The translations under genes and the position numbers were made by a program. A model generated the notes under the pieces. It saw nothing but the letters and a program-made list of their open reading frames with translations, was not told the origin of the DNA and did no database searches. From Bacillus sp. REN16 (lineage in GTDB: Bacteria; Bacillota; Bacilli; Bacillales; Bacillaceae_L), in the NCBI RefSeq assembly GCF_020731355.1, contig NZ_JAJFZK010000002.1:124001-188000 (forward strand): DNA of 64,000 nt, written 5' to 3'. This document shows positions 1-64,000 of this stretch, piece after piece. The first letter of the stretch is position 1, and each line of letters opens with the position of its first letter.

Positions 1-1
1 G

Positions 2-499
2 AAGATCATTGGTGAAAAAAGACCTTTAAATGTAATCGAAATTACGGATTTGTTTTTTAATATAGAACGGAATTATTTTGCAATTGTACTTTGTATGGGA
101 TTTCAACAGGTGGTTCAAGACAAAGAAATCTTAGATTTTATAAAAGAAGGAAGAGAGATTTCTGAGAAACAAATAACTTTTATAAATGATTTATTAAAAG
201 AGGAGAATCTTATGGGCACCACGTCTATCCCAATGGAGGTGACAGTTTCAACCGCTTCTCCTTTCTCCGACAAACTAATTTTGACTCTATTCCATGCTTT
301 AAACGGAATTGATATTACTCTGCTTGGCCATGCCCAAGCATTATCGATGAGAACGGATTTAGTTGCATTTTATTCAAAAACAATTGGCGAGATTTTCTTA
401 TATGCCGCTAAAGGATTTAAAATGCTAGTCGAACGCAGATGGTTACAGGAACCACCCCAAAATCTAGATCGAAGTAAATTAAATAACATTCATAAATAA
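2..499 (+). CDS. DUF3231 family protein, 3' part only
   Basis: The reading frame is open from the left edge of the window, so this is the C-terminal part (about 165 residues) of a longer protein. The stretch with KEGREISEKQ, LLKEEN, a VTVSTASPFSDKL segment and a closing EIFLYAAKGFKMLVERRWLQ matches the repeat unit of Bacillus DUF3231 proteins. These usually have two such helical, ferritin-like units in about 330 residues, so roughly the second unit is visible. Function is not known; the family is common in spore formers. The gene ends in TAA at 497-499, inside a hairpin shared with the convergent gene. Family assignment is from recalled sequence pattern. Confidence 0.75.
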   Translation, partial: KIIGEKRPLNVIEITDLFFNIERNYFAIVLCMGFQQVVQDKEILDFIKEGREISEKQITFINDLLKEENLMGTTSIPMEVTVSTASPFSDKLILTLFHALNGIDITLLGHAQALSMRTDLVAFYSKTIGEIFLYAAKGFKMLVERRWLQEPPQNLDRSKLNNIHK

Positions 500-534
500 A
501 CGACGGGCAACTGTGAGGCTCGTCGTTTATTTAT
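492..534. terminator. Bidirectional intrinsic terminator
   Basis: Perfect 14-bp inverted repeat, 492-505 with 521-534 (core AAACGACG / CGTCGTTT), with A/T-rich arm ends. It lies between the convergent DUF3231 and RpiR genes and overlaps both stop codons, so it can serve both strands. Confidence 0.85.
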
Positions 535-1375
535 GGAAAATTTGAAACCTATCCCACACTTCTTCCAAATCTGTAAGATGTTTTTCTATTTCTTTCCGCT
601 TCTTTCGACCAACCGCTGTTAATAAAGCATTTACTAAACTTAACGGCGCGACAAAAGAATCTATATAGGATGGCATTTCACTCGGCGAGCAAAGTGTAAT
701 ATTGGAATAAGGAATCAAAGGAGAAAACATCGTATCTGTGATAGCAATTACATTTGCCCCACGTTCTTTTGCAAAAGAGATTGCATCAATAGTATTTTTC
801 GTATATCTCGCATAGCTAATTCCTATTACAATATCCCCTTCTGTTATTCGAAATAGCTTTTCGGAAATACCATTTGGGTTTCTTATTAATTCCGTATTTT
901 GGAATAACAGGTCTAAATAAAATTCCATAAAGAAACCTAGTGAAACCGCACTTCGATTCGCAACAATAAAGATCCTTTTAGCATCGATAATAGCTTGAAC
1001 AGCCTGATGGAATGCTATTATGTCAAATTGATCAGCCATTTTTTGGATTCGGACTATTTCCTCCTGAAACATTTCGTAAACAGCTTTATCCTCCGAATCA
1101 TAAATATCATCAGAGATTTTTAGTCTTTCCACAGTAGTAAGCTGTCTTTTTACAGAATCCTGCATTGCTTTTTGCCATTCGGGATACCCGCTATATCCAA
1201 GAAATGTAGAAAATCGAACAACGGTTGCTTCACTAACCTCTGCCATTTTCGCCAACTGGCCTACTGTAAAAAATGGAACTGATTCTGCATTGTCTAAAAC
1301 ATACTTTGCAATTTTACGTTGGGATTTACTCATTTCTGGTAATTTATTTGTGATGATTTGGTACACTTCTTGCAT
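527..1375 (-). CDS. MurR/RpiR family transcriptional regulator
   Basis: 282 residues with the two-domain RpiR layout. An N-terminal helix-turn-helix (about residues 1-77; SQRKIAKYVLDN, VSEATVVRFSTFLGYSGYPEWQ) is followed by a SIS sugar-isomerase-like effector domain (about 115-245; FIVANRSAVSLG, GDIVIGISYARYTKNTIDA). Such regulators sense sugar phosphates or related metabolites. It starts 4 bases after the stop of the aminotransferase gene, so the two form one transcript and the regulator probably controls its own operon. The GAAATA-type dyads ahead of the aminotransferase are the likely binding sites. Effector unknown. Confidence 0.88.
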   Translation of the reverse strand: MQEVYQIITNKLPEMSKSQRKIAKYVLDNAESVPFFTVGQLAKMAEVSEATVVRFSTFLGYSGYPEWQKAMQDSVKRQLTTVERLKISDDIYDSEDKAVYEMFQEEIVRIQKMADQFDIIAFHQAVQAIIDAKRIFIVANRSAVSLGFFMEFYLDLLFQNTELIRNPNGISEKLFRITEGDIVIGISYARYTKNTIDAISFAKERGANVIAITDTMFSPLIPYSNITLCSPSEMPSYIDSFVAPLSLVNALLTAVGRKKRKEIEKHLTDLEEVWDRFQIFHK

Positions 1376-1379
1376 CTTA

Positions 1380-2765
1380 TTAATCGATTCCTTTCACAAT
1401 CTTAATCGCCCTTTCATGCTTTCTGACAGTTTCCTCGATATCCACTTCAGTATGCACGATGGACAATGAATAGCGATTAAGTGGCTTTGTATAAATTCCA
1501 AGCTTTATTAGCTCATAATCTATTTTTTTACGGAAATCCATATCTGCCTTTACTAAATCACGATAATTTCGTATTTTATGATTGGCATGTACAATATTAA
1601 AAATACTGCCAATTCCAACCGTCTGCATCGGTACCCCATATGAGTGGTATAGTTTTTCAAGGTCAGTACGAAGGTTATTCGTTTTTTGCAGTAATTCCGG
1701 ATACACATTTATCCCTTCAAGTACGTTAATTGTTGCTATTCCCGCTGCTAATACAATTGGATGACCATTATAGGTTCCACTATGAAATAGAACTTGTTCT
1801 TTAAGCGAAGCCTTTCCACCTGCTGATAAAATATCGCCGCCTTTGGACGGGTCCATAATCTCCATGATATCTTGGCGACCACCAACTGCCCCAATCGGAA
1901 AACCACCACCCAATACCTTTCCCAGTGCAGTAAGATCCGGTTTTATTCCATAAATAGATTGTGCTCCCCCAAGCGTTATGCGAAATCCAGTCTTAACTTC
2001 ATCGAAGATTAGAAGGATCCCAAGGTCCTTTGTTAGTTTCCGAACCCCATCCAAAAAATTTTCTTCAGCCGGAATAAATCCACCTTGTACTGGCTCGATA
2101 ATCACAGCTGCTATTTCGTCCTTATTTTTCCGTAATATATGTTCTGTTGAATCTAAATCGTTAAAAGGTAGAATAATTGTATTTTCGACGTGATGTGCTG
2201 ATAACCCTTTTGATTCTGGTACAGATTTTGGTCTCTTCTCATCACCAGCTTCATCGATGGTTGGATTGACACTTAATAATACCTCATTGTAGCCTCCATG
2301 ATAATGGCCCTCATATTTTGCAATAGTTGTTTTCCCTGTATAAGCTTGTGCCAATCGAATCGCTAATAATGTTGCCTCTAAGCCCGAATTGGTAAAGCGG
2401 ACCATTTCAATACCCGGAAAATAATCAATTAGTTTATTTGCCATTTCAGCTTCCAAAAGATGTGGCGCCCCAAAAACTGCCGTGCCCGCAGATGTTAATT
2501 GATTATAGACTGCAGAAGTAACCTCGGGGTGACCGTGACCAAGAAGAAGTGCCCCATAGCATAATAAATAATCGATATATTCATTTCCATCGACATCCAC
2601 TAATCGACTCCCATTCCCTTTTTCCATAAATATAGGATGAGGTGAAAAATATTTAATGTTCGCGGAAACGCCCCCAGGAATGACTGATTTGGCATTTAAA
2701 AAATAGTTAGCAGACCTAATTGTTTTTTCAGAAATAAACCCATTATTAGATTGGAACGGAATCAC
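1380..2765 (-). CDS. Class III aminotransferase (glutamate-1-semialdehyde aminomutase-like)
   Basis: 461 residues, PLP fold type I, class III. Visible signatures are GGVSANIKYFSPHPIFMEKG near the N terminus, the LIFDEVKTGFR segment (about residue 250) that holds the cofactor-binding Asp, and the Schiff-base Lys in ALGKVLGGGFPIGAVGG (about residue 280). The family includes glutamate-1-semialdehyde aminomutase, but no haem genes are adjacent. The operon with an RpiR regulator and the nearby TAXI-TRAP transporter suggest catabolism of an imported amino compound rather than haem synthesis. First gene of its operon; the substrate cannot be read from sequence. Confidence 0.85.
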   Translation of the reverse strand: MIPFQSNNGFISEKTIRSANYFLNAKSVIPGGVSANIKYFSPHPIFMEKGNGSRLVDVDGNEYIDYLLCYGALLLGHGHPEVTSAVYNQLTSAGTAVFGAPHLLEAEMANKLIDYFPGIEMVRFTNSGLEATLLAIRLAQAYTGKTTIAKYEGHYHGGYNEVLLSVNPTIDEAGDEKRPKSVPESKGLSAHHVENTIILPFNDLDSTEHILRKNKDEIAAVIIEPVQGGFIPAEENFLDGVRKLTKDLGILLIFDEVKTGFRITLGGAQSIYGIKPDLTALGKVLGGGFPIGAVGGRQDIMEIMDPSKGGDILSAGGKASLKEQVLFHSGTYNGHPIVLAAGIATINVLEGINVYPELLQKTNNLRTDLEKLYHSYGVPMQTVGIGSIFNIVHANHKIRNYRDLVKADMDFRKKIDYELIKLGIYTKPLNRYSLSIVHTEVDIEETVRKHERAIKIVKGID

Positions 2766-2781
2766 TCGAAACCACCCTTTC

Positions 2782-2826
2782 GAAATATATATTTCATTAT
2801 AAAAAAATATGAAATATTTATTTCAT
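2782..2826. promoter_or_regulatory. Paired GAAATA..TATTTC dyads, candidate RpiR operator
   Basis: Two copies of nearly the same palindrome: GAAATATATATTTC at 2782-2795 (perfect) and ATGAAATATTTATTTCAT at 2809-2826 (one central mismatch). They overlap and follow the -10 box of the minus-strand promoter of the aminotransferase-rpiR operon, a repressor position. Assignment to the RpiR protein is inference from proximity and from the AT-rich dyads typical of the family. Confidence 0.6.
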
Positions 2827-2853
2827 TATAGAGCAGGATAATCTAGATGTAAA
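2825..2853 (-). promoter_or_regulatory. Sigma-A promoter of the aminotransferase-rpiR operon
   Basis: On the minus strand: TTTACA (2848-2853), 17-bp spacer, TATAAT (2825-2830). The second GAAATA dyad overlaps the -10 box. Confidence 0.55.
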
Positions 2854-2890
2854 TAGGAAATTTGTAAAGTCTTCCAGTTACCTAACCACT

Positions 2891-2919
2891 AAAAAAACAC
2901 CCTTTGTTGAGAAAGGGTG
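2891..2919 (-). terminator. Terminator after the TRAP permease gene
   Basis: Stem CACCCTT (2898-2904) / AAGGGTG (2913-2919) followed on the minus strand by seven U residues (2891-2897). Confidence 0.85.
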
Positions 2920-2928
2920 GTTGAATAC

Positions 2929-4935
2929 TTAGTTTAGTGAAATCGTTGGCGCCTGAATATTTTCTTTTGGGCGACGAGATTGGATAAACAAAATGGCCAA
3001 TAATGCAAGTACGCCTGCTACTCCGAAATAAATACTCGGTGAAACAAGTGAAAGTCCCGAAGCAAATAGGATAATTCGCTCCCAGACAAAGGTTCTTCTT
3101 ATGAAGAAACCTACCATAGCTGTACTTATTCCAATCATGCCGATAATTGCAGTTATCACAGAAATGGTCAAAAATGGTATTTCATAGTCTATTAAAAGCA
3201 TTTGAGGGTTGATTACAAAAATAAATGGAATAATATAAGCTGCTGTCGCTAGCTTTGTTGCCGTAACACCTGTCGAAAATGGATTTGCCCTTGCTAAACC
3301 TGCTCCGGCATAGGCTGCTAAACAAACCGGTGGAGTAATATCTGCCACGATTCCAAAATAGAATACAAACATATGAGCTGCGAGTACTGGAACATCTAAT
3401 CCAAGGATTAAAGCTGGTGCTGCCATTGTTGCTGTAACAACATAGTTTGCTGTTGTGGGAAGTCCCATACCAAGAATTAAGCATGCGATCATCGTAAAGA
3501 TCAAAGTAAGGATTAAGCTTCCTCCACCTAATGCAATGATACCATCTGCAATACGTCCACCTAGCCCCGTTTGAACAACTACTCCAACAATAATTCCGGC
3601 AGACGCACATGCTGCGATTACTGGCAACGCAACCCTTGCCCCTTCTTCAAGTGCACCTATAATGCTTTTTAAGGACATTCTTGTGTCTTTACGAACAAGA
3701 CTTACTAAGAATGATACAAGAATCGCAACCAATGCAGCACGCATTGGAGTCTTTCCAGTTAGTAATGTATAAAAAATAACGATGAGGGGCAGCAATAGGT
3801 ACCCTCGTTCAAGCATTAATTTTTTTGCACTCGGTAAGGTCTCCTTTGGAACCCCGACAATTCCAATTTTTTTCGATTCGAAATGTACCCCCAAAAACAC
3901 TCCTAGGAAATAGAGGATCGCTGGGATTATTGCAATAATCATGATTTGGCTATACGGAATATTTGTATAGGATGCCATGATGAATGCAGCCGCCCCCATG
4001 ATTGGTGGCATGATTTGGCCACCGGTTGACGCAGATGCTTCAGCTGCAGCTGCAAACTCTGGCTTATACCCGGCTTTTTTCATCATTGGAATCGTGAAAG
4101 AACCAGAGCCAACGGTATTTGCAACTGAACTTCCTGAAACCATACCTTGCATGGCACTTGCTACGACTGCAGCTTTTGCCTGACCTCCCGTAAATCGTCC
4201 TGTGATAGCAAAAGCTATGTCATTGAAAAATTGTCCCACACCTGTTCGGATTAACATAACTCCAAAAAATAAGAATAAAAAGATAAAGGTCGAGGAAACT
4301 TGGATCGGAGTACTATAGATTCCTTTTGTTGTTAAATACAAATCTGTAACTAATGTATTCCAGGAAAAGCCACGGTGGGCAAATAGTTTTGTTGGAATCA
4401 AGTTTCCATACAATGCATAAAGGATGGCGACACTCGATACGATTACAATCGGGAGTCCGACACATCTTCTTGCTGCTTCAAGAACAAGTAAAACCCCTAA
4501 TGTTCCAACAATAAAGTCTGGGGTTGTATATCCAAATACAATTCTTTCTGTTACAAGTTCCTCATAGAATATTACATTATAATACCCAACGCCTAAAGAA
4601 ATGATTGCTAAAAGTACATCATACCATGGTATACCTTTTTGTTTACGATGCAGCCCTTTTTTGACAGGGTATAATAAGAAAATTAAGCCAAGCGCAGTTC
4701 CCAGATGAATGGGTCCCTGAATACGTGCTTCAAACGCTCCGCGATAACCCGTATATAGATGAAAAATAGTAAGACCCACCGCCAAAACGAGAATGATCCA
4801 TTTCCAATTTCCAAGGTTCCTTCGGTACGTACTTTCCCGATCGTATTTTTCCAAAATCTCCTCTGTCGATAAATTATCGTTCTTTTGAGCAGACGCGTTT
4901 GAATCGTTCATCTCCTTTTTCTTCCACCATTTCAT
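2929..4935 (-). CDS. TRAP transporter fused permease, TAXI type
   Basis: About 668 residues from the ATG at 4935, which has AGGTGG 8 bases upstream; a GTG at 4947 is a less likely start. This is the fused DctQ-DctM permease that works with a TAXI solute-binding protein to drive Na+- or H+-coupled uptake of organic acids or amino acids. A charged cytoplasmic N terminus is followed by many hydrophobic helices. The DctM part shows conserved Gly-rich stretches (AMQGMVSGSSVANTVGSGS, TGGQIMPPIMGAAAFIMA, GMGLPTTANYV). It lies downstream of and co-directional with the binding-protein gene. The substrate is unknown. Confidence 0.92.
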   Translation of the reverse strand: MKWWKKKEMNDSNASAQKNDNLSTEEILEKYDRESTYRRNLGNWKWIILVLAVGLTIFHLYTGYRGAFEARIQGPIHLGTALGLIFLLYPVKKGLHRKQKGIPWYDVLLAIISLGVGYYNVIFYEELVTERIVFGYTTPDFIVGTLGVLLVLEAARRCVGLPIVIVSSVAILYALYGNLIPTKLFAHRGFSWNTLVTDLYLTTKGIYSTPIQVSSTFIFLFLFFGVMLIRTGVGQFFNDIAFAITGRFTGGQAKAAVVASAMQGMVSGSSVANTVGSGSFTIPMMKKAGYKPEFAAAAEASASTGGQIMPPIMGAAAFIMASYTNIPYSQIMIIAIIPAILYFLGVFLGVHFESKKIGIVGVPKETLPSAKKLMLERGYLLLPLIVIFYTLLTGKTPMRAALVAILVSFLVSLVRKDTRMSLKSIIGALEEGARVALPVIAACASAGIIVGVVVQTGLGGRIADGIIALGGGSLILTLIFTMIACLILGMGLPTTANYVVTATMAAPALILGLDVPVLAAHMFVFYFGIVADITPPVCLAAYAGAGLARANPFSTGVTATKLATAAYIIPFIFVINPQMLLIDYEIPFLTISVITAIIGMIGISTAMVGFFIRRTFVWERIILFASGLSLVSPSIYFGVAGVLALLAILFIQSRRPKENIQAPTISLN

Positions 4936-5011
4936 TCTCCTCACCACCTGTAAAATCTGTTAAGTATATAGTCCTGTTTGGAACTTTGAACGGATCCGAT
5001 TATTATTGTGG

Positions 5012-5046
5012 AAAAAAGGGCTGGCACGCATTGTGTCAAGCCCTTT
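5012..5046 (-). terminator. Hairpin between TAXI binding protein and permease genes
   Basis: AAAGGGCT / AGCCCTTT stem (5015-5022 with 5039-5046), followed by a run of U on the minus strand. It probably terminates most transcripts after the binding-protein gene, with read-through into the permease. This is a common way to make more binding protein than permease. Confidence 0.7.
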
Positions 5047-5063
5047 GTTTCAACTTGAAGCTA

Positions 5064-6071
5064 TTAATCTAGTATTCCAATTTCCTTATAGTACTTCTCT
5101 GCACCAGGATGTAGAGGTAAATCACCTAACCCGCTCAGTGCATTTTCTTTTGTCATATGTGCTGCTTGTGCATGTGTGTTTTCACTTGCTTTTTCAAGCA
5201 TAACCTTTGCAAGCTGGTACGCTAGTTCATCATCAACTGTATCTGTATTTGCAACTAGAACAGCATATGCCGATACAACATCGGCATCCTCTTTTAGCCA
5301 TTCATAAGAGCCAGCCTTAATTGTGTATCCAGTATAACCGCTGCTTTCTTCAACTGTTTTTAGCTCATCACCCTTTACCTCCAAGAACTTCACATCTCCA
5401 ACCGATGCTTGAAGCTCATCAATTCCAGCATCTGGTAATCCTAGCAATCCGAATGAAGCATCAATGGTACCATCCTGAAGCTTCGACTTGGCATCACCAA
5501 ATCCTTCTTGGTATGCATCATAATCCCCATCATTAATACCATAGGCTGCTAATACTGCTTTTGTTGCGGTTTGCGTTCCACTTCCTGGAGGTCCAATCGC
5601 AATTCTCTTTCCTTTCAGATCAGCAATCGTTTCAACACCTGTGCTTTCGCGTGTAATGATTTGAAGAACTTCTGGATAAATATGTCCGATAAATGCAAAG
5701 TTCTCAACCTTCTTACCCTTGAAGTCACCTTCTCCATTCAGTGCATTATAAGCTGGCAGGTTCACGGTCATTCCAAGGTCAAATTCACCATTTGAAATCT
5801 TCGCTAGATTTTCTACAGAGGCTCCTGATTCTGTTGATGTCACGTTAACGCTTTCAATATTCTTGTTCCAAACATTCGCCATCTCGGCTCCCAGTGGAAA
5901 ATATGTACCACCTTGGCTACCTGTACCCATAAGAAGATCAACTGTTTCTTTTTTGCCGCTATCCTTTCCTCCATCATCCTTGTCGTCACCATTCGTGTTA
6001 TCACTACTACAAGCAGCAATGACTAAAACCAATGCTAATAGCAAAGTAAGAAATGAGTACTTCTTAAGCAT
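5064..6071 (-). CDS. TAXI family TRAP solute-binding lipoprotein
   Basis: 335 residues from ATG 6071, chosen because AGGGGG sits 7 bases upstream and because this start puts a clean lipoprotein signal at the N terminus (KK, hydrophobic stretch, IAAC with Cys21). Longer in-frame starts give a non-signal extension. The mature part has the TAXI signature near the N terminus (LLMGTGSQGGTYFPLGAEMA), then GKRIAIGPPGSGTQ and a YKEIGILD end. It is exported, lipid-anchored, and delivers substrate to the fused permease. The TAXI family is known for glutamate/2-oxoacid-like ligands, but the ligand here is not determined. Confidence 0.92.
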   Translation of the reverse strand: MLKKYSFLTLLLALVLVIAACSSDNTNGDDKDDGGKDSGKKETVDLLMGTGSQGGTYFPLGAEMANVWNKNIESVNVTSTESGASVENLAKISNGEFDLGMTVNLPAYNALNGEGDFKGKKVENFAFIGHIYPEVLQIITRESTGVETIADLKGKRIAIGPPGSGTQTATKAVLAAYGINDGDYDAYQEGFGDAKSKLQDGTIDASFGLLGLPDAGIDELQASVGDVKFLEVKGDELKTVEESSGYTGYTIKAGSYEWLKEDADVVSAYAVLVANTDTVDDELAYQLAKVMLEKASENTHAQAAHMTKENALSGLGDLPLHPGAEKYYKEIGILD

Positions 6072-6376
6072 TTGCATTCCCCCTATTATTTTTTTATGTA
6101 GATCCTCTGTAATGAGGTTTCCTACCAACCACTATATTGGTTTAAATTGGTATATTTACCAATTATGAACCTATATTTCTAGGGTAACATATAATGTTTA
6201 TAGTTTGCAAAATTTTTTTAATATTCTATTAACGCATTTGAAACAATACATTTTAAATAATATGGTGTGATCTTGAAATTTATCGTTTGTTTTTCACATT
6301 TTTTTTGAAACCTTTTCCTTCTCTTTTCGTAAATAGAACTAATTCCAATTTTGGAGAGGTTTAGGAAAAAAATAGA
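6072..6376. other. Divergent intergenic region, TAXI gene / DUF4064 gene
   Basis: No gene seen. It holds the regulatory DNA of the TAXI gene on the left (a TTGGTA/TACCAA dyad is listed separately). The DUF4064 promoter lies just to the right. The rest is A/T-rich with no other recognisable feature. Confidence 0.6.
6147..6162. promoter_or_regulatory. TTGGTATATTTACCAA dyad, candidate operator
   Basis: Six-base arms TTGGTA and TACCAA separated by 4 bases, about 75 bp upstream of the TAXI start. More TTGGT/ACCAA half sites lie nearby (6124-6128, 6137-6141). This differs from the GAAATA dyads of the neighbouring RpiR operon, so it may be read by another regulator. Confidence 0.4.
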
Positions 6377-6404
6377 TTGCATACTATATACTGTATAGTA
6401 CAAT
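6377..6404 (+). promoter_or_regulatory. Promoter with internal dyad for the DUF4064 gene
   Basis: TTGCAT (6377-6382), 16-bp spacer, TACAAT (6399-6404). An inverted repeat TACTATA (6382-6388) / TATAGTA (6394-6400) fills the spacer, so a bound protein would block or remodel the promoter. Confidence 0.5.
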
Positions 6405-6440
6405 CAAAAAGAAACATTTTTTATGAGGGGGAAACATCTT

Positions 6441-6869
6441 ATGAAACGTACTGGGGAAATTGTATTAACGATTATTGGAGCGTGTTTTTTTGCATTAATT
6501 AGTGTATTTGGATTTATGTTTATAGGTCTTAGTGACGATAATGCATTTACGCAAGAAATGGAGAACATCGCTGCTCAAGATCCAGCTCTTGAAGGAACTG
6601 ATGTGAGTTTTATGGCTGATATAGTAGCCGCTGGTGGCTGGTATTTCATCATCGTGGGGATCCTTGCCGTTATTCTTGGAATTGTATCTCTTCTTCTTTT
6701 AAAAGGCGATAAGCATCCAAAGGCAGCTGGTATTATTTTAATTATCGTAGCTGTCCTTAGCGCACTTGCAACGATCCTAATCTCGATCATCTCAAGTATC
6801 CTTTACTTAGTCGCAGGTATCCTTTGCCTAGTTCGAAAGCAAAAGGAAACATTTAATACGGAGTACTAA
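6441..6869 (+). CDS. DUF4064 family membrane protein
   Basis: 142 residues from ATG 6441; a GAGGGGG site lies 10 bases upstream, inside an unlikely longer ORF that begins at 6423. It has a KRTGE start followed by four hydrophobic segments (about residues 7-30, 65-87, 95-112, 113-132) and a short charged tail. This matches the small DUF4064 membrane proteins of Bacillus, whose function is unknown. The loop between the first two helices (about 30-60) is acidic and probably outside. Single-gene unit with its own promoter and a shared terminator. Confidence 0.8.
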   Translation: MKRTGEIVLTIIGACFFALISVFGFMFIGLSDDNAFTQEMENIAAQDPALEGTDVSFMADIVAAGGWYFIIVGILAVILGIVSLLLLKGDKHPKAAGIILIIVAVLSALATILISIISSILYLVAGILCLVRKQKETFNTEY

Positions 6870-6872
6870 TGA

Positions 6873-6905
6873 AAAAAGCTTGAAGGTTTTGCCTTCAAGC
6901 TTTTT
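6873..6905. terminator. Bidirectional terminator
   Basis: Stem AAAAAGCTTGAAGG (6873-6886) with CCTTCAAGCTTTTT (6892-6905), 5-base loop, between the convergent DUF4064 and patB genes. Confidence 0.9.
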
Positions 6906-8078
6906 CTATCTATGTTTAAGTGCCCGACTAAACCGTTTCAAGCCTTCTTCCAACAGCGATCTAGGACAAGCTATGTTAATTCTGGTGAAGCCTTCCCCTT
7001 CTGTTCCAAAAATATAGCCTTCATCAAAGGCGACTTTCCCTTGTTTTTGAATGACTTGTTCAAGCTCCTTCGCCTCCAATCCAAATTCACGGCAATCAAG
7101 CCAAACGAGATAAGTCGCTTCTGGCTCAATCACTTTTACTTCTGGAATCGTGGACTTTATGTACTCTTTTAGGAAATCTAGATTGTCTTTTAAATAGATG
7201 AGGAGCTGGTCAAGCCATTCGTCACCTTCCTCGTAGGCAGCAGTAAGGGCCGTCACACCAAATGTGTTAGTCATCCCTATAAAACGCTCCTCGAGTGCTT
7301 TATTAAAACTTTCGCGAAGTTCCTTGTTCGGAATAATAATATTAGATGTTTGCAATCCTGCTAGATTAAAGGTTTTACTTGGCGCAGTGCATGTAATGGA
7401 ATGTTCGGCAAATTCCTCTGATATCGATGCAAATGGGATATGAACATTTCCTTTATAAATTAGATCAGCATGAATTTCATCTGAAACAACCAATATATTA
7501 TGCTTCAAACAAATTTCTCCTAGTTTTGTTAGTTCCTCTTTTGTCCATACTCGGCCGACAGGATTATGCGGATTTGAGATAATGATCATTTTAACAGACG
7601 GATCTATTTTTTTCTCAAGGTCAGCAAAATCCATTTCATAACGGCCATTTTCAAATCGGAGCGGATTATTGACAATTTCCCTGCCATTTTTTTCGATTAC
7701 ACTCATAAATGGATAGTACACCGGTTGTTGAATCAAAATTTTATCGCCTGGATTTGTAAAGGTTTGAACAAGAATACCAAGCGCTGGTACGACACCAGGT
7801 GTAAAGCAAATCCAATCTTTTTCAATTGTCCAATTGTGGCGGCGCTTCAACCATCCAACTGTTGCTTCATAATAAGATTCTGGTCTTATTGTGTACCCGT
7901 AAATACCATGATCTACTCTCTTATGCAGGGCATCAATAACTGGCTGTGGCGCTTTAAAATCCATGTCAGCCACCCACATTGGAAGAATCTCTTTATCACC
8001 AAATAAATTTTCAACCTCATCCCACTTCACTGAATTCGTATTTAAACGACTAATCGATTCATCAAAATTATACTTCAA
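6906..8078 (-). CDS. patB: MalY/PatB family aminotransferase (cystathionine beta-lyase type)
   Basis: 390 residues, PLP-dependent fold type I. It begins KYNFDESISRLNTNSVKWD, then PMWVADMDFKAPQPV, the cofactor loop SNPHNPVGRVWTKEEL, DEIHADLIY with the pyridine-N-binding Asp, and the Schiff-base Lys in TAPSKTFNLAGLQ (about residue 234). These mark the MalY/PatB subgroup, which cleaves C-S bonds of cystathionine or cysteine derivatives to give homocysteine or thiols, pyruvate and ammonia. Ends in TAG at 6906-6908. It runs in the same direction as, and just downstream of, the deformylase gene with an 18-bp gap. Confidence 0.88.
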   Translation of the reverse strand: MKYNFDESISRLNTNSVKWDEVENLFGDKEILPMWVADMDFKAPQPVIDALHKRVDHGIYGYTIRPESYYEATVGWLKRRHNWTIEKDWICFTPGVVPALGILVQTFTNPGDKILIQQPVYYPFMSVIEKNGREIVNNPLRFENGRYEMDFADLEKKIDPSVKMIIISNPHNPVGRVWTKEELTKLGEICLKHNILVVSDEIHADLIYKGNVHIPFASISEEFAEHSITCTAPSKTFNLAGLQTSNIIIPNKELRESFNKALEERFIGMTNTFGVTALTAAYEEGDEWLDQLLIYLKDNLDFLKEYIKSTIPEVKVIEPEATYLVWLDCREFGLEAKELEQVIQKQGKVAFDEGYIFGTEGEGFTRINIACPRSLLEEGLKRFSRALKHR

Positions 8079-8096
8079 TCCAACCCCTCCATTAAC

Positions 8097-8675
8097 TTAA
8101 TAAAGACTTTTTATTGCTACATTTTCTGGAAGCTTAAACGGGTTCTCTTTATTGATGTGATCGTAAAACATGATTCCGTTCAGATGATCAATTTCATGCT
8201 GGAAAACAATCGAAGCATACCCCTTTAGGCGTAGTGAAATTTCTTGACCATTCATATCAAAAGCTTTTATTTTAACTTTTTCATATCTTGGAACATAGCC
8301 CTCTACCGGACGATCAACAGAAAGACATCCTTCTCCTTCAGGTAAATAGGTCATTGAAACAGAATGGCTGATAATTTTCGGATTCACAAGATGATACTCA
8401 TATAATTTGTCATCAAAGTCCGTAAAATAAGCAACAAACATACGCTTATTAAGACCAACTTGGTTTGCGGATAATCCAACTCCAGGACGTAAACCGTACT
8501 TTTTCGCAAGCTCTGGATCCTGGCTATTTTTCAAATAATTCATCATGCTAATAAGGGATTCCTTGTCCTCTTCCGAAAGTGGAACAGTCACCTCTTCTGT
8601 TTTTTGCGCTAAAATTGGGGTTCCCTCACGAACAATATCCTTCATCGTAATGATGTAATCAGATTTATAATACAT
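8097..8675 (-). CDS. def: Peptide deformylase
   Basis: Metal-dependent removal of the N-formyl group from new proteins. All three motifs are present: motif 1 GVGLSANQ, motif 2 EGCLS with the metal Cys, motif 3 QHEIDHLNG with two metal His and the catalytic Glu. The insert KNSQDPELAKKYGLRPG is typical of type 2 (Gram-positive) deformylases such as B. subtilis YkrB. I prefer ATG 8675 (192 residues; weak AAAGG upstream) to 8732; relatives align from ITMKDIVREG. Oddity: motif 1 usually reads GLAAPQ; Ser and Asn replace Ala and Pro here while the key Gln is kept. Confidence 0.92.
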   Translation of the reverse strand: MYYKSDYIITMKDIVREGTPILAQKTEEVTVPLSEEDKESLISMMNYLKNSQDPELAKKYGLRPGVGLSANQVGLNKRMFVAYFTDFDDKLYEYHLVNPKIISHSVSMTYLPEGEGCLSVDRPVEGYVPRYEKVKIKAFDMNGQEISLRLKGYASIVFQHEIDHLNGIMFYDHINKENPFKLPENVAIKSLY

Positions 8676-8783
8676 TTTTTCATCTACCTTTACTCTTCTT
8701 AATGTATTAATTTTATCTTTCCAATAAGTCAATGTCCATTGATATACAGTTTTTCACAATAATTCTGATGTATTCCCGATAAA

Positions 8784-8811
8784 AGAAAAATGCCACCAAA
8801 GGCTTGTGGCA
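8784..8811 (-). terminator. Terminator after the SGNH hydrolase gene
   Basis: Stem TGCCAC (8791-8796) / GTGGCA (8806-8811), then a U-rich tail on the minus strand. Confidence 0.8.
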
Positions 8812-8813
8812 CT

Positions 8814-9485
8814 TCAAATCGTTTTTAATAATGAATTGAAAATTTCACTGCTCATTGTTTTGTAGCCTTCGCCTGTTAAATGAATGCCATCATCACTAAT
8901 AAAGCCATTTAAATCACCTGAATGTTTCATGGCTGTACGCACATCAATCTTAAGGACATTTAATTGCTCTGCTAAGCTGTTCAAGCTGCGGTTATAAAGG
9001 CCATGCCAGTGTTCAATTCCCCCCTGAAGACTAATCCAATGGCTGATTGAGCTTCCATACGTTGTAGCAAGCATCTTGTAATAGCGCACAGGGTCAAGGG
9101 GTGGCAATGTCATCAAAATCGGAGTGCTATTCGTTTCTTGTATTCTATGAATTAATTGTTTTAGGTTTTCAATATATCGTTCAATCGGAACAATTGGTTG
9201 ATGAGCAGCTTCAGGTTTTTCAGCCACTTCATCCCATTTAAAATTGCAGTCATTGCCGCCAATATTAATTATGACGTAATCCGGTTGTTCGGCAATCACA
9301 TCTTTTTCTACACGGTATAATAATAAATCGGAGTTATCATTAAAAACACCTTTATTAACAACCGTGAAATGATCAGAAGCGATTTGTTGTAAAAATGCAG
9401 GATAATTCTCTTTTAAAATTCGCATACGGCCTTTCACAAAAGAAACGCCTCTCGTTAAACTATCACCAAAGCATACAATTTTCAT
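8814..9485 (-). CDS. SGNH/GDSL-type hydrolase
   Basis: 223 residues from ATG 9485 (GGTGAT just upstream; a GTG three codons earlier is possible). Block I is FGDSLTRG with the catalytic Ser, block III is NIGGNDC with the oxyanion Asn, and block V is DGIHLTGEGY with the catalytic Asp-x-x-His. No signal peptide, so probably cytoplasmic. Relatives cleave esters of lipids, acetylated sugars or thioesters; the substrate is unknown. Its promoter region carries three ATGTAGT boxes and faces a DUF1836 gene, which suggests control by that protein. Confidence 0.87.
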   Translation of the reverse strand: MKIVCFGDSLTRGVSFVKGRMRILKENYPAFLQQIASDHFTVVNKGVFNDNSDLLLYRVEKDVIAEQPDYVIINIGGNDCNFKWDEVAEKPEAAHQPIVPIERYIENLKQLIHRIQETNSTPILMTLPPLDPVRYYKMLATTYGSSISHWISLQGGIEHWHGLYNRSLNSLAEQLNVLKIDVRTAMKHSGDLNGFISDDGIHLTGEGYKTMSSEIFNSLLKTI

Positions 9486-9525
9486 ATTTATCACCGCTTA
9501 TCAATTTTATTATCGTTACTATTAC

Positions 9526-9578
9526 ATGTAGTTTTTGTTACTACATATAATGATATACACATTACACAATGTAGTCAA
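9526..9578 (-). promoter_or_regulatory. SGNH hydrolase promoter with three ATGTAGT boxes
   Basis: On the minus strand TTGACT (9573-9578), 17 bp, TATCAT (9550-9555). ATGTAGT occurs at 9526-9532 and, inverted, at 9540-9546 (7-bp spacer), just past the -10 box. A third copy at 9569-9575 overlaps the -35 box. The layout fits a repressor that binds both sides of the promoter. Confidence 0.65.
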
Positions 9579-9645
9579 GTTTTACTTTCTGATGGTATTA
9601 AGGTAAACTAAATTATATAAAAATCAGTAAAATGAGGTTGTTATA

Positions 9646-10230
9646 GTGGATATAGAGAAGGATTTACTCAGCGTTTTAGAAATGGATAAAAATATTTTTT
9701 TAGAGGATATCCCACAAATTGATTTATATATGGATCAAGTCATCCAACTCTTTGAAAATACGTTTAATTCCGCTAAGAGGAATGAGGATGAAAAGATTCT
9801 CACGAAAACCATGATCAACAATTACGCAAAAGGTAAGCTTTTATTCCCGATAAAAAACAAAAAATATTCTAGAAGTCATTTGATTTTATTAAGCATGATT
9901 TATCAGCTTAAAAGTGGTTTATCGATCAACGATATTAAGGCAACCCTTGATGGTGTGAATCATAAGATCATGAATGATGAAGAGTTCAACCTAGAGGAAT
10001 TTTATGAAAGTTATCTAATTTTATATAAAAAAAATACAGTTGAATTTAAAGAAGATATGGCCACAAAAATCAAGGATGTAGCAGATATTTCGGATTCTGC
10101 CGAGGATGAACAACTCAAAAAAGTACTTTTAATTCTATCCTTTATTACAGCGAGTCAATTTTATCGGCGTGCTGCCGAAACGTTGGTAGATGAATTAATC
10201 ATGGAACAGGGTGAAAAAAAAGAAAAGTGA
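9646..10230 (+). CDS. DUF1836 family protein, probable DNA-binding regulator
   Basis: 194 residues from a GTG start at 9646 with GAGG 9 bases upstream. The central part (MINNYAKGKLLFP, KKYSRSHLILLSMIYQLKSGLSINDIKATL) is the DUF1836 core and resembles the winged helix of MerR proteins, with a Y-S/R-x-H turn and a helix that often follows it. The remaining third is helical and acidic. Biochemical function is unproven; DNA binding is my inference from the pattern. It faces the SGNH hydrolase gene across a promoter with three ATGTAGT boxes, so it may control that gene and itself. Confidence 0.72.
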   Translation: MDIEKDLLSVLEMDKNIFLEDIPQIDLYMDQVIQLFENTFNSAKRNEDEKILTKTMINNYAKGKLLFPIKNKKYSRSHLILLSMIYQLKSGLSINDIKATLDGVNHKIMNDEEFNLEEFYESYLILYKKNTVEFKEDMATKIKDVADISDSAEDEQLKKVLLILSFITASQFYRRAAETLVDELIMEQGEKKEK

Positions 10231-10246
10231 TCGGTTCACTTTTCTT
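10219..10246. terminator. Bidirectional terminator
   Basis: AAAGAAAAGTGA (10219-10230) pairs with TCACTTTTCTTT (10235-10246) across a 4-base loop. It overlaps the 3' ends of both convergent genes. Confidence 0.85.
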
Positions 10247-11304
10247 TACTTCACACTATTGATTAATTCATTCATCATTTCTTTATCCATCGGTCCAACG
10301 ATTTTTTTCCGGACAATGCCTTTGGAATCAATCAAATAGCTAGTCGGTATAGCATAGGCTTGATAGATTTGTCCAATCTCCCCATCCTCATCGAGCATAA
10401 CTGGAAAAGTGAGCTCATATTCATCTACAAATTTCGCTACATCTGAACTCTTTTTCTCAGCAGTCGTTAGATTAACGGATAAAAGGACCGCATTGGATTC
10501 TTTATTTTCTGCATAAAACTCCTGCATATGAGGCATTTCTGCTTTACAAGGCGGGCACCAGCTTGCCCAAAAGTTTAAAATGACCTTTTTTCCTCTAAAT
10601 GCCGAAAGCTTTATCTCTTCTCCACTAATTGTTTTCAATGTGAAATCAGGTGCTAGTTGCCCTTCGGCGATCCCTATTTTTTGTTCCGCTGTTTGGATCT
10701 CATCATTTGGGGTTGCGAATGAAATATTGATGCTGACTGTCCAAACGATAAGCCCTGTTAAACCAACGATGAGTGCTGCCTTTTTAAACAAATGAAACAC
10801 TTCCCTTTTCTGTTGTCCTCTATAATAGAATGTCAACAAAAGAAGAAAGAATGCACTCATTGATTTTATAAAATGAAGGACTATCTGTTCCTGGAGCAAA
10901 AATATAGCAAGTAAATCATAGACCAACAAGGTTGTGAAGCTGAAAATTAGAATGGATCGAATGAGAAGATGGGCTTCAATCGCTTTCTTTTTAAAATGAT
11001 ACAGAAAATAGAGATTGGTTATGATTACCGCTATCATTGATCCTTTCGTGCCTCCAGTGAAGTAAAGCAAAGACATTGGACTTTTTAGGACGATGCTTGG
11101 CTCAAAAAGTAATAAACTTCCTTTCCACGCGAGAAATCCGATGAATATCGCATTAGTGAGTATGTTTAGGACTGCTTTAGTTAATTCTTTCGTTTGTGTT
11201 TTTGCTGACCAGACTCGTACAATTAGAATGCCTGCGAGTACTCCTATGCCAAGTATGACCCACTTTGTCATGATCACTAACGAGCCAATTTGGATGAAAT
11301 GCAT
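10246..11304 (-). CDS. Membrane-anchored TlpA/ResA-like thiol-disulfide oxidoreductase
   Basis: 352 residues in two parts. The N-terminal half (about 1-190) has six hydrophobic segments. The C-terminal half (about 210-350) is a TlpA/ResA-type thioredoxin domain: GQLAPDFTLKTISGEEIKLS, then NFWASWCPPCKAEM with the CPPC redox pair at 250-253, and the cis-Pro loop AIPTSYLID. The domain probably acts outside the membrane, reducing disulfides in exported or haem-binding proteins. The multi-helix anchor is unlike single-helix ResA and may pass electrons, but no Cys pair is seen in the membrane part. Single gene. Confidence 0.85.
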   Translation of the reverse strand: MHFIQIGSLVIMTKWVILGIGVLAGILIVRVWSAKTQTKELTKAVLNILTNAIFIGFLAWKGSLLLFEPSIVLKSPMSLLYFTGGTKGSMIAVIITNLYFLYHFKKKAIEAHLLIRSILIFSFTTLLVYDLLAIFLLQEQIVLHFIKSMSAFFLLLLTFYYRGQQKREVFHLFKKAALIVGLTGLIVWTVSINISFATPNDEIQTAEQKIGIAEGQLAPDFTLKTISGEEIKLSAFRGKKVILNFWASWCPPCKAEMPHMQEFYAENKESNAVLLSVNLTTAEKKSSDVAKFVDEYELTFPVMLDEDGEIGQIYQAYAIPTSYLIDSKGIVRKKIVGPMDKEMMNELINSVK

Positions 11305-11404
11305 ACGTTATCCTCCACCTGTTTTAATACCATCATTATATCTCGAGAAACTAGCAAAATATAATATTTTGAATTAGACAACGGTTCCTTCGGGGTCTAG
11401 AATT

Positions 11405-11515
11405 TAGCTAATAGCCATAAATTCAAATTATTAGCCATAATTTGTAATTATTAGCCGTAAATTTCTTTTATTAGCTATATTTTGAAATTAGTAGCCGTAA
11501 ACGCATCAAATAGCC
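11405..11515. repeat. Degenerate tandem repeat, 20-bp period, TAGCC core
   Basis: TAGCC (once TAGCT) recurs at 11412, 11432, 11452, 11472, 11492 and 11511, so the period is 20 bp with one 19-bp step. The approximate unit is TTAGCCATAAATT plus seven A/T-rich bases. An out-of-phase TAGCTA begins at 11405. It lies between the start of the TlpA-like gene and the terminator of the MMPL gene. Confidence 0.8.
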
Positions 11516-11526
11516 AATTTATTATT

Positions 11527-11558
11527 AAAAAAATAAGGCCCCTTTCGAAAAGGAGCCT
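11527..11558 (-). terminator. Terminator after the MMPL gene
   Basis: AGGCCCCTTT (11536-11545) pairs with AAAGGAGCCT (11549-11558) apart from one mismatch, followed by an A/U-rich tail on the minus strand. Confidence 0.85.
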
Positions 11559-11566
11559 CAGTTTCA

Positions 11567-14500
11567 TTAATTTGTTGATCGTTTGAATGGCCACCAGTTG
11601 GCAATGCCAAAGTTTTTGACCATAACTGGAATAAATAGTGGTAATATCACAAATGCGTACAGCATAAGGCCGACAAGTGTGATTGACGCAATCTGGAGTA
11701 AGGATAGCATTCCAGAAGGCATCATCGCAGCGAATGTTCCTCCGAGAATAATGGCTGCTGAAATAATAACAGTTCCCATCTTTTTCATAGAAAGAAGCAT
11801 TGCTTCTGCGACTGAGATATCACGGTATTCATTAAAGCGATCCATTAAGAAGATACTGTAATCAACCCCGAGTGCGACGAGGATAACAAATCCAAAGAAT
11901 GGAACTGCCCAGCTAATTCCTGTATACCCTAAAACATTTACAAAAATGACTTCATTAATTGCCATTGAAGTGTAATAGGTTAATACCAAGGAACCAATTA
12001 TATAAATTGGCATGATTAACGAACGGAACAAGAAAATTAAGATGAGCGCAATCCCGATGAACATTAAGACGATTGTACGAGAATAGTCCTGTTCAGACAT
12101 TTTGCTTAAATCGGTGTTTGTGCTTGTGATACCGCCTATGGCCACATCTGCATTTTCAAGCTTAGTACCTTTCGTTGCTCGTTCGACTGCTGCATTGATT
12201 TCATCGACCTGAGCCATCGCTTCGTTTGAATAAGGGTTTGCTTCAAAAATAACATCCAAAGTCATAACCTTGCGATCTTTGGACATGTATACATCCAGAA
12301 CTTGTGCGAAATCATCACTTTCAAGCACTTCTTCTGGCATGTAAAAAGCATTTAAATCATCAGAACTTGAAAGGTCAGCTAGGTACTCTTGAGCAGATCC
12401 TAATCCATCTGAAACCTGACCAAGCCCATCTGCACTTTGAGTAAGTCCATCTGTTAATTGTGTGATTTGACCACCTAGGCTTCCAAAGCCATCTAGAAGC
12501 TGCTTTTGGCCATCGTTAATACCTGTTAAGCCATTTGTAATCTGTGGCATTCCTTTTACAATTTGACCTTGACCATTTGCTGCTTGAACGAGTCCACTTT
12601 TTAGTTCTTCAAGACCTGCAACCAATTGCTCAAGACCTGCTGGAAGGGCAGCTTGTTCTTTCAGTAATTGTTCGAAGCCTGCATTAGCTTGAATTATTCC
12701 AGCATTTACAGCTGAAAGATGACCGTTTAACTCTTGTATTCCTGCTGATAATTGGGGAATCCCTTGTAAGGATTGCTTCATTCCTTGATATACTTCATCA
12801 TCAGCAATGCTTTGACCAGTTTCTGCATTTTTATAGTAGCCTTCTAAATATGCAAAACCACCTTCATTTAATTGGTTTACACCAGTTGTTAATTTTTGCA
12901 GTGCATCAGCGATACCTGAGTAGCCAGTTTGTAAACCGGCAATACCTCCTTGGGCTTCCTTGTACCCAACTAATAGATTCGTATTATAGTATTTTAATAA
13001 TTCTTCCGATCCGACTTTTGCCTTGTCAACCTCGGCAATCATTGTATCAATTCCGGCTGTTCCACTACGGATACCAGATTCGATTTTTGATAGATTGGTT
13101 TGGATTTCAGTTAGGCCGGATTTCACCTTATTTGTACCTGTGATTAATTCACCAATTCCATCGGTTGCGGTTTTAAGTTCTGGTTCTGATTTAGCGAGTT
13201 CATTTCCGGCTTCCTCTAAGCCTTCCTTAATCTGAGTCAGTCCATCCTTTCCTTCTCCAAGACCTTCCTCAAGTGTTTTTGCTTGGTTCGCGACAAATAA
13301 ATCCTCGATTGGCGAGCCAGTTGGTCTAGTGACTGAGCGCACTGTGTCAACTAAGTCTACTTTTTCAACCTCTTGGCTAATTTTTTCTGCTAGTTCGATA
13401 TATTCGGTAGAGTCCATGGCCTCATCATTTTTCAAAACGATTTGGGTTGGCATGGATTCACCCGGTCCGAAGCTACCTGCAATTGCATCGAAAGCTTTGA
13501 TTGAATTCACATCTCCACTTAATTCTTCTAAAGAGTTATAGGAAATGTCCCCATCATACACAAATAAAAATGGGGCAACGATTGCTACAACAACTACTAG
13601 TGATAAAAGTGGACGTCCTAATGAAAATCGACCTGCAATTGCCCAAATTTTACTGTCCCCATGCTCCAGATTCTTCTTAGATGGCCAGAATAATCTTCTC
13701 CCTAATACGGCCATAAAGAAAGGAACCACTGTAAATAAGGCAACTAACAGTAGTGCCACCCCTACTGCGACAGCAACAGCAGATTGGTATAAAATAAATT
13801 GTGAAAACCCGATAGCTGCAAAACCAATCATCACAGCAATGCCACTGAATAGAACCGTACGCCCTGCATTTTTATAGGTTTCGACAATGGCCTCAGTTAA
13901 GCTCTCTCGATGTGAGAGCTCTTCTTTAAAACGACTTAAAAGCAAGATACAGTAGTCTGTTCCTATTCCAAACATGATGGCAACTAAGAAAATCTGCGTA
14001 TACGTTGAAATTGGGAAATTAAATTGATCAACTAGCATCGCAACAATTGATTGTGCAGCTAGATAAGAGAATCCGACTGTTACAAGTGGAATGATTGGAG
14101 CGATAAAGGATCTAAATACAAGTAAAAGAACGACAAGAATAAAGACAACAGTGATTCCTTCTGTCTTTTTCAAGCCCTCTTGAGAGCTTGTCATCAGGTC
14201 TTCAGTAATCAGCCATTCACTCGTATAATAGTGGTCAACCTTTACATCTTCAATTGCCTCATATAAAGCATCTCTTACCTCTTTTGGTTCACGGTCATTC
14301 CAGCTTACAGTTACAGAGGTAAGGATTGATTTACCGTCTTCTGAAACAAGCTGTTCCTTTAAGGTTTCTTCGTTAAAATGAGTCAGGATTTCGGTAATTC
14401 CGATTTCGTCTTTCTTTTCTTCAAGAAGTCGGATTGCCCGTTCAGCTTCCTTGATTTCATCATCAGTTAATTTCTTTTCATCGTGAAACACAAGTGCGAC

Positions 14501-14704
14501 CTGTGTTTCATCCCCTCCACCATCCTCGGAATGGGCATCATTTAAAATCTTTCCTGCAATGGAGGACGAGTATTCGTCCGGAACAGTAATCTGCCCTTTT
14601 TCACGGACAAGGTCCGCCATATTTGGAGCAGCAAGAAACAAACCTGCTACGACAACGATCCATGCGATAAGGACAAACTATTTCCGTTTAATGATAAAAT
14701 TCAT
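11567..14704 (-). pseudogene. MMPL/RND family exporter, interrupted by an amber codon near the start
   Basis: The natural start is ATG 14702-14704, 2 bases after the marR stop and with AAGGTGG upstream. Its ninth codon is TAG (14678-14680). Beyond it the frame stays open for 1,037 further codons, and the sequence around the stop (MNFIIKRK, stop, FVLIAWIVVVAGLFLAAP) is the usual first MMPL helix with a Trp expected at the stop (TGG to TAG). Restored length is 1,045 residues: two six-helix RND halves, with a large external part full of Gly/Leu repeats and the GxDYxxFLxxR-type motifs GTDYCILLLSRF and GVDYSIFLMDRF. A TTG at 14641 could give a shortened product. Resembles B. subtilis YdgH beside MarR-type YdgG. 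Confidence 0.85.
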
Positions 14705-14706
14705 GT

Positions 14707-15168
14707 TTAATCCACCACCTTGTTATTTTTGATTTGTTGAAGGATTCCATTAAGTTTTCCATAGGTTTTTAGAAATTGAACAATTTCCTCTTCTGAAAAT
14801 TCGCCAATAATAGACTCAACAAGCTTATGAACCCGCTCCTCGGTCTTTGAAAACAATTCATTTCCTTTGTCTGACAATGTTAAGTAAACAAGTCTTCGGT
14901 CGTTTTCATCACGCGTCCTATCAATCAAACCTTTTTCGAAAAGACGATTGATGATGGCAGTAATGGCACTCTTTTTCACTTCAAAAATATCTGCAAGTTC
15001 AGTTGATGTACACGAGCCTACTTTATTTATGTAGCGAAGTGTGTAATGCTGATCATTTGTAAGATCGCTTCCGATTTGTTCCTTTACAAGCGACTCCGCA
15101 ATTGTGTTCACTGAAAAAGAAACATCTAAATATAAATCAACTAATTCCTTAATGTTTGTCTTAGTCAT
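14707..15168 (-). CDS. MarR family transcriptional regulator
   Basis: 153 residues with the MarR winged helix: NDQHYTLRYINKVGSCTSTELADIFEVKKSAITAIINRL as helices 2-4 and the wing GLIDRTRDENDRRLVYLTLSDKG, which has the family DxRDRR-like signature. First gene of a two-gene operon with the MMPL exporter, which starts 2 bases after its stop. By analogy with such pairs it represses the exporter until a drug or lipid-like ligand binds. AGTTAA-type operator sequences cover its promoter, which supports autoregulation. Confidence 0.9.
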   Translation of the reverse strand: MTKTNIKELVDLYLDVSFSVNTIAESLVKEQIGSDLTNDQHYTLRYINKVGSCTSTELADIFEVKKSAITAIINRLFEKGLIDRTRDENDRRLVYLTLSDKGNELFSKTEERVHKLVESIIGEFSEEEIVQFLKTYGKLNGILQQIKNNKVVD

Positions 15169-15200
15169 ATCTCGATATCACCTCACAAAATAAAAATCAG

Positions 15201-15261
15201 ATAGTTAAACTATTTAACTATTAACACAGTTAACTATAATTCGCACCAACATAAATGTCAA
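15201..15261 (-). promoter_or_regulatory. marR-MMPL promoter and MarR operator
   Basis: Strong sigma-A promoter on the minus strand: TTGACA (15256-15261), 17 bp, TATAGT (15233-15238). Palindrome ATAGTTAAA (15201-15209) / TTTAACTAT (15213-15221) lies downstream of the start point, and AGTTAACT (15228-15235) overlaps the -10 box. Repeated AGTTAA half sites are a typical autoregulated MarR layout. Confidence 0.75.
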
Positions 15262-15310
15262 CGAAAAAACACCCCTCTAAAAAGAAGAGAGATGTCGACT
15301 TATTTTTCCT

Positions 15311-16051
15311 TTATTCAAGTACTTCAATATCCTGTAATTCAATGTCTTTTTCCCTGTCAAATGAGACATAATACTTTACATACCCGTTCTCATCTTTGGC
15401 ATATTCAGTATTAGGGTCATCGATAATGTTTCCGTTAATCGTGACATCTTCATAGGTATAGTTATTTTCATTAAGAACCTTTTGAATAACTTGTGATTCT
15501 GTTAATACATCTTCCTTTTTTGATTTGGTCGAATTCAACACAATAAATATGCTGATTGGCTTCCCCAATTTCATATCCTTGCTCCATGTTGTATTCGAGT
15601 CATAATCCCCTTTTTGAACCTCTAAGGCAACTTCAATTCCTTTCAAAGTCGGAACTGATTGCTTCAACAGATCTACTATTTCAGTTCGAGCTTCTGAACT
15701 TAATTTTTCCATTAATGGTTCATCCAAATTTTCAATATAAATCGAGTCTAATTGCACATAAGGCTTTAAAAATCCTCTCACAGTAAATTCGTACTTCTTT
15801 GGTCCGTTTTCGGAAGGGGATGTTGCGCCTATTTCGATTACCTGAAAATCATAGGTTGAAAATTTAAAATTATAGAATCCTTCCTCCAAGCGAAAGTCGC
15901 GGTCTGGGTACGTATCCTCTAAATAAGTTTCAAGAACCTTTGTTGAATATAATTTACTCACTGGATTTCCATTAAAAGCGTTATAAACAAATAGGACGAA
16001 CAAAACGAGCAACCCAAGGATTACACTAAAGATTACTTTTCGCTTTTTCAT
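15311..16051 (-). CDS. YfjL-like membrane-anchored protein
   Basis: 246 residues. A KKRK start and one hydrophobic segment (about 6-26) anchor it, followed by an extracytoplasmic domain starting NGNPVSKLYSTKVLETYLEDTYP, which resembles B. subtilis YfjL; its function is unknown. The rest is mixed alpha/beta with no motif I recognise. It overlaps the preceding membrane protein gene by 4 bases (ATGA-type junction), so it is the third gene of the ECF sigma operon and may be part of its signalling or output. Confidence 0.6.
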   Translation of the reverse strand: MKKRKVIFSVILGLLVLFVLFVYNAFNGNPVSKLYSTKVLETYLEDTYPDRDFRLEEGFYNFKFSTYDFQVIEIGATSPSENGPKKYEFTVRGFLKPYVQLDSIYIENLDEPLMEKLSSEARTEIVDLLKQSVPTLKGIEVALEVQKGDYDSNTTWSKDMKLGKPISIFIVLNSTKSKKEDVLTESQVIQKVLNENNYTYEDVTINGNIIDDPNTEYAKDENGYVKYYVSFDREKDIELQDIEVLE

Positions 16052-16626
16052 TTATCCTCACCATTCCTTATTTTTAGATATAAAAAACCAATCATGCTGC
16101 CGATGAATGCAAATAAATAATGAATCAAGGTTACCAGAATGGAGCCCATTACGGATTGCAATAAAAACTTCTCGATTGAAACTGTGGAACCTATGTCCCC
16201 ATTCATATAGTCGCCTATATTTCCAGTGAGTGACCAAATAAAAATCGGGATAAATGAAATATAAAAAACAATTTTCATATCTTTGTAAAACAGGTAAGTG
16301 AGTAATCCAAGTACTGCATACCATAAAATAAATCCAAAGCTTTCATTGAGCATAGATGTTTGAATCGCAAGAAAAAAGGAGAGCCCAACAAAAATAAGTT
16401 GATAAAGGGCAAGTCTTCTTTTAATGTTTGTGATCATTTTGTCGTGCTGAACAGGAGAACCAATTTCTTCTTTTTCAAGTGGAGCCGACGCTTGGTCCAC
16501 AAGCTTTTGGAGTTCATTGTTATCCTGTATCTGTTCCTCCAGCCATGTGGTCGTTTCTGCACTCAGCAGCCCCTCGTTATAAAGTGGAAGCAAATCTTCT
16601 ACAATTGCTTGTTTACGCTTATCCAT
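16048..16626 (-). CDS. Putative membrane anti-sigma factor (Cys-free)
   Basis: 192 residues from ATG 16626, which has GGAGGGA just upstream and overlaps the end of the sigma gene by 8 bases. The N-terminal part (DKRKQAIVEDLLPLYNEGLLSAETTTWLEEQIQDN) resembles the sigma-binding helical part of zinc-finger anti-sigma factors (LLPLYxDGELSxET). Several membrane helices follow from about residue 72. There is no Cys in the protein, so the His-Cys zinc site of the ZAS class is absent. Translational overlap with the ECF gene supports an anti-sigma role. Assignment is inference. Confidence 0.6.
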   Translation of the reverse strand: MDKRKQAIVEDLLPLYNEGLLSAETTTWLEEQIQDNNELQKLVDQASAPLEKEEIGSPVQHDKMITNIKRRLALYQLIFVGLSFFLAIQTSMLNESFGFILWYAVLGLLTYLFYKDMKIVFYISFIPIFIWSLTGNIGDYMNGDIGSTVSIEKFLLQSVMGSILVTLIHYLFAFIGSMIGFLYLKIRNGEDK

Positions 16627-17110
16627 GATATCCCTCCATTTCCTTATGAAGCTTGAGTTTTGCCCGATGGAATGTGACTCTAGCAAAGTTTTCACTTTTT
16701 CCAAGCAAGCTTCCAATCTCCTTAAACGATAACTCCCCGTAAATTCTAAGTGTGACAATATCTTTTGAAACATCGTCTAAACGATTTATATATTCAATGA
16801 GATTTTGTTTCACTTCTTTTTTGAGCACTTCCTCTTCCGGTGTAGGTAATTCCCCTGTTTCCTTTTTGAGTAACTCGTTTAGCTGCTTCTTATACTTTTT
16901 TGAGCGATAATGCTTTAACAATCGATTTTTGGCAATAGAGAATAACCATGTCTGGATAGTTGATTGCTGCGAAAAGGTATGCATGCTTTTTAGTGCTTCA
17001 TAAAAAACCTCCTGGGTTAAGTCCTCCGCAATCTCTTTGCTAGAGGTTTTAATAAAGAAAAAAGCATATATTCGCGGTTGTACTTCTTTATAAAGCTCCT
17101 CTAGCTCCAT
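16619..17110 (-). CDS. ECF RNA polymerase sigma factor
   Basis: 163 residues from ATG 17110, preferred because AGGAAGAG lies just upstream; an ATG at 17146 is possible but has a poor site. Region 2 is VQPRIYAFFFIKTSSKEIAEDLTQEVFYEALKS with the DLTQEVF core, followed by IQTWLFSIAKNRLLKHYRSKK. Region 4 is LPTPEEEVLKKE to YGELSFKEIGSLLGKSENFARVTFHRAKLKL, an HTH for the -35 element. It leads a three-gene operon with the putative anti-sigma factor and a YfjL-like protein. Cell-envelope stress is the usual role of such units; the signal is not visible. Confidence 0.92.
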   Translation of the reverse strand: MELEELYKEVQPRIYAFFFIKTSSKEIAEDLTQEVFYEALKSMHTFSQQSTIQTWLFSIAKNRLLKHYRSKKYKKQLNELLKKETGELPTPEEEVLKKEVKQNLIEYINRLDDVSKDIVTLRIYGELSFKEIGSLLGKSENFARVTFHRAKLKLHKEMEGYHG

Positions 17111-17228
17111 TTTTCTCTTCCTATCTGATTTATTTTGTTCGTTCATTGTATTAGTACCTTGAGTTTTGATTTCGTTACAGGTTTTTTGAAATGAATGTAG
17201 ATTATTCTTGATTATTATTTAACATTAA

Positions 17229-17254
17229 AAAAAAGCCTATTTCTAGGCATTTTT
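17229..17254 (-). terminator. Terminator after the DUF1284 gene
   Basis: GCCTA (17235-17239) / TAGGC (17244-17248) stem with A and T runs on both sides. Confidence 0.7.
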
Positions 17255-17670
17255 TAATAAACCTCTCTTAACCCTTTTCCATCGATCATCTCTTGTATCC
17301 CTTCCTCACAAACGCCATAGTCACGCCACGAACAGGATTCACAGACTGTTTGAATATCTGAAGAGACGACATGCTTTTGGATTCGTGATTCAATGTCCTT
17401 CCATTTTAAAATTTGTCCAATTCTCAGTTCCATTTTTTCAAGAATCATCGCATCCCTGTCATAGATGGAGGTGTTTTGGCAGTGGTACTCACCACTATTC
17501 GGGTATTTTTCACATAAATGATCTGGTCCTTTTACAATTTGAACAAGCGTGTTCGAATTCTTTCTAAGGGTCTGGTGGACAATTGTCATATTTTCCACGT
17601 ATTCTTTGGAATAGCCCATTCCTCTGTAGCCCAACAGGCAAAATAAATGATGTCCGCGCAGTTTATACAA
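17254..17670 (-). CDS. DUF1284 protein, probable iron-sulfur protein
   Basis: 138 residues from TTG 17670, chosen because a GGAGGTG sits 6 bases upstream; the ATG at 17685 overlaps that site. It begins YKLRGHHLFCLLGYRGMGYS, the DUF1284 hallmark, and carries further Cys residues in PDHLCEKYP, YHCQNTS, TVCESCSWRDYGVC. The Cys spacing suggests a metal or Fe-S cluster, which is how the family is usually annotated, but its role is unknown. Single gene, divergent from the serine hydrolase gene. Confidence 0.82.
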   Translation of the reverse strand: MYKLRGHHLFCLLGYRGMGYSKEYVENMTIVHQTLRKNSNTLVQIVKGPDHLCEKYPNSGEYHCQNTSIYDRDAMILEKMELRIGQILKWKDIESRIQKHVVSSDIQTVCESCSWRDYGVCEEGIQEMIDGKGLREVY

Positions 17671-17867
17671 AATAGTCACCTCCATTTTTCACTTTCACTT
17701 GTTAACTGAAATTAATTTATAGTTTACATATATTTTATCTCAAAGTTTATAAAATTACAAAACTACTTTCCATCGTACAGGTAAATTATGGTATCATCAA
17801 ATAGAGTCCCTGAATAAAACTGTTGTTTGCCTCAGATGCCATTGGAATACCGATAAGGAGTAAAACA

Positions 17868-18890
17868 ATGAAAATTAATACAATATGTTATAAACAAATA
17901 GATGAATTTTGTAAACGAAATAATTTTTCTGGAGTTGTACTTGCAAAACAAAAGAATGAAAATTTTATTGAATCAGCGTATGGCTATTTAAATAGATCTG
18001 AAGAGATAGCTAACCAAATCAATACACGATTTGGTATTGCTTCTGGGTGCAAGCTTTTCACAGCCATTGCGGTTTGCCAGTTAGTTGAAAAGGGGTTATT
18101 GACTTTTAATACAAGATTAAAAGATTGCCTAAATATCGAGTTTCCAAATTTTGATGAAAGCATTACAATTCATCAACTGTTGACACACACTTCTGGTATC
18201 CCTGATTATTTTGATGAGGAAGTTATGGATGATTTCGAGGAGCTTTGGAAAGAAAATCCGATGTACCTCATTCGCGAGTTGAAGGATTTCCTTCCCTTGT
18301 TTAAGAATGAGAACATGATGTTTACTCCAGGGGATAGATTTCACTACAACAATGCAGGTTTTATTTTATTAGGATTAATCGTCGAGAAGAAATCTGGAAA
18401 GTCTTTTACAAACTATGTGATTGATAACATCTTTAAACCTTGTAAGATGGAGGGCTCAGGATATTTTTCACTAGATTGTCTCCCGAAAAACACAGCACTT
18501 GGTTATATTGATAACGAAGAGAATGGTACCTGGCGAACAAATATATATTCGCTTCCGGTAAAAGGTGGATCTGATGGAGGAGCATTTGTTACTGCCCCCG
18601 ATATAATGAAGCTGTGGGACGGTCTACTGAATCATATTCTATTAAGTAAGGAAACAACTGATCTGTTGTTAATGCCTCTCGCACATGCAGAGGATGAGGA
18701 ATATTACGGTTATGGCATTTGGATCAGCAAAAGAGAAAATGAGATATTCAAATATCATGTAATGGGGTATGACCCAGGTGTGAGCTTTGCGTCATCTTAT
18801 TACCCTGGTCCCGACATTACCCTTGTAATTCCATCAAATCAGTCATATGGTCCACACGATATAACAGATGTTTTTGAGGAATATATGTAA
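17868..18890 (+). CDS. Beta-lactamase-related serine hydrolase
   Basis: 340 residues from ATG 17868, with AAGGAG 7 bases upstream. Class C beta-lactamase/esterase fold: the nucleophile motif S-x-x-K appears as ASGCKLFTA (about residue 61), the second motif Y-x-N as HYNNAGF (about 163), then GYGIWI and HVMGYDPG near the C terminus. No signal peptide or membrane segment, so cytoplasmic. Such proteins act as esterases, D-aminopeptidases or amidases; the substrate is not known. Confidence 0.85.
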   Translation: MKINTICYKQIDEFCKRNNFSGVVLAKQKNENFIESAYGYLNRSEEIANQINTRFGIASGCKLFTAIAVCQLVEKGLLTFNTRLKDCLNIEFPNFDESITIHQLLTHTSGIPDYFDEEVMDDFEELWKENPMYLIRELKDFLPLFKNENMMFTPGDRFHYNNAGFILLGLIVEKKSGKSFTNYVIDNIFKPCKMEGSGYFSLDCLPKNTALGYIDNEENGTWRTNIYSLPVKGGSDGGAFVTAPDIMKLWDGLLNHILLSKETTDLLLMPLAHAEDEEYYGYGIWISKRENEIFKYHVMGYDPGVSFASSYYPGPDITLVIPSNQSYGPHDITDVFEEYM

Positions 18891-18892
18891 TA

Positions 18893-18928
18893 AAAAATGA
18901 GGTCAGGATTCGTCCCGGCCTCATTTTT
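18893..18928. terminator. Bidirectional terminator
   Basis: AAAAATGAGG / CCTCATTTTT arms at 18893-18902 and 18919-18928, between convergent genes. Confidence 0.85.
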
Positions 18929-18936
18929 TGTAAATA

Positions 18937-19455
18937 TTATCGTAAGTCATCATTGTCATCGTCAAATTCTTTTTTCAAAATCGTTCCGTCTACTGCCGAA
19001 ACTTCCATTTCAACTTCTTTTCCATCATGCTTCATTTCGATTTCATAGTAGCCATCTTCATCCAGTTCAATTTCAACGATTTTACCTGGAGTATCCTTTG
19101 TTGCGATTGAAATGGCTTGATCTATTGAAATTTTCACTGATGCCTCAGTTGTTTGAGAATTGATTCGATCATCATCACGATCATCTTCAACTCTTATCAC
19201 TTTACCTGTGGTTGCATTAATTACTACTTCTGAATCGCCATCCTGTGTACCTTCAACCTCAACCTCGTAAACAAGCTTTCCGTTCTCACGGTCAAGCTCC
19301 AGTTCTTTAACATGTGAACCTTTTACCTCTTGAGTGGCAATCTCCTTCGCTTTTGAAAAGGAAACCTCCGTTTCTTTTGCAATCGCTCCAACTCCAACAG
19401 CTCCACCTAATACCACTGCTCCAACAATCCCTAGTACTACGAGTTTTTTCTTCAT
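18937..19455 (-). CDS. PepSY domain protein, exported (YkoI-like)
   Basis: 172 residues from ATG 19455, with AAAGGAGG 7 bases upstream. A signal or anchor (KKKLVVLGIVGAVVLGGAVGVGAIA) is followed by two PepSY units: about 28-85 (SFSKAKEIATQEVKG, VYEVEV, INATTGKVIRVEDD) and about 105-165 (SIDQAISIATKDTPG, YYEIEM, VDGTILKKEFDDD). PepSY domains bind or inhibit peptidases or sense envelope state. It lies downstream of a second PepSY gene and a two-component pair in the same direction, like ykoI and ykoJ beside ykoGH in B. subtilis. Confidence 0.85.
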   Translation of the reverse strand: MKKKLVVLGIVGAVVLGGAVGVGAIAKETEVSFSKAKEIATQEVKGSHVKELELDRENGKLVYEVEVEGTQDGDSEVVINATTGKVIRVEDDRDDDRINSQTTEASVKISIDQAISIATKDTPGKIVEIELDEDGYYEIEMKHDGKEVEMEVSAVDGTILKKEFDDDNDDLR

Positions 19456-19563
19456 TTTTGTTTCCTCCTTTAGTTGAACTATCTTTATCATAGACAACGA
19501 AAATGAGGAAACTCAGATAATAAAATGAGAAATTGATGAGAAACAAATGAGTTTTTCTAAGAA

Positions 19564-20286
19564 TTAGTCCTCCGAAACGATTGTGATGACCTCACCGGAG
19601 ATCGGATGAATCTGTACAATTTTTTCTTCTTCCTGGCTAGTCTCCACTTCTACAAAATAATAATATTGACCGTTTTCCTCTTCAAAATCAACATCTTCAA
19701 CAACACCTTCTACACGCTGAAGAGCAAGTTCAATTGCCTGTTGCTCTGTTATCGGCTGTACAGACTCAACTGGTGTCCCTGGCGATGTTTCGAGTGGATT
19801 CTCTGGCTTCAACTTATTTTGAACAACATCTACAATTTCACCTGATGAAGCTTGTAATTTATAAATTGTCTCCAAATCTCCCGCTTTGACAGTTACATAA
19901 TAATAGTTTTTCTCTAGTTCGGCCTTCTTTTCAATGGCTTTGATTTCCCCTGGTTGCTCTTTGGCAATAATCTCCCTGACTTCTGCTTCCGTTTTTTCCT
20001 GTGTATCCTGTGAAAGCTTCTTTAAATTTGAGATATCACCTGTTTTTCGGTGAACGTCAATTTCATAAATCCCTGAATCAATTTTAAATTTTATTTTAAA
20101 AATATCGCCTGCACTGCTCACTTCTGCATTTTCTCCGCTATACATTGTTTCCACGAGGTTAATAGCATCACTTTCCGTTAATGGCTCTGCAGACGTATAC
20201 GTTTTTGTAAGCTGCCAAATGACAATTGCTGCAAGCAAAACGCCTCCTACGGCAAAAAAACTGGTTCGAAGGTTAGTTTTTCTCAT
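19564..20286 (-). CDS. PepSY domain membrane protein (YkoJ-like)
   Basis: 240 residues from ATG 20286, with GGAG 8 bases upstream. One membrane anchor (about 10-27), then three repeated PepSY-like units outside the membrane: LTESDAINLVETMYSG, DTQEKTEAEVREIIAKEQPG, and ITEQQAIELALQRVEG with the end VQIHPISGEVITIVSED. It sits between the sensor kinase and the second PepSY gene, and 45 bp from the kinase stop, so it is probably part of the same transcript. Confidence 0.82.
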   Translation of the reverse strand: MRKTNLRTSFFAVGGVLLAAIVIWQLTKTYTSAEPLTESDAINLVETMYSGENAEVSSAGDIFKIKFKIDSGIYEIDVHRKTGDISNLKKLSQDTQEKTEAEVREIIAKEQPGEIKAIEKKAELEKNYYYVTVKAGDLETIYKLQASSGEIVDVVQNKLKPENPLETSPGTPVESVQPITEQQAIELALQRVEGVVEDVDFEEENGQYYYFVEVETSQEEEKIVQIHPISGEVITIVSED

Positions 20287-20340
20287 TCCATTCACTCCAT
20301 TATTTTCTTTGTAATAACTATACCTTTTTTATATGAGAAT

Positions 20341-21699
20341 TTAATGAGAAGCCCCATTTGTGAGTAGAATATTGGCTGTTGTTCCTTCCCCTTCGATACT
20401 TTCTAATTGGACTTGTGCATGTATCGCATCCGCCAATTCTTTTGCAAGTGAAAGTCCCAAGCCATAGCCTCCTGTTTTTCTTGCTCTCGCCTTATCCACC
20501 CGGTAAAAACGGTCAAACACCTTTTCTACATCTTGGGCGGGGATTCCAACACCCTGGTCAATGATTTTAATGCTAGGTCTTTTCCTTTCCTGTCCGAGTA
20601 CAACAATCACAGGTTTTTCGCTGTACTTTAGGGCATTTTCCATGAGGATATAAAAAAGCTGCTTGAGCTTTTGTTTATCTGTCCTTACAATGATTTCCTC
20701 TTCTGCAATGATTGAAATTTCACGTTTGTATGCCTCGCGAAATGACACAACCGACTCGTCGACAAGTTGTAAAAGGGATACGGGTTCAATGTAAAGCTTC
20801 CACTGTTCATCATGCTTTGCCAGCAATAAAAGCTGTTGAGTTAATTCCCTCATATGGATCGCTTCAGACTGAATCGCATCTACCGCTTCATGAAACAGCT
20901 TTGGGTCTGCTTGTCCTCTCCGTTTTAAAAGGCTTGCATAGGAGTCAATAACGGTTAATGGTGTTTTTAACTCATGAGATGCGTTTGAGACAAAATTCTC
21001 CTGCTTCTCATAGTTCACTTCTAATAAATCCATCATTTCATTGAAGGTATGACCCATCTCGTACAGTTCGTCATTTGATTCTTTTGATAATTCGATTCGT
21101 TTATATTGTCCGCTTTTTCGAATTTCCCGCATCGTCTGAATCATTTTTGTTATTGGCTGAGTAATAACATTACTTAGCAGTCTGGTTGACACAAAAACCG
21201 GAATGGTTGCAATCAAAGTGACAGCAAGTAAAACAAGACTTAATGTTTTTAAGTTATTTGAAGTACTCGAGAGATTTTCAATCACCTGGAGCTCAACTAC
21301 ATCCCCGTTTAGCCAAATGATTGGGTATGATACGAAAGCATGTGGAACCCCATTAAAATCAATGATTTGTCTTTGTTTAGCTTTATGATAGGCTGTTGGA
21401 AAATTCTCCAACGCCTGCTGTTCTGGAACGAATGCTTGTGCTGCTACACTCCCATCTGGCCGTACTACCTGCATCATGCCATCTAAAGGTAGATATGTAC
21501 GAAGCAAAGTCGCGGCAGAAACGGAATTACCCGTTTGAGATATACCGTTCATAGCACGTTCTGCCTCTGCCTCTGTACGATCTAATTCACCATTAAACAT
21601 CATCTGGCTGAATGTAAAATAGGAAGCAATATTGACTAGAACAAGCAATATGATAAATACAACTGCGGTGAATAAATTAATCTTTTTCCGTAGTTTCAT
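20341..21699 (-). CDS. Sensor histidine kinase (YkoH-like)
   Basis: 452 residues. Two membrane helices (about 9-32 and 152-175) flank an external sensor domain, then HAMP (about 175-230), HisKA with the phospho-accepting His in NASHELKTPLTVIDSY, and HATPase with ENALKYS, DQGVGIP and GGYGLGLSLAK. It overlaps the response-regulator stop by 4 bases (ATGA). In B. subtilis the YkoGH pair sits by the PepSY genes ykoIJ, the same content as here. The signal is unknown. Confidence 0.9.
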   Translation of the reverse strand: MKLRKKINLFTAVVFIILLVLVNIASYFTFSQMMFNGELDRTEAEAERAMNGISQTGNSVSAATLLRTYLPLDGMMQVVRPDGSVAAQAFVPEQQALENFPTAYHKAKQRQIIDFNGVPHAFVSYPIIWLNGDVVELQVIENLSSTSNNLKTLSLVLLAVTLIATIPVFVSTRLLSNVITQPITKMIQTMREIRKSGQYKRIELSKESNDELYEMGHTFNEMMDLLEVNYEKQENFVSNASHELKTPLTVIDSYASLLKRRGQADPKLFHEAVDAIQSEAIHMRELTQQLLLLAKHDEQWKLYIEPVSLLQLVDESVVSFREAYKREISIIAEEEIIVRTDKQKLKQLFYILMENALKYSEKPVIVVLGQERKRPSIKIIDQGVGIPAQDVEKVFDRFYRVDKARARKTGGYGLGLSLAKELADAIHAQVQLESIEGEGTTANILLTNGASH

Positions 21700-22400
21700 T
21701 TCGTTTCCTTCATCACATAGCCGACACCACGTACCGTATGAATCAGCGGCTCGTCATATGGCTTATCCATTTTATTTCGCAAATATCGAATATACACATC
21801 GACTATGTTTGTGTCACCGTAATAATCATAACCCCATACAGCATTTAATAATTGCTCCCTATTCAGCACCTGTCTTGGATGTTTCATTAAATATGCGAGT
21901 AAATCAAATTCACGAGGCGTCAATTCAATTTCATCGTTATTACGCGTCACTTCATAGGTACTCTCACTAAGTTTTAGGTCACCTATTCTCAACATATCAT
22001 CTACTTGTTCTTTCTTAGACGTGTCCTGGTGGGGATTGTTGCGAAGTGCTACTCGAATACGAGCTAGTAATTCTTCAATTTGAAACGGTTTTGTTATATA
22101 ATCATTTGCTCCTAAATCAAGACCTGACACCTTGTCCTCTACCGAATCTTTTGCGGTTAAAAGAATGACCGGTGTTGTCGCATTTGATGCGCGAATTCGC
22201 CTTAACACCTCAATACCGCTAATGCCCGGAAGCATGACATCTAAAAGGACCAAATCCCATTTGTCCTTTTGAAACATATCCAAGCCTGATTTCCCATCAT
22301 AGGCTTTCCCCGTTTCATATCCTTCATATGTTAATTCAAGCTCCAATACCCGCGCAATTTTCTCCTCATCCTCCACAATTAAAATACGTTGTTTCTGCAT
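21696..22400 (-). CDS. OmpR-family response regulator (YkoG-like)
   Basis: 234 residues from ATG 22400; a TTG four codons earlier lies on top of the GAGGG site. Receiver domain with the acidic pocket ILIVEDEE, the phosphorylated Asp in DLVLLDVMLPG, Thr in LLTAKD and Lys in DYITKPF. The C-terminal winged helix has ELTPREFDLLAYLMKHPRQVLNREQLL and VDVYIRYLRNKMD, ending HTVRGVGYVMK. First gene of the two-component/PepSY set; the likely targets are the downstream PepSY genes. Confidence 0.92.
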   Translation of the reverse strand: MQKQRILIVEDEEKIARVLELELTYEGYETGKAYDGKSGLDMFQKDKWDLVLLDVMLPGISGIEVLRRIRASNATTPVILLTAKDSVEDKVSGLDLGANDYITKPFQIEELLARIRVALRNNPHQDTSKKEQVDDMLRIGDLKLSESTYEVTRNNDEIELTPREFDLLAYLMKHPRQVLNREQLLNAVWGYDYYGDTNIVDVYIRYLRNKMDKPYDEPLIHTVRGVGYVMKETK

Positions 22401-22487
22401 TTCCAATTCCAACCCTCATTTCTCTATGTATCTACTATTGGTATCTATCACCATTTTACCCCAATTCTGTCATCTCCTACACCAAAA

Positions 22488-22538
22488 GAAAAGTACCAAT
22501 CACCACAGGAATTTTTACCTATGATGACAGGTACTTTC
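22488..22538 (-). terminator. Terminator after the 39-residue acidic protein gene
   Basis: GAAAGTACC on the minus strand (22530-22538) pairs with GGTACTTTT (22489-22497), with further pairing in the loop and a U-rich tail. Confidence 0.6.
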
Positions 22539-22545
22539 AAAAAAT

Positions 22546-22665
22546 CTATTCTTCTTCAATTTCGTCCTCTTCAGATCGTGGTCTTCTCCCCCAAAAGAAC
22601 TCCCATGCATCCATTCTTTGAGATTCCTGTTCCTCAATGGTTTCCTTTTCATTGTTATCTGCCAA
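22546..22665 (-). CDS. Small acidic protein, 39 residues
   Basis: TTG start at 22665 with GGGGAGG 8 bases upstream and TAG stop at 22546-22548. The product is MADNNEKETI, a Glu/Gln-rich stretch, then a conserved-looking core DAWEFFWGRRPRSEEDE and an acidic tail. The strong ribosome site, acidic composition with an aromatic WEFFWG core, and a terminator after the stop argue that it is real. A longer ORF in another frame (22515-22709) has none of these and is its shadow. I do not recognise the function. Confidence 0.65.
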   Translation of the reverse strand: MADNNEKETIEEQESQRMDAWEFFWGRRPRSEEDEIEEE

Positions 22666-22822
22666 TCCCGACACCTCCCCGAAATAATGGTCGTAAATAT
22701 CCTATTCAAGTCTTTGTTTTACGTTTGGGGATTTGCCCATATTTAATTAAAATTTCATGATGGAAGTGTTCGGATAAACCATGTATACTGAAATTGTAAA
22801 TACATTGAAGAGGTGATTAAGG

Positions 22823-23038
22823 ATGGCAAAATCAAATGCCCGGAAAAAGCGCGAAAAGCTTATCCGTGAAGGGAAGCGAAATCCAGAAAACGGGAGAAGC
22901 CCATTTGCATTAATGGATATGCAAACAAGAATGACAAAAACAAGAAAAGATCATTTATACCGCACCAAACATAAGAACCAATCATTCACAGATGGAAATG
23001 ATGGTTCTTTTTGTTTTTGCAGGTTAGGAGTATCCTAA
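22823..23038 (+). CDS. brfA: Probable BrfA (YqkK-like) ribosome rescue factor, terminator inside the reading frame
   Basis: ATG 22823 follows GAGGTGAT at 6 bases. The 71-codon frame starts with the basic AKSNARKKREKLIREGKRNPE and RSPFA, then MDMQTRMTKTRKDHLY. This matches my recollection of B. subtilis YqkK, renamed BrfA, a rescue factor that recruits RF2 to ribosomes stalled on non-stop mRNA. A strong intrinsic terminator (22974-23018) lies at about codons 51-65, before the stop at 23036-23038. The normal transcript would thus lack a stop codon and its product would be tagged by tmRNA, so the active protein appears when tmRNA fails. The mature C terminus is uncertain. Confidence 0.78.
   Translation: MAKSNARKKREKLIREGKRNPENGRSPFALMDMQTRMTKTRKDHLYRTKHKNQSFTDGNDGSFCFCRLGVS
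22974..23018 (+). terminator. Intrinsic terminator inside brfA
   Basis: AAGAACCAATCATT (about 22973-22986) pairs with AATGATGGTTCTT (22997-23009) with one bulged A and a 10-base loop, followed by TTTTTGTTTTT. It lies wholly inside the open frame; no in-frame stop precedes it. Confidence 0.85.
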
Positions 23039-23120
23039 TTTATCCAATCACTTGCCTCTTTCTCGACTTTGCAGGTTCTGCACATCCTAGTTTTATACAG
23101 TAACGCCTGGTAAACAATAA

Positions 23121-23147
23121 AAAAACACTGGCACCCAAGAGTGCCAG
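23121..23147 (-). terminator. Terminator after the DUF438 gene
   Basis: CTGGCAC (23128-23134) / GTGCCAG (23141-23147), followed by a U run on the minus strand. Confidence 0.88.
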
Positions 23148-23163
23148 CATTTTTTCCTATCAC

Positions 23164-24390
23164 TTATGATAATATCCTCTTTTCTCCTTCAATCTCCTGG
23201 ATTGGAGCTATATTTTGAGAGAATTCCATCGTTCCGATATACTCTCCATCCTCATCACGGACTGCAAAGTATCGGATATACACATATTTACCTTTTGCCT
23301 TGATCCAAAAATCTTCTGTATCTTTTCTTCCTGATTTGAAATCTTCGAGTAACTCTTCAACAACGTGAACACTTCTTGGAGGATGACAGTTTTGAACCGT
23401 TCTTCCAATAACTGCTTTTGTTCTTGCAAAGATGCGCTCTTTTCCTTTACTGAAATAACGGACGACGTCATCCTGATCGATGAACGTAATATCAACCGGT
23501 AAATGATTTAAGAGTAATTCAAGTTGTTTTAAGGATAAGATGCCTGTTTCCATCTTAATAAACCCTTTAGTTGTAATTTGTTCATCATCAATCACATTTC
23601 GATTTGGCTTCCATTCATCAGGTGAAATTAAACAAAATCCGATTTCATCACTTTCATTGGCCATTTTTAACCATTCGTCCTCTGTTAAATTATTTAACGA
23701 CATTGGGAAGAGGATATTTTCTTCGCGATAAATCATTTCATCAATTTGATCGGCAAAAAAATTAATAACCTCCGAAACTGACTGTTTATCCCCATTGTAT
23801 TCGGCAAGTATTCTTTTTGCATCTTTTATTGCGTCCACAATAAAATCATCAATCTTCCACATCATATTGGTTGGGCCATATATACCGTACTTTTCCAAAT
23901 ATGGAAAGAGAAGCTGTTCTTTTCTTTCATAATGCTTTCTGATATCCAATAAGAGGTTGCAATCCTCAAGTAATTTCAGTCGATTTTCTTCATGATCATC
24001 TTGTTCAAAGGTTTGCAAATGCGGCTTAATCTTATCATTTATTAGCTTTTCTAATTCTCTATTTTCAAGCTTAAACGTATGCACTGGATGGCCAGGTTGT
24101 TCTTCTGGATGAGAAGCCAGTGTTTCTTCTATTAAATCCTTAAAAATCTCCCGATGCTGCAAACAAATATCGGTTGCATCAGTTGCTGGGATGTTCTCCT
24201 CTTCCACCAGTACATGCTGCAGTCTGGAGATTTCTCCTATTGTAATATAACCAACCTTATTTGCTAAATGGGCTTTAATCTCTTCTACTGATTTCCCATT
24301 ATGTAAATCCTTAAAGCTTTGTTTTATGATGGCTTCTCTATCAGAATCACTGATTTTATTTTGTTCCCGATTATTAATAAGTTCACTCAC
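23164..24390 (-). CDS. DUF438 / hemerythrin / PAS sensor protein
   Basis: 408 residues from a GTG start at 24390 with AAAGGAG 7 bases upstream. Domains in order: DUF438 (about 15-90; FKDLHNGKSVEEIKAHL), a hemerythrin-like four-helix bundle (about 95-235) with His/Glu ligands in HPVHTFKLEN, HYERKEQLLFPYLEKYG and EENILFPMSL, and a C-terminal PAS domain (about 285-400; LPVDITFIDQDDVVRYFSKG, GRTVQNCHPPRSVHVVEELL, IRYFAVRDEDGEYIGTMEF). The di-iron and PAS parts suggest sensing of O2, NO or redox state. A match to the Fnr box upstream fits that. Output mechanism unknown. Confidence 0.87.
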   Translation of the reverse strand: MSELINNREQNKISDSDREAIIKQSFKDLHNGKSVEEIKAHLANKVGYITIGEISRLQHVLVEEENIPATDATDICLQHREIFKDLIEETLASHPEEQPGHPVHTFKLENRELEKLINDKIKPHLQTFEQDDHEENRLKLLEDCNLLLDIRKHYERKEQLLFPYLEKYGIYGPTNMMWKIDDFIVDAIKDAKRILAEYNGDKQSVSEVINFFADQIDEMIYREENILFPMSLNNLTEDEWLKMANESDEIGFCLISPDEWKPNRNVIDDEQITTKGFIKMETGILSLKQLELLLNHLPVDITFIDQDDVVRYFSKGKERIFARTKAVIGRTVQNCHPPRSVHVVEELLEDFKSGRKDTEDFWIKAKGKYVYIRYFAVRDEDGEYIGTMEFSQNIAPIQEIEGEKRILS

Positions 24391-24451
24391 GAAAATTCTC
24401 CTTTCAAACTTGCTGTTATATTTGAAAATAGCATAGTTTGACGAAAAGGTT

Positions 24452-24467
24452 CGTGATTCGAATCACA
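24452..24467 (-). promoter_or_regulatory. Candidate Fnr box upstream of the DUF438 gene
   Basis: TGTGATTCGAATCACG on the minus strand, against TGTGA-N6-TCACA. The inner GTGATTCGAATCAC (24453-24466) is a perfect palindrome. With a -10 box read as TATTTT (24425-24430), the site centre lies about 41 bp upstream of the start point, the normal activator distance. Confidence 0.6.
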
Positions 24468-24531
24468 TCATGAAAATACCACAGCTTAAATGACTGTGGT
24501 AGACCCAAATTTTTATACTTTCTTATCTTTT

Positions 24532-24558
24532 AAAAAAAGGCCCACAAAAAGTGAGCCT
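24532..24558 (-). terminator. Terminator after the HesB-like gene
   Basis: AGGCTCAC / GTGGGCC-type stem on the minus strand overlapping the TAG stop at 24557-24559, followed by seven U residues. Confidence 0.75.
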
Positions 24559-24853
24559 ACGGTTTTGGATATTGATATTCTAATTCATCTTTTTTAGGAT
24601 TATAGTCGACAATAAGATTATGACCGTTGAAAAACCAAATATCATCCTCTTCAACATAGAACTCGATATCCTCGATTTTTTGACTGTTGTGAATTTGGAT
24701 GGGTTCGTCGTGAGTTGAAAAAGCAAGTGAATACTTTTCTTGTACAGGGCTTGTTCCATAAAACATCGGATAGAATCGAACGGAATCCCCTTTTTTTACA
24801 CTTACGTCTTCTTTAAACCATTTTAATGCTGCATCGCTAATTGTAAATTCCAT
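24557..24853 (-). CDS. HesB/YneR-like protein
   Basis: 98 residues from ATG 24853, which has GGGAGG 9 bases upstream; the in-frame extension to 25063 is Cys- and Ser-rich nonsense running through a terminator, so it is rejected. The start EFTISDAALKWFKEDVSVKKGDSVRFYPM and the end WFFNGHNLIVDYNPKKDELEY match the short HesB/IscA-like proteins of Bacillus (YneR type). The Cys residues that bind Fe-S in true A-type carriers are missing, so a cluster-carrier role is doubtful. Confidence 0.82.
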   Translation of the reverse strand: MEFTISDAALKWFKEDVSVKKGDSVRFYPMFYGTSPVQEKYSLAFSTHDEPIQIHNSQKIEDIEFYVEEDDIWFFNGHNLIVDYNPKKDELEYQYPKP

Positions 24854-24984
24854 ATATATGAACCTCCCTCGGCGTCCTTCTGATATTTTACGCAGAATGA
24901 TGGACTTTATTAACTTAATACTACTATAATTTTCACGGATACTAAAACGAAAGGTTTGTGAACTTCTTCTCAAACTAGTATGAC

Positions 24985-25020
24985 AAAAAAATGCACGCAG
25001 ACATAATCGACTGCGTGCAT
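24985..25020 (-). terminator. Terminator of the cstA operon
   Basis: ATGCACGCAG (24991-25000) pairs perfectly with CTGCGTGCAT (25011-25020), with a run of U on the minus strand. Confidence 0.9.
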
Positions 25021-25032
25021 TACTTTTTGAAC

Positions 25033-25182
25033 TTATAAGAGGACAAAGACGATTGTGGCACAAGCAATAATAGCTACGCTCACGATCTTCCCCCAGACGG
25101 GAACTTTGTCAATTGTGTTTTGGTTAACCTTTTTCTCTTGAGCCTCGACTACCTTTCGATATTCAGGACTGCAACATCCCAT
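25033..25182 (-). CDS. Small CstA-associated membrane protein, 49 residues
   Basis: ATG 25180-25182 overlaps the cstA stop by one base (TAATG), with AAGG 7 bases upstream. The product starts MGCCSPEYRKVVEAQEKKVN, continues NQNTIDKVPVW, and ends in one membrane helix (about 31-48, GKIVSVAIIACATIVFVLL). TAA stop at 25033-25035, followed directly by the operon terminator. Translational coupling with the carrier gene suggests a small subunit or stability factor of the transporter. The Cys-Cys pair at positions 3-4 could bind metal or be modified. Not a family I can name. Confidence 0.8.
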   Translation of the reverse strand: MGCCSPEYRKVVEAQEKKVNQNTIDKVPVWGKIVSVAIIACATIVFVLL

Positions 25183-26633
25183 TAGGATACCTTCTTGTAG
25201 TGAGAAATATCTATTTCAAGTGGGATATTTGCCGCACGTGCCTTATTCGCCTGGCGGAAGAATAACACCAGTAATACTACCGTACCAGCAAACCCACCGT
25301 ACCATGAAATATTCATTGGTAATCGGAATCCAATCTGAGCATTTAAGATATACGTGATTACCATACAAAGCATGAATGTTCCTGGAATTAGTGAAATCCA
25401 GTAATTCTTTTTCGCGATATATAGATACATTGCACCTACGAATAAGGCAATAACAGCTGTTGCTTGGTTCGCCCAGCTAAAGTATCTCCAAAGGATATTA
25501 AAATCAATTTGAGTAAGAACTACTGAGATTGCGAATAATGGGATAGCGATCCATAGTCGACTTGACATTTTCTTTTGAGCCATATTTAAATATTCGGCAA
25601 TAATCATACGTGCACTACGGAATGCAGTATCACCGGAAGTGATTGGTAATACAATAACCCCTAATACAGCAAGTGTTCCACCAATTGCACCAAGCATTAA
25701 TGTTGAAACTTCACTTACAATTGCTCCTGGTCCACCAGCTGCAAGAAGTTCTTGTAAGCCACCGTAACCATCAAATAAGCTCATTGCCGCAGCTGCCCAG
25801 ATCATTGCGATGATCCCTTCAGCAATCATCATACCGTAGAAAATCTTACGGCCTTGACCCTCTTTTTGGGTTGTACGTGAAATAATTGGCGTTTGTGTTG
25901 CATGGAAACCGGATAAAGCACCACAAGTGATTGTAAAGAATAATAATGGGAAGATCGGTGCATTATCAGGATGGAAATTTGATAATGAAATCTCTGGAAT
26001 TGGTGCGCCTTTCACGATTAAACCAACACCGATACCCACAGCACTGATTAACAGGATTGCCCCGAAATATGGATAAAGGCGTCCAATGATTTTATCTACT
26101 GGCAATAATGTTGCTAATATATAGTAAATAAAGATGAAAGCGATTAAAATTCCTAATGCAACTTTTCCATCTAATAGAAGATTTAATAAAGCTGCTGGCG
26201 TTGAAACGAATACTGTACCAACTAATAGTAAAAGTAACACTGCAAATGCGTTAACAACGTGTTTCATTGCTTTACCTAAAAATTTAGTTGCAAGTTCTGG
26301 TAAGTGAGCTCCTTTGTTACGAATGGAAATCATTCCAGTTAAATAGTCATGAACCGCACCTGCGAAAATACATCCAACAACGATCCAAATGAATGCGACT
26401 GGTCCGTAAAGCGCTCCCATAATAGGTCCGAATACAGGTCCAGTACCTGCAATATTTAGTAGCTGAATCAATGAATTTTTCTTTGTACTCATTGGAATAT
26501 AATCTACTCCATCAGCGTCAACATACGCTGGAGTAGCACGTTCTTCCTTCACACCGAATACTTTTTCAACGTATTTTCCATACGTAAAGTATCCGACGAC
26601 TAGCAAGACAATACTCACTAAAAATGTTATCAT
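25182..26633 (-). CDS. cstA: CstA-type carbon starvation protein / probable pyruvate carrier
   Basis: 483 residues, a polytopic membrane protein with the CstA signature GTGPVFGPIMGALYGPVAFIWIVVGCIFAGAVHDYLTGMISIRNKG near the N terminus and SGFHATQTPIISRTTQKE in the middle. This is the short form common in Firmicutes (E. coli CstA is about 700 residues). Members take up peptides or, for BtsT and CstA, pyruvate. Two signs point to pyruvate: the divergent-free LytS/LytT pair directly upstream, as in BtsSR-BtsT, and a cre box at its promoter. Starts at ATG 26633 after a GGGGG site. Confidence 0.88.
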   Translation of the reverse strand: MITFLVSIVLLVVGYFTYGKYVEKVFGVKEERATPAYVDADGVDYIPMSTKKNSLIQLLNIAGTGPVFGPIMGALYGPVAFIWIVVGCIFAGAVHDYLTGMISIRNKGAHLPELATKFLGKAMKHVVNAFAVLLLLLVGTVFVSTPAALLNLLLDGKVALGILIAFIFIYYILATLLPVDKIIGRLYPYFGAILLISAVGIGVGLIVKGAPIPEISLSNFHPDNAPIFPLLFFTITCGALSGFHATQTPIISRTTQKEGQGRKIFYGMMIAEGIIAMIWAAAAMSLFDGYGGLQELLAAGGPGAIVSEVSTLMLGAIGGTLAVLGVIVLPITSGDTAFRSARMIIAEYLNMAQKKMSSRLWIAIPLFAISVVLTQIDFNILWRYFSWANQATAVIALFVGAMYLYIAKKNYWISLIPGTFMLCMVITYILNAQIGFRLPMNISWYGGFAGTVVLLVLFFRQANKARAANIPLEIDISHYKKVS

Positions 26634-26665
26634 ATTATTTCCCCCTTAATCCCTTTATTAAAAGT

Positions 26666-26689
26666 ATGAATGCGTTTACATTTATTATA
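26666..26689 (-). promoter_or_regulatory. cstA -10 box and cre site
   Basis: TATAAT on the minus strand at 26684-26689, with no good -35 box, so it probably needs an activator. Immediately downstream ATGTAAACGCATTCAT (26666-26681) fits the cre consensus WTGNAANCGNWWNCA without mismatch; at this place CcpA would block transcription when preferred sugars are present. Confidence 0.75.
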
Positions 26690-26727
26690 GTAGATAAATA
26701 GAATTTTAGGTTGTTTTAAAATTAAAA

Positions 26728-26784
26728 GGTAGAAATATGACAATAACGTGTCAAAATTATGAACTAAAACGCAAAATTTCTACC
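26728..26784. promoter_or_regulatory. Candidate LytT-binding region upstream of cstA
   Basis: GGTAGAAAT (26728-26736) and ATTTCTACC (26776-26784) form a 9-bp inverted repeat around a 39-bp centre. Inside, CGTT on the minus strand recurs at 26768-26771 and 26745-26748 (23 bp apart), near the spacing of LytTR direct repeats. It lies between the lytT stop and the cstA -10 box, a fitting place for activation by LytT. Confidence 0.45.
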
Positions 26785-26793
26785 CTTCACTTT

Positions 26794-27525
26794 TCAGATT
26801 TCTAATTTAGCTCGTAATGCTTTTACATAATTTCTGCTAACCGAGAGCTGTTCCTCCCTTCCTTCAATTTCCAATTGATAGGCCCCGTTAAACCACGGGG
26901 TTAGTCTAGTCACATATTTTAAATTAACAAGGAAGCTTTTGTGAATCCGAAAGAAACCGAATGATTCAAGTCTGCTTTCTAAATCTTTAAGCTGTGTTTT
27001 TGAGTCATATTCCCCCATTTTCGTCACAAGCTTTGTTACTTTCTCATCTCTGACAATATATAAAATATCCATTGGTTCAAGGTAAATAATCTCCCCACTT
27101 GAATCAATTGCTAATTTCCCCGTTTGTTTTCCTCTTTCTTTTTCTTCTGGTGTATGAAAATGATTTTCAATTCGTTTAACCGTTTCCTTAAGTTGCTCCT
27201 CATCAAACGGCTTTAATAAATAGTCGATCGCATTAAATCGAAATGCTTCCACGGCAAACTCGGGGTAAGCTGTAGCAAACACAATTAATGGCGGCTTCTT
27301 TAATTCCAACAAAGCTTTTGCAGCTTCCATCCCATTAACCTTTGGCATTTCCACATCTAAAAAGACCACATCTGGCTGAAGTTGGATTGTTTTTAAAATG
27401 GCAGACTCTCCTGAATCACCTTCACCGACTATTTGAATCGTTGAATATGTCTGTAATAGATGGGTTAATTCATCACGACTATATAGTTCATCATCGATAA
27501 CAAGGGTTTTAATTTTTGTTTCCAT
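26794..27525 (-). CDS. lytT: LytTR response regulator (LytT/BtsR type)
   Basis: 243 residues. Receiver domain with VIDDELYSRDEL, phosphorylated Asp in DVVFLDVEMPKVNG, and DYLLKPFDEEQL. C-terminal LytTR DNA-binding domain (about 140-243): IIYLEPMDILYIVRDEKVTKLVT, SRLESFGFFRIHKSFLVNLKYV, LSVSRNYVKALRAKLEI. It follows the LytS-type kinase with no gap (1 base). In B. subtilis LytST and in E. coli BtsSR respond to external pyruvate and drive a carrier; the cstA gene downstream is the likely target. Confidence 0.9.
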   Translation of the reverse strand: METKIKTLVIDDELYSRDELTHLLQTYSTIQIVGEGDSGESAILKTIQLQPDVVFLDVEMPKVNGMEAAKALLELKKPPLIVFATAYPEFAVEAFRFNAIDYLLKPFDEEQLKETVKRIENHFHTPEEKERGKQTGKLAIDSSGEIIYLEPMDILYIVRDEKVTKLVTKMGEYDSKTQLKDLESRLESFGFFRIHKSFLVNLKYVTRLTPWFNGAYQLEIEGREEQLSVSRNYVKALRAKLEI

Positions 27526-27526
27526 T

Positions 27527-29263
27527 TTATATAGCCTCCGTTAGTGGAATTGAAAAAGCAATTTCTGTTCCTTTGTTTTCTTCACTTTTAATGACTAAAG
27601 CAGACTTTTCACCAAAAAGCATTGTAAGCCTGCGGTTGACATTATATAAAGCAACACCGCTGCCTTTTTCTGATTTGATTGGGGTAATGCAAATTTCCTT
27701 TGCTCGTTCTTCCTTCATTCCCATTCCGTTATCCTCAACCTTTACATATACACAATCCTTCGCTTTTTGAATCGAAATATTCACACGGAAATCCCCATCT
27801 CGGTTCTTCATCCCATGCTTGATTGCATTTTCTACAATTGGTTGAAGGGTAAGTGGTGGGATAAGCTGATACAAAGCAGCTTCCTCGACCCTATAAAATA
27901 CCTTTAGTTTATCTACAAACCTAGTTTCTTCTATTTCTAAGTAGGCTTTCACCTGCCGAAGTTCCTGCTCTAGGGTTGTTACATTTTGTGTTGTCACGGA
28001 CAGGTTTTGCCGCAAGAAATGGGATAAGGATACTAGCAGTTTCCTTGCTTTAGTTGGATCCCTTCTTATTAAAGACAGAATTGTGTTCAATGTGTTAAAA
28101 AGAAAATGCGGACTAATTTGAGCTTGAAGCACTTTAATTTCTGCCTCTTTTGCAAGCTGAAACGCTTTATCAGCTTCGGCAATTTCAAGCTGATTACTCA
28201 AAAGGGAACTCAACCCTGAAATAAGCTCCGTGACAACAGGTGTAATTTCCTTTTCAGAACTAAAATAGAATTTGAGAGTCCCAATTGTTTCTTCTCTACG
28301 TTTTAAGGGTGCAATCACTGCTGCACCAAGTGGACAATCCTCGTCACGGCATTGAATCATTTTTTTGTTGGCGATTACAATTTTTCCATTCTGAATAACA
28401 TCCACTGTAATTTGCGTTTGAATCGGCATTTGCGCACGATGATGATCATGTCCCAAGCCCACATGAGCCAGAATTTCATGTGTGTTTGTCATCGCCACAG
28501 CTGTTGCTTGGATTTCATCTTGAATGATATGGCAAACGGCTTGTGCTGTTTCACGATTTAATCCATTCCGTAAGTATGCAAGCGTCTTGTCAGCAATGCG
28601 AAGGGTTTTCTGAGCTTGAACTGCACCAGCCCGCTCTCCCTCATTAATCACACTTTTAATAATCATAAGAAAAACGGCACACCCCAGTCCATTTGCGACT
28701 ATCATCGGAATCCCTATGATTTCAACTAAAGCCCATGCCTTTTCAAAAGGACGTGAAAACAGTAAGATAACTATCATTTGAAGTGCTTCTGCTGAGGCGG
28801 CAATGATAAAGGCAGTACTTAATTTCACATGCTTATTTTTCTTATAAAAGTAACCTGAAATAAGGCCTGCGATAATAGAAGCGAATCCACAAGAAAAAGC
28901 AGTAAACCCACCAAGCGTAAAGCGATGAATTCCAGCAATAAGACCCGCTCCTAACCCAACCTTGTAACCACCAAGCAGACCTGCGAGCACCACACCAATA
29001 ACACGTGAATTGGCTAATGCTTCATCTGAGGTTAAACCAGCTGCCCAGCGGTTGAATTGCAGGCTTTCCGTATTGAGGCTCAAGCCTGTATACGTACCGA
29101 TTATTCCAAAGAAACCAAAGAAGACAATCGCCACAAGCTTTTGCCAGCGATTCAATTCTTCCTGGTAGATCATCCCTCTGAAAAATTTCAATCTCGTTAA
29201 AATAAAAGCGATTGCAACAATGATCCCTAACCGCTCTAGCATTGTAATTAACAGTTCGAACAT
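27527..29263 (-). CDS. lytS: LytS-type sensor histidine kinase, probable pyruvate sensor
   Basis: 578 residues from ATG 29263, with AAAGGAG 7 bases upstream; the longer in-frame ORF reads through a repeat and is rejected. Layout: 5TM-5TMR_LYT membrane sensor (about 1-200; ADSEALANSRVIGVVLAGLLGG-like stretch, GLGAGLIAGIHRF), a GAF-like linker (about 210-350), then the LytS-type kinase core with QISPHFLFNTLNTI (His about 385) and an HATPase with VENAIKHGM and DNGMGM. Paired with LytT, it fits the BtsS/LytS group of pyruvate receptors; the ligand is inferred from that and from the cstA neighbour. Confidence 0.9.
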   Translation of the reverse strand: MFELLITMLERLGIIVAIAFILTRLKFFRGMIYQEELNRWQKLVAIVFFGFFGIIGTYTGLSLNTESLQFNRWAAGLTSDEALANSRVIGVVLAGLLGGYKVGLGAGLIAGIHRFTLGGFTAFSCGFASIIAGLISGYFYKKNKHVKLSTAFIIAASAEALQMIVILLFSRPFEKAWALVEIIGIPMIVANGLGCAVFLMIIKSVINEGERAGAVQAQKTLRIADKTLAYLRNGLNRETAQAVCHIIQDEIQATAVAMTNTHEILAHVGLGHDHHRAQMPIQTQITVDVIQNGKIVIANKKMIQCRDEDCPLGAAVIAPLKRREETIGTLKFYFSSEKEITPVVTELISGLSSLLSNQLEIAEADKAFQLAKEAEIKVLQAQISPHFLFNTLNTILSLIRRDPTKARKLLVSLSHFLRQNLSVTTQNVTTLEQELRQVKAYLEIEETRFVDKLKVFYRVEEAALYQLIPPLTLQPIVENAIKHGMKNRDGDFRVNISIQKAKDCVYVKVEDNGMGMKEERAKEICITPIKSEKGSGVALYNVNRRLTMLFGEKSALVIKSEENKGTEIAFSIPLTEAI

Positions 29264-29280
29264 AGGCATGCTCCTTTTTT

Positions 29281-29350
29281 GGGGACAAGGGGACAGGTCC
29301 CGTGTCCCATGCTGCGCAATTTGGGACATTAAACCTGTCCCTCTGTCCCT
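29281..29350. repeat. GGGACA-type inverted repeat element
   Basis: A 70-bp G/C-rich element with arms GGGGACAAGGGGACAGG (29281-29297) and CCTGTCCCTCTGTCCCT (29334-29350), plus inner GGGACA/TGTCCC copies. It fills the gap between the oxidoreductase stop and the lytS ribosome site. Similar GGGACAGG elements recur in Bacillaceae intergenic DNA (from memory). It can fold into a long hairpin in the lytS leader. Confidence 0.7.
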
Positions 29351-30332
29351 AGTTTACATTTATTTTCACCGGTAGACCACTTAATGCGGATTCAAGGGCC
29401 CTACTGGTAACCATTTGGGTTCGAAATGCATCGTGATAGTCTGAGAGAATTCTAGATGTATCTCCTGTCCGAACTGCATGGAGGAATGCCTCACTTTCTA
29501 AGAGATAGGGGTTCCCTGAACGAAATGTTTTTTGCATTTTGCTAGTGGAAGCACTGATAGTTACTTGATCAGGTTGCCAAGTAACCATCCCCTTATCTGT
29601 AAAATAGGTCATATTAACTTGGGATACCCCTTCTGGAAGAATACATGAATTAGATATTTGAGCAACAACACCATTTTTAAGCTTCATTGTTACACAACCA
29701 ATATCATGTACAGTCACATTGTCGAACTTCTCCTTCATCACTCTATTTCCAAACGCAGCATATACCTCATCAACCTCTCCAGCTATATACCGCAGTAAAT
29801 CAACGATATGGGTGGTTTGCTCAATGAATTGTCCACCTGACGTTTCTTGGTTTCTCCACCACGAGACCTTTGGCATGCCACCCATCCAATATCCTGAAAT
29901 TAAGCCAATGGTGTGATTCTCTATTTCTTCTTTTAAGTGTTGGACAGATTGACTGTATCGAAAATGATATCCAACAGAAGTAATCAATGATTTTTTCTTT
30001 ATTTCATTTAGGATGGATGTTGGTGTTTGTAGATCGACTCCAAGTGGTTTTTCAACTAAGAAAGGGATACCCCTTTCAATTAGTTCATGCTCAATCTCAC
30101 CATGTGCAAAGGGAGGGACACATATATACACAGCATCAAGTTTTTCCTCCTCAAGCATCTCATTTAATCGACCGTACCCGTTTATTCCATTAAAATCCAT
30201 AGCCATCAACTCGGCTTTTTCTTTACTGCTTCCACAGATTGCCTGGACTTTTACACCATCCATTTTAGATAATAAACCCGCGTGCATCTTACTAAACCAA
30301 CCTGTACCTACTAATCCAATTTTTAATGTCAC
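29349..30332 (-). CDS. Gfo/Idh/MocA family oxidoreductase
   Basis: 327 residues from GTG 30332, chosen because GGGGG lies 8 bases upstream. Rossmann NAD(P) site KIGLVGTGWFSKMH at the N terminus, then CVPPFAHGEI and EKPLGVDLQT, the family's EKP motif with the catalytic Lys, and a GGQFIEQTTHIVDLLRY segment in the sugar-binding domain. Such enzymes oxidise sugars, inositols or derivatives. It lies at the end of the rhamnose block but is separated from rhaD by a GC-rich repeat, so a link with rhamnose is only possible. The TAG stop abuts the GGGACA repeat. Confidence 0.87.
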   Translation of the reverse strand: MTLKIGLVGTGWFSKMHAGLLSKMDGVKVQAICGSSKEKAELMAMDFNGINGYGRLNEMLEEEKLDAVYICVPPFAHGEIEHELIERGIPFLVEKPLGVDLQTPTSILNEIKKKSLITSVGYHFRYSQSVQHLKEEIENHTIGLISGYWMGGMPKVSWWRNQETSGGQFIEQTTHIVDLLRYIAGEVDEVYAAFGNRVMKEKFDNVTVHDIGCVTMKLKNGVVAQISNSCILPEGVSQVNMTYFTDKGMVTWQPDQVTISASTSKMQKTFRSGNPYLLESEAFLHAVRTGDTSRILSDYHDAFRTQMVTSRALESALSGLPVKINVN

Positions 30333-30506
30333 TAGATATACCCCCAATATTTATTACCGTTTCAAGTGATAGGATTTTTCGAATTCATTTCTTGTTAGCG
30401 CTGTAAAATCACCGTTGTGTAATTACAATATTACTAGAACTGCTGAGTTTATTGTGTTTTTTTTAATAAAATGCTGTTTTCGCAAACTTTGTTGTTATTG
30501 ACACCA

Positions 30507-30635
30507 TTTGATTTCCGCTCCAGGTGGACGCTTTCCGCGGGCGTGGCTTGAGCCTCCTCGTCGCTGTTCGCTCCTGCGGGGTCTCAAGTCTCACGCTTTT
30601 CCCGCTGGAGTCGCCACCTTCCGCTACAATCAATA
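30507..30635. repeat. GC-rich dispersed Bacillaceae repeat with inverted ends
   Basis: About 130 bp, clearly G/C-rich in A/T-rich surroundings. It starts TTGATTTCCGCTCC, passes GGTGGACGCTTTCCGCGGGCG and TCCTGCGGGGTCT, and ends GTCGCCACCTTCCGCTACAATCAA, so its ends are imperfect inverted repeats. I recognise the pattern as a short interspersed repeat found in many Bacillus-group genomes. The flanks (30333-30506 and 30636-30666) hold no gene that I can support. Confidence 0.8.
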
Positions 30636-30667
30636 GGTTTATTTTATTCACTAGCAACAATCTTTTA

Positions 30668-30735
30668 GAAAAGAGCCTTATAAAAAAAAGGATATCCTCA
30701 AAGTCTATGAAAACTTTTTGAGAATAGCCCCTTAT
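30668..30735 (-). terminator. Terminator after rhaD
   Basis: On the minus strand AAGG-TATTCTCAAA pairs with TTTGAG-ATATCCTT, followed by eight U residues. Confidence 0.6.
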
Positions 30736-30738
30736 TTG

Positions 30739-31575
30739 TTAAAGTTTTAGAATCCCTTTTCTTGGTTCAACATGGAAGGCATTAGCTAGGTCAAAAAGCT
30801 GTTGATCTGTGATCGTTTGTTTTTTCCCGCCTTGTGCACATACGATTGTATAAACTTCGGCAGCTTTTTCGGCTGTTTCAATAAGTCCAAACACTTCATC
30901 CATTGATGTACCGGCTCCGAACACTCCATGATGTGGCCAAAGAACAAGACGCACATCCTTCATTTTCTTTGCAGTTGCTTCACCAATTTCATTTGTGCCT
31001 GGGATAATCCAAGGTACTACCCCAACGCCGTCTGGGAAAACAACAATACACTCAGTACACATTTCCCATAAAGTTTTTGTCATGGCCTCTTCTTGTAAAC
31101 TATGTGTAAATGTCATAGCCAATAGATTTGTGGCATGACAATGCATAATTATCCGATGTTTCGGATCTACTGATAGCCTTTGAATATGATTCATAAGATG
31201 TGTAGGAAGTTCACTCGTTGCCACACCCCCATTTTCAAATCCCCAAAGAATATCATAGCTTTTGCCATCCTCTGAAATTCGAATAATACCCAAGTTTTCA
31301 GCTGGGTCTCGTTTTACATTTTTAAAATATTTTCCTGAACCCGTAACGATAAAATATTTCCCTGCTAGCGCGGCAGCATCAAAGCTCATCGGAATAGTTC
31401 GAATAACATGATCTACATTCATGAAAGGGATTAGTTCATATTCATGTAACAAATAACTGATATTTCCACCGTTACGCTCATCCCATCCTAATCGATAGAG
31501 ATTTGCTGTTGTTTCAATCATTTCCTGAAAAAATGGTGCATTATATAATGAATTTTGATTTAATACCATACTCAT
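30739..31575 (-). CDS. rhaD: L-rhamnulose-1-phosphate aldolase
   Basis: 278 residues, class II zinc aldolase. It splits L-rhamnulose 1-phosphate into dihydroxyacetone phosphate and L-lactaldehyde. It is collinear with E. coli RhaD: GWDERNGGNIS, VTGSGKYFKN, ILWGFENGG, the metal site IMHCHATNLLAMT with two His, STECIVVFPDGVGVVPW-like stretch, and the third His in LWPHHGVFGAG. The bifunctional RhaEW of this locus carries a second aldolase of the same specificity. TATGTTTGTTT and an inverted repeat lie upstream. Confidence 0.93.
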   Translation of the reverse strand: MSMVLNQNSLYNAPFFQEMIETTANLYRLGWDERNGGNISYLLHEYELIPFMNVDHVIRTIPMSFDAAALAGKYFIVTGSGKYFKNVKRDPAENLGIIRISEDGKSYDILWGFENGGVATSELPTHLMNHIQRLSVDPKHRIIMHCHATNLLAMTFTHSLQEEAMTKTLWEMCTECIVVFPDGVGVVPWIIPGTNEIGEATAKKMKDVRLVLWPHHGVFGAGTSMDEVFGLIETAEKAAEVYTIVCAQGGKKQTITDQQLFDLANAFHVEPRKGILKL

Positions 31576-31651
31576 AGTAGATTCGCCTCTTTAAAAGTAT
31601 TATATATCTTTATAACATTATAATAGCTTAAAAACAGATATAAATCAACAC

Positions 31652-31662
31652 AAACAAACATA
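31652..31662 (-). promoter_or_regulatory. TATGTTTGTTT motif upstream of rhaD
   Basis: TATGTTTGTTT on the minus strand, inside a wider inverted repeat AAATCAACA (31642-31650) / TGTTGATTT (31668-31676). The same core occurs ahead of the deoR-type gene and rhaEW, so it is a candidate RhaR operator. Confidence 0.5.
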
Positions 31663-31710
31663 TTAATTGTTGATTTATTTTTGTTTTGTAACATTTTATA
31701 CATATAACCA

Positions 31711-31734
31711 AAAAAACAGACCTAATCAGGTCTG
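31711..31734 (-). terminator. Terminator after the DeoR-type gene
   Basis: CAGACCT (31717-31723) / AGGTCTG (31728-31734), with a U run on the minus strand. Confidence 0.85.
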
Positions 31735-31746
31735 CTGGCAAGCAAG

Positions 31747-32508
31747 TTATTTTGCAATTTCTATTTTTATTTCCTTTTCCTCGAATTCCCTAATTATTGG
31801 GTTATCTACTTTTGCATCGGTAATGATTGTATCTACCTTATGTAAAGGGCTAATATGGGAAAAGGCTTGCGTTCCAAATTTACTTGAGTCTACCATTAAA
31901 ATTGTTTCATCGGCTATATCCATCATTTGTTTCTTTAATAATGCTTGTGATTCAATTGAGTCACTTAATCCTTTACTCAGATGGACACCTTTGCAAGAAA
32001 GAAAGGCTTTATTGACGTGATACATGCTTATAGATCGTTCAGCAAGTGGTCCAACAAATGAGAGCGATTTCGATAATAAGGATCCCCCAGTCGAGATCAC
32101 TTTAACTTGTTCTTTTTTACTTAGCTCAATAGCAACCTTAATGGAGTTCGTTACAACCGTTAATGGAATATCTGGTAACTCCTTTGCCACATACCAGGCT
32201 GTGGTGCTAGCGTCTAGAACAATTTGGTCTCCTTCTTGGATGTAATTCACAGCAACTTGAGCTATTGCTTTTTTTCCAGCAGCATTTGTAATTTCTCTTT
32301 CTAGATATGAAGTTTCCGCATGATCCTTTTCAATACTAACGGCCCCACCATGGCTTCTCATTAGTAAACTCTCTTTTTCTAGCTTTTCAAGATCACGACG
32401 AATTGTTTCTTCGGTAACGGAAAAAATTTTACTTAGTTCTGTTACACGGATACTTGTTCGTTCATTTACCAAATCCACAATCTTCTTATGTCTTTCAGCA
32501 ACAAGCAT
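31747..32508 (-). CDS. rhaR: DeoR family regulator, probable rhamnose repressor
   Basis: 253 residues from ATG 32508, because AGGAGG lies 9 bases upstream; the ATG at 32517 directly abuts that site. DeoR HTH: ERHKKIVDLVNERTSIRVTELSKIFSVTEETIRRDLEKLEKE, then a DeoR sensor domain (about 75-235) with IVLDASTTAWYVAKEL and STGGSLLSKS. B. subtilis RhaR, also DeoR-type, represses the rhaEW operon and responds to L-rhamnulose 1-phosphate. The same role is inferred here from the position between rhaA and rhaD. Confidence 0.82.
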   Translation of the reverse strand: MLVAERHKKIVDLVNERTSIRVTELSKIFSVTEETIRRDLEKLEKESLLMRSHGGAVSIEKDHAETSYLEREITNAAGKKAIAQVAVNYIQEGDQIVLDASTTAWYVAKELPDIPLTVVTNSIKVAIELSKKEQVKVISTGGSLLSKSLSFVGPLAERSISMYHVNKAFLSCKGVHLSKGLSDSIESQALLKKQMMDIADETILMVDSSKFGTQAFSHISPLHKVDTIITDAKVDNPIIREFEEKEIKIEIAK

Positions 32509-32548
32509 TGGATTCATCCTCCTAAAGCAACACCCGATTATTTGTATT

Positions 32549-32559
32549 TATGTTGGTTT
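32549..32559 (+). promoter_or_regulatory. TATGTTGGTTT motif upstream of the DeoR-type gene
   Basis: One base different from the motif upstream of rhaD and rhaEW; suggests autoregulation. Confidence 0.4.
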
Positions 32560-32630
32560 GCGTTTATCTTTACCTTATTTCTAAATTTACTATACCATAT
32601 TTTTGCGAAAAACAGACATTACTATATAGA

Positions 32631-32672
32631 AAAAAACAGACTTGATTTGGACAAAGTCCCTTTCAAGTCTGT
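32631..32672 (-). terminator. Terminator after rhaA
   Basis: Perfect 10-bp stem ACAGACTTGA (32636-32645) / TCAAGTCTGT (32663-32672), U run on the minus strand. Confidence 0.88.
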
Positions 32673-32682
32673 CTAAATCACC

Positions 32683-33936
32683 TTATCGCTTCGATAATAC
32701 TTCCTGTTCATATGTTTTTACTTCATCTAACCAAGCTTCTTTGACAGGAACACCCATATTTTCACAATAGTAATCCCAAACTGCTCCAAATGGATATGTT
32801 TTGAATTCTTCCATTAAGGCTAAACGTTCAGTGAAATTTCCTTCTTCCTGAAGTTGTTTTAAGTATTCGTTTGGTGAAAGCATTGCATGTAAAAGCGCTT
32901 TGATCATATTGCGTGTACCAATTGTCCATGCTGCGACACGGTTGATGCTGGCATCAAAGAAATCTAGTCCAATGATAACACGGTCAAGGGCGTCATTACG
33001 AACAATCTCTAATGCGAGTTCCTTTAACTCATCATCTAGAATGACAACATGGTCGCTATCCCAGCGAACAGGACGGGAAACGTGAAGCGCCACTTTCTCA
33101 CTAAATAAAAGCATAGAAGAAAGTTTATTTGAAACTGTTTCAGTTGGATGATAGTGTCCAGTATCAAGTAAACATAGTTTATTATTCTTCATTGCATAAT
33201 TTAAGTAGAATTCATGTGAGCCGACAACATAAGACTCTGAACCAATCCCGAATACTTTACTTTCTACTGCATCAAGATTATACTTTTCATCAGATTCAAC
33301 TGCGAAAATTTTATCCAATGATTCTTTTAATCTTTTTCTTGGAGTTAAACGGTCACTTGGAATGTCCTTATAGCCGTCAGGAATCCAAATATTTGTTAAA
33401 GCTGGCGTGCCAAGCTCTTTTCCAAAATACTCCCCAATTTTTCGGCTAACAATACAGTGATTAATCCAGAATTCACGAATTTCTTCGTTTGGATGTGCCA
33501 AAGTAAGACCGTCAGCTGCTTTTGGATGAGAGAAAAGTGTTGGATTGAAATCCAAGCCTAATCCGTTTTCCTTCGCCCAGTTTACCCAGTTTTCAAAATG
33601 CTTTGGTTCTAATTGATCACGTTCTACTACTTCACCATTTGTTTCGGCATAGATAGCATGTAGATTGATACGGTGTTTACCAGGAATTAAAGATAGAGCT
33701 TTTTCAATATCGCTTCTTAATTCTTCAGGGTTTGTTGCTTTACCTGGATAGTTACCTGTTACATCGATACCGCCTGAAAGTTCGTGTTGATTGACTTCAA
33801 AACCTGCAATATCGTCCCCTTGCCAGCAATGAATAGAGATTGGTACATTCTTTAACTTTTCAATGGCTGCATCCACATCAACGCCCCATTTTGCATAAGC
33901 TTGTTTGGCAATTTCATAGTTTTCCTGAACAGACAT
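32683..33936 (-). CDS. rhaA: L-rhamnose isomerase
   Basis: 417 residues, the usual length. Converts L-rhamnose to L-rhamnulose, Mn2+-dependent, TIM barrel. Signatures: [13 protein letters not shown] near residue 35, [47 protein letters not shown] with metal ligands, and [15 protein letters not shown]. It starts 11 bases after the rhaB stop with AGGAGG, so rhaB and rhaA are one transcript. A good terminator follows. Confidence 0.96.
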
Positions 33937-33947
33937 CTTATTTCCTC

Positions 33948-35366
33948 CTAATTTGTTACCTTCTTGGCAGGTACATATTTTTTTACTTCAAATGATTTTT
34001 TAACTATTGCCCTAGCTTCTTCAATCGTTTCCATTTCTTCAAGAGACATTAATTGAGCAATGATATTTCCAATAGCTGTAGCTTCAACAGGACCTGCTAG
34101 TACCTCTTTACCTGTTACATCAGCAATCAGCTGGTTGAGCATTTCATTTTGACAGCCTCCACCGATGACATTAATCTTGGAGAATGACTTTTCAAAAATC
34201 TCTTCAATTTCAGTAACAGCTTTCTTGTAGGATTCTGCTAAACTATCATATACACATTTTGCAACCTCACCAGGGGTGCTAGGAATTGGCTGATTGGTTT
34301 CAATACAATATTTTTGGATTTCCTCAATCATGTTGTCCGGCTTCAAGAAGCGGTCATCGTTCACTTTGACGGTTGCTTTAAAATCAGCTTCCTTTCTTGC
34401 CAAATCAACAAGCTCTGCAAAGGAATATTCATCATTGTAGTTGCGTTTTACCTCTTGGATCATCCAAAGACCCATGATATTTTTCAAGAAACGGTACCGG
34501 TAATCGATCCCGCCTTCATTTGTAAAATTGTAATCCAATGCCTTTGTTACACAAATCGGGAAATGGTTTTCTGTTCCGATAAGCGACCAAGTACCTGAAC
34601 TAATATAAATGCTGTCATCTTCTTCCGGAACTGCAATGACCGCAGAACCTGTATCATGTGTTGCTGGAAGGATGACCTTCAGATCAAAGCCAAGTTCTGA
34701 TACAAGCTCTTCAGAAAGGGTACCAAGTACAGACTTAGGTGTTTTGATTTCCTGGAACATCTCTTTATTAAGTCCAAGCGTATTTATAATGTCGCTATCC
34801 CACTTTTTCGTAAAAGCATTTACAAGCTGTGTAGAGGTAGCATTTGTATATTCATTTGCTTTTTTGCCTGTTAGTAAATAGTTAAAATAATCCGGAATCA
34901 TTAAAAATGATTTTGCCTTATCCAAGATTTCGGGATTATTTTTCTTGATCGAATAAAGCTGGTAGATTGTGTTAAATTTTAAAAATTGAATGCCTGTTTC
35001 TAAGTAAAGACGTTCCTTCGAGAATAGCTCAAACACTTCCTCCATCATTCCGTCTGTTCGTGGGTCACGATAAGAAACGGCATCTGTCAAAGGTTGATCA
35101 TTTTCATCCAATAACACAAAATCAACCGCCCATGTATCAATTCCGATGCTGTCGGGCTTAATTCCTCTTTCACTGCATTTTTTCAGTCCAGCAATAATTT
35201 CTTGAAAAAGGAGATCAACTTCCCAACAGTAGGAGTTATCCTTTTTTACAATTTTGTTTTCAAAGCGATGGATTTCTTCGAGCTTTAATGAACCATTTTC
35301 AAGATATCCTAAAATAAGTCTCCCGCTGGAAGCACCAATATCAACGGCTACGCTGTATTTTGTCAT
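33948..35366 (-). CDS. rhaB: Rhamnulokinase
   Basis: 472 residues from ATG 35366 (AGAAGG 7 bases upstream; the GTG at 35375 overlaps that site). FGGY-family kinase that phosphorylates L-rhamnulose at C1. Signatures: [13 protein letters not shown] phosphate loop, [63 protein letters not shown] stop at 33948-33950 lies within the rhaA ribosome site. A GTAATCGCTTACT box precedes it. Confidence 0.95.
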
Positions 35367-35383
35367 TTTTTTCACCTTCTATT

Positions 35384-35396
35384 GTAATCGCTTACT
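35384..35396. promoter_or_regulatory. GTAATCGCTTACT box upstream of rhaB
   Basis: Identical to a 13-base box upstream of rhaM (42513-42525). It also fits the cre pattern with two mismatches. It may be a CcpA site or the operator of a rhamnose regulator shared by the two operons. Confidence 0.5.
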
Positions 35397-35480
35397 GTAA
35401 TCTATCATACTAATAAAAACACAATAATCATATAACGTGATTTAACAAAATTATTGTCCTTATTTGCAATCGTTGAATAA

Positions 35481-35513
35481 AAAAAGAGGATGCTTGAATA
35501 ATCCAAGCTCCTC
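35481..35513 (-). terminator. Terminator after fbp
   Basis: GAGGATGCTTG (35486-35496) with CAAGCTCCTC (about 35503-35513), one mismatch, U run on the minus strand. Confidence 0.85.
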
Positions 35514-35548
35514 ATTCTTGATTCTTAATTTGCTATTAATCTATCTGT

Positions 35549-37483
35549 TTACTTTATATACCGATACTCCATCAAACTCTTCAAGGCAGAAACTTCCTCT
35601 AATAATTCCTTCCCAACATTTGTTTCCAGCACCATTTTTCTTTCAACTACTTTGTCCACTAATCTTTTCACGGATAACACATCCATGCCATTGTGCAGGA
35701 CATTTTCTTTGGAATTAAAATGTTTATGGGCTACCAATTTCATGCCAAATGAATTATATAATAAAGTATACCCGGCAATTCCGGTAGTTGATTGATAGGC
35801 TTTTGAGAAGCCTCCGTCAATCACAATCATTTTTCCATTTGCTTTAATCGGGTCTTCCCCTTCAATTTCCTTAACTGGTGTATGCCCATTTATGATATGG
35901 CCATGATCGGGATTTAAGTTAAATTCTGTTAAAATTTTACGGCAGATTTCTTCCTTTTCGCGTAAATAGTAATATGGATTCTTTTTCTCTTTATGAGTCT
36001 CTTTATCTTTAATAAAATACCTTTCGAAGGTTGTCATTTCCCTTTTGCCAAAGAGGGATGAATATTCGCCTGTCCATAAATACCAGACCATATCTGTCGA
36101 AAGATCATCGGTTCTTTGCGGATGTGCAAAAGCGTGTCGCAAATGATGTTCAAACACATCCAATAATTCTCGACCTTCATACATTGTATTTTCAATCACC
36201 ATTTTTTCCATATTTCCTTTGTCATCTAAAGGAATACAGCCATGTATTAATAAGTTATCATTATATTTTAAATAAAGACTGCCTTTCCTCATAAGGAAAT
36301 TCATATGTCTCGCTAATTTTTCCGAATGCTGGACAGAAAATAATAATTTATCCATTACTTGCTGTTCTTCCGGTAACAATTCACTTGGATCTTCAAGATT
36401 AACAGTGGAAAAGCAGGTATTTTCCAGTGGATAGGTCTTTCCATGAATCACGATTTCATTTTGGACATAATCAATTTTCTCAAGCATTAGCCTTTCTGAC
36501 ATATTAAAGAATGGTCGTCTTTTAATGATCGGAATTTCAAGTTTGAACTGAATCATGGCAATTGCTTGATGAATTTTTGTGATTTGTAATTCTTCTTCCT
36601 CTGATAGATTATTTCCAGAGGTTTTCTTTGGTTTGAAAGCCGAATTATCCTTATAGTAATTCTCAGCTAAATTTAATAGTGGTCGAAGATTGATTCCGTA
36701 CACATCTTCAATAATATCCAAATTATTATACCGAGCACAGATACGGAGAATATTAGCTAGGCAAACCTTGGAACCGGCAAACGCACCTAGCCATAATACA
36801 TCATGATTCCCCCACTGAATATCAACAGAATGGTAGTTTATAAGTGTGTCCATAATTCGATGGGGCTCAGGTCCACGATCATAAATGTCTCCCACTACAT
36901 GAAGATGGTCCACAACCAATCTCTGCGTACAATATGCAAGACCAATAATAAGTTTGTCAGCCTGATTAAGAGATATAATTTGCTGAACAATTTTAGTGTA
37001 GTAAGGCTTTTTATTAATGGATTCTTCTTCCGTTTTGTATAATAATTCTTCGATTATATAAACAAACTGTTCAGGTAATGCTTTACGTAATTTCGAGCGT
37101 GTATATTTGGAAGATGCAAAAGAGATGAGCTTGATCAATTGATCAATGGTTTCAGCATACCATCCTTGTAGATCCTGCTTATTATCGATGCTATTCTTAA
37201 TTAACTGTAATTTCTCTTCCGGATAATAAACCAATGTCGTCAATTCATTGATATTTTTCTCAGATAATACATCCTTAAATAGTTCTTCTATTTTCTCTTT
37301 TACTCTCCCAGATCCATTCCTTAGTACATGTTGAAAAGATTGGTACTCCCCATGCAAATCACTGACAAAATGTTCGGTTCCCTTTGGCAGATTAAGAATA
37401 GCTTCCAAATTGATAATTTCCGTAACCACTTTTTCTTCACTATCATATTTTTCAGCCAATAAATCTAAGTATTTTTTATCCAA
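35549..37483 (-). CDS. fbp: Fructose-1,6-bisphosphatase, class III
   Basis: 644 residues from TTG 37483, chosen because AGGGGG lies 9 bases upstream and the product then starts [19 protein letters not shown]. An in-frame start at 37561 would add 26 residues; the B. subtilis entry also has an N-terminal extension. Mn-dependent phosphatase fold of the class III group: [50 protein letters not shown] and the C-terminal [22 protein letters not shown]. It opens gluconeogenesis from triose phosphates. Transcribed after the AraC-type gene, with a gap of 34 bases. Confidence 0.93.
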
Positions 37484-37517
37484 AGTATGTATCCCCCTTA
37501 AATCATGCGAATAAATG

Positions 37518-38483
37518 CTACCTTTCAGATTGCTCTCTAAATCGTTTTGGTGTAACGCCATATTTATTTTTAAAGATTCGGTAAAAATAACTTATATTAT
37601 CATAGCCGATTTCTTCTGCTACTTGGGTTACTGGTATGATTGTGTGTTCAAGCAGCTCTTTTGCTTTTAGAAGTCTTCTTTCTTGCAGAAGCTCCTTGAA
37701 GGTTAATTTTGTGGCTTTTTTTATTGTTTTACTTAAGGAATAATGGGTTTGATTTAGTTTTTCCGACAAATCATATAATGAAGCTGTACGATAGTACTGA
37801 TCAATATATTTTAATGATTCAACAATGAGATATTCGGATGATTCATTTTCTTCATTATGCTTAACCTTGTCTACATTCTTAATCAGTTCAATTAGCAATA
37901 GACCCATGTAGAGCTTAATTGTCGACTCTGATAGGTTTGAGGGGTTTATAATTTCTTCGATTATCTTTTGAACTAATTCCTGAATACTTTCAACTTCTGA
38001 AACCATGAAATAAAGGAATTGTCCGCTCCCCGAGTTATTAAATAGACTACTGAAAATAAACTTCGTAATCGTATTATCAGCCGAAATAAATGAAAAAATA
38101 AAATCAAAAAATTCAGGTTTGATAATGAAATTGATGATGATATCTTCCTTGGCGCTTGCTTCAATTTCATGCTCAATATGTTGATTTAAAAACAACAATT
38201 CTCCCTTTTTTAATGTGAGTGGTTCATTGCCAACAGTCTGTTTTAACTGTCCATGATAAACATAATTCACCTCAATGTAATCATGCTTATGCTTTGGAAA
38301 ATCTACAAAGCGAGTATGCTTACGAACCATGATTAAAGAATCATCACCAAGAAATTTATCGCTTTCAATTACAAAGTTGTTTTGGTTTGTATAGAGATCC
38401 TTGATAACCTCAGGTCTTTCTTCGAGAATAGCTCTTTCTTCATCTGAAATTTTCATCAATTCTTCAAGAAGTTCGGTATTCAT
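37518..38483 (-). CDS. AraC family transcriptional regulator
   Basis: 321 residues. An N-terminal cupin-like sensor (about 50-150; [48 protein letters not shown]) and a C-terminal double HTH (about 220-318; [25 protein letters not shown] and [32 protein letters not shown]). It lies between rhaEW and fbp in the same direction. In this location it may control rhamnose or glycan genes or fbp; the effector is not visible. Confidence 0.87.
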
Positions 38484-38530
38484 ACGTTCACTCTCATTTA
38501 CTCGAATTTAATTTTTAGTATACCACATAA

Positions 38531-38556
38531 CAAAAGAGGCCATTGAATGACCTCTT
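38531..38556 (-). terminator. Terminator after rhaEW
   Basis: AGAGG-CATT / AATG-CCTCT stem with a wobble pair (38535-38555), a U-rich tail on the minus strand. Confidence 0.75.
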
Positions 38557-38570
38557 CCGATTTGTATTAT

Positions 38571-40640
38571 TTATCTTGTAAATGCTGCTGGTACTCCACC
38601 GTCAACAGTTAACATACATCCTGTTGTTTTATCTGATTTTGATGATGCGAAATATGCGATTGCTTCCGCAATATCAGATGGATAGATGTTTACTAGTAAT
38701 GTTGTACGTTTGCGATAGTGTTCTTCTAATTGGTCTGGGTCAATTCCGTATGCTGCCGCACGTTCTTCACGCCATCTTGAACCCCAAATCGCTGAACCTT
38801 GAAGTACAGCATCTGGCAGTACAGAGTTTACGCGAATGCCATATTCTCCACCTTCAGCAGCAATACAACGTGCAAGATGTGTTTCAAGTGCTTTTACTGA
38901 GCTATATGCAGCTGCATTTTTACCTGCATATACAGAGTTTTTAGAACCAACGAATACCATGTTTCCACCGACACCCTGTTGTTTCATTTGCTTGAATGCT
39001 TCACGAGCAACTAGGAAATAACCAGTACCTAATACATTCATATTCAAGTTCCACTCTTGAAGAGTTGTTTCGTCAATTGGGCTTGATGTAGCAAGACCCG
39101 CATTGTTCACGATTGTGTCGACACCACCAAAGTTTAGGGCTGCTTGATCAAATGCTGCTTGAACCATTTCTTCTTTTGTTACGTCCATTTTTACTGCAAG
39201 TGCACGATTTGCACCGAAAGTTTCGTTAATTTCAGCTGCCACTTTTTCTGCGCCTTCAAGATTAAGGTCAGCAAGAACAACATGTGCACCCTCAGATACG
39301 AGGCGACGAGCTGTTTCACTACCAATACCACCAGCACCGCCAGTGATGAATGCTACCTTTCTTGAAAATTCAGCTTCAGCTGGAGCAAGAGTTAATTTAT
39401 ATAATTCCAATGGCCAATATTCTACATTATAAGATTCATTTTCACTTAAAGAAACAAAGCTTCCTAGAGTCGTAGAGCCCTTCATAACGGCAATTGCACG
39501 ATGGTATAATGCGCCACTTACTCTTGAATTATTTACGTCTTTACCTGTGTTCACCATACCTAATCCAGGAATTAAGATTACTCTTGGTGCAGGCTCAAAC
39601 ATTTTGTCGCCTTCGTTTTTATTGCGCTCAAAGTATTCTTTATAAGAAGCTTTAAAGCTTTCTACACCCTCTTTGATAGCAGAGATTAGAGCTTCAACGT
39701 CTTTCGTTTGTGGATCCCATTGTACATAAAGTGGTGTCATTTTTGTATGAACAAGGTGGTCTGGACATGCCGCACCGATTTGTGATAGCTCTGGTGCATT
39801 GTGGCTGTTTACAAATTGCAGGACATCTTCACCACGGTCATAGGTTAAAAGCATTTTCTTTTCTTCGCTTACCGCTCCACGAATTACTGGCATTACTTTT
39901 GCTAGAATACTAGTTGCTTCTTCATCAGTAAGAGCTTCATATTTTTGACCGCCAAATACGGATGCTTCATCCACCTTAGAGTTGATATAGCTCTCTGCTT
40001 CGTTAATGATTTCGATTGTTTTTGCGTAAGATTCTTCAGAGGTTTCACCCCATGTTACAAGGCCATGCTTTTCCATTAATACTAGCTCAGCATTTGGATT
40101 GTTTTTTACACCTTCAGCAATCATCTTTGATAGTGTGAAGCCAGGGCGTACATATGGAACCCAAACAAAACGGTTTCCAAAGATCTCTTCTGCGATTTGC
40201 TTTCCATTGTCTGCACAGCAGATGCTGATGATTGCGTCTGGATGTGTGTGGTCCACTTGTTTGAATGGCAGGAATGCATGTAATAATGTTTCGATTGATG
40301 CTCTTGGATGTTTGCTGTCGATCATGCAATGTGATAGGTATGCAACCATATCTTCATCAGACATTTCATCACGTTCGATTAATGGACGAATATCGTCTAA
40401 ACGTAAACCAGTGAAATTATGTGCTTTCATTGTTGCTAGGTCAGAACCGCTTCCTTTTACCCACATCACTTCAACATCACGGCCACGGAAATCCTTTTCA
40501 ATTGTTTTCATGGATGTATTTCCACCGCCCCAGTTACATACAGCACGGTCAGAACCGATTAAATTTGAACGGTATACTAATTCATCTACACCTTTTTCTA
40601 TTTGCGATGCTTTATTTGAATCCCAATAATTTTGTACCAT
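38571..40640 (-). CDS. rhaEW: Bifunctional rhamnulose-1-phosphate aldolase / lactaldehyde dehydrogenase
   Basis: 689 residues from ATG 40640, with GGAGG 7 bases upstream. The extra codons of the open frame toward 40811 run through a terminator and are rejected. N-terminal class II aldolase domain (about 1-330; CNWGGGNTSMK, MWVKGSGSDLATMK, HCMIDSKHPRASIETLLHAFLP, VDHTHPDAI, MEKHGLVTWG), then a short-chain dehydrogenase (about 440-689; VAFITGGAGGIGSETARRL, DVTKEEM, AAYSSVKALE with Tyr/Lys). B. subtilis YuxG/RhaEW has this layout: it splits rhamnulose 1-phosphate and oxidises lactaldehyde to lactate. Confidence 0.93.
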   Translation of the reverse strand: MVQNYWDSNKASQIEKGVDELVYRSNLIGSDRAVCNWGGGNTSMKTIEKDFRGRDVEVMWVKGSGSDLATMKAHNFTGLRLDDIRPLIERDEMSDEDMVAYLSHCMIDSKHPRASIETLLHAFLPFKQVDHTHPDAIISICCADNGKQIAEEIFGNRFVWVPYVRPGFTLSKMIAEGVKNNPNAELVLMEKHGLVTWGETSEESYAKTIEIINEAESYINSKVDEASVFGGQKYEALTDEEATSILAKVMPVIRGAVSEEKKMLLTYDRGEDVLQFVNSHNAPELSQIGAACPDHLVHTKMTPLYVQWDPQTKDVEALISAIKEGVESFKASYKEYFERNKNEGDKMFEPAPRVILIPGLGMVNTGKDVNNSRVSGALYHRAIAVMKGSTTLGSFVSLSENESYNVEYWPLELYKLTLAPAEAEFSRKVAFITGGAGGIGSETARRLVSEGAHVVLADLNLEGAEKVAAEINETFGANRALAVKMDVTKEEMVQAAFDQAALNFGGVDTIVNNAGLATSSPIDETTLQEWNLNMNVLGTGYFLVAREAFKQMKQQGVGGNMVFVGSKNSVYAGKNAAAYSSVKALETHLARCIAAEGGEYGIRVNSVLPDAVLQGSAIWGSRWREERAAAYGIDPDQLEEHYRKRTTLLVNIYPSDIAEAIAYFASSKSDKTTGCMLTVDGGVPAAFTR

Positions 40641-40680
40641 TTGAATTCCTCCGTTTTTAAAATTAATTATCCTGTGTTTT

Positions 40681-40741
40681 ATTATAATATATATTTGTTT
40701 ATTTTTGAATATAAAATTTAAATATTTGTTTATGTTTGTTT
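40681..40741 (-). promoter_or_regulatory. rhaEW promoter and candidate RhaR operator
   Basis: On the minus strand TTCAAA (40704-40709), 17 bp, TATAAT (40681-40686). Direct repeats ATTTGTTTATKTTTG at 40693-40707 and 40724-40738, 31 bp apart, span the -35 box; the second includes TATGTTTGTTT (40731-40741). The motif is shared with the rhaD and deoR-type upstream regions. Confidence 0.55.
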
Positions 40742-40774
40742 TTATTAAAAGGAAGTGTAAAACCATTAACGAAG

Positions 40775-40801
40775 AAAACTCCGAATTCAGATCGGAGTTT
40801 T
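40775..40801 (-). terminator. Terminator after the MFS gene
   Basis: AAAACTCCGA (40775-40784) / TCGGAGTTTT (40792-40801), so rhaM-MFS and rhaEW are separate transcripts. Confidence 0.9.
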
Positions 40802-40817
40802 CACTACTCAAACAAAC

Positions 40818-42143
40818 CTAGTTAAAGTTGCTAACCTTTTTGTTTCCATTATCATTAGGATTTCCATACCGCTCTTCTTCAATTTGTTCTAAAGTCTTCC
40901 CTTGAGTATTCGGTGCTAACGCAATTCCAATTACCAAATGAATAGCTAAGAACGTTATCATCACGATTCCAGCAACCTTAAATCCTAATGTCAACATTAA
41001 GGTTGGTAGAATGAAAGAATAAATGGCAATTCCGGTACGAACAATAAAATACATGGTTCCTTGTGCACTAGCCCGGTAGCGGGTTGGGAAAAGTTCACTT
41101 GTCCATAGTGCATAGAAGGCTTGTGCACCAATTCCCGCTGAAGAACCCCATAGAATAACAAATATGATTAATGTAGGCCAAGTCATTGGCATAAAGGTTA
41201 AGATAATCCAAGCAACGAGCCCCATTGCAGCACCTACACCAAATAACATTCTTCTGCTAACTTTATCCGCCAGTTTCATAAATCCGAAATAGGTTACAAG
41301 AACTGTAAACATCCATAAAAATGCTTGAAGCATATTTGCTTGGCCTGTGCTTAATCCACCAACATTCTCATAGATGTATGGCATGAAATAGCCCATAGCA
41401 CCTGCGGTTAAATTCCAGAACAAATAGATACCTATTAGTAAAAATAATGCTTGGCGATTTACTTTTAGTGTGAAAAGTTCTTTAAATGTATTACCCTTTT
41501 CTTTTCCAAGGGCAGCGTCTTTTTTATCTTGTGCCTGTTGTTCTTCCCACATTTTTGATTCATCTAGCCCTTGGCGTAAATACCAAGTTACTCCAGCGAC
41601 AATCAGTAAATGAATAAATATTAATCTTGAACCTAATAATCCAAGCGGTGCTAGTACTACGGCAAGGAAAAAGGTAATCATTGGACCAATTGACCATGCC
41701 AGTTGAGCCGTTCCTACGTGTGCAGCACGTTTATCTTTTGGTGATTCTTCCGCAATATATGTCCAAGATACTGGAACACCTGCACCAACTGCAATACCAG
41801 TGATGATCGTTCCGATTAATAGCATTGGGAAACTAAAGGAAAGCGCAATCAATAAGACGCCGACCATATAAAGTAATAAATCATAAGTAAATATAAACTT
41901 TCTTCCAAACTTATCTGTTAAAGGGCCGCCAATTAATGCCCCGATTGCTGCACCAAATGCGTTCGCACTTAAGGCACTTAATAGTCCCACACCGATATTG
42001 TCAATATTCAAGTATGCTTGCCAAAGTGTTAAGCTACTTGCAGCTGCAATAATGGAACCGGCTTCAATATAATTAGCCATTGCAACGGATATTGTAGCTT
42101 TCCAGCCAGTCGTTTTCTTAGCACCAATTTTTCTAGTTGCCAT
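40818..42143 (-). CDS. MFS transporter, probable L-rhamnose or sugar carrier
   Basis: 441 residues from ATG 42143, with AGGAGG 7 bases upstream; the upstream in-frame codons read through the broken rhaM. Twelve hydrophobic segments and MFS signatures: GGPLTDKFGRKFIFTYD (loop 2-3), AEESPKDKRAAHVG (loop 4-5), ADKVSRRMLFG and ELFPTRYRASAQG in the second half. These are of the sugar porter / metabolite:H+ symporter type. It follows rhaM and precedes rhaEW, so rhamnose import is the best guess. TAG stop. Confidence 0.85.
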   Translation of the reverse strand: MATRKIGAKKTTGWKATISVAMANYIEAGSIIAAASSLTLWQAYLNIDNIGVGLLSALSANAFGAAIGALIGGPLTDKFGRKFIFTYDLLLYMVGVLLIALSFSFPMLLIGTIITGIAVGAGVPVSWTYIAEESPKDKRAAHVGTAQLAWSIGPMITFFLAVVLAPLGLLGSRLIFIHLLIVAGVTWYLRQGLDESKMWEEQQAQDKKDAALGKEKGNTFKELFTLKVNRQALFLLIGIYLFWNLTAGAMGYFMPYIYENVGGLSTGQANMLQAFLWMFTVLVTYFGFMKLADKVSRRMLFGVGAAMGLVAWIILTFMPMTWPTLIIFVILWGSSAGIGAQAFYALWTSELFPTRYRASAQGTMYFIVRTGIAIYSFILPTLMLTLGFKVAGIVMITFLAIHLVIGIALAPNTQGKTLEQIEEERYGNPNDNGNKKVSNFN

Positions 42144-42166
42144 TTGCCTTCCTCCTGTTGAATGAT

Positions 42167-42481
42167 TTAATCCATATGGAATACTTCTTTTAGATCCTTT
42201 GAAACAGGGCTTGAATCTGGATTTGTTTCCATGACTGGCTCCATGAACTTCCACCACTATTGGTTGATTTCAGTTGTCGCCATTTGCTTCCACTTTTCCT
42301 CATCTTCAATTTCAATGTACCCAAATAACGTATTGGTATCTTTATCCAAGAATATGGAATAGTTCTTTCCCCCATGGTTACGCAGTTCTTCCACCATCTC
42401 TGGCCAAATTTCGTTATGACGTTTTTCATATTCTTCATGCATGTCAGGATAAACAGTCATGACAAATGCTTTTCTAATCAT
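42167..42481 (-). pseudogene. rhaM: L-rhamnose mutarotase, interrupted by an amber codon
   Basis: The full frame is 105 codons, giving the family's usual 104 residues. Codon 75 is TAG (42257-42259), just after TTEINQ; the frame continues WWKFMEPVMETNPDSSPVSKDLKEVFHMD, which matches the family end. Relatives have QRWW or QKWW there, so the stop replaces a Lys or Arg codon (AAG to TAG would do it). The enzyme equilibrates alpha and beta rhamnopyranose; catalytic His (HNEIWPE) and the EIED segment are kept in the first part, but the truncated product loses the C-terminal Trp-Trp strand and is probably inactive or weak. First gene of the rhaM-MFS unit. Confidence 0.9.
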
Positions 42482-42499
42482 TTTGTTCCTCCTTCTTAT

Positions 42500-42525
42500 G
42501 TAAGCGTTATTGGTAATCGCTTACT
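42500..42525. promoter_or_regulatory. Inverted repeat GTAAGCG/CGCTTAC upstream of rhaM
   Basis: GTAAGCG (42500-42506) and CGCTTAC (42518-42524), 11 bp apart. GTAATCGCTTACT (42513-42525) is identical to the box upstream of rhaB. Confidence 0.55.
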
Positions 42526-42555
42526 TTAATAATCAAAAAAAGAAGACCGTTGTGT

Positions 42556-42571
42556 TTGATAACGTTTTCTA
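42556..42571 (-). promoter_or_regulatory. cre-like site upstream of rhaM
   Basis: TAGAAAACGTTATCAA on the minus strand fits WTGNAANCGNWWNCAW with one mismatch. The remainder of the 42482-42829 gap holds A/T-rich promoter sequence and the two hairpins of the GH2 gene; no gene seen. Confidence 0.6.
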
Positions 42572-42651
42572 TAATAGTATTTTACTATAACTAGTATTTT
42601 AATATATAACTTTATTTGTATTTTTTATTATCCTTATTTGCCGGATTTCCT

Positions 42652-42694
42652 AAAAAAAAGAGGGCCCAATAGCAAGGCTTATTGGACACCCCTC
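42652..42694 (-). terminator. Terminator, second hairpin after the GH2 gene
   Basis: GAGGG-CCAATA / TATTGG-CCCTC stem with eight U residues on the minus strand. Confidence 0.85.
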
Positions 42695-42749
42695 ATTCAA
42701 TATTTTCCACATTATTAATTCCATTTTCGTCATTTTTAGTCAAAAGAGT

Positions 42750-42799
42750 AAGGCGGTTCCCTTTCTATTTACGAAACATAGAAAAAGAGAAACCGCCTT
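42750..42799 (-). terminator. Long hairpin after the GH2 gene
   Basis: AAGGCGGTT (42750-42758) / AACCGCCTT (42791-42799) with an inner TTTCTAT / ATAGAAA pairing. Its U tail is weak, so it may protect the 3' end while the next hairpin terminates. Confidence 0.7.
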
Positions 42800-42829
42800 T
42801 CCTCATTGTGCTCTTAATCGTGGATTTTT

Positions 42830-45640
42830 TTACCAATTTCCTTTTAATTTAAATAAGCCAAGCAGTTCCCCGACGGTAAGATTTGAGGTTGGGTTAAACT
42901 GGTCACTCATAAGGTAATGGATTTGATCATGCAGTAAGAACTCTACTTCCGGTCGTTTCAGATTTTCTAAGATTTTGAAGGTAGATACATACAGCTTCCC
43001 TTCTCCTACTTTTGTTTCAAACGAGTAGGCTAAATCTTTTCCACGGTTGTGGTTATCAATTACTTCCACAATCTGTTTAATTTGTGGAACTGTTTCCAAA
43101 TTGATAGCTGTTGCTCGATCCACCAGATGGAACCAATTCCAATTTGATCGTCCATCATGAGGGAAATTTCCAAGTGATGGATGATCATGAATGATCATAC
43201 CCATGGTTGTACCGATTTGTGCCGGGAACCAAATATAATTCCAAAAGATTGGCAGAAACCTCGTTTTCACTTCGTCAAATTGATTCCCTTCCTCAGCAAT
43301 AATCCATGCTTTCCCTCCGTCAAGCAAAAATTGCAAAAGCTCTGTTGACAAATGATCAGATATTGCTAGATCAATATCCTTTTCTTCCTTATAGCTAAAG
43401 CCATCAAAGCCTATTTTTCCTGTGAATTTTGCTCCATAGAGTGATATTCCTAATTTAGGAACATCTGTCCAAATTCCGCTTGTATTCTTATGAAGAGTTG
43501 GTCTTTTATATGTCCAAAACTCCCATTCATTTTCAATAGTTTTATCAACCCCCAAAAGCTTGACCGCTAAACGAAGGGACTGGCTACAATTTGCAGGTGT
43601 ATCCACTTCAATCACACCAATAGAAGATATATTCCCCGGAATGATTTCACTTATTGAAATTGAATCAGTTTTAATAACCTGCTGATTGGCCGATAACTCC
43701 CATATTAGTTTGCTATTCTGGAACGAATACGTACTATAATTCGAAACATCGATGGTAACCCTTATTTTTTCTCCCGCATAAAATGTGCGATTCAAGGATC
43801 GCATTAGAACGACAACTTCATCATTAAATTCACGGAATTTTTCAGGTGAAATGGTACCTTTATTATCCCAGAATACATCCAATACTCCAGTTGTTGCATG
43901 GCCTTGGCCCGGAAAATCTCGTATATCCAATAGTTGAATTCCTGAAAGCCCTGATGTCCTTCTCGCTCTTTCAATATTTTCCTTATAGGCTCTTTTCTGC
44001 AGTGTTCCAGATGCTTCAATAAATTCGTCAATCCGACTCAGTTTCCCTTTCCTTTCCAATGTTGCCATTGTAGTTTCTAACCAATGTGGACGCAAAACCC
44101 CTTTATATTTATCTGCCTCCTGTGGTCTGACATACATCGTGAATTGTCCATGCTCATGTGCAAGGATTGGCTTATCTTCTTGCATTGTTACGATATTGTA
44201 ATCCTCAAATGTATTAGGGGTACCTGCGAAATTATTATTCAATGGAGGATGTGCATTTAATGACGGGATATAAAAGTCACCTTCGCGATCATGTGCAGGA
44301 AGACGCCCAAAGCCTGTATTATCTGTATATAATCTCGTTGAATCTAACGTCCTGCAAAGCCTCACCATTTCATTCAATTTTTCATGTCCCTGTGGACTAA
44401 TTAATTCATTCCCTGGTGACAGTAATACAAATGAAGGATGCTCGTTTAATGATTCCATTAACCTATATAACTCTCTCGTTAGAAAGTCATGCACATCCTT
44501 ATCTGGCTCTTTCTCTCTGTTCTTATAAATCCCTGACCAATGTGGCAGCTCTGTTTGTACTAACATTCCTTCCTCATCTGCTGCTTCCCAAAACGGTTTT
44601 GGCGGGGTCCATCCATGTAACCTCACATGATTAAAACCGTATTGTTTCACGGTCGTAAATTGCTTGATATAATCTTCCTTTTTCCAGCTTGGATAACCTG
44701 TTTGCGGGAAGATACAGCAATCAACATACCCTCTTAAGAATTTTGGCACACCATTTACTAGAATTTGTTTGCCTTTTGTATGGATTGATCTAATCCCCAA
44801 GGTACGTATTTGTTGGTCAATCTTATTGCTTGAATCAATCATGGAAACCTTAAGATGATAGAAATAAGGATTACGATCATCCCAATAAATAACATCCTTC
44901 CATAAGTCAATTGTCAGGTGTTGTTTATCATGTAAAGGATCAATAGAGGTTTGAACTTCGTGAACAACCCCTCCATCCTTTTTAAGGATTTGAATGGACA
45001 GATAGCTGTCTGAACTTAGTAAATGATTATTTTTCAGATTCATTTCAATCTCGATGTTTTTCTTCTCTATTCTTGGGTAAACCCTCAGATCTTGAATGTT
45101 TACTTTCGGAAGTCCCTCCAAATAGATTCCGCCAGTTATCCCACCCCAATTTGTAGCAGTATGGTATGAATGAATATGACTGTCATGAAGCGGGTATTTC
45201 ATTTCATTGTTAACATAAATAACAATTTGATTTGTTTCACCAATTTTAATGAATTCTGTTACATCAAAAACATGATCACTTACAAGACTTTCGCCTTCTC
45301 CAGCAAGATGATTATTGATCCATACTTTTGTCATCCAGCGAGCACCTGAAATGACTAAATTCATTTCTTGATTCTTAAATTCTTCAGAGATGAAAACTTC
45401 CCTAGAATACCATGCTGTTCCTACGTACTCATGCAACTTTTTCCAAGTCCCAATCGGATTATGCCTGGAAGCTTCACCAAAGCCTTGCTCCTCCCACGAG
45501 CCAGGTACGGTTATCGATGATTTCGCTAAAGAATTACCAAAATCCGTTTCTAAATTTTTTTCCTCAGGATCTAGCATAAACTGCCATTCTCCATTTAAAG
45601 AAAGCCTTCTTCTTGTCTCTGCTTTCAACGTATTAATCAA
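42830..45640 (-). CDS. Glycoside hydrolase family 2 protein
   Basis: 936 residues from a TTG start at 45640 with GAGGAGG 7 bases upstream. N-terminal sugar-binding jelly roll (LNGEWQFMLDPEEK, TVPGSWEEQGFG, TAWYSREVFISEE), Ig-like domain, then a TIM barrel (PKFLRGYVDCCIFPQTGYP, FNHVRLHGWTPPKPFWEAADEEGMLVQTELP) with the acid/base Glu in SPGNEL (about residue 410) and the nucleophile Glu in ILAHEHGQF (about 495). Then about 400 residues with no domain I can name. GH2 covers beta-galactosidase, beta-glucuronidase, beta-mannosidase; the specificity here is undetermined. No signal peptide, so intracellular. Third in the cluster after GH35. Confidence 0.87.
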   Translation of the reverse strand: MINTLKAETRRRLSLNGEWQFMLDPEEKNLETDFGNSLAKSSITVPGSWEEQGFGEASRHNPIGTWKKLHEYVGTAWYSREVFISEEFKNQEMNLVISGARWMTKVWINNHLAGEGESLVSDHVFDVTEFIKIGETNQIVIYVNNEMKYPLHDSHIHSYHTATNWGGITGGIYLEGLPKVNIQDLRVYPRIEKKNIEIEMNLKNNHLLSSDSYLSIQILKKDGGVVHEVQTSIDPLHDKQHLTIDLWKDVIYWDDRNPYFYHLKVSMIDSSNKIDQQIRTLGIRSIHTKGKQILVNGVPKFLRGYVDCCIFPQTGYPSWKKEDYIKQFTTVKQYGFNHVRLHGWTPPKPFWEAADEEGMLVQTELPHWSGIYKNREKEPDKDVHDFLTRELYRLMESLNEHPSFVLLSPGNELISPQGHEKLNEMVRLCRTLDSTRLYTDNTGFGRLPAHDREGDFYIPSLNAHPPLNNNFAGTPNTFEDYNIVTMQEDKPILAHEHGQFTMYVRPQEADKYKGVLRPHWLETTMATLERKGKLSRIDEFIEASGTLQKRAYKENIERARRTSGLSGIQLLDIRDFPGQGHATTGVLDVFWDNKGTISPEKFREFNDEVVVLMRSLNRTFYAGEKIRVTIDVSNYSTYSFQNSKLIWELSANQQVIKTDSISISEIIPGNISSIGVIEVDTPANCSQSLRLAVKLLGVDKTIENEWEFWTYKRPTLHKNTSGIWTDVPKLGISLYGAKFTGKIGFDGFSYKEEKDIDLAISDHLSTELLQFLLDGGKAWIIAEEGNQFDEVKTRFLPIFWNYIWFPAQIGTTMGMIIHDHPSLGNFPHDGRSNWNWFHLVDRATAINLETVPQIKQIVEVIDNHNRGKDLAYSFETKVGEGKLYVSTFKILENLKRPEVEFLLHDQIHYLMSDQFNPTSNLTVGELLGLFKLKGNW

Positions 45641-45675
45641 CCTATTTCCTCCTCATTTGTATTTTTATCATACGA

Positions 45676-48009
45676 TTACAACTCTATTTCAAATTCTCGA
45701 ATTGCCGTAACCTTAATTGATTTAATTTCAGCAATTTGATTATTGACCACCTCAGCCCTTGCTGCCATTGGTGAATCACTCTTCACAAAGCTGCCTTCTT
45801 TTAATGGAGAAATATAAACATACATTCCTTTTTCTAATAGGTCTTTTTTATGCTGAGACAGGCCGATTTCCCATGTATCATGATTACAAAAATTATCATG
45901 AATTAACTCCCCATCGATAAACGCATACCCAATATCACCGGCATACTCAATTTGAAGTAGAAGTTCTTTTACATCTTCAAAAGCCTCGGGTTCAAAATGA
46001 ATCTCTGCTTTATTTTGAGTGACCATACTAACCTCTAATTCTGAATGGGCTGTTCGTACCGTTTTCTTAAATTCCTTGAATATGACATGATTACCTGAAC
46101 CAGCTATTTCCGCACCGGCGATTTTAATCGTCTCATTCAAGCATGGGAATGATAGAATCTCAATAATCTCATTACCTTTACTTTCCACCCTTATCTTTTC
46201 TTCTTCTACAAGTAAGGTTACATTCGTAATGAAAATTTGTTCTTTCCCTTTAATTCGAAACTTCCAAAAGTTTAAGCTTTGTTCATGTGTCAACGTACAA
46301 ATATGAAGTCTCTTACCCGATTTTAACGTGATATCAACTAGACTAATCTCCTCATTACTTACTTGTATCAACATATTTTCATCAGAAATGATATTCGCAT
46401 GATCTGCACTAACTGCTTGGATATCATCACTTTTAAAATAATACTCACCCTTCATTCCTTTTGGAGTAAAGAAGAAAAAGTATGTCTCACCCTCATGTTC
46501 GATGCTTGTAAGTAATTGAGTAGTTGAATATGTAAGGGTAAGTCCTTGCAAATCCAGGTTAAATGGAAGAATACAGCTTTCATCCTTTGCTAACGACATA
46601 CTGCCTGATTTAGGAAGCAGAATCTCTTCATTCTCTAGGTTCACTTTGATAGCAAAGTCTTTTTGGTCCTGTGTTTTAACATGATCCTGATAATTATTAA
46701 TAAAAACAAAACCAGAATCTTTATGTGCTCTTACAGCAAATCTTAATGTTTCAATATCATATGGGTCCATATCTTTCGTATCGTATGGCAGGAGTGTTTT
46801 GGTTTGGCAAAAGCTCTCCTCTACACTTTCATAGAAATAATGTTGACGCTTCAATCTTTTATAAGACTCTCTCACTTGTCCAAATTCTCCAATCGGAGCT
46901 TGATAGTCGTAGGATATTTTTGGTGTAGCATTTTCATTCAAGAACGGCGTCTTTTTACCCTTCGGATTTGAACCACCGTGAAACACATAGTAACCTACAA
47001 AATTACATCCTCCAGCGACCTTCATTCCTGCCATGGCGTCAACACTTTCATATGGCAGCTTGAATCTATATTTATAAAAGACAGTCATTCCGCCTCCCAT
47101 TTCACAGCAAGCAAATGGAAGACTCTCACGACGATAATCCGGATCAAACCCATAGCTTTTCTGTTGGTCATTATGATAGTCTCTATAAATAAATTCTGGT
47201 GTAGCAGGGTGTTCGCTCACATCTCCATAAAAAATCCATGGCCAAAAAGCGTATCCGCCCCATAGGGGCAGAACCTCATCAACAGGTGCTGCTGCTCCTC
47301 CCCAGGAAGTACTCGTGTAGATTGGAGTTTGAATTCCGGCTTGGTTAGCTAATTCCTTTAGTTTAATTATATGAGCTTCTCCATCCCTGCCTGCCGGCAC
47401 CCACTCATTACTTGTTCCATTTGTTATCTCCCAAGGTGCACCTGCATGTTCATACTCATTCTCGATCTGGGTACCAATGATAGGGCCACCCTCTTTAAAG
47501 AGTAACCCTTGGACCTGTTTGCCAATTTCTTGATAGAACCTTTCCACATATGACAAATACGCTTGGTCATTTGACCGAAGCTCAAAAGGTCTTCCAAAAA
47601 GCCAATCAGGAATACCGCCATTTCTTGCCTCACCATGGGAAAATGGTCCAATCCTCAAAATCACACCTAAGCTGTGCTTGCCACATAGACCGACGAATTT
47701 TCTGAGGTTTTTATTCCCTTCCCATTCAAAAATTCCTTGCTGCTCTTCATGATGGTTCCAAAAAATATAAGTCGGGATAATATTTATTCCACCCATTTTC
47801 ATTTTGATGATCTCATCTTCCCATTGATCACAGTTATATCTGCTGAAGTGAAACTCCCCACTTATCCCGAAAAACGGTCGACCATTCTTTTCCATATAGT
47901 AGTTTGTAAAGCTATAACTTTCTCCTGCTAAATTTGAGCCACTAAGCTTAGTTTTGAGCGGGTATATCTCTTTTTGCGTATTTTTGACGTCAATCCTATA
48001 TACTTTCAT
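45676..48009 (-). CDS. Glycoside hydrolase family 35 (beta-galactosidase type)
   Basis: 777 residues. TIM barrel with the GH35 pattern: FFGISGEFHFSRYNCDQWEDEIIKMKMGGINIIPTYIFWNHHEE near the N terminus, the acid/base Glu in GGPIIGTQIENEYEHAG (about 182), and the nucleophile in FACCEMGGGM (about 302). A C-terminal beta-rich part of 400 residues follows. GH35 enzymes remove terminal beta-galactose from glycans. No signal peptide is visible, so the substrate is probably an imported oligosaccharide. It overlaps the end of the preceding gene by 14 bases, a sign of coupling. Exact substrate unknown. Confidence 0.87.
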   Translation of the reverse strand: MKVYRIDVKNTQKEIYPLKTKLSGSNLAGESYSFTNYYMEKNGRPFFGISGEFHFSRYNCDQWEDEIIKMKMGGINIIPTYIFWNHHEEQQGIFEWEGNKNLRKFVGLCGKHSLGVILRIGPFSHGEARNGGIPDWLFGRPFELRSNDQAYLSYVERFYQEIGKQVQGLLFKEGGPIIGTQIENEYEHAGAPWEITNGTSNEWVPAGRDGEAHIIKLKELANQAGIQTPIYTSTSWGGAAAPVDEVLPLWGGYAFWPWIFYGDVSEHPATPEFIYRDYHNDQQKSYGFDPDYRRESLPFACCEMGGGMTVFYKYRFKLPYESVDAMAGMKVAGGCNFVGYYVFHGGSNPKGKKTPFLNENATPKISYDYQAPIGEFGQVRESYKRLKRQHYFYESVEESFCQTKTLLPYDTKDMDPYDIETLRFAVRAHKDSGFVFINNYQDHVKTQDQKDFAIKVNLENEEILLPKSGSMSLAKDESCILPFNLDLQGLTLTYSTTQLLTSIEHEGETYFFFFTPKGMKGEYYFKSDDIQAVSADHANIISDENMLIQVSNEEISLVDITLKSGKRLHICTLTHEQSLNFWKFRIKGKEQIFITNVTLLVEEEKIRVESKGNEIIEILSFPCLNETIKIAGAEIAGSGNHVIFKEFKKTVRTAHSELEVSMVTQNKAEIHFEPEAFEDVKELLLQIEYAGDIGYAFIDGELIHDNFCNHDTWEIGLSQHKKDLLEKGMYVYISPLKEGSFVKSDSPMAARAEVVNNQIAEIKSIKVTAIREFEIEL

Positions 48010-51000
48010 GACGGATTTTCTCCTTTATGAATGATTTATGAATCATTGCTCCTTGGTGACATGGGTCAAGGTGTAAGGCTTGTTTAAATTGTTCTAGGGC
48101 ATTGTCAAATTCATTAAGCCCCATTAAACCGAGAGCTTTCATATAAAAACAATGAACTTGATTTCGTTTATTAAGGTCATCCTCAAAGACTAGAAAATCT
48201 GGTAGTGAAACAGCGAAATAATCAAGGATCACGTCCTCAAATATGTGTTTTTCTGCATAATCAACTAGTTTATTAAATCGTCGTTTCGCTTCTTTCACAT
48301 TCTTCAACTTTAGCCAAGCTAAGCCCTGATAAAAAATCATTTCTGGTGGCTGATCATAGTAGTACATCACACTTGTAGGTTCTTCCAATCCCAACGATGC
48401 AATCGTAAAGCATTCAATCGATCGATCGGTTTGATCTAGCCTTTCGTAAGCAATACCAAGGTAATAATAGATATTGTTTTCCTGTGCACCAGCTAATTTA
48501 CCTTCTCCAAGATTATGAGGGTAATTGAGTGCATGATTAAAGAATGGAATAGCTTGCTCATATTTTTCCATTGCTAAATATCTTTTACCAAGCTCAACAT
48601 GTGCCAGCACATACTGACCGGTTACCTTCCCTTCTCCACCTTCCCAAGGGTGAAAAATACGTTTAGATAATAGTTCAATGGACTTTTCATAGTCTCCTAA
48701 CGTATTTAAAAGTGTAATGTACTCAACAAATAAATCATCCCGCTCTTCAACCAAATTCAGATATGATTGAAGTTGATTCAGGCGTTTCTCAGGGGAGTAG
48801 CCTAGTTTTTTGTACAGTTGATCCAATTCAAATAACAAACGGGCATCAGATTGATTACAAGTGAATGCCTTTTCAAATGAAGAAAGTGCTTTTTCAGTAT
48901 GCTTAAGTACATTAAAGTAAGCCAATCCTAAGTTTCGATGGACAGTAGCAAAATTGGAATTTATTGATTTAGCCATTTCCCAATGCGTAACTGCCTCAAG
49001 ATGTCGTTTTTTATCATATAGTAAGTTTCCTAAATAATAATGCGCTTTATCATCCTGTGGTTCCATCTCAATGATTTGTTCTAACACAATCATTTCAAAT
49101 AAAGAATTTGGAAAACAGTAGTCAGGCGATGATGCATTCCCTTTTTGTCTATAAATAGCTGCATTTTCTACTTGATTCAGTTTTTCATATAAATAGGCTA
49201 AGGTGTAATGTACCATTGGATACGAAGTGTTACCCTCTGTATTTGCCACACGTTGGAGAACCTGAATCGCTTCCTCGAAAAGTCCACTTTCCGCATAATC
49301 TGCAGATAAATGTAAATGGTTATGTACATCCCCTCGCATTAACTGTTCAAGCTGTTTTAATATTTCCTCTGCCTTTTCGGTTTCACCCTGCTCTTTTAAC
49401 ACCAAATAAAGCTCATTATAGGAACCGAAATCCGCTATATCATTTTTAATTGTTTCATTCGCATATGCCTTTGCTTCTTGCAATCGCAGACTCTTTCTTA
49501 ATAAGGCTGTTTTAAGGTTACGTGCCTTATAATTACGAGTATTACGGATCAATGATTTTTCAATATGAACTAACGCTTCCTCGTATTCTTTATTTTCACA
49601 GTCAATTTGAGCCAGGGAGAAATAACCACTATCCTGCCATGTAGCAGACCAAACTGATTTATAGAAGCTAGCATAGGCCTCCTTTAATTTCCCTTGTAAC
49701 TTTAGAGTTAATCCAAGCTGATAATATGCTTCGGAATCATAAGGATTTGGGTTGCGCCACGTTAATGACTCGATTGCTTTTCGAAAATAGCCTTCACTAT
49801 CTCTTAATAAACCTCGACGTAGTAACAATACGCCATATGCGACATTAATCCGAATATCTTTTGGGTCCCGTTTTAAGCCTTCTAAATAGTAATCTTCTGG
49901 TGCAAAAGTTGCATGCCGGTATTGCTCTAAGTGCAGCCCTGCGAGGTACAGCTCCTCTGTTGTCTTTAACTCCTCTGGAAGTGGAAGTGGCTTTGCAGGA
50001 TCCGGAATTTCTTCAACCTTTTTCTCTTCAGGCTGATAGGTGATTAATAAACGTCCTTTATGATCTTTTACAGATATGAATAGATCATGAGATAGCTCTG
50101 CTTGTTCTAATTGCACCTCGGTCTGAAACGTATTTGTCGGAGATAACGTTGTTGTTTCATTCATATATATTTTGCTTTTACCCTTTAATTCGATGACCAG
50201 ATTTTCAAAGAGAGATGTTACATAAACTAATACCTTGGCACGTTTTAACGATTCATCGACTTCTACATTCACAGCCGCATCTATTGAAGCATTTTTGACA
50301 ACTCCAATATTTTTGTAAGGCATGAAATATTGTTTAAATGTTTTTTCTTCATATGGTTGCAGCCATGAGAAGTCGGGTTGATTATCCGTATATACACCGG
50401 TCATAAGTTCAATGTATGGACCATCTTCATCTGTTAAATTCCTGTCCCACGCCTGTCCAAATTCACCATTTCCCCATGTCCATTGCTTTTTCCCTGGCGA
50501 TATATGATGATTAGCCACATGCAACAGACCTGCTTTCATCCCATGGTCGTATCCGCCAACAAAATTATATTTAGACTTGTAAGCCATATAGGAAGTTGGA
50601 ACAGGGACATTTTTATACCTTGAAATATCTACTCCTTCTGAATAGTCCATTTTATAATAAGTACCTGTTGCAATTGGAAATTTGGAAACATCACGCTTCC
50701 CATGATCCATTACAGCATGTACATCAGGAGGAAAGACGGATTGTGTGTGATCATTTACAGCAACAGCTGGATTAGCCCACCAAAGAAAGGTTTGTGGTTC
50801 TGAGGTTCTATTATATAGTTGAGCTGAAATCTCCAAATATGCTTTACCAGGATGTAAGGTAAACCCTGCTGTGACCTTCGTGCCATACATTCTATCTATT
50901 TCACTCACCCAGACTGTCGCACTGCCATCGTCATTTTCAGTCATTCGATATCCTACTGGGCCAAATGTAGTTGGGCGATGGTGCTGTGGCCAATTAAATT

Positions 51001-51349
51001 CAATTCCTCCAGAAATCCATGGACCCGCTAAACCAACCAGTGCAGGCTTGATGACACGATTATAGTAAACAAAGTCATAGTTATTCGTCTTATCTAGTGC
51101 ACGATAAATTCTCCCGCCAATTTCTGGCATGACTTCGATTCGAACATATTCATTTTCCAAAATAACGAATTGATAGGTTACTAATTTCTTATCATTATAG
51201 ATTTTATCAATAACAGGGTGAGGATAGACCTTCCCCGAGCTCCCTTGATAGACTCTTTTTTCAAGGAACATCGGATTCTTATTTGGCTCCCCGACTCCAT
51301 AGGTTGGGATATCCCGCTTTTCTTCCCATATACGAACAGTACGATCCAT
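47996..51349 (-). CDS. DUF5107 domain protein with long TPR region
   Basis: 1,117 residues, ATG 51349 after GGGAGG. The N-terminal domain (about 40-350) is DUF5107: ENEYVRIEVMPEIGGRIYRALDKTNNYDFVYYN is a galactose-mutarotase-like supersandwich strand set, followed by SGGIEFNWPQHHRPTTFGPV and FLWWANPAVAVND. From about 460 to the end lie many TPR helices (for example YFRKAIESL, AYYQLGLTLKLQGKLKEAYASFYKSV, AHYYLGNLLYDKKRHLEAVTHWEMAKSI). First gene of the three-gene cluster, overlapping GH35. The domain pair suggests sugar binding or a mutarotase-like or lyase activity plus protein scaffolding; no function is proven to my knowledge. No signal peptide. Confidence 0.82.
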   Translation of the reverse strand: MDRTVRIWEEKRDIPTYGVGEPNKNPMFLEKRVYQGSSGKVYPHPVIDKIYNDKKLVTYQFVILENEYVRIEVMPEIGGRIYRALDKTNNYDFVYYNRVIKPALVGLAGPWISGGIEFNWPQHHRPTTFGPVGYRMTENDDGSATVWVSEIDRMYGTKVTAGFTLHPGKAYLEISAQLYNRTSEPQTFLWWANPAVAVNDHTQSVFPPDVHAVMDHGKRDVSKFPIATGTYYKMDYSEGVDISRYKNVPVPTSYMAYKSKYNFVGGYDHGMKAGLLHVANHHISPGKKQWTWGNGEFGQAWDRNLTDEDGPYIELMTGVYTDNQPDFSWLQPYEEKTFKQYFMPYKNIGVVKNASIDAAVNVEVDESLKRAKVLVYVTSLFENLVIELKGKSKIYMNETTTLSPTNTFQTEVQLEQAELSHDLFISVKDHKGRLLITYQPEEKKVEEIPDPAKPLPLPEELKTTEELYLAGLHLEQYRHATFAPEDYYLEGLKRDPKDIRINVAYGVLLLRRGLLRDSEGYFRKAIESLTWRNPNPYDSEAYYQLGLTLKLQGKLKEAYASFYKSVWSATWQDSGYFSLAQIDCENKEYEEALVHIEKSLIRNTRNYKARNLKTALLRKSLRLQEAKAYANETIKNDIADFGSYNELYLVLKEQGETEKAEEILKQLEQLMRGDVHNHLHLSADYAESGLFEEAIQVLQRVANTEGNTSYPMVHYTLAYLYEKLNQVENAAIYRQKGNASSPDYCFPNSLFEMIVLEQIIEMEPQDDKAHYYLGNLLYDKKRHLEAVTHWEMAKSINSNFATVHRNLGLAYFNVLKHTEKALSSFEKAFTCNQSDARLLFELDQLYKKLGYSPEKRLNQLQSYLNLVEERDDLFVEYITLLNTLGDYEKSIELLSKRIFHPWEGGEGKVTGQYVLAHVELGKRYLAMEKYEQAIPFFNHALNYPHNLGEGKLAGAQENNIYYYLGIAYERLDQTDRSIECFTIASLGLEEPTSVMYYYDQPPEMIFYQGLAWLKLKNVKEAKRRFNKLVDYAEKHIFEDVILDYFAVSLPDFLVFEDDLNKRNQVHCFYMKALGLMGLNEFDNALEQFKQALHLDPCHQGAMIHKSFIKEKIRHESI

Positions 51350-51396
51350 TTTTGTTACCTCCCACTTCAGATCTGTTGATGTCTCATACTATAACG

Positions 51397-51412
51397 CTAT
51401 AAGCGCTTTCAA
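51397..51412 (-). promoter_or_regulatory. cre site upstream of the DUF5107-GH35-GH2 cluster
   Basis: TTGAAAGCGCTTATAG on the minus strand fits the cre consensus with one mismatch, 48 bp upstream of the first gene. Confidence 0.68.
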
Positions 51413-51579
51413 ACAATAAATGAAATTCTGTTTTTAATGGACTATATACTGATTTTTTTATAGAATAAGCATGAATAAAAAACAATTACAATGGATAGCT
51501 AATTACATATTTTCTTATAAACTATTTTAGTTTTGCATGAAAGTGCCTCTCGTTCAAAAGTTAAGGATGTGGAAAAACG

Positions 51580-52464
51580 ATGATAAAAAAACAGGATGGA
51601 TTTGAGTCAGAGAAGCTGCTTGTGCTTCCGGAGTATGTATTGAGTGATATCAGTACTCATCCTCTTATAAGTCCCTTTTTTGTCACAGATATCGGCTATT
51701 ACCCGCATGCAAAATATCATTATCGTGAACGTCTGGAAGCTTGCGATACTCATATTCTAATTTATTGTGCGGATGGTGAAGGCTGGGTGGAATTAAATCA
51801 TGAAAAGGCCTTTTCACTAAAAAGTCATATGTTTATTGTGATACCAGCTGGCACTCCACACCGTTATGGAGCAGATGAACAAAATCCTTGGAGTATCTAT
51901 TGGTTTCATTTAAAAGGAGAAGAAGTTATAACTTTTATCAATAGTTTTCATTTAAATGAAGGTCCTTTACAGATCCCATTAAACAATTTTGTAAAATTTA
52001 TCAATTTATTTGATCAGTGTTTTGTATCGCTTTCTGATAAGCCTTATTCAAAGCTTCATCATATTAAAATATCACAGACAATGAGATATCTTCTAAGTAC
52101 TCTCGGTTTAGCAAGTGAACGTACCGGTCAAGAGGAAAGAAAGGATTTATATTTAGAAAAAACAATCCACTATATGAACGAAAAGATCCATACTTCCATC
52201 AAGCTGCCGGAGCTTGCAAAAATTGCAGGATTATCTACCCAACATTTGACTTACTTATTTAAACAAGAAACAGGCTTTCCTCCAATTGATTATTTCCTGC
52301 GGTTGAAAATCCAACGTGCATGCCAGCTATTAGATTTAACAGATTATACTGTAAAGGAAGTAGCAAGTACTCTAGGTATTGATGATTCTTATTATTTTTC
52401 TAGGCTATTTAAAAAGATTAACGGCTGTTCTCCAACAGAGTATAGGAAAAGAGAAAAAGGATAA
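51580..52464 (+). CDS. AraC family transcriptional regulator with cupin sensor
   Basis: 294 residues, divergent from the glycan cluster. N-terminal cupin (about 45-125; THILIYCADGEGWVELNHEKAFSLKSHMFIVIPAGTPHRYGADEQNPWSIYWFHLKG), a pattern typical of sugar-responsive AraC activators of glycoside operons. C-terminal double HTH (about 190-290; ELAKIAGLSTQHLTYLFKQETGFPPIDYFLRLKIQRACQLL and VKEVASTLGIDDSYYFSRLFKKINGCSPTEYRKR). Best candidate to activate the DUF5107-GH35-GH2 operon in response to its sugar. Followed by a bidirectional terminator. Confidence 0.9.
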   Translation: MIKKQDGFESEKLLVLPEYVLSDISTHPLISPFFVTDIGYYPHAKYHYRERLEACDTHILIYCADGEGWVELNHEKAFSLKSHMFIVIPAGTPHRYGADEQNPWSIYWFHLKGEEVITFINSFHLNEGPLQIPLNNFVKFINLFDQCFVSLSDKPYSKLHHIKISQTMRYLLSTLGLASERTGQEERKDLYLEKTIHYMNEKIHTSIKLPELAKIAGLSTQHLTYLFKQETGFPPIDYFLRLKIQRACQLLDLTDYTVKEVASTLGIDDSYYFSRLFKKINGCSPTEYRKREKG

Positions 52465-52538
52465 TTCCTTTTCTAATGATTTAATTTAAAGCAAATTAAC
52501 TCACATCCATTTTAAATGATTGGCCACTATATAAATAA

Positions 52539-52580
52539 GAGCGGCCCCATCTTTTTTGTTAAAAAGATGAGAGCCGCCTT
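52539..52580. terminator. Bidirectional terminator
   Basis: GCGGC-ATCTTTTT / AAAAAGAT-GCCGC stem between convergent AraC-type and lutC genes. Confidence 0.85.
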
Positions 52581-52598
52581 ACCTAGTTAGCACATTCT

Positions 52599-53315
52599 TT
52601 ATAAATCCTCCACCAATATATAAGTCGCCTTAACCGGTCCATGCACACCCACAACAAGATTCATTTCAATATCTGCTGAGTTACTTGGGCCTGTGATGAA
52701 ATTGATCGCAGAAGGAACCTGCTCACCGTTTTTGACTTTTTCGCGGAGAAGTTTGGCCGCTTGGGTCATCCGTGGGACGATTGTGCTTTTTGGAACGATC
52801 ACGATTGAGTGAGCTGGCAGGAAACTGATGGTTCTTCCACGATTTGGGCCACTGTATAGCACAACGGTCCCTGATTCTGCTAATGTGATTTCACTGATGG
52901 TAATTCCAATGTTTGCTTGTTCTGCCTTTGTGATGTTTTCTTTCCCTAAGTCAGGATTCCATTCAAAGACATCCTCCTGCTCAGAAGGTAATTTTTCTGT
53001 TAGTAGTGGCTGAAGACCAAATTGTTCGAAGCGTTCGTCCTTCCAGGTAACGATTGGTCCGTTTCCGAATTCTTTGATTTTCTTCTCTAGGTCTTCCGAT
53101 AGCTTTGATTTTGATGTCATGATGAGTTCGGTATGGATTTTTGTACATTGTAGCTTTAAAACTTCGACTAACTCATCTACGGTTGCATCCTTTAATACTT
53201 CTTCCTGTGGGTTATGTTTCCACATAGGTGGTGTTAATGTTGTTTTTCGTTCCCGTCCAAGTTGATTCGCTATTTGGTCGAGGAAGGCGTCGCGATTTTG
53301 GATGGTTCCTTTCAT
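52599..53315 (-). CDS. lutC: Lactate utilization protein LutC
   Basis: 238 residues, LUD (DUF162) domain. Signatures: RDAFLDQIANQLGRE at the N terminus, IGITISEITLAESGTVVLYSGPNRGRTISFLPAHSIVIVPKSTIVPRMTQAAKLL and NFITGPSNSADIEMNLVVGVHGPVKATYILVE. With LutA and LutB it forms the iron-sulfur complex that oxidises L-lactate to pyruvate. It overlaps the lutB stop by one base (TAATG) and is the last gene of lutABC. Confidence 0.95.
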   Translation of the reverse strand: MKGTIQNRDAFLDQIANQLGRERKTTLTPPMWKHNPQEEVLKDATVDELVEVLKLQCTKIHTELIMTSKSKLSEDLEKKIKEFGNGPIVTWKDERFEQFGLQPLLTEKLPSEQEDVFEWNPDLGKENITKAEQANIGITISEITLAESGTVVLYSGPNRGRTISFLPAHSIVIVPKSTIVPRMTQAAKLLREKVKNGEQVPSAINFITGPSNSADIEMNLVVGVHGPVKATYILVEDL

Positions 53316-54742
53316 TACTCTTTGCCTCCCTTTTCTCGGTTGTTAAACCAATCTCTAAATCTTTCTTTGTTTGGTGCTGGGAAATCGCGTACATCTGTCC
53401 ATTCTTTTAGCATGCCGACTCCTTTTGTGATTTTGTCACCATGAGTAAGTGGCTTTGTTAATGTTGGTGCGAGTTTTGAACCCATTTGGTAAAGAGATGG
53501 TGAAGATGCTCCAAAACCAAATGCCTTCATTAATAGCTTTTCAGAGATAGGTGCACGGCCTTCCTTCTCTACTATCACTTCACGATGTTTATGGATCAAT
53601 TGGTGAAGTGGGATTTTTACTGGACAAGCATCCGTACAAGCGCCACAAAGTGTTGATGCATATGGAAGTTCTTTGTGATCATCATAGCCTCCAAGTAATG
53701 GCGTTAACACAACCCCGATTGGGCCTGGATAAATCGATCCATAAGAATGACCGCCAACATGACGATATACTGGACAAACATTAATACAAGCCGCACAGCG
53801 AATACATTGTAAGACGGATTGAAATTCCGTGCCTAGAATATTTGAGCGTCCATTATCTACAATGACAAGATGGAAGTCTTCTGGTCCATCAACATCGCCT
53901 TCTTCACGTGGACCTGTTAGTGTCGTGATATAGCTTGTTAATTTTTGACCAACAGCACTTCTAGTTAGCATTCCAACAAGTACTTCCATTTCCTCAAAGG
54001 TTGGAACTAGGCGTTCCATCCCCATTACGACAACCTGTGTCTTTGGGAGGGCAGCGACAAGATCGGCATTTCCTTCGTTTGTTACAAGGGTAATAGAACC
54101 TGTTTCAGCAACGGCGAAATTACATCCCGTAATCCCCATATCTGCCTGTAAAAACTCTTGGCGTAATGATTCTCTTGCAAATAAAGCAAGTTCTTCAGGT
54201 TTTTCCGAATTCTTATAATCCATTTTGTTCGCAAATACATCGCGAATTTGTTCTTTGTTTTTATGCAAAGCCGGTACAACGATATGGGATGGTGGATCAT
54301 GATCATCCATTTGTAGGATGTATTCACCAAGGTCTGTTTCAATGACTCGGCAACCCGCTTCCTCAAGCTTTTGATTTAAGCTGATTTCTTCCGTCACCAT
54401 TGATTTCGCTTTAACAATGCTTTTAGCTTCTTTTTCTTTCGCAAGTTCACTGATGTATGTACTTGCTTCTTCAGCGGTTTGGGCAAAGAATACATGTCCG
54501 CCTCGGTTTGAAACCTGCTCGCTTAATTGATATAGGTAATAATCTAAATTTTCGAGGACATGCTGGCGGATTTCCTCACCATGGTTGCGCCATTCCTCCC
54601 AGTTCCCCAATTCATCCGTAACCGTTTGCTTTCTGCCTTGAATCGTTTCCTGGGCTTTTGATACCGCACCTCTCATGAAGGTGTTTTGAACTTCCTTCTC
54701 GACACGTGACTTAAATTTTTCATTGCTTGTTTTTAATGCCAC
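53315..54742 (-). CDS. lutB: Lactate utilization iron-sulfur protein LutB
   Basis: 475 residues from GTG 54742 with GGAGGGGAG 8 bases upstream. LUD domain (about 60-290; [65 protein letters not shown]) followed by two 4Fe-4S clusters: [19 protein letters not shown] (about 307-321) and [18 protein letters not shown] (about 357-370). Part of the LutABC complex. A fragment of the middle of this gene recurs as a pseudogene at 58611-58754. Confidence 0.95.
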
Positions 54743-54757
54743 TATTTCTCCCCTCCT

Positions 54758-55477
54758 CTAGTTTCGATAGTTTAATACTTCTGCGATATGTAAAACTTCT
54801 ATTGGTTTACCCTGTCTATTAATTCTTCCGCCAATATTCATCAGACACCCTCCGTCTGCTCCAATGAGATAGTCGGCTTCTGTCGTTTCAACACATTGCA
54901 CTTTTTCATCTACCATTTTTTCTGAGATTTGCCCCATTTTTACAGAGAAGGTTCCTCCAAAGCCACAGCAATTCTCCTTACCTGGAAGCTCAACATATTC
55001 AACACCGTCAATATTTTTTAAAAGTTTAATTGGTGGTTCCTTTACTCCTAAAAGTCGCGTCATATGACAGGATGTATGAAAGGTTACCTTTCCTTTGAAT
55101 GTTGAACCAACATCTGTAATACCTAAAACTTCTACAATGAATTGAGTGAGTTCGTATGTTTTCTTTGCAAGTTCGATTGCTTTTGGTTCCCATACAGGAT
55201 CTCCTTTAAAAATATCCTTGTATTCGTGGAACATATTTGCACAGGATCCTGATGGACATACAATGTACTCTGCATTTTCAAAGGTTTCTATCATTTTTTT
55301 CATGGTTTTCTTCGTTTCTTCTACATATCCGCTATTATACGCAGGCTGTCCGCAGCAAACCTGATCTCGCGGAAACTCCACTTCGCAGCCAAGATGCTCT
55401 AATAGCTCAACCGTTGCTTTGCCCACATTTGTTTGAAACATGTCAACAAGACAGGTAGCAAATAAAGTGACTTTCAT
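54758..55477 (-). CDS. lutA: Lactate utilization protein LutA
   Basis: 239 residues, two CCG-type Cys-rich domains: [41 protein letters not shown], then [13 protein letters not shown] and [16 protein letters not shown]. Ligands of an Fe-S cluster related to HdrB. First gene of lutABC. An AGGTC-GTCTGAT-GACCT dyad, likely LutR, lies 35-51 bp upstream. Its C-terminal 50 codons recur in the remnant at 58806-58961. Confidence 0.95.
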
Positions 55478-55511
55478 TTTGGTTTTTCCCCCTTAAGTAA
55501 AACAAGTGAAC

Positions 55512-55528
55512 AGGTCGTCTGATGACCT
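55512..55528. promoter_or_regulatory. Candidate LutR operator upstream of lutA
   Basis: AGGTCGTCTGATGACCT, an imperfect dyad. TGATGACC is shared with the element upstream of lctP (56601-56617) at the same place in the dyad, so one regulator probably reads both. Confidence 0.65.
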
Positions 55529-55570
55529 TATAATTAAAACCTATGTTACTACTTTTTTTTATGTTATGGA

Positions 55571-55727
55571 AGGTTATTTTTGAGATTTCTAAAAATAACC
55601 TATGATTTCTCAAAATTGTAAGGTTATGTTGTATTACACTTCTTGCTGCAACTTTATCCCAATCAATAATCGTTTCAAAAGATTATTGATTGGAAATGAT
55701 GTCCTTAGCATTGACATCGTTTCCACT
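55571..55727. other. Three successive hairpins in the lutA-lutR gap
   Basis: AGGTTATTTTT (55571-55581) / AAAAATAACCT (55591-55601); then CCAATCAATAATC / GATTATTGATTGG (55659-55671 with 55681-55693, loop 9); then GGAAATGATGTC / GACATCGTTTCC (55692-55703 with 55713-55724 approximately, one wobble, loop 9). No U run follows the last two on the plus strand. They may end or process the lutR transcript or act as a leader structure of lutA; no gene seen. Confidence 0.6.
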
Positions 55728-55735
55728 TTTTATAA

Positions 55736-56461
55736 CTATTCTTCATTTGTCTCTTGAAAATATTTACTTAAGATATTTTCCACATTTTCAAGGTGCATTT
55801 GCATGGCTAACCGGGATTTTTCCTGGTTTCTTTCTTCGATTGCCTGATATATTTGGACATGCTCTCGATATAACTTTTCAATCGCTGTTTGTTTGGAGAA
55901 CAACCAAATTCGTCTTGTTTCTTTCATCGTTTCAATCATCAGCCCTGAAATTTGATCTAGTATAGACGATAATAATGGATTATGGGAAGCTGCAGATAAT
56001 GCTAAGTGGAACTTGAAGTCTGCTTTCTCACCTAATTCTCCATCACCATGTATCCCCTTCATTTCATCAAGGGCTTCAGCCATGGCCTTTAGATCTTGTT
56101 CATTTCGATTTTTTGCCGCAGATACAGCTACGCCCGTTTCAATAATTTTCCTAACTTCTAAAAGATGAACGACATCCTTTTTATTCATAAGGATGGCAGA
56201 TGAAAGAGGAATAAAAAACCTGCTTGCTTCAAATTCCTTGACGAAAGTCCCTTCTCCTTGTTTTATATCAATAAATCCCTTCGCCTTTAAAGCGGACAGT
56301 GCTTCCCTTATAGCCGATCTGCTAACTTGAAAATTTTCAGCTAACTGCTGAACCGATTCTAGCCTATCACCCGGCTTTAATTTTCCTGTTAAAATCATGG
56401 TATGTAAGGCTTCTTCCACCTCTTCATATATTTTTTTCGGTTTGATATGTTTATATTCCAA
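55736..56461 (-). CDS. lutR: FadR/GntR family regulator LutR
   Basis: 241 residues from TTG 56461, with GAGGTGG 6 bases upstream; the ATG at 56476 covers that site. GntR winged helix (about 5-72; YKHIKPKKIYEEVEEALHTMI, VSRSAIREALSALKAKGFIDIKQGEGTFV) and a FadR-type FCD helical effector domain (about 80-225; EVRKIIETGVAVSAAKN, FKFHLALSAASHNPLLSS, EHVQIYQAIEERNQEKSRLAMQMHLENVENIL). B. subtilis LutR represses lactate utilisation. It lies between lutA and the divergent permease, with operator candidates on both sides. Confidence 0.88.
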   Translation of the reverse strand: MEYKHIKPKKIYEEVEEALHTMILTGKLKPGDRLESVQQLAENFQVSRSAIREALSALKAKGFIDIKQGEGTFVKEFEASRFFIPLSSAILMNKKDVVHLLEVRKIIETGVAVSAAKNRNEQDLKAMAEALDEMKGIHGDGELGEKADFKFHLALSAASHNPLLSSILDQISGLMIETMKETRRIWLFSKQTAIEKLYREHVQIYQAIEERNQEKSRLAMQMHLENVENILSKYFQETNEE

Positions 56462-56600
56462 CCTTTTCCACCTCATTGAATATTAGCATTAATATAAATA
56501 GTATACATCATTAGTCCTTATACTTATATTTTTATCCCAGAACAAAAATATTAAAAAATTTGTTGATTTTTTCGGAATCCATAAATATAATCATATCATA

Positions 56601-56617
56601 TAGTCATATGATGACCA
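56601..56617. promoter_or_regulatory. Candidate LutR operator upstream of lctP
   Basis: TAGTCATATGATGACCA, related to the lutA dyad (shared TGATGACC). Confidence 0.6.
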
Positions 56618-56639
56618 TATCTATTAAATCTACTAAAAC

Positions 56640-56654
56640 TTGAAAACGATTACT
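56640..56654 (+). promoter_or_regulatory. cre-like site upstream of lctP
   Basis: TTGAAAACGATTACT fits WTGNAANCGNWWNCA with the last A changed to T. Confidence 0.55.
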
Positions 56655-56686
56655 TTAAAGAGTTAAGACAACAGGGGGAAGACACT

Positions 56687-58378
56687 TTGACATTCACACA
56701 AAACTTTACGGTTGTTGGTGACAATCTTGCTTTAACAGCAATCGTAGCTCTTATTCCAATTCTTTATTTTTTCTGGGCTTTGGCCATTAAAAGAATGAAG
56801 GGTCATATAGCCGGGTTAACCACCTTGCTTATCGCATTAGTCCTAGCTGTATTCGCATTTAAGATGCCTGCTGTTACAGCTATAATGTCAGCAACACAAG
56901 GAGCCGTATATGGTGTATTACCAATTGGCTTGATCATCATTACATCTGTTTTTCTTTATAAGCTGACAGTTAAAACAGGACAATTTGATATTATTCGTAG
57001 TTCTGTCTTATCAATCACAGAGGATAGACGTATACAGGCTTTGCTCGTAGCCTTTTCTTTCGGGGCATTTCTTGAAGGTGCTGCTGGTTTTGGTGCACCG
57101 GTTGCAATTTCGGCTGCATTATTAGTTGGCCTTGGATTCAACCCTTTATATGCAGCTGGTCTTTGTTTAATCGCTAATACAGCTCCAGTTGCATTCGGTG
57201 CAATTGGGATTCCAATCATTGCAATGGAAGGTCCCACAGGTATACCTGCTACTGAGATTTCGAAAATGGTAGGCCGACAGTTACCGTTCCTATCCGTCTT
57301 TATTCCTTTTTATCTTGTGGTCATAATGGCAGGCTTTAAAAAAGCATTGGAAGTTATGCCTGCGATTCTAGTTTCTGGTTTGTCCTTTGCCGTAACACAA
57401 TATTTATCTTCCAACTTTTTAGGACCTGAATTACCAGATGTTCTTTCTGCTTTGGTATCTTTATTTGCATTGGCTATTTTCATGAAATTTTGGAAACCAA
57501 AAACTATTTATCGTTTTTCGGCAGAACAGGAAATGGCAGCAACATTGTCAGCAAATTCGTCAAAACTGAAAGAGAACACATACTCTGGCGGTCAAATTTT
57601 CAAAGCATGGTCACCATTTTTAATTTTGACTGGATTTATTTCTGTTTGGGGAATCCCGACTATCAAACTTGCTTTAACTGGGAATTATGAAGGAACCAAT
57701 GTCATTTTAAAAACAATAAACTCTCTTGGTCATGCTCTTACCTTTAAACCGGAAGTTCCTTGGCTGCACAACAAAATCATTGGTGCTTCTGGGGAACCAA
57801 TTGCTGCATTGTACAAGCTTGAAATTTTGGGAGCAGCTGGGACGGCTATTCTTTTAGCTGCTATTGTTACAAAATTTATTGTCCAAATTTCTTGGCGCGA
57901 CTGGGCAATAACATTTGGTGAGACAATGAATGAATTAAAATATCCAATTTTAACAATTGCTACTGTAGTTGGATACGCATATGTAACAAATGCTTCTGGA
58001 ATGAGTACAACTCTTGGAATGACCTTGGCAAAAACAGGGCAACTCTTTGCCTTTTTCGCTCCAGTTCTAGGATGGCTCGGTGTATTCATCACAGGTTCAG
58101 ATACATCTGCAAACCTGCTATTTGCCAAGTTGCAACAGGTTACATCAACATCCATCGGTATGGACCCGGTACTAGCACTTGCCGCTAACTCATCTGGAGG
58201 GGTAACTGGTAAAATGATTTCCCCACAATCGATTGCCGTTGCTTGTGCAGCAGTTGGACTAGCTGGCAAAGAATCAGACTTGTTCCGTTTTACCATTAAG
58301 CATAGTCTTTTCTTATTATTAATGATCTGTATTATTACGTTCCTACAAAATAATGTATTAGCATGGATGATTCCTTAA
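56687..58378 (+). CDS. lctP: L-lactate permease
   Basis: 563 residues from a TTG start with AGGGGG 8 bases upstream. LctP family (glycolate/lactate permease), about 12 membrane helices. Signatures: FSFGAFLEGAAGFGAPVAISAALLVGLGFNPLYAAGLCLIANTAPVAFGAIGIP, ITGSDTSANLLFAKLQQVTS and ANSSGGVTGKMISPQSIAVAC. Imports lactate for LutABC. Divergent from lutR; controlled probably by LutR and CcpA. Followed by two terminators. Confidence 0.96.
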   Translation: MTFTQNFTVVGDNLALTAIVALIPILYFFWALAIKRMKGHIAGLTTLLIALVLAVFAFKMPAVTAIMSATQGAVYGVLPIGLIIITSVFLYKLTVKTGQFDIIRSSVLSITEDRRIQALLVAFSFGAFLEGAAGFGAPVAISAALLVGLGFNPLYAAGLCLIANTAPVAFGAIGIPIIAMEGPTGIPATEISKMVGRQLPFLSVFIPFYLVVIMAGFKKALEVMPAILVSGLSFAVTQYLSSNFLGPELPDVLSALVSLFALAIFMKFWKPKTIYRFSAEQEMAATLSANSSKLKENTYSGGQIFKAWSPFLILTGFISVWGIPTIKLALTGNYEGTNVILKTINSLGHALTFKPEVPWLHNKIIGASGEPIAALYKLEILGAAGTAILLAAIVTKFIVQISWRDWAITFGETMNELKYPILTIATVVGYAYVTNASGMSTTLGMTLAKTGQLFAFFAPVLGWLGVFITGSDTSANLLFAKLQQVTSTSIGMDPVLALAANSSGGVTGKMISPQSIAVACAAVGLAGKESDLFRFTIKHSLFLLLMICIITFLQNNVLAWMIP

Positions 58379-58388
58379 AATTAATATA

Positions 58389-58423
58389 AGGTAAGTCCAA
58401 TAATAAATAAAAATTACCTTTTT
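58389..58423 (+). terminator. Terminator after lctP
   Basis: AAGGTAA / TTACCTT stem followed by a T run. Confidence 0.7.
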
Positions 58424-58449
58424 AAATAACATCTATCTTCTTGAACATC

Positions 58450-58483
58450 AAGGCTCCTGGGGAATAACCCTAGGAGCTGTTTT
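58450..58483 (+). terminator. Second terminator after lctP
   Basis: AGGCTCCT-GG / CC-AGGAGCT stem followed by TTTTTT. Confidence 0.85.
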
Positions 58484-58610
58484 TTATGCTTAATTATGGA
58501 ACTTAGTCGGATTTAAGATCCTTTGCAATAACTGTATCGTCCGCTCTTCTATCGATATGGTTAATTAGAATAAAGTCTAATATACCAATTTGTTGTTATC
58601 GTTTCCGATA
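58484..58610. other. Unassigned 127 bp between the lctP terminator and lut remnants
   Basis: No ORF or motif that I can support. It may be further decayed lutB or lutC sequence, but I cannot align it by eye. Confidence 0.5.
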
Positions 58611-58754
58611 ATTGTTCGAACGACCGTTATCTACAATGACAAGATGGAAGTCTTCTAGTCCATCTACATCGCCCTCTTCACGGGGACCAGTTAACGTCGT
58701 GATATAGCTTGTTAATTTTTGACCAACAGCACTTCTTGTTAACATTCCGACTAG
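58611..58754 (-). pseudogene. lutB remnant
   Basis: Matches lutB at about 53842-53980 with some 12 differences in 130 bases by eye, including TCTACAATGACAAGATGGAA. It is the middle of lutB (region [19 protein letters not shown]), cut off at both ends. No start or stop of its own. Confidence 0.88.
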
Positions 58755-58793
58755 TTTCGATTACTCTCGTAACAAACGAAGGAAATGCTGATT

Positions 58794-58961
58794 TCTCCCC
58801 TCCCTTAGTTCGATAGTTTAATACTTCAGCGATATGTAAAACTTTTATTGGTTTACCTTGTCTGTTAGTTCTTCCGCCAATATTCATAAGGCAGCCCCCA
58901 TCTGCTCCGATAAGATAGTCGGCTTCTGTCGTTTCAACACATTGCACTTTTTCATCTACCT
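58794..58961 (-). pseudogene. lutA 3' remnant
   Basis: The last 50 or so codons of lutA ([24 protein letters not shown], then [12 protein letters not shown]) plus the short gap that follows lutA and ends with the lutB ribosome site. A one-base deletion at the old stop shifts the frame, so an 89-codon ORF runs on into nonsense. At 58961 the match to lutA stops and lutR-like sequence begins. Confidence 0.88.
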
Positions 58962-59040
58962 TTCTCGTTACAATTGCCTCATAGATTGAAAGATGTTCAT
59001 TGTATAATCGCTCTGTTGTTTTTTCTTTTGAAAATAATGT
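58961..59040 (-). pseudogene. lutR remnant
   Basis: Minus-strand translation [25 protein letters not shown] resembles LutR LFSKQTAIEKLYREHVQIYQAIEER (about residues 190-215). It is fused at 58961 to lutA sequence, which shows a deletion. Confidence 0.8.
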
Positions 59041-59041
59041 A

Positions 59042-59076
59042 AAAAAGGCTCCTAGGAATCGTCCTTGGAACCTGAG
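59042..59076 (-). terminator. Terminator after araA
   Basis: AGG-TCC / GGA-CCT paired arms with six U residues on the minus strand, just past the lutR remnant. Confidence 0.75.
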
Positions 59077-59148
59077 TTAAATGTTAAATGTCTATCTATT
59101 CCATTATTACATCAAACCAAAGCAGAGTTTTCTCCTTAAGTCGAGAAT

Positions 59149-60564
59149 TTACTTAATCACCACATAGTCCAAATCAACAAGTTTTGCATAGGTCACAATT
59201 TGATCTGTTGTTAAATTCAACGAAACAACTGTGTGGTGACCGCCACCATTTTCAATCCAAGCTTTAACACCGTCTTGGAAGTTTGGTCTCACGTTCCAAA
59301 GTACACGTGCGACTGGCAGATTTGGAGCTGGCACAGTTGGTTCGAATGCGGAGACTTCGTTGATTAATAGTTTGTAATGTGTACCAAAGTCAGCCATCGA
59401 AACAACAACACCGTCTCCTGCTTTACCATCGAATACTAAACGCGCCGGATCTTCACGGTCACCAATACCTAGTGGTGATACAATAATTTTGGGTTTATTA
59501 CTTGCCAAAGTTGGGTCAACTTCAAGCATATGGGATTGCAGGATTGATTCCTGTCCGGCCGCTAATTCATATGTGTAATCTTCCATAAAGCCAGTTGATT
59601 GGTTATGACTCATCACTTTGAGTAGACGGTCAAGTGCTGCAGTCTTCCAATCCCCTTCACCTGCAAAACCATATCCTTGTGCCATTAAGCGTTGAACGGC
59701 TAATCCAGGTAGCTGTTTCATGCCATGTAAATCTTCAAAGTTAGACGTAAAGGCATTGTATCCACCTTCATCAAGGAAACGCTTAATTGCAATTTCGTAG
59801 CTCGCTTGTACTTTTACACTAGCTTCCCAATCTTCTTTACTATATGTACCATGATCAAATTCATAAAGCTCTTCATATTCTGCAAACAATGCATTAATTT
59901 CTTCTTCTGTAACACTATTCACATATTGAACGAGGTCTCCAATACCAAAGTAGTCAACAGTCCAGCCAAATTGAATTTGTGCTTCAATCTTATCTCCATC
60001 TGTAACTGCAACATTACGCATGTTATCACCGAAGCGTGCAACCTTAATATTGAAGCTTTCATTATAGGCAACTGCTACGTCCATCCAATCTGCAATCTGC
60101 TTTTGTACCTCAGAGCGTTGCCAGTAACCGACAACCACTTTGTTTTGTTTCTTTAAACGAGCATTGATAAAACCATATTCACGGTCACCGTGGGCTGCTT
60201 GGTTTAGATTCATAAAATCCATATCAATGGTTGACCAAGGAATGCTTTCATTATATTGAGTGGCTAAATGAAGTAATGGTTTTTGTAATAATTTTGTGCC
60301 ACGAATCCACATTTTTGCAGGTGAGAATGTATGCATCCATGTGATGACACCAGCAACTTCATCACGATAATTGATCTCTTTCATGATGTTTGTGATTTTA
60401 TCTGCACTAACCGCTAGGTCCTGTAATACGAGTGGATATGGCAGAATACCACTTTCATTTAGGGCATCCGTCATTTCTTGTGCATGTGCTTTAACTTCTG
60501 CCAACGCTTCTTCCCCGTATAAATGCTGTGAACCAACAACAAACCAAAATTCTTTTTTCATCAT
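59149..60564 (-). CDS. araA: L-arabinose isomerase
   Basis: 471 residues. Converts L-arabinose to L-ribulose with Mn2+. N-terminal [18 protein letters not shown] is the family start; [31 protein letters not shown] and [36 protein letters not shown] carry metal and substrate residues; ends [16 protein letters not shown]. Third gene of the araB-araD-araA transcript. ATG 60564 has AAAGAGG 6 bases upstream. Confidence 0.97.
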
Positions 60565-60597
60565 ACTAAACCTCTTTCCTAGATTAATAGTTTTCGA

Positions 60598-61293
60598 TTA
60601 TTTTTGACCGTAATAAGCATTTTTCCCATGCTTTCGTAAATAGTGCTTATCTAAAACACGTTGCGGCAAAATTGGAGCAAAATGATTTAATTCGCGTGCG
60701 AATAAATTCATTTTTGCTACTTCATCCAATACAACACTATTTATGACCGCTGATTTAACATCCTTGCCCCACGTAAATGGACCATGACCTTGGAGTAAGA
60801 TACCTGGAACAGCTAAAACATCTAGCCCGCGTTCTTCAAATGTTTCGATAATGACATGACCTGTTTGTGCCTCATAACCCTCATCAATCTCCTCTTGAGT
60901 TAAGAAACGAGCACATGGAATAGAACCATAGAATGTATCTGCATGAGTCGTCCCCATCGCCGGTACATCAAGTCCTGCTTGAGCCCAAATCGTGGCCCAA
61001 GTGGAATGAGTGTGCACAATTCCACCGATTTCTGGGAAATGGTTATAGAGGACTGCGTGAGTCTTTGTATCTGAAGATGGGTTCAACTCTCCTTCTACAA
61101 TATTCCCTTTTAGATCAACAACGACCATATCACTAGGTTTCATAGATTCATAATCGACACCGCTGGGTTTGATTACAAATAAACCACTTTCACGATCAAT
61201 CGCACTTGCATTTCCCCATGTGAATTTCACGAGTCCATGCTTAGGTAAGTCCAAATTCGCTTGATATACCTCTTCTTTAAGTTGTTCTAACAT
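60598..61293 (-). CDS. araD: L-ribulose-5-phosphate 4-epimerase
   Basis: 231 residues, class II aldolase/epimerase fold. Converts L-ribulose 5-phosphate to D-xylulose 5-phosphate. Signatures: [64 protein letters not shown] with zinc His, [23 protein letters not shown] and [13 protein letters not shown]-like end. Starts 20 bases after the araB stop with GGGGGAGGG upstream. Confidence 0.97.
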
Positions 61294-61312
61294 GTCTTAA
61301 GCCCTCCCCCAT

Positions 61313-62920
61313 TCATATAACCAAATGATTCACAGCGGCCTTCTCAATCGCTAAGCCTTTTTTATACCGTTCAATAAAATCTTCAAATCCTTTAACGTCA
61401 TCCCCATCTGGATACATTTTTTGTCCATCTGCATCTTCAAAAACCTTCTTGTCTAGGAAGTCTGCTAAGCTTTCATCTGCAGTTTTGTTATTCATATAAG
61501 ATGCTAGAATAGCCATACCCCAAGCACCGCCTTCTCCAGCTGTTGCCATAACTGAAACTGGCGTATTCATTGCGGCTGCTAATATTTTCTGTCCAACCAC
61601 AGGTGTTTTAAATAAACCACCGTGGGCTAAAATGCTGTCAATTGTTACATTTTCCTTCTTTGTTAAAATATCCATTCCCATTTTTAACGCACCAAAAGAA
61701 GTAAAAAGGTGAGTTCGCATGAAGTTTGCCAAATTGAAATGACTCTCGGGTGACCGGACAAATAATGGTCGACCTTCTTCTAACCCTGTAATATTTTCAC
61801 CTGAAAAATAACCGTAGCTTAGTAGGCCACCACCATCTGGGTCCGCTTCCAAAGCTTTATTCAACATCACTTCATATAATTTGTCCTGTTCAACCTTTTG
61901 TCCCATTGCTTCGGCAAACTCCTTGAACAATCCAAGCCAAGCATTGATATCACTTGAGCAGTTATTCGCATGAACCATGGCAACTGGACTTCCGTTTGGT
62001 GTTGTTACCATATCAATTTCTGGATATACTTTTGAAAGTTCATTTTCTAAGACAATCATTGCAAAGACGGAAGTTCCAACTGAAACGTTACCGGTTCGCT
62101 TCTTCACACTATTTGTAGCAACCATTCCTGTTCCTGCATCACCCTCTGGTGGGCAAACAGGAATGCCTGGCTGTAATTCCTGTGACCGATCAAGAATTTT
62201 TGCTCCAGCTTCTGTTAATTTTCCGCCATGTTCACCTGATACAAGTACCTTAGGAAGAATATCTTTTAGCTTCCAAGGATAGCTCTCGTTTGCTATTAAT
62301 TCATCAAACTGCTTGAGCATTGATTCATTGTAGTCTTGTGTCGTTTCATCAATTGGGAACATTCCAGAGGCATCTCCTATGCCTAAGGCTTTGTTTCCGG
62401 TCAGTAACCAATGAATGTAACCCGCTAAAGTTGTCATAAAATGTAATCGCGGTAAATGTTTCTCTTCATTAAGAATGGCTTGGTATAGGTGAGCAATACT
62501 CCATCTTTCAGGAATATTGAAATTAAATTTTTCAGTCAATTTCTTTGCCGCAACTCCAGTTGTGGCGTTACGCCAGGTTCGAAACGGAACTAGTAGCTCA
62601 CCTGTTTTGTCAAACGCCAGATACCCGTGCATCATGGCAGAAAATCCAATTGAACCAATCGTTCGAATTGTGATTCCATAGTTTCGTTCAACTTCCTGTT
62701 TCATTTCACTGTAAGCTGTTTGCAAGCCAGTGATAACATCGTCTAAGTTGTACGTCCAAAATCCGTTTTCCAAGCGATTTTCCCATTCATAACTTCCGGA
62801 TGCGATTGTTTCAAATTGATGATTAATTAACACTGCTTTAATACGTGTGGAACCTAATTCGATTCCTAGTGATGTTTCTCCCTTAGCAATCGCTTCTTTA
62901 CTATCTACTCGAACTGCCAT
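61313..62920 (-). CDS. araB: Ribulokinase (FGGY family)
   Basis: 535 residues from ATG 62920 (GAGGGGATG upstream; a GTG three bases earlier is possible). FGGY kinase: [16 protein letters not shown] phosphate loop, [71 protein letters not shown]. It belongs to the Firmicutes araB group of about 530 residues. Phosphorylates L-ribulose. First gene of the operon; AraR box lies in the promoter spacer. Confidence 0.92.
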
Positions 62921-62996
62921 CACGATAACATCCCCTCTCTGGCAATAATTTTAATATGGATGCTTATTCTGTTTTCTTTTTTAAAATTACACCCCA

Positions 62997-63025
62997 AGTA
63001 TATTTTCTGTACGTACATTTGTCAA
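62997..63025 (-). promoter_or_regulatory. araBDA promoter with AraR box in the spacer
   Basis: Minus strand TTGACA (63020-63025), 17 bp, TATACT (62997-63002). GTACGTAC (63009-63016) in the spacer is the centre of the AraR box ATTTGTACGTACAAAT; about 12 of 16 positions agree over 63005-63020. Confidence 0.8.
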
Positions 63026-63035
63026 TAATATTAAA

Positions 63036-63051
63036 AAATATACAGACAATT
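63036..63051. promoter_or_regulatory. Possible second AraR half box
   Basis: AAATATACAGACAATT agrees at about 10 of 16 positions; its centre is 31 bp from the first box, about three helical turns. Confidence 0.35.
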
Positions 63052-63232
63052 ATTTAGAAGTTGGTTCAATTTTTCTTCGTTATTTGTTATGATTTTAGAA
63101 CATGAGTAAAAGTTATTTGTCCATTATAGCTGTGATTCCTTCTATTTCCGACACTGCCATGATAGAATATGTCCATACAACTATACTTAGTGTGAAATAT
63201 GTATGCTTGAACTACTGAAAGAAGTGAATAAA

Positions 63233-64000
63233 ATGAAACCCAAATATCAGGTCATCATTGATGACATTAAAAGTAAAATTCTTTCCGGTGATTATAAAGT
63301 TGGAGAACAAATACCTACTGAATTTGCGATGCAAGAAAAGTACGAAGTAAGCAGGCACACAGTAAGAAAGTCCATTTTAGAGCTATCAAAAGAAGGGTTT
63401 TTACGAAGTGAAAAAGGGTCTGGCACGTATGTTAGCAACCAATATCGATCAAAATCCAATGGACATTCAACAAAAAAAACAATCGGTGTCATCACAACCT
63501 ACATCTCTGATTACATTTTCCCATCAATTATTCGTGGAATCGAAGCGAGATTGAATGAGGATAATTATTCGCTTCTTCTGGCTAGTACAAATAATGATGT
63601 CGAACTAGAAAAAAAGGCTTTGGAGATGATGTTATCATTTGGGGTAGACGGTCTAATTGTCGAACCTACCAAAAGTAATCTGTACAATCCTAATATTTCA
63701 TACTATCTATCATTTAAGGAACAGGATGTACCGTTCATCATGATCAATGCTTATTATGAGGAATTGGAGGTTCCTTTCCTATGTCTTGATGACGTTCAAT
63801 CCAGTTATCTCGCAACAAAGGAATTAATTTCAAAGGGGCATATACAGATTGGACTCATTTCCAAAAAAGATGATTTACAAGGAAAATACCGAATGAAAGG
63901 ATATATAAAAGCACTTGGAGAAGCCAAACTACGATTTCAACCAGAGTTAGTGCTTTCATACGATACTGAAACGAAAAAGCATCTTTACACTCATTTAAAA
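63233..64000 (+). CDS. araR: Arabinose repressor AraR, 5' part
   Basis: Starts at ATG 63233 and runs off the window (256 codons seen of about 365). N-terminal GntR winged helix (KYQVIIDDIKSKILSGDYKVGEQIPTEFAMQEKYEVSRHTVRKSILELSKEGFLRSEKGSGTYVSN) with a LacI/GalR-type effector domain (KTIGVITTYISDYIFPSIIRGIEARLNEDNYSLLLASTNND, FGVDGLIVEPTKSN), the chimeric layout of AraR. Represses araBDA unless L-arabinose is bound. Confidence 0.93.
   Translation, partial: MKPKYQVIIDDIKSKILSGDYKVGEQIPTEFAMQEKYEVSRHTVRKSILELSKEGFLRSEKGSGTYVSNQYRSKSNGHSTKKTIGVITTYISDYIFPSIIRGIEARLNEDNYSLLLASTNNDVELEKKALEMMLSFGVDGLIVEPTKSNLYNPNISYYLSFKEQDVPFIMINAYYEELEVPFLCLDDVQSSYLATKELISKGHIQIGLISKKDDLQGKYRMKGYIKALGEAKLRFQPELVLSYDTETKKHLYTHLK

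Follow-up and report, generated by a model that had tools for sequence, protein, structure and literature searches.

The brfA gene of Bacillus sp. REN16 that lies in the window (the whole stretch of 64,000 nucleotides analysed here) very probably encodes a divergent BrfA, that is, an RF2-dependent ribosome-rescue factor under trans-translation control. The original observation was correct and its explanation is already known, as the mechanism of BrfA has a published account (Shimokawa-Chiba 2019); the window adds a new, divergent gene to the family. What the present analysis adds is the wider reach of the family, the prevalence of the non-stop layout within it, and the escapes from that layout through ordinary stop codons. 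On balance, we favour the reading that the non-stop backup circuit did not arise late within the genus Bacillus but is old in the class Bacilli (Bacillales, Paenibacillus, Brevibacillus, Listeria and others), that its hairpin, which overlaps the coding sequence, is under selection, and that two or more lineages that retain tmRNA have lost the control through a stop that precedes or replaces the terminator.

A predicted terminator within the brfA frame

The features of the locus are collected in Table 1. The GAGGTG of the Shine-Dalgarno sequence is invariant across all nine aligned members of the genus (the window counted), and a stretch resembling the candidate -10 element is found in seven of these nine, being absent from L016 and L017. 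The ORF list places only opposite-strand frames on both sides of brfA, which has no same-strand partner. The small acidic frame on one side looks like a genuine gene; over 34-35 residues it is 65-89% identical in seven of eight relatives of the genus (14 of 114 loci, each genome appearing twice).

Table 1. Features of the brfA locus in the window
Feature	Position	Strand	Basis
Response regulator	21696-22412	-	ORF list
Small acidic frame of 42 residues that starts with GTG, lying between the response regulator and brfA	22546-22674	-	
Candidate -10 element TATACT, with a weak -35	22784..22789	+	sequence
Shine-Dalgarno GAGGTGAT, a strong ribosome-binding site 5' of the brfA ATG	22810..22817	+	sequence
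brfA ORF, ATG at 22823 (read from the sequence), 71 codons + TAA	22823..23038	+	ORF list; phmmer and own-family profile matches to YqkK
Terminator hairpin AAGAACC ... GGTTCTT inside the brfA frame	22973..23009	+	fold energy, shuffles, relatives
T tract TTTTTGTTTTT	23008..23018	+	sequence: TTTTT 23008-23012, G, TTTTT 23014-23018
Only in-frame stop of brfA, TAA, 3' of the terminator	23036..23038	+	sequence, ORF list
Second terminator-like site	23128..23147	+	terminator scan; within the two-way site 23119-23156 shared with the converging gene
Gene converging on brfA	23164-24390	-	ORF list

It had been claimed from the letters alone that a strong hairpin and U tract lie within the frame and that the sole stop lies beyond them, and this is borne out. 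The 5' arm (22973-22979) can pair with the 3' arm (23003-23009), and the fold-based detector gives the hairpin an energy of -13.9 kcal/mol with seven T in the eight bases after it. The fold of 22965-23025 has a z of -2.98, and 3 of 200 shuffles were equally good. A simple terminator scan of the window (loop of 3-8, T window 0-2 bases past the stem) did not list this hairpin, probably because its rules misfit the bulged inner part, and a purpose-made fold-based detector replaced it. The Rfam search of the window returned zero matches at gathering scores.

In principle, such a hairpin could be the imperfect end of an ordinary gene. At looser limits (-7, 5 T) as many as 12 of 49 window frames score too, so that one such hairpin is weak evidence alone and conservation decides. 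At strict limits (energy <= -11, at least 6 T of 8), an in-frame terminator is found in 235 of 261 brfA loci against 11 of 245 other frames, the two counts being not quite alike since the T tract had to begin at least 4 bases before the stop in brfA and at least 8 in the controls, and since brfA was scanned over 110-230 bases past its start and the controls over their last 90 bases. The controls comprised the window frames of at least 100 aa and the frames of at least 120 aa from L045-L124, and four of the 11 positive ones (L063, L066, L069, L072) turn out to be brfA, read from a start further upstream.

Intrinsic terminators usually free the RNA about 7-9 bases past the stem. From this general behaviour, the 3' end of the brfA mRNA is predicted at about 23014-23018 and the end of its product near residues 63-65. 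The further claim that the residues past the hairpin (FCFCRLGVS) probably stay untranslated thus has to be divided: F63 to about F65 are encoded by the T tract and may still be made, whereas translation of the later residues is improbable.

A divergent BrfA

The alignment with B. subtilis YqkK/BrfA, which had been named as a check, shows homology. A phmmer search of all PDB chains with the window protein gave a single match, 6szs_y YqkK/BrfA from the structure of the ribosome with BrfA and RF2 (E 4.6e-5, residues 1-54), and the profile A1, built from 15 sequences of its own family, matched the same lone chain at E 3.5e-10 with no other up to E 1. A 71-row profile matches B. subtilis BrfA at E 1.6e-19, although it includes rows near to B. 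subtilis such as L211. Among named genome contigs, the relatives closest to the window protein include Bacillus timonensis and Fredinandcohnia.

Four of the six ribosome/RF2 contact positions of B. subtilis BrfA are identical in the window protein, namely R25, R36, and the K49-H50 of the mRNA-channel motif. R25 is, like R10, invariant over the 71-row alignment, and Arg25 is stated to be conserved in all BrfA sequences in the available text of PMC6881298. In the ungapped alignment, the contacts F31 and H34 correspond to M31 and Q34 in the window protein, and R36 is kept. The same text describes Phe31, His34, and Arg36 as contacting the RF2 switch loop and A1492, and in the part available does not term them defining. 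Many relatives carry RSPF...D.RTRKTKTKK at the contact region, and F28 may take over the role of F31 in the window protein, which is more divergent than the name BrfA implies.

The modest similarity, the two differing contact residues, and the lack of any Pfam or NCBIfam model matching the window protein would also suit a different small basic ribosome-associated protein whose likeness to BrfA is coincidental. Such a coincidence is very improbable in view of the E value of the own-family profile, the absence of any other PDB match up to E 1, and the unusual gene architecture that the frame has in common with brfA. As for the libraries, no Pfam or NCBIfam family matched the window protein up to E 10, and each library returned a single stray, weak match when 71 family members were scanned; no model for the family was found in either.

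The probable circuit and its components

In B. subtilis, a rho-independent terminator was found within brfA and tested, as reported in the available text of PMC6881298. There, lacZ placed downstream of this terminator is expressed at a very low level unless the terminator is broken, GFP-BrfA-FLAG builds up only without smpB, again unless the terminator is broken, and BrfA was shown to recruit RF2. These fusions, compared with and without smpB, proved for B. subtilis the layout now seen in the window, in line with the earlier statement that YqkK/BrfA is made from a non-stop mRNA and is removed by tmRNA tagging.

The genome of the window encodes each partner. The tmRNA scores 162.7 bits with the Rfam model (cut-off 47), and its tag is readable and ends in GKENNNFALAA; ARAGORN reported no tmRNA on L002, in spite of this score and tag. 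The SmpB gene adjoins the tmRNA on contig C12, and the RF2 of the genome aligns over 341 residues with that of B. subtilis (6szs_z; E 1.4e-191). The window gene carries those sequence features of the circuit that could be checked, and the predicted operation of the non-stop self-monitoring circuit in this organism is well supported by homology.

Most transcription would end within the frame, at the hairpin and its T tract, leaving an mRNA without a stop codon at whose 3' end ribosomes would stall. As long as tmRNA-SmpB works, the product would be tagged and then degraded. Once trans-translation fails or has more to do than it can manage, BrfA of about 63-65 residues would be released untagged, would occupy the empty mRNA channel, and would bring RF2 to other stalled ribosomes. 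Termination in vivo, tagging, and RF2-dependent release are expected here by analogy with B. subtilis, while the homology, the architecture of the gene, its conservation, and the presence of the tmRNA, SmpB, and RF2 genes are direct observations.

Conservation of the non-stop layout

The 230 loci first gathered reduce to 201 distinct ones, to which the class and phylum searches added 63. From these 264, two without a full BrfA-like frame (L238, L239) and one cut by a contig end (L316) were dropped. The T tract precedes the stop in 241 of the remaining 261 distinct loci, those of related species not being independent. This count consists of 239 loci found by script (184 + 55), plus five added by eye (L042, L057, L114, L211, L268), minus three removed for a poor T tract (L194, L196, L201). 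The other 20 include 12 ordinary stops, two broken frames with a terminator (L097, L216), and six unclear loci, of which L194, L196, L201, and L204 have a hairpin with a poor T tract and L285 and L286 have a terminator on either side of the stop.

The stems vary between loci, with 74 distinct arm pairs among 187 loci as read from folds, in which full pairing is given by construction. In a fold-free test, 133 of 251 loci had, upstream, an exact complement of the six bases that precede the T run; the mean was 5.7 loci when arms were swapped between loci (maximum 13 in 200 draws) and 6.7 with shuffled arms. Such a complement was absent in the other 118, in part because mismatches and G-U pairs were disallowed; counted by distinct arms, 43 of 90 had a complement in any locus. 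The residues encoded by the arms covary, K-N occurring with G-S-F, K-R with G-L-F, K-K with A-S-F, and K-E with A-P-F, a pattern to be expected if selection acts on the RNA stem.

Most members of the window's genus differ from one another past the T tract, both in sequence and in length (frames of 67 to 82 codons), so that this tail is hardly kept as protein; the exceptions are L012-L014, which have a common short end, and L016-L017, which are alike. In 15 of the 241 non-stop loci, all with TTTT, the last base of the stop lies no more than 18 bases past the first T of the run, and hence some of their transcripts might hold the stop. The closest is L064 with 11 bases; the distance in the window is 31. 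Of the 244 loci that entered this measurement, the three lacking a TTTT run are L194, L196, and L201, which were removed from the non-stop count.

Between the base of the hairpin and the end of the T tract, stops were counted in 252 loci as 13 in frame 0, 39 in frame +1, and 197 in frame +2. Seven of the 13 frame-0 cases (L018, L023, L064, L084, L114, L116, L268) have the stop just past the T tract and were counted as non-stop, and six (L097, L216, L231, L289-L291) are real stops before the tract. The direction of this bias fits, but much of it could come from codon use alone, and the frame control was given no weight. As a separate observation, the median distance from the T tract to the first stop in these 252 loci is 7.5 codons in frame 0 and 10 and 13 codons in the other frames. 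The earlier stop in frame 0 is perhaps a safeguard against read-through, or perhaps a matter of composition.

Lineages with an ordinary stop codon

The 12 loci with an ordinary in-frame stop belong to f39/g42 (L219, L221, L222, L223, L228, L236, L237, L231) and to f49 (L288-L291). In seven of the f39/g42 loci, that is, all but the second copy L231, the stop follows a common tail ending in GWRVEKVA or GWRVEKAA. This end resembles that of a tmRNA tag, and the proteins might thereby carry their own degradation signal. The hairpin is kept in L289-L291, where the stop lies inside it, before the T tract. The f39 form may be either a paralogue or an altered orthologue; five further genomes of g42 carry a non-stop copy that belongs to a different subtype.

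On a tree of 149 rows and 56 columns, which is of low resolution with unsettled bootstrap and a midpoint root used for drawing only, the 12 stop-type sequences are placed among non-stop sequences and need two changes, two being forced by the starred branches. A tmRNA was found above the cut-off in 17 of 17 genomes, comprising eleven of the stop type and six non-stop neighbours. All stop-type genomes thus keep tmRNA, and its loss does not explain the gain of the stop. These lineages provide a natural test of the purpose of non-stop control.

Group f46 (L192, L194, L196, L198, L201, L203, L204) has its stop at 228-231 and a common tail whose last residues are YTACF or YTASF, and the common tail counts against a simple non-stop reading in this group. 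In four of the seven (L194, L196, L201, L204), the in-frame hairpin is strong but the T tract is poor. The group is perhaps another partial escape from the non-stop layout.

Relatives of both kinds bear on the possibility that the window hairpin terminates only in part. Most transcripts would then reach the second terminator-like site, would include the TAA, and would yield a constitutive 71-residue BrfA without tmRNA control. The downstream site would indeed end read-through transcripts, which contain the stop, and an mRNA of this kind could exist. Constitutive expression of BrfA must also be tolerable, given that some relatives have an ordinary stop, and in f46 the alike residues before the stop, with a poor T tract in four loci, leave room for translation of the whole frame. 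Constitutive expression is nevertheless unlikely for the window, where the T tract is dense, the stem is strong, and the tail past the T tract is variable within the genus; the equivalent B. subtilis terminator, moreover, leaves very little downstream lacZ in the available text of PMC6881298.

A non-stop mRNA may also arise by other means. The E. coli arfA mRNA is made non-stop by RNase III, which cuts a hairpin, and the same cleavage in place of transcription termination would suit the four f46 loci (of 261) in which a strong in-frame hairpin lacks a good T tract. For the window gene, cleavage by RNase III is scarcely credible, since a dense T tract follows immediately 3' of the stem and a rho-independent terminator has been described and tested in B. 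subtilis (PMC6881298, in the text available). Termination within the frame, followed by control through trans-translation, is the reading preferred here.

Distribution of the family

In the sample from the order, the A1 profile has matches in 144 of 396 genomes, which are spread over 51 of 135 genera. A full BrfA-like frame is missing in two of the 144 (G304, G083), which leaves about 142 of 396. In the class, the 71-row profile (A2) finds matches at E <= 0.01 in up to 89 of 398 genomes, a part of these matches being weak. Among the class matches that were first without loci, 40 were fetched and inspected, and six (G402, G477, G503, G707, G739, and G746, all weak) were left out. In the phylum sample, A2 matches 11 of 398 genomes, ten of them within the class. 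The eleventh (E 0.0085, within a 548-residue frame) is not believed.

Named carriers include Paenibacillus, Brevibacillus, Fontibacillus, Listeria, Virgibacillus, Oceanobacillus, and Priestia. For example, the 'hypothetical protein' WP_003733083.1 of Listeria monocytogenes (L240:2501-2731, + strand), encoded between pyrR and a STAS-domain gene, is a BrfA homologue whose frame holds a terminator before the stop; its record is labelled as a plasmid, and the stretch carries housekeeping genes. The sequences of family f50 (MARTQTQKALRKAERSG..., for example L273) are very divergent, with matches of about 1e-5 to 1e-7, and are probable members of the BrfA family; they too have an in-frame terminator.

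The family is therefore wider than the literature found reports. The available part of a 2024 survey gives an arfA/BrfA-type factor in 5 of 2,633 Firmicutes, and no broader survey of the BrfA family was found in the literature searched, which most subscription papers lay outside. As brfA occurs in a large minority of the sampled Bacilli, several genera thought to be without such a factor probably have one. Backup rescue helps to determine whether bacteria survive the loss of trans-translation, which has been proposed as a drug target in the portion of the literature at hand.

Viral contigs gave 64 pattern matches, not one of which encodes a relative. Plasmid records gave two that do, both from Listeria monocytogenes: H1, an 809,616-base 'plasmid 4' in which the match sits among housekeeping genes, and H2, a record of 2.9 Mb. 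A nearly identical Listeria BrfA gene was also seen at L241:1-135 in the 'Listeria phage' contig OR849059.1 (2,650 bases, unverified), which is probably bacterial DNA. A mobile or phage-borne brfA was considered and rejected, given the lack of relatives among the viral matches, the housekeeping genes beside the H1 match, and the probable bacterial origin of the phage contig.

Comparison with known systems

E. coli ArfA is likewise a backup rescue factor that recruits RF2, is made from a non-stop mRNA, and is held at a low level by trans-translation, according to the available text of PMC6881298. The window protein is not detectably of the ArfA family, as judged by the Pfam and NCBIfam searches up to E 10.

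The closest known system is that of B. subtilis BrfA (YqkK, 6szs; PMC6881298, in the text available), which is alike in length (71), in R25, R36, and K49-H50, in the in-frame terminator with the stop beyond it, and in the presence of tmRNA/SmpB and RF2 in the genome. Residues 1-54 of the two proteins align with 22 identities, as counted from the alignment. They differ at the contact region, where the window has RSPF...DMQTRMTK and B. subtilis has RG...FSTHGRMTK, so that F31 and H34 are not at the same positions. The product, of about 62 residues in B. subtilis, is predicted to have about 63-65 in the window. The stop-codon homologues of BrfA, in turn, share the N-terminal domain of the window BrfA but have an ordinary stop in place of the non-stop layout.
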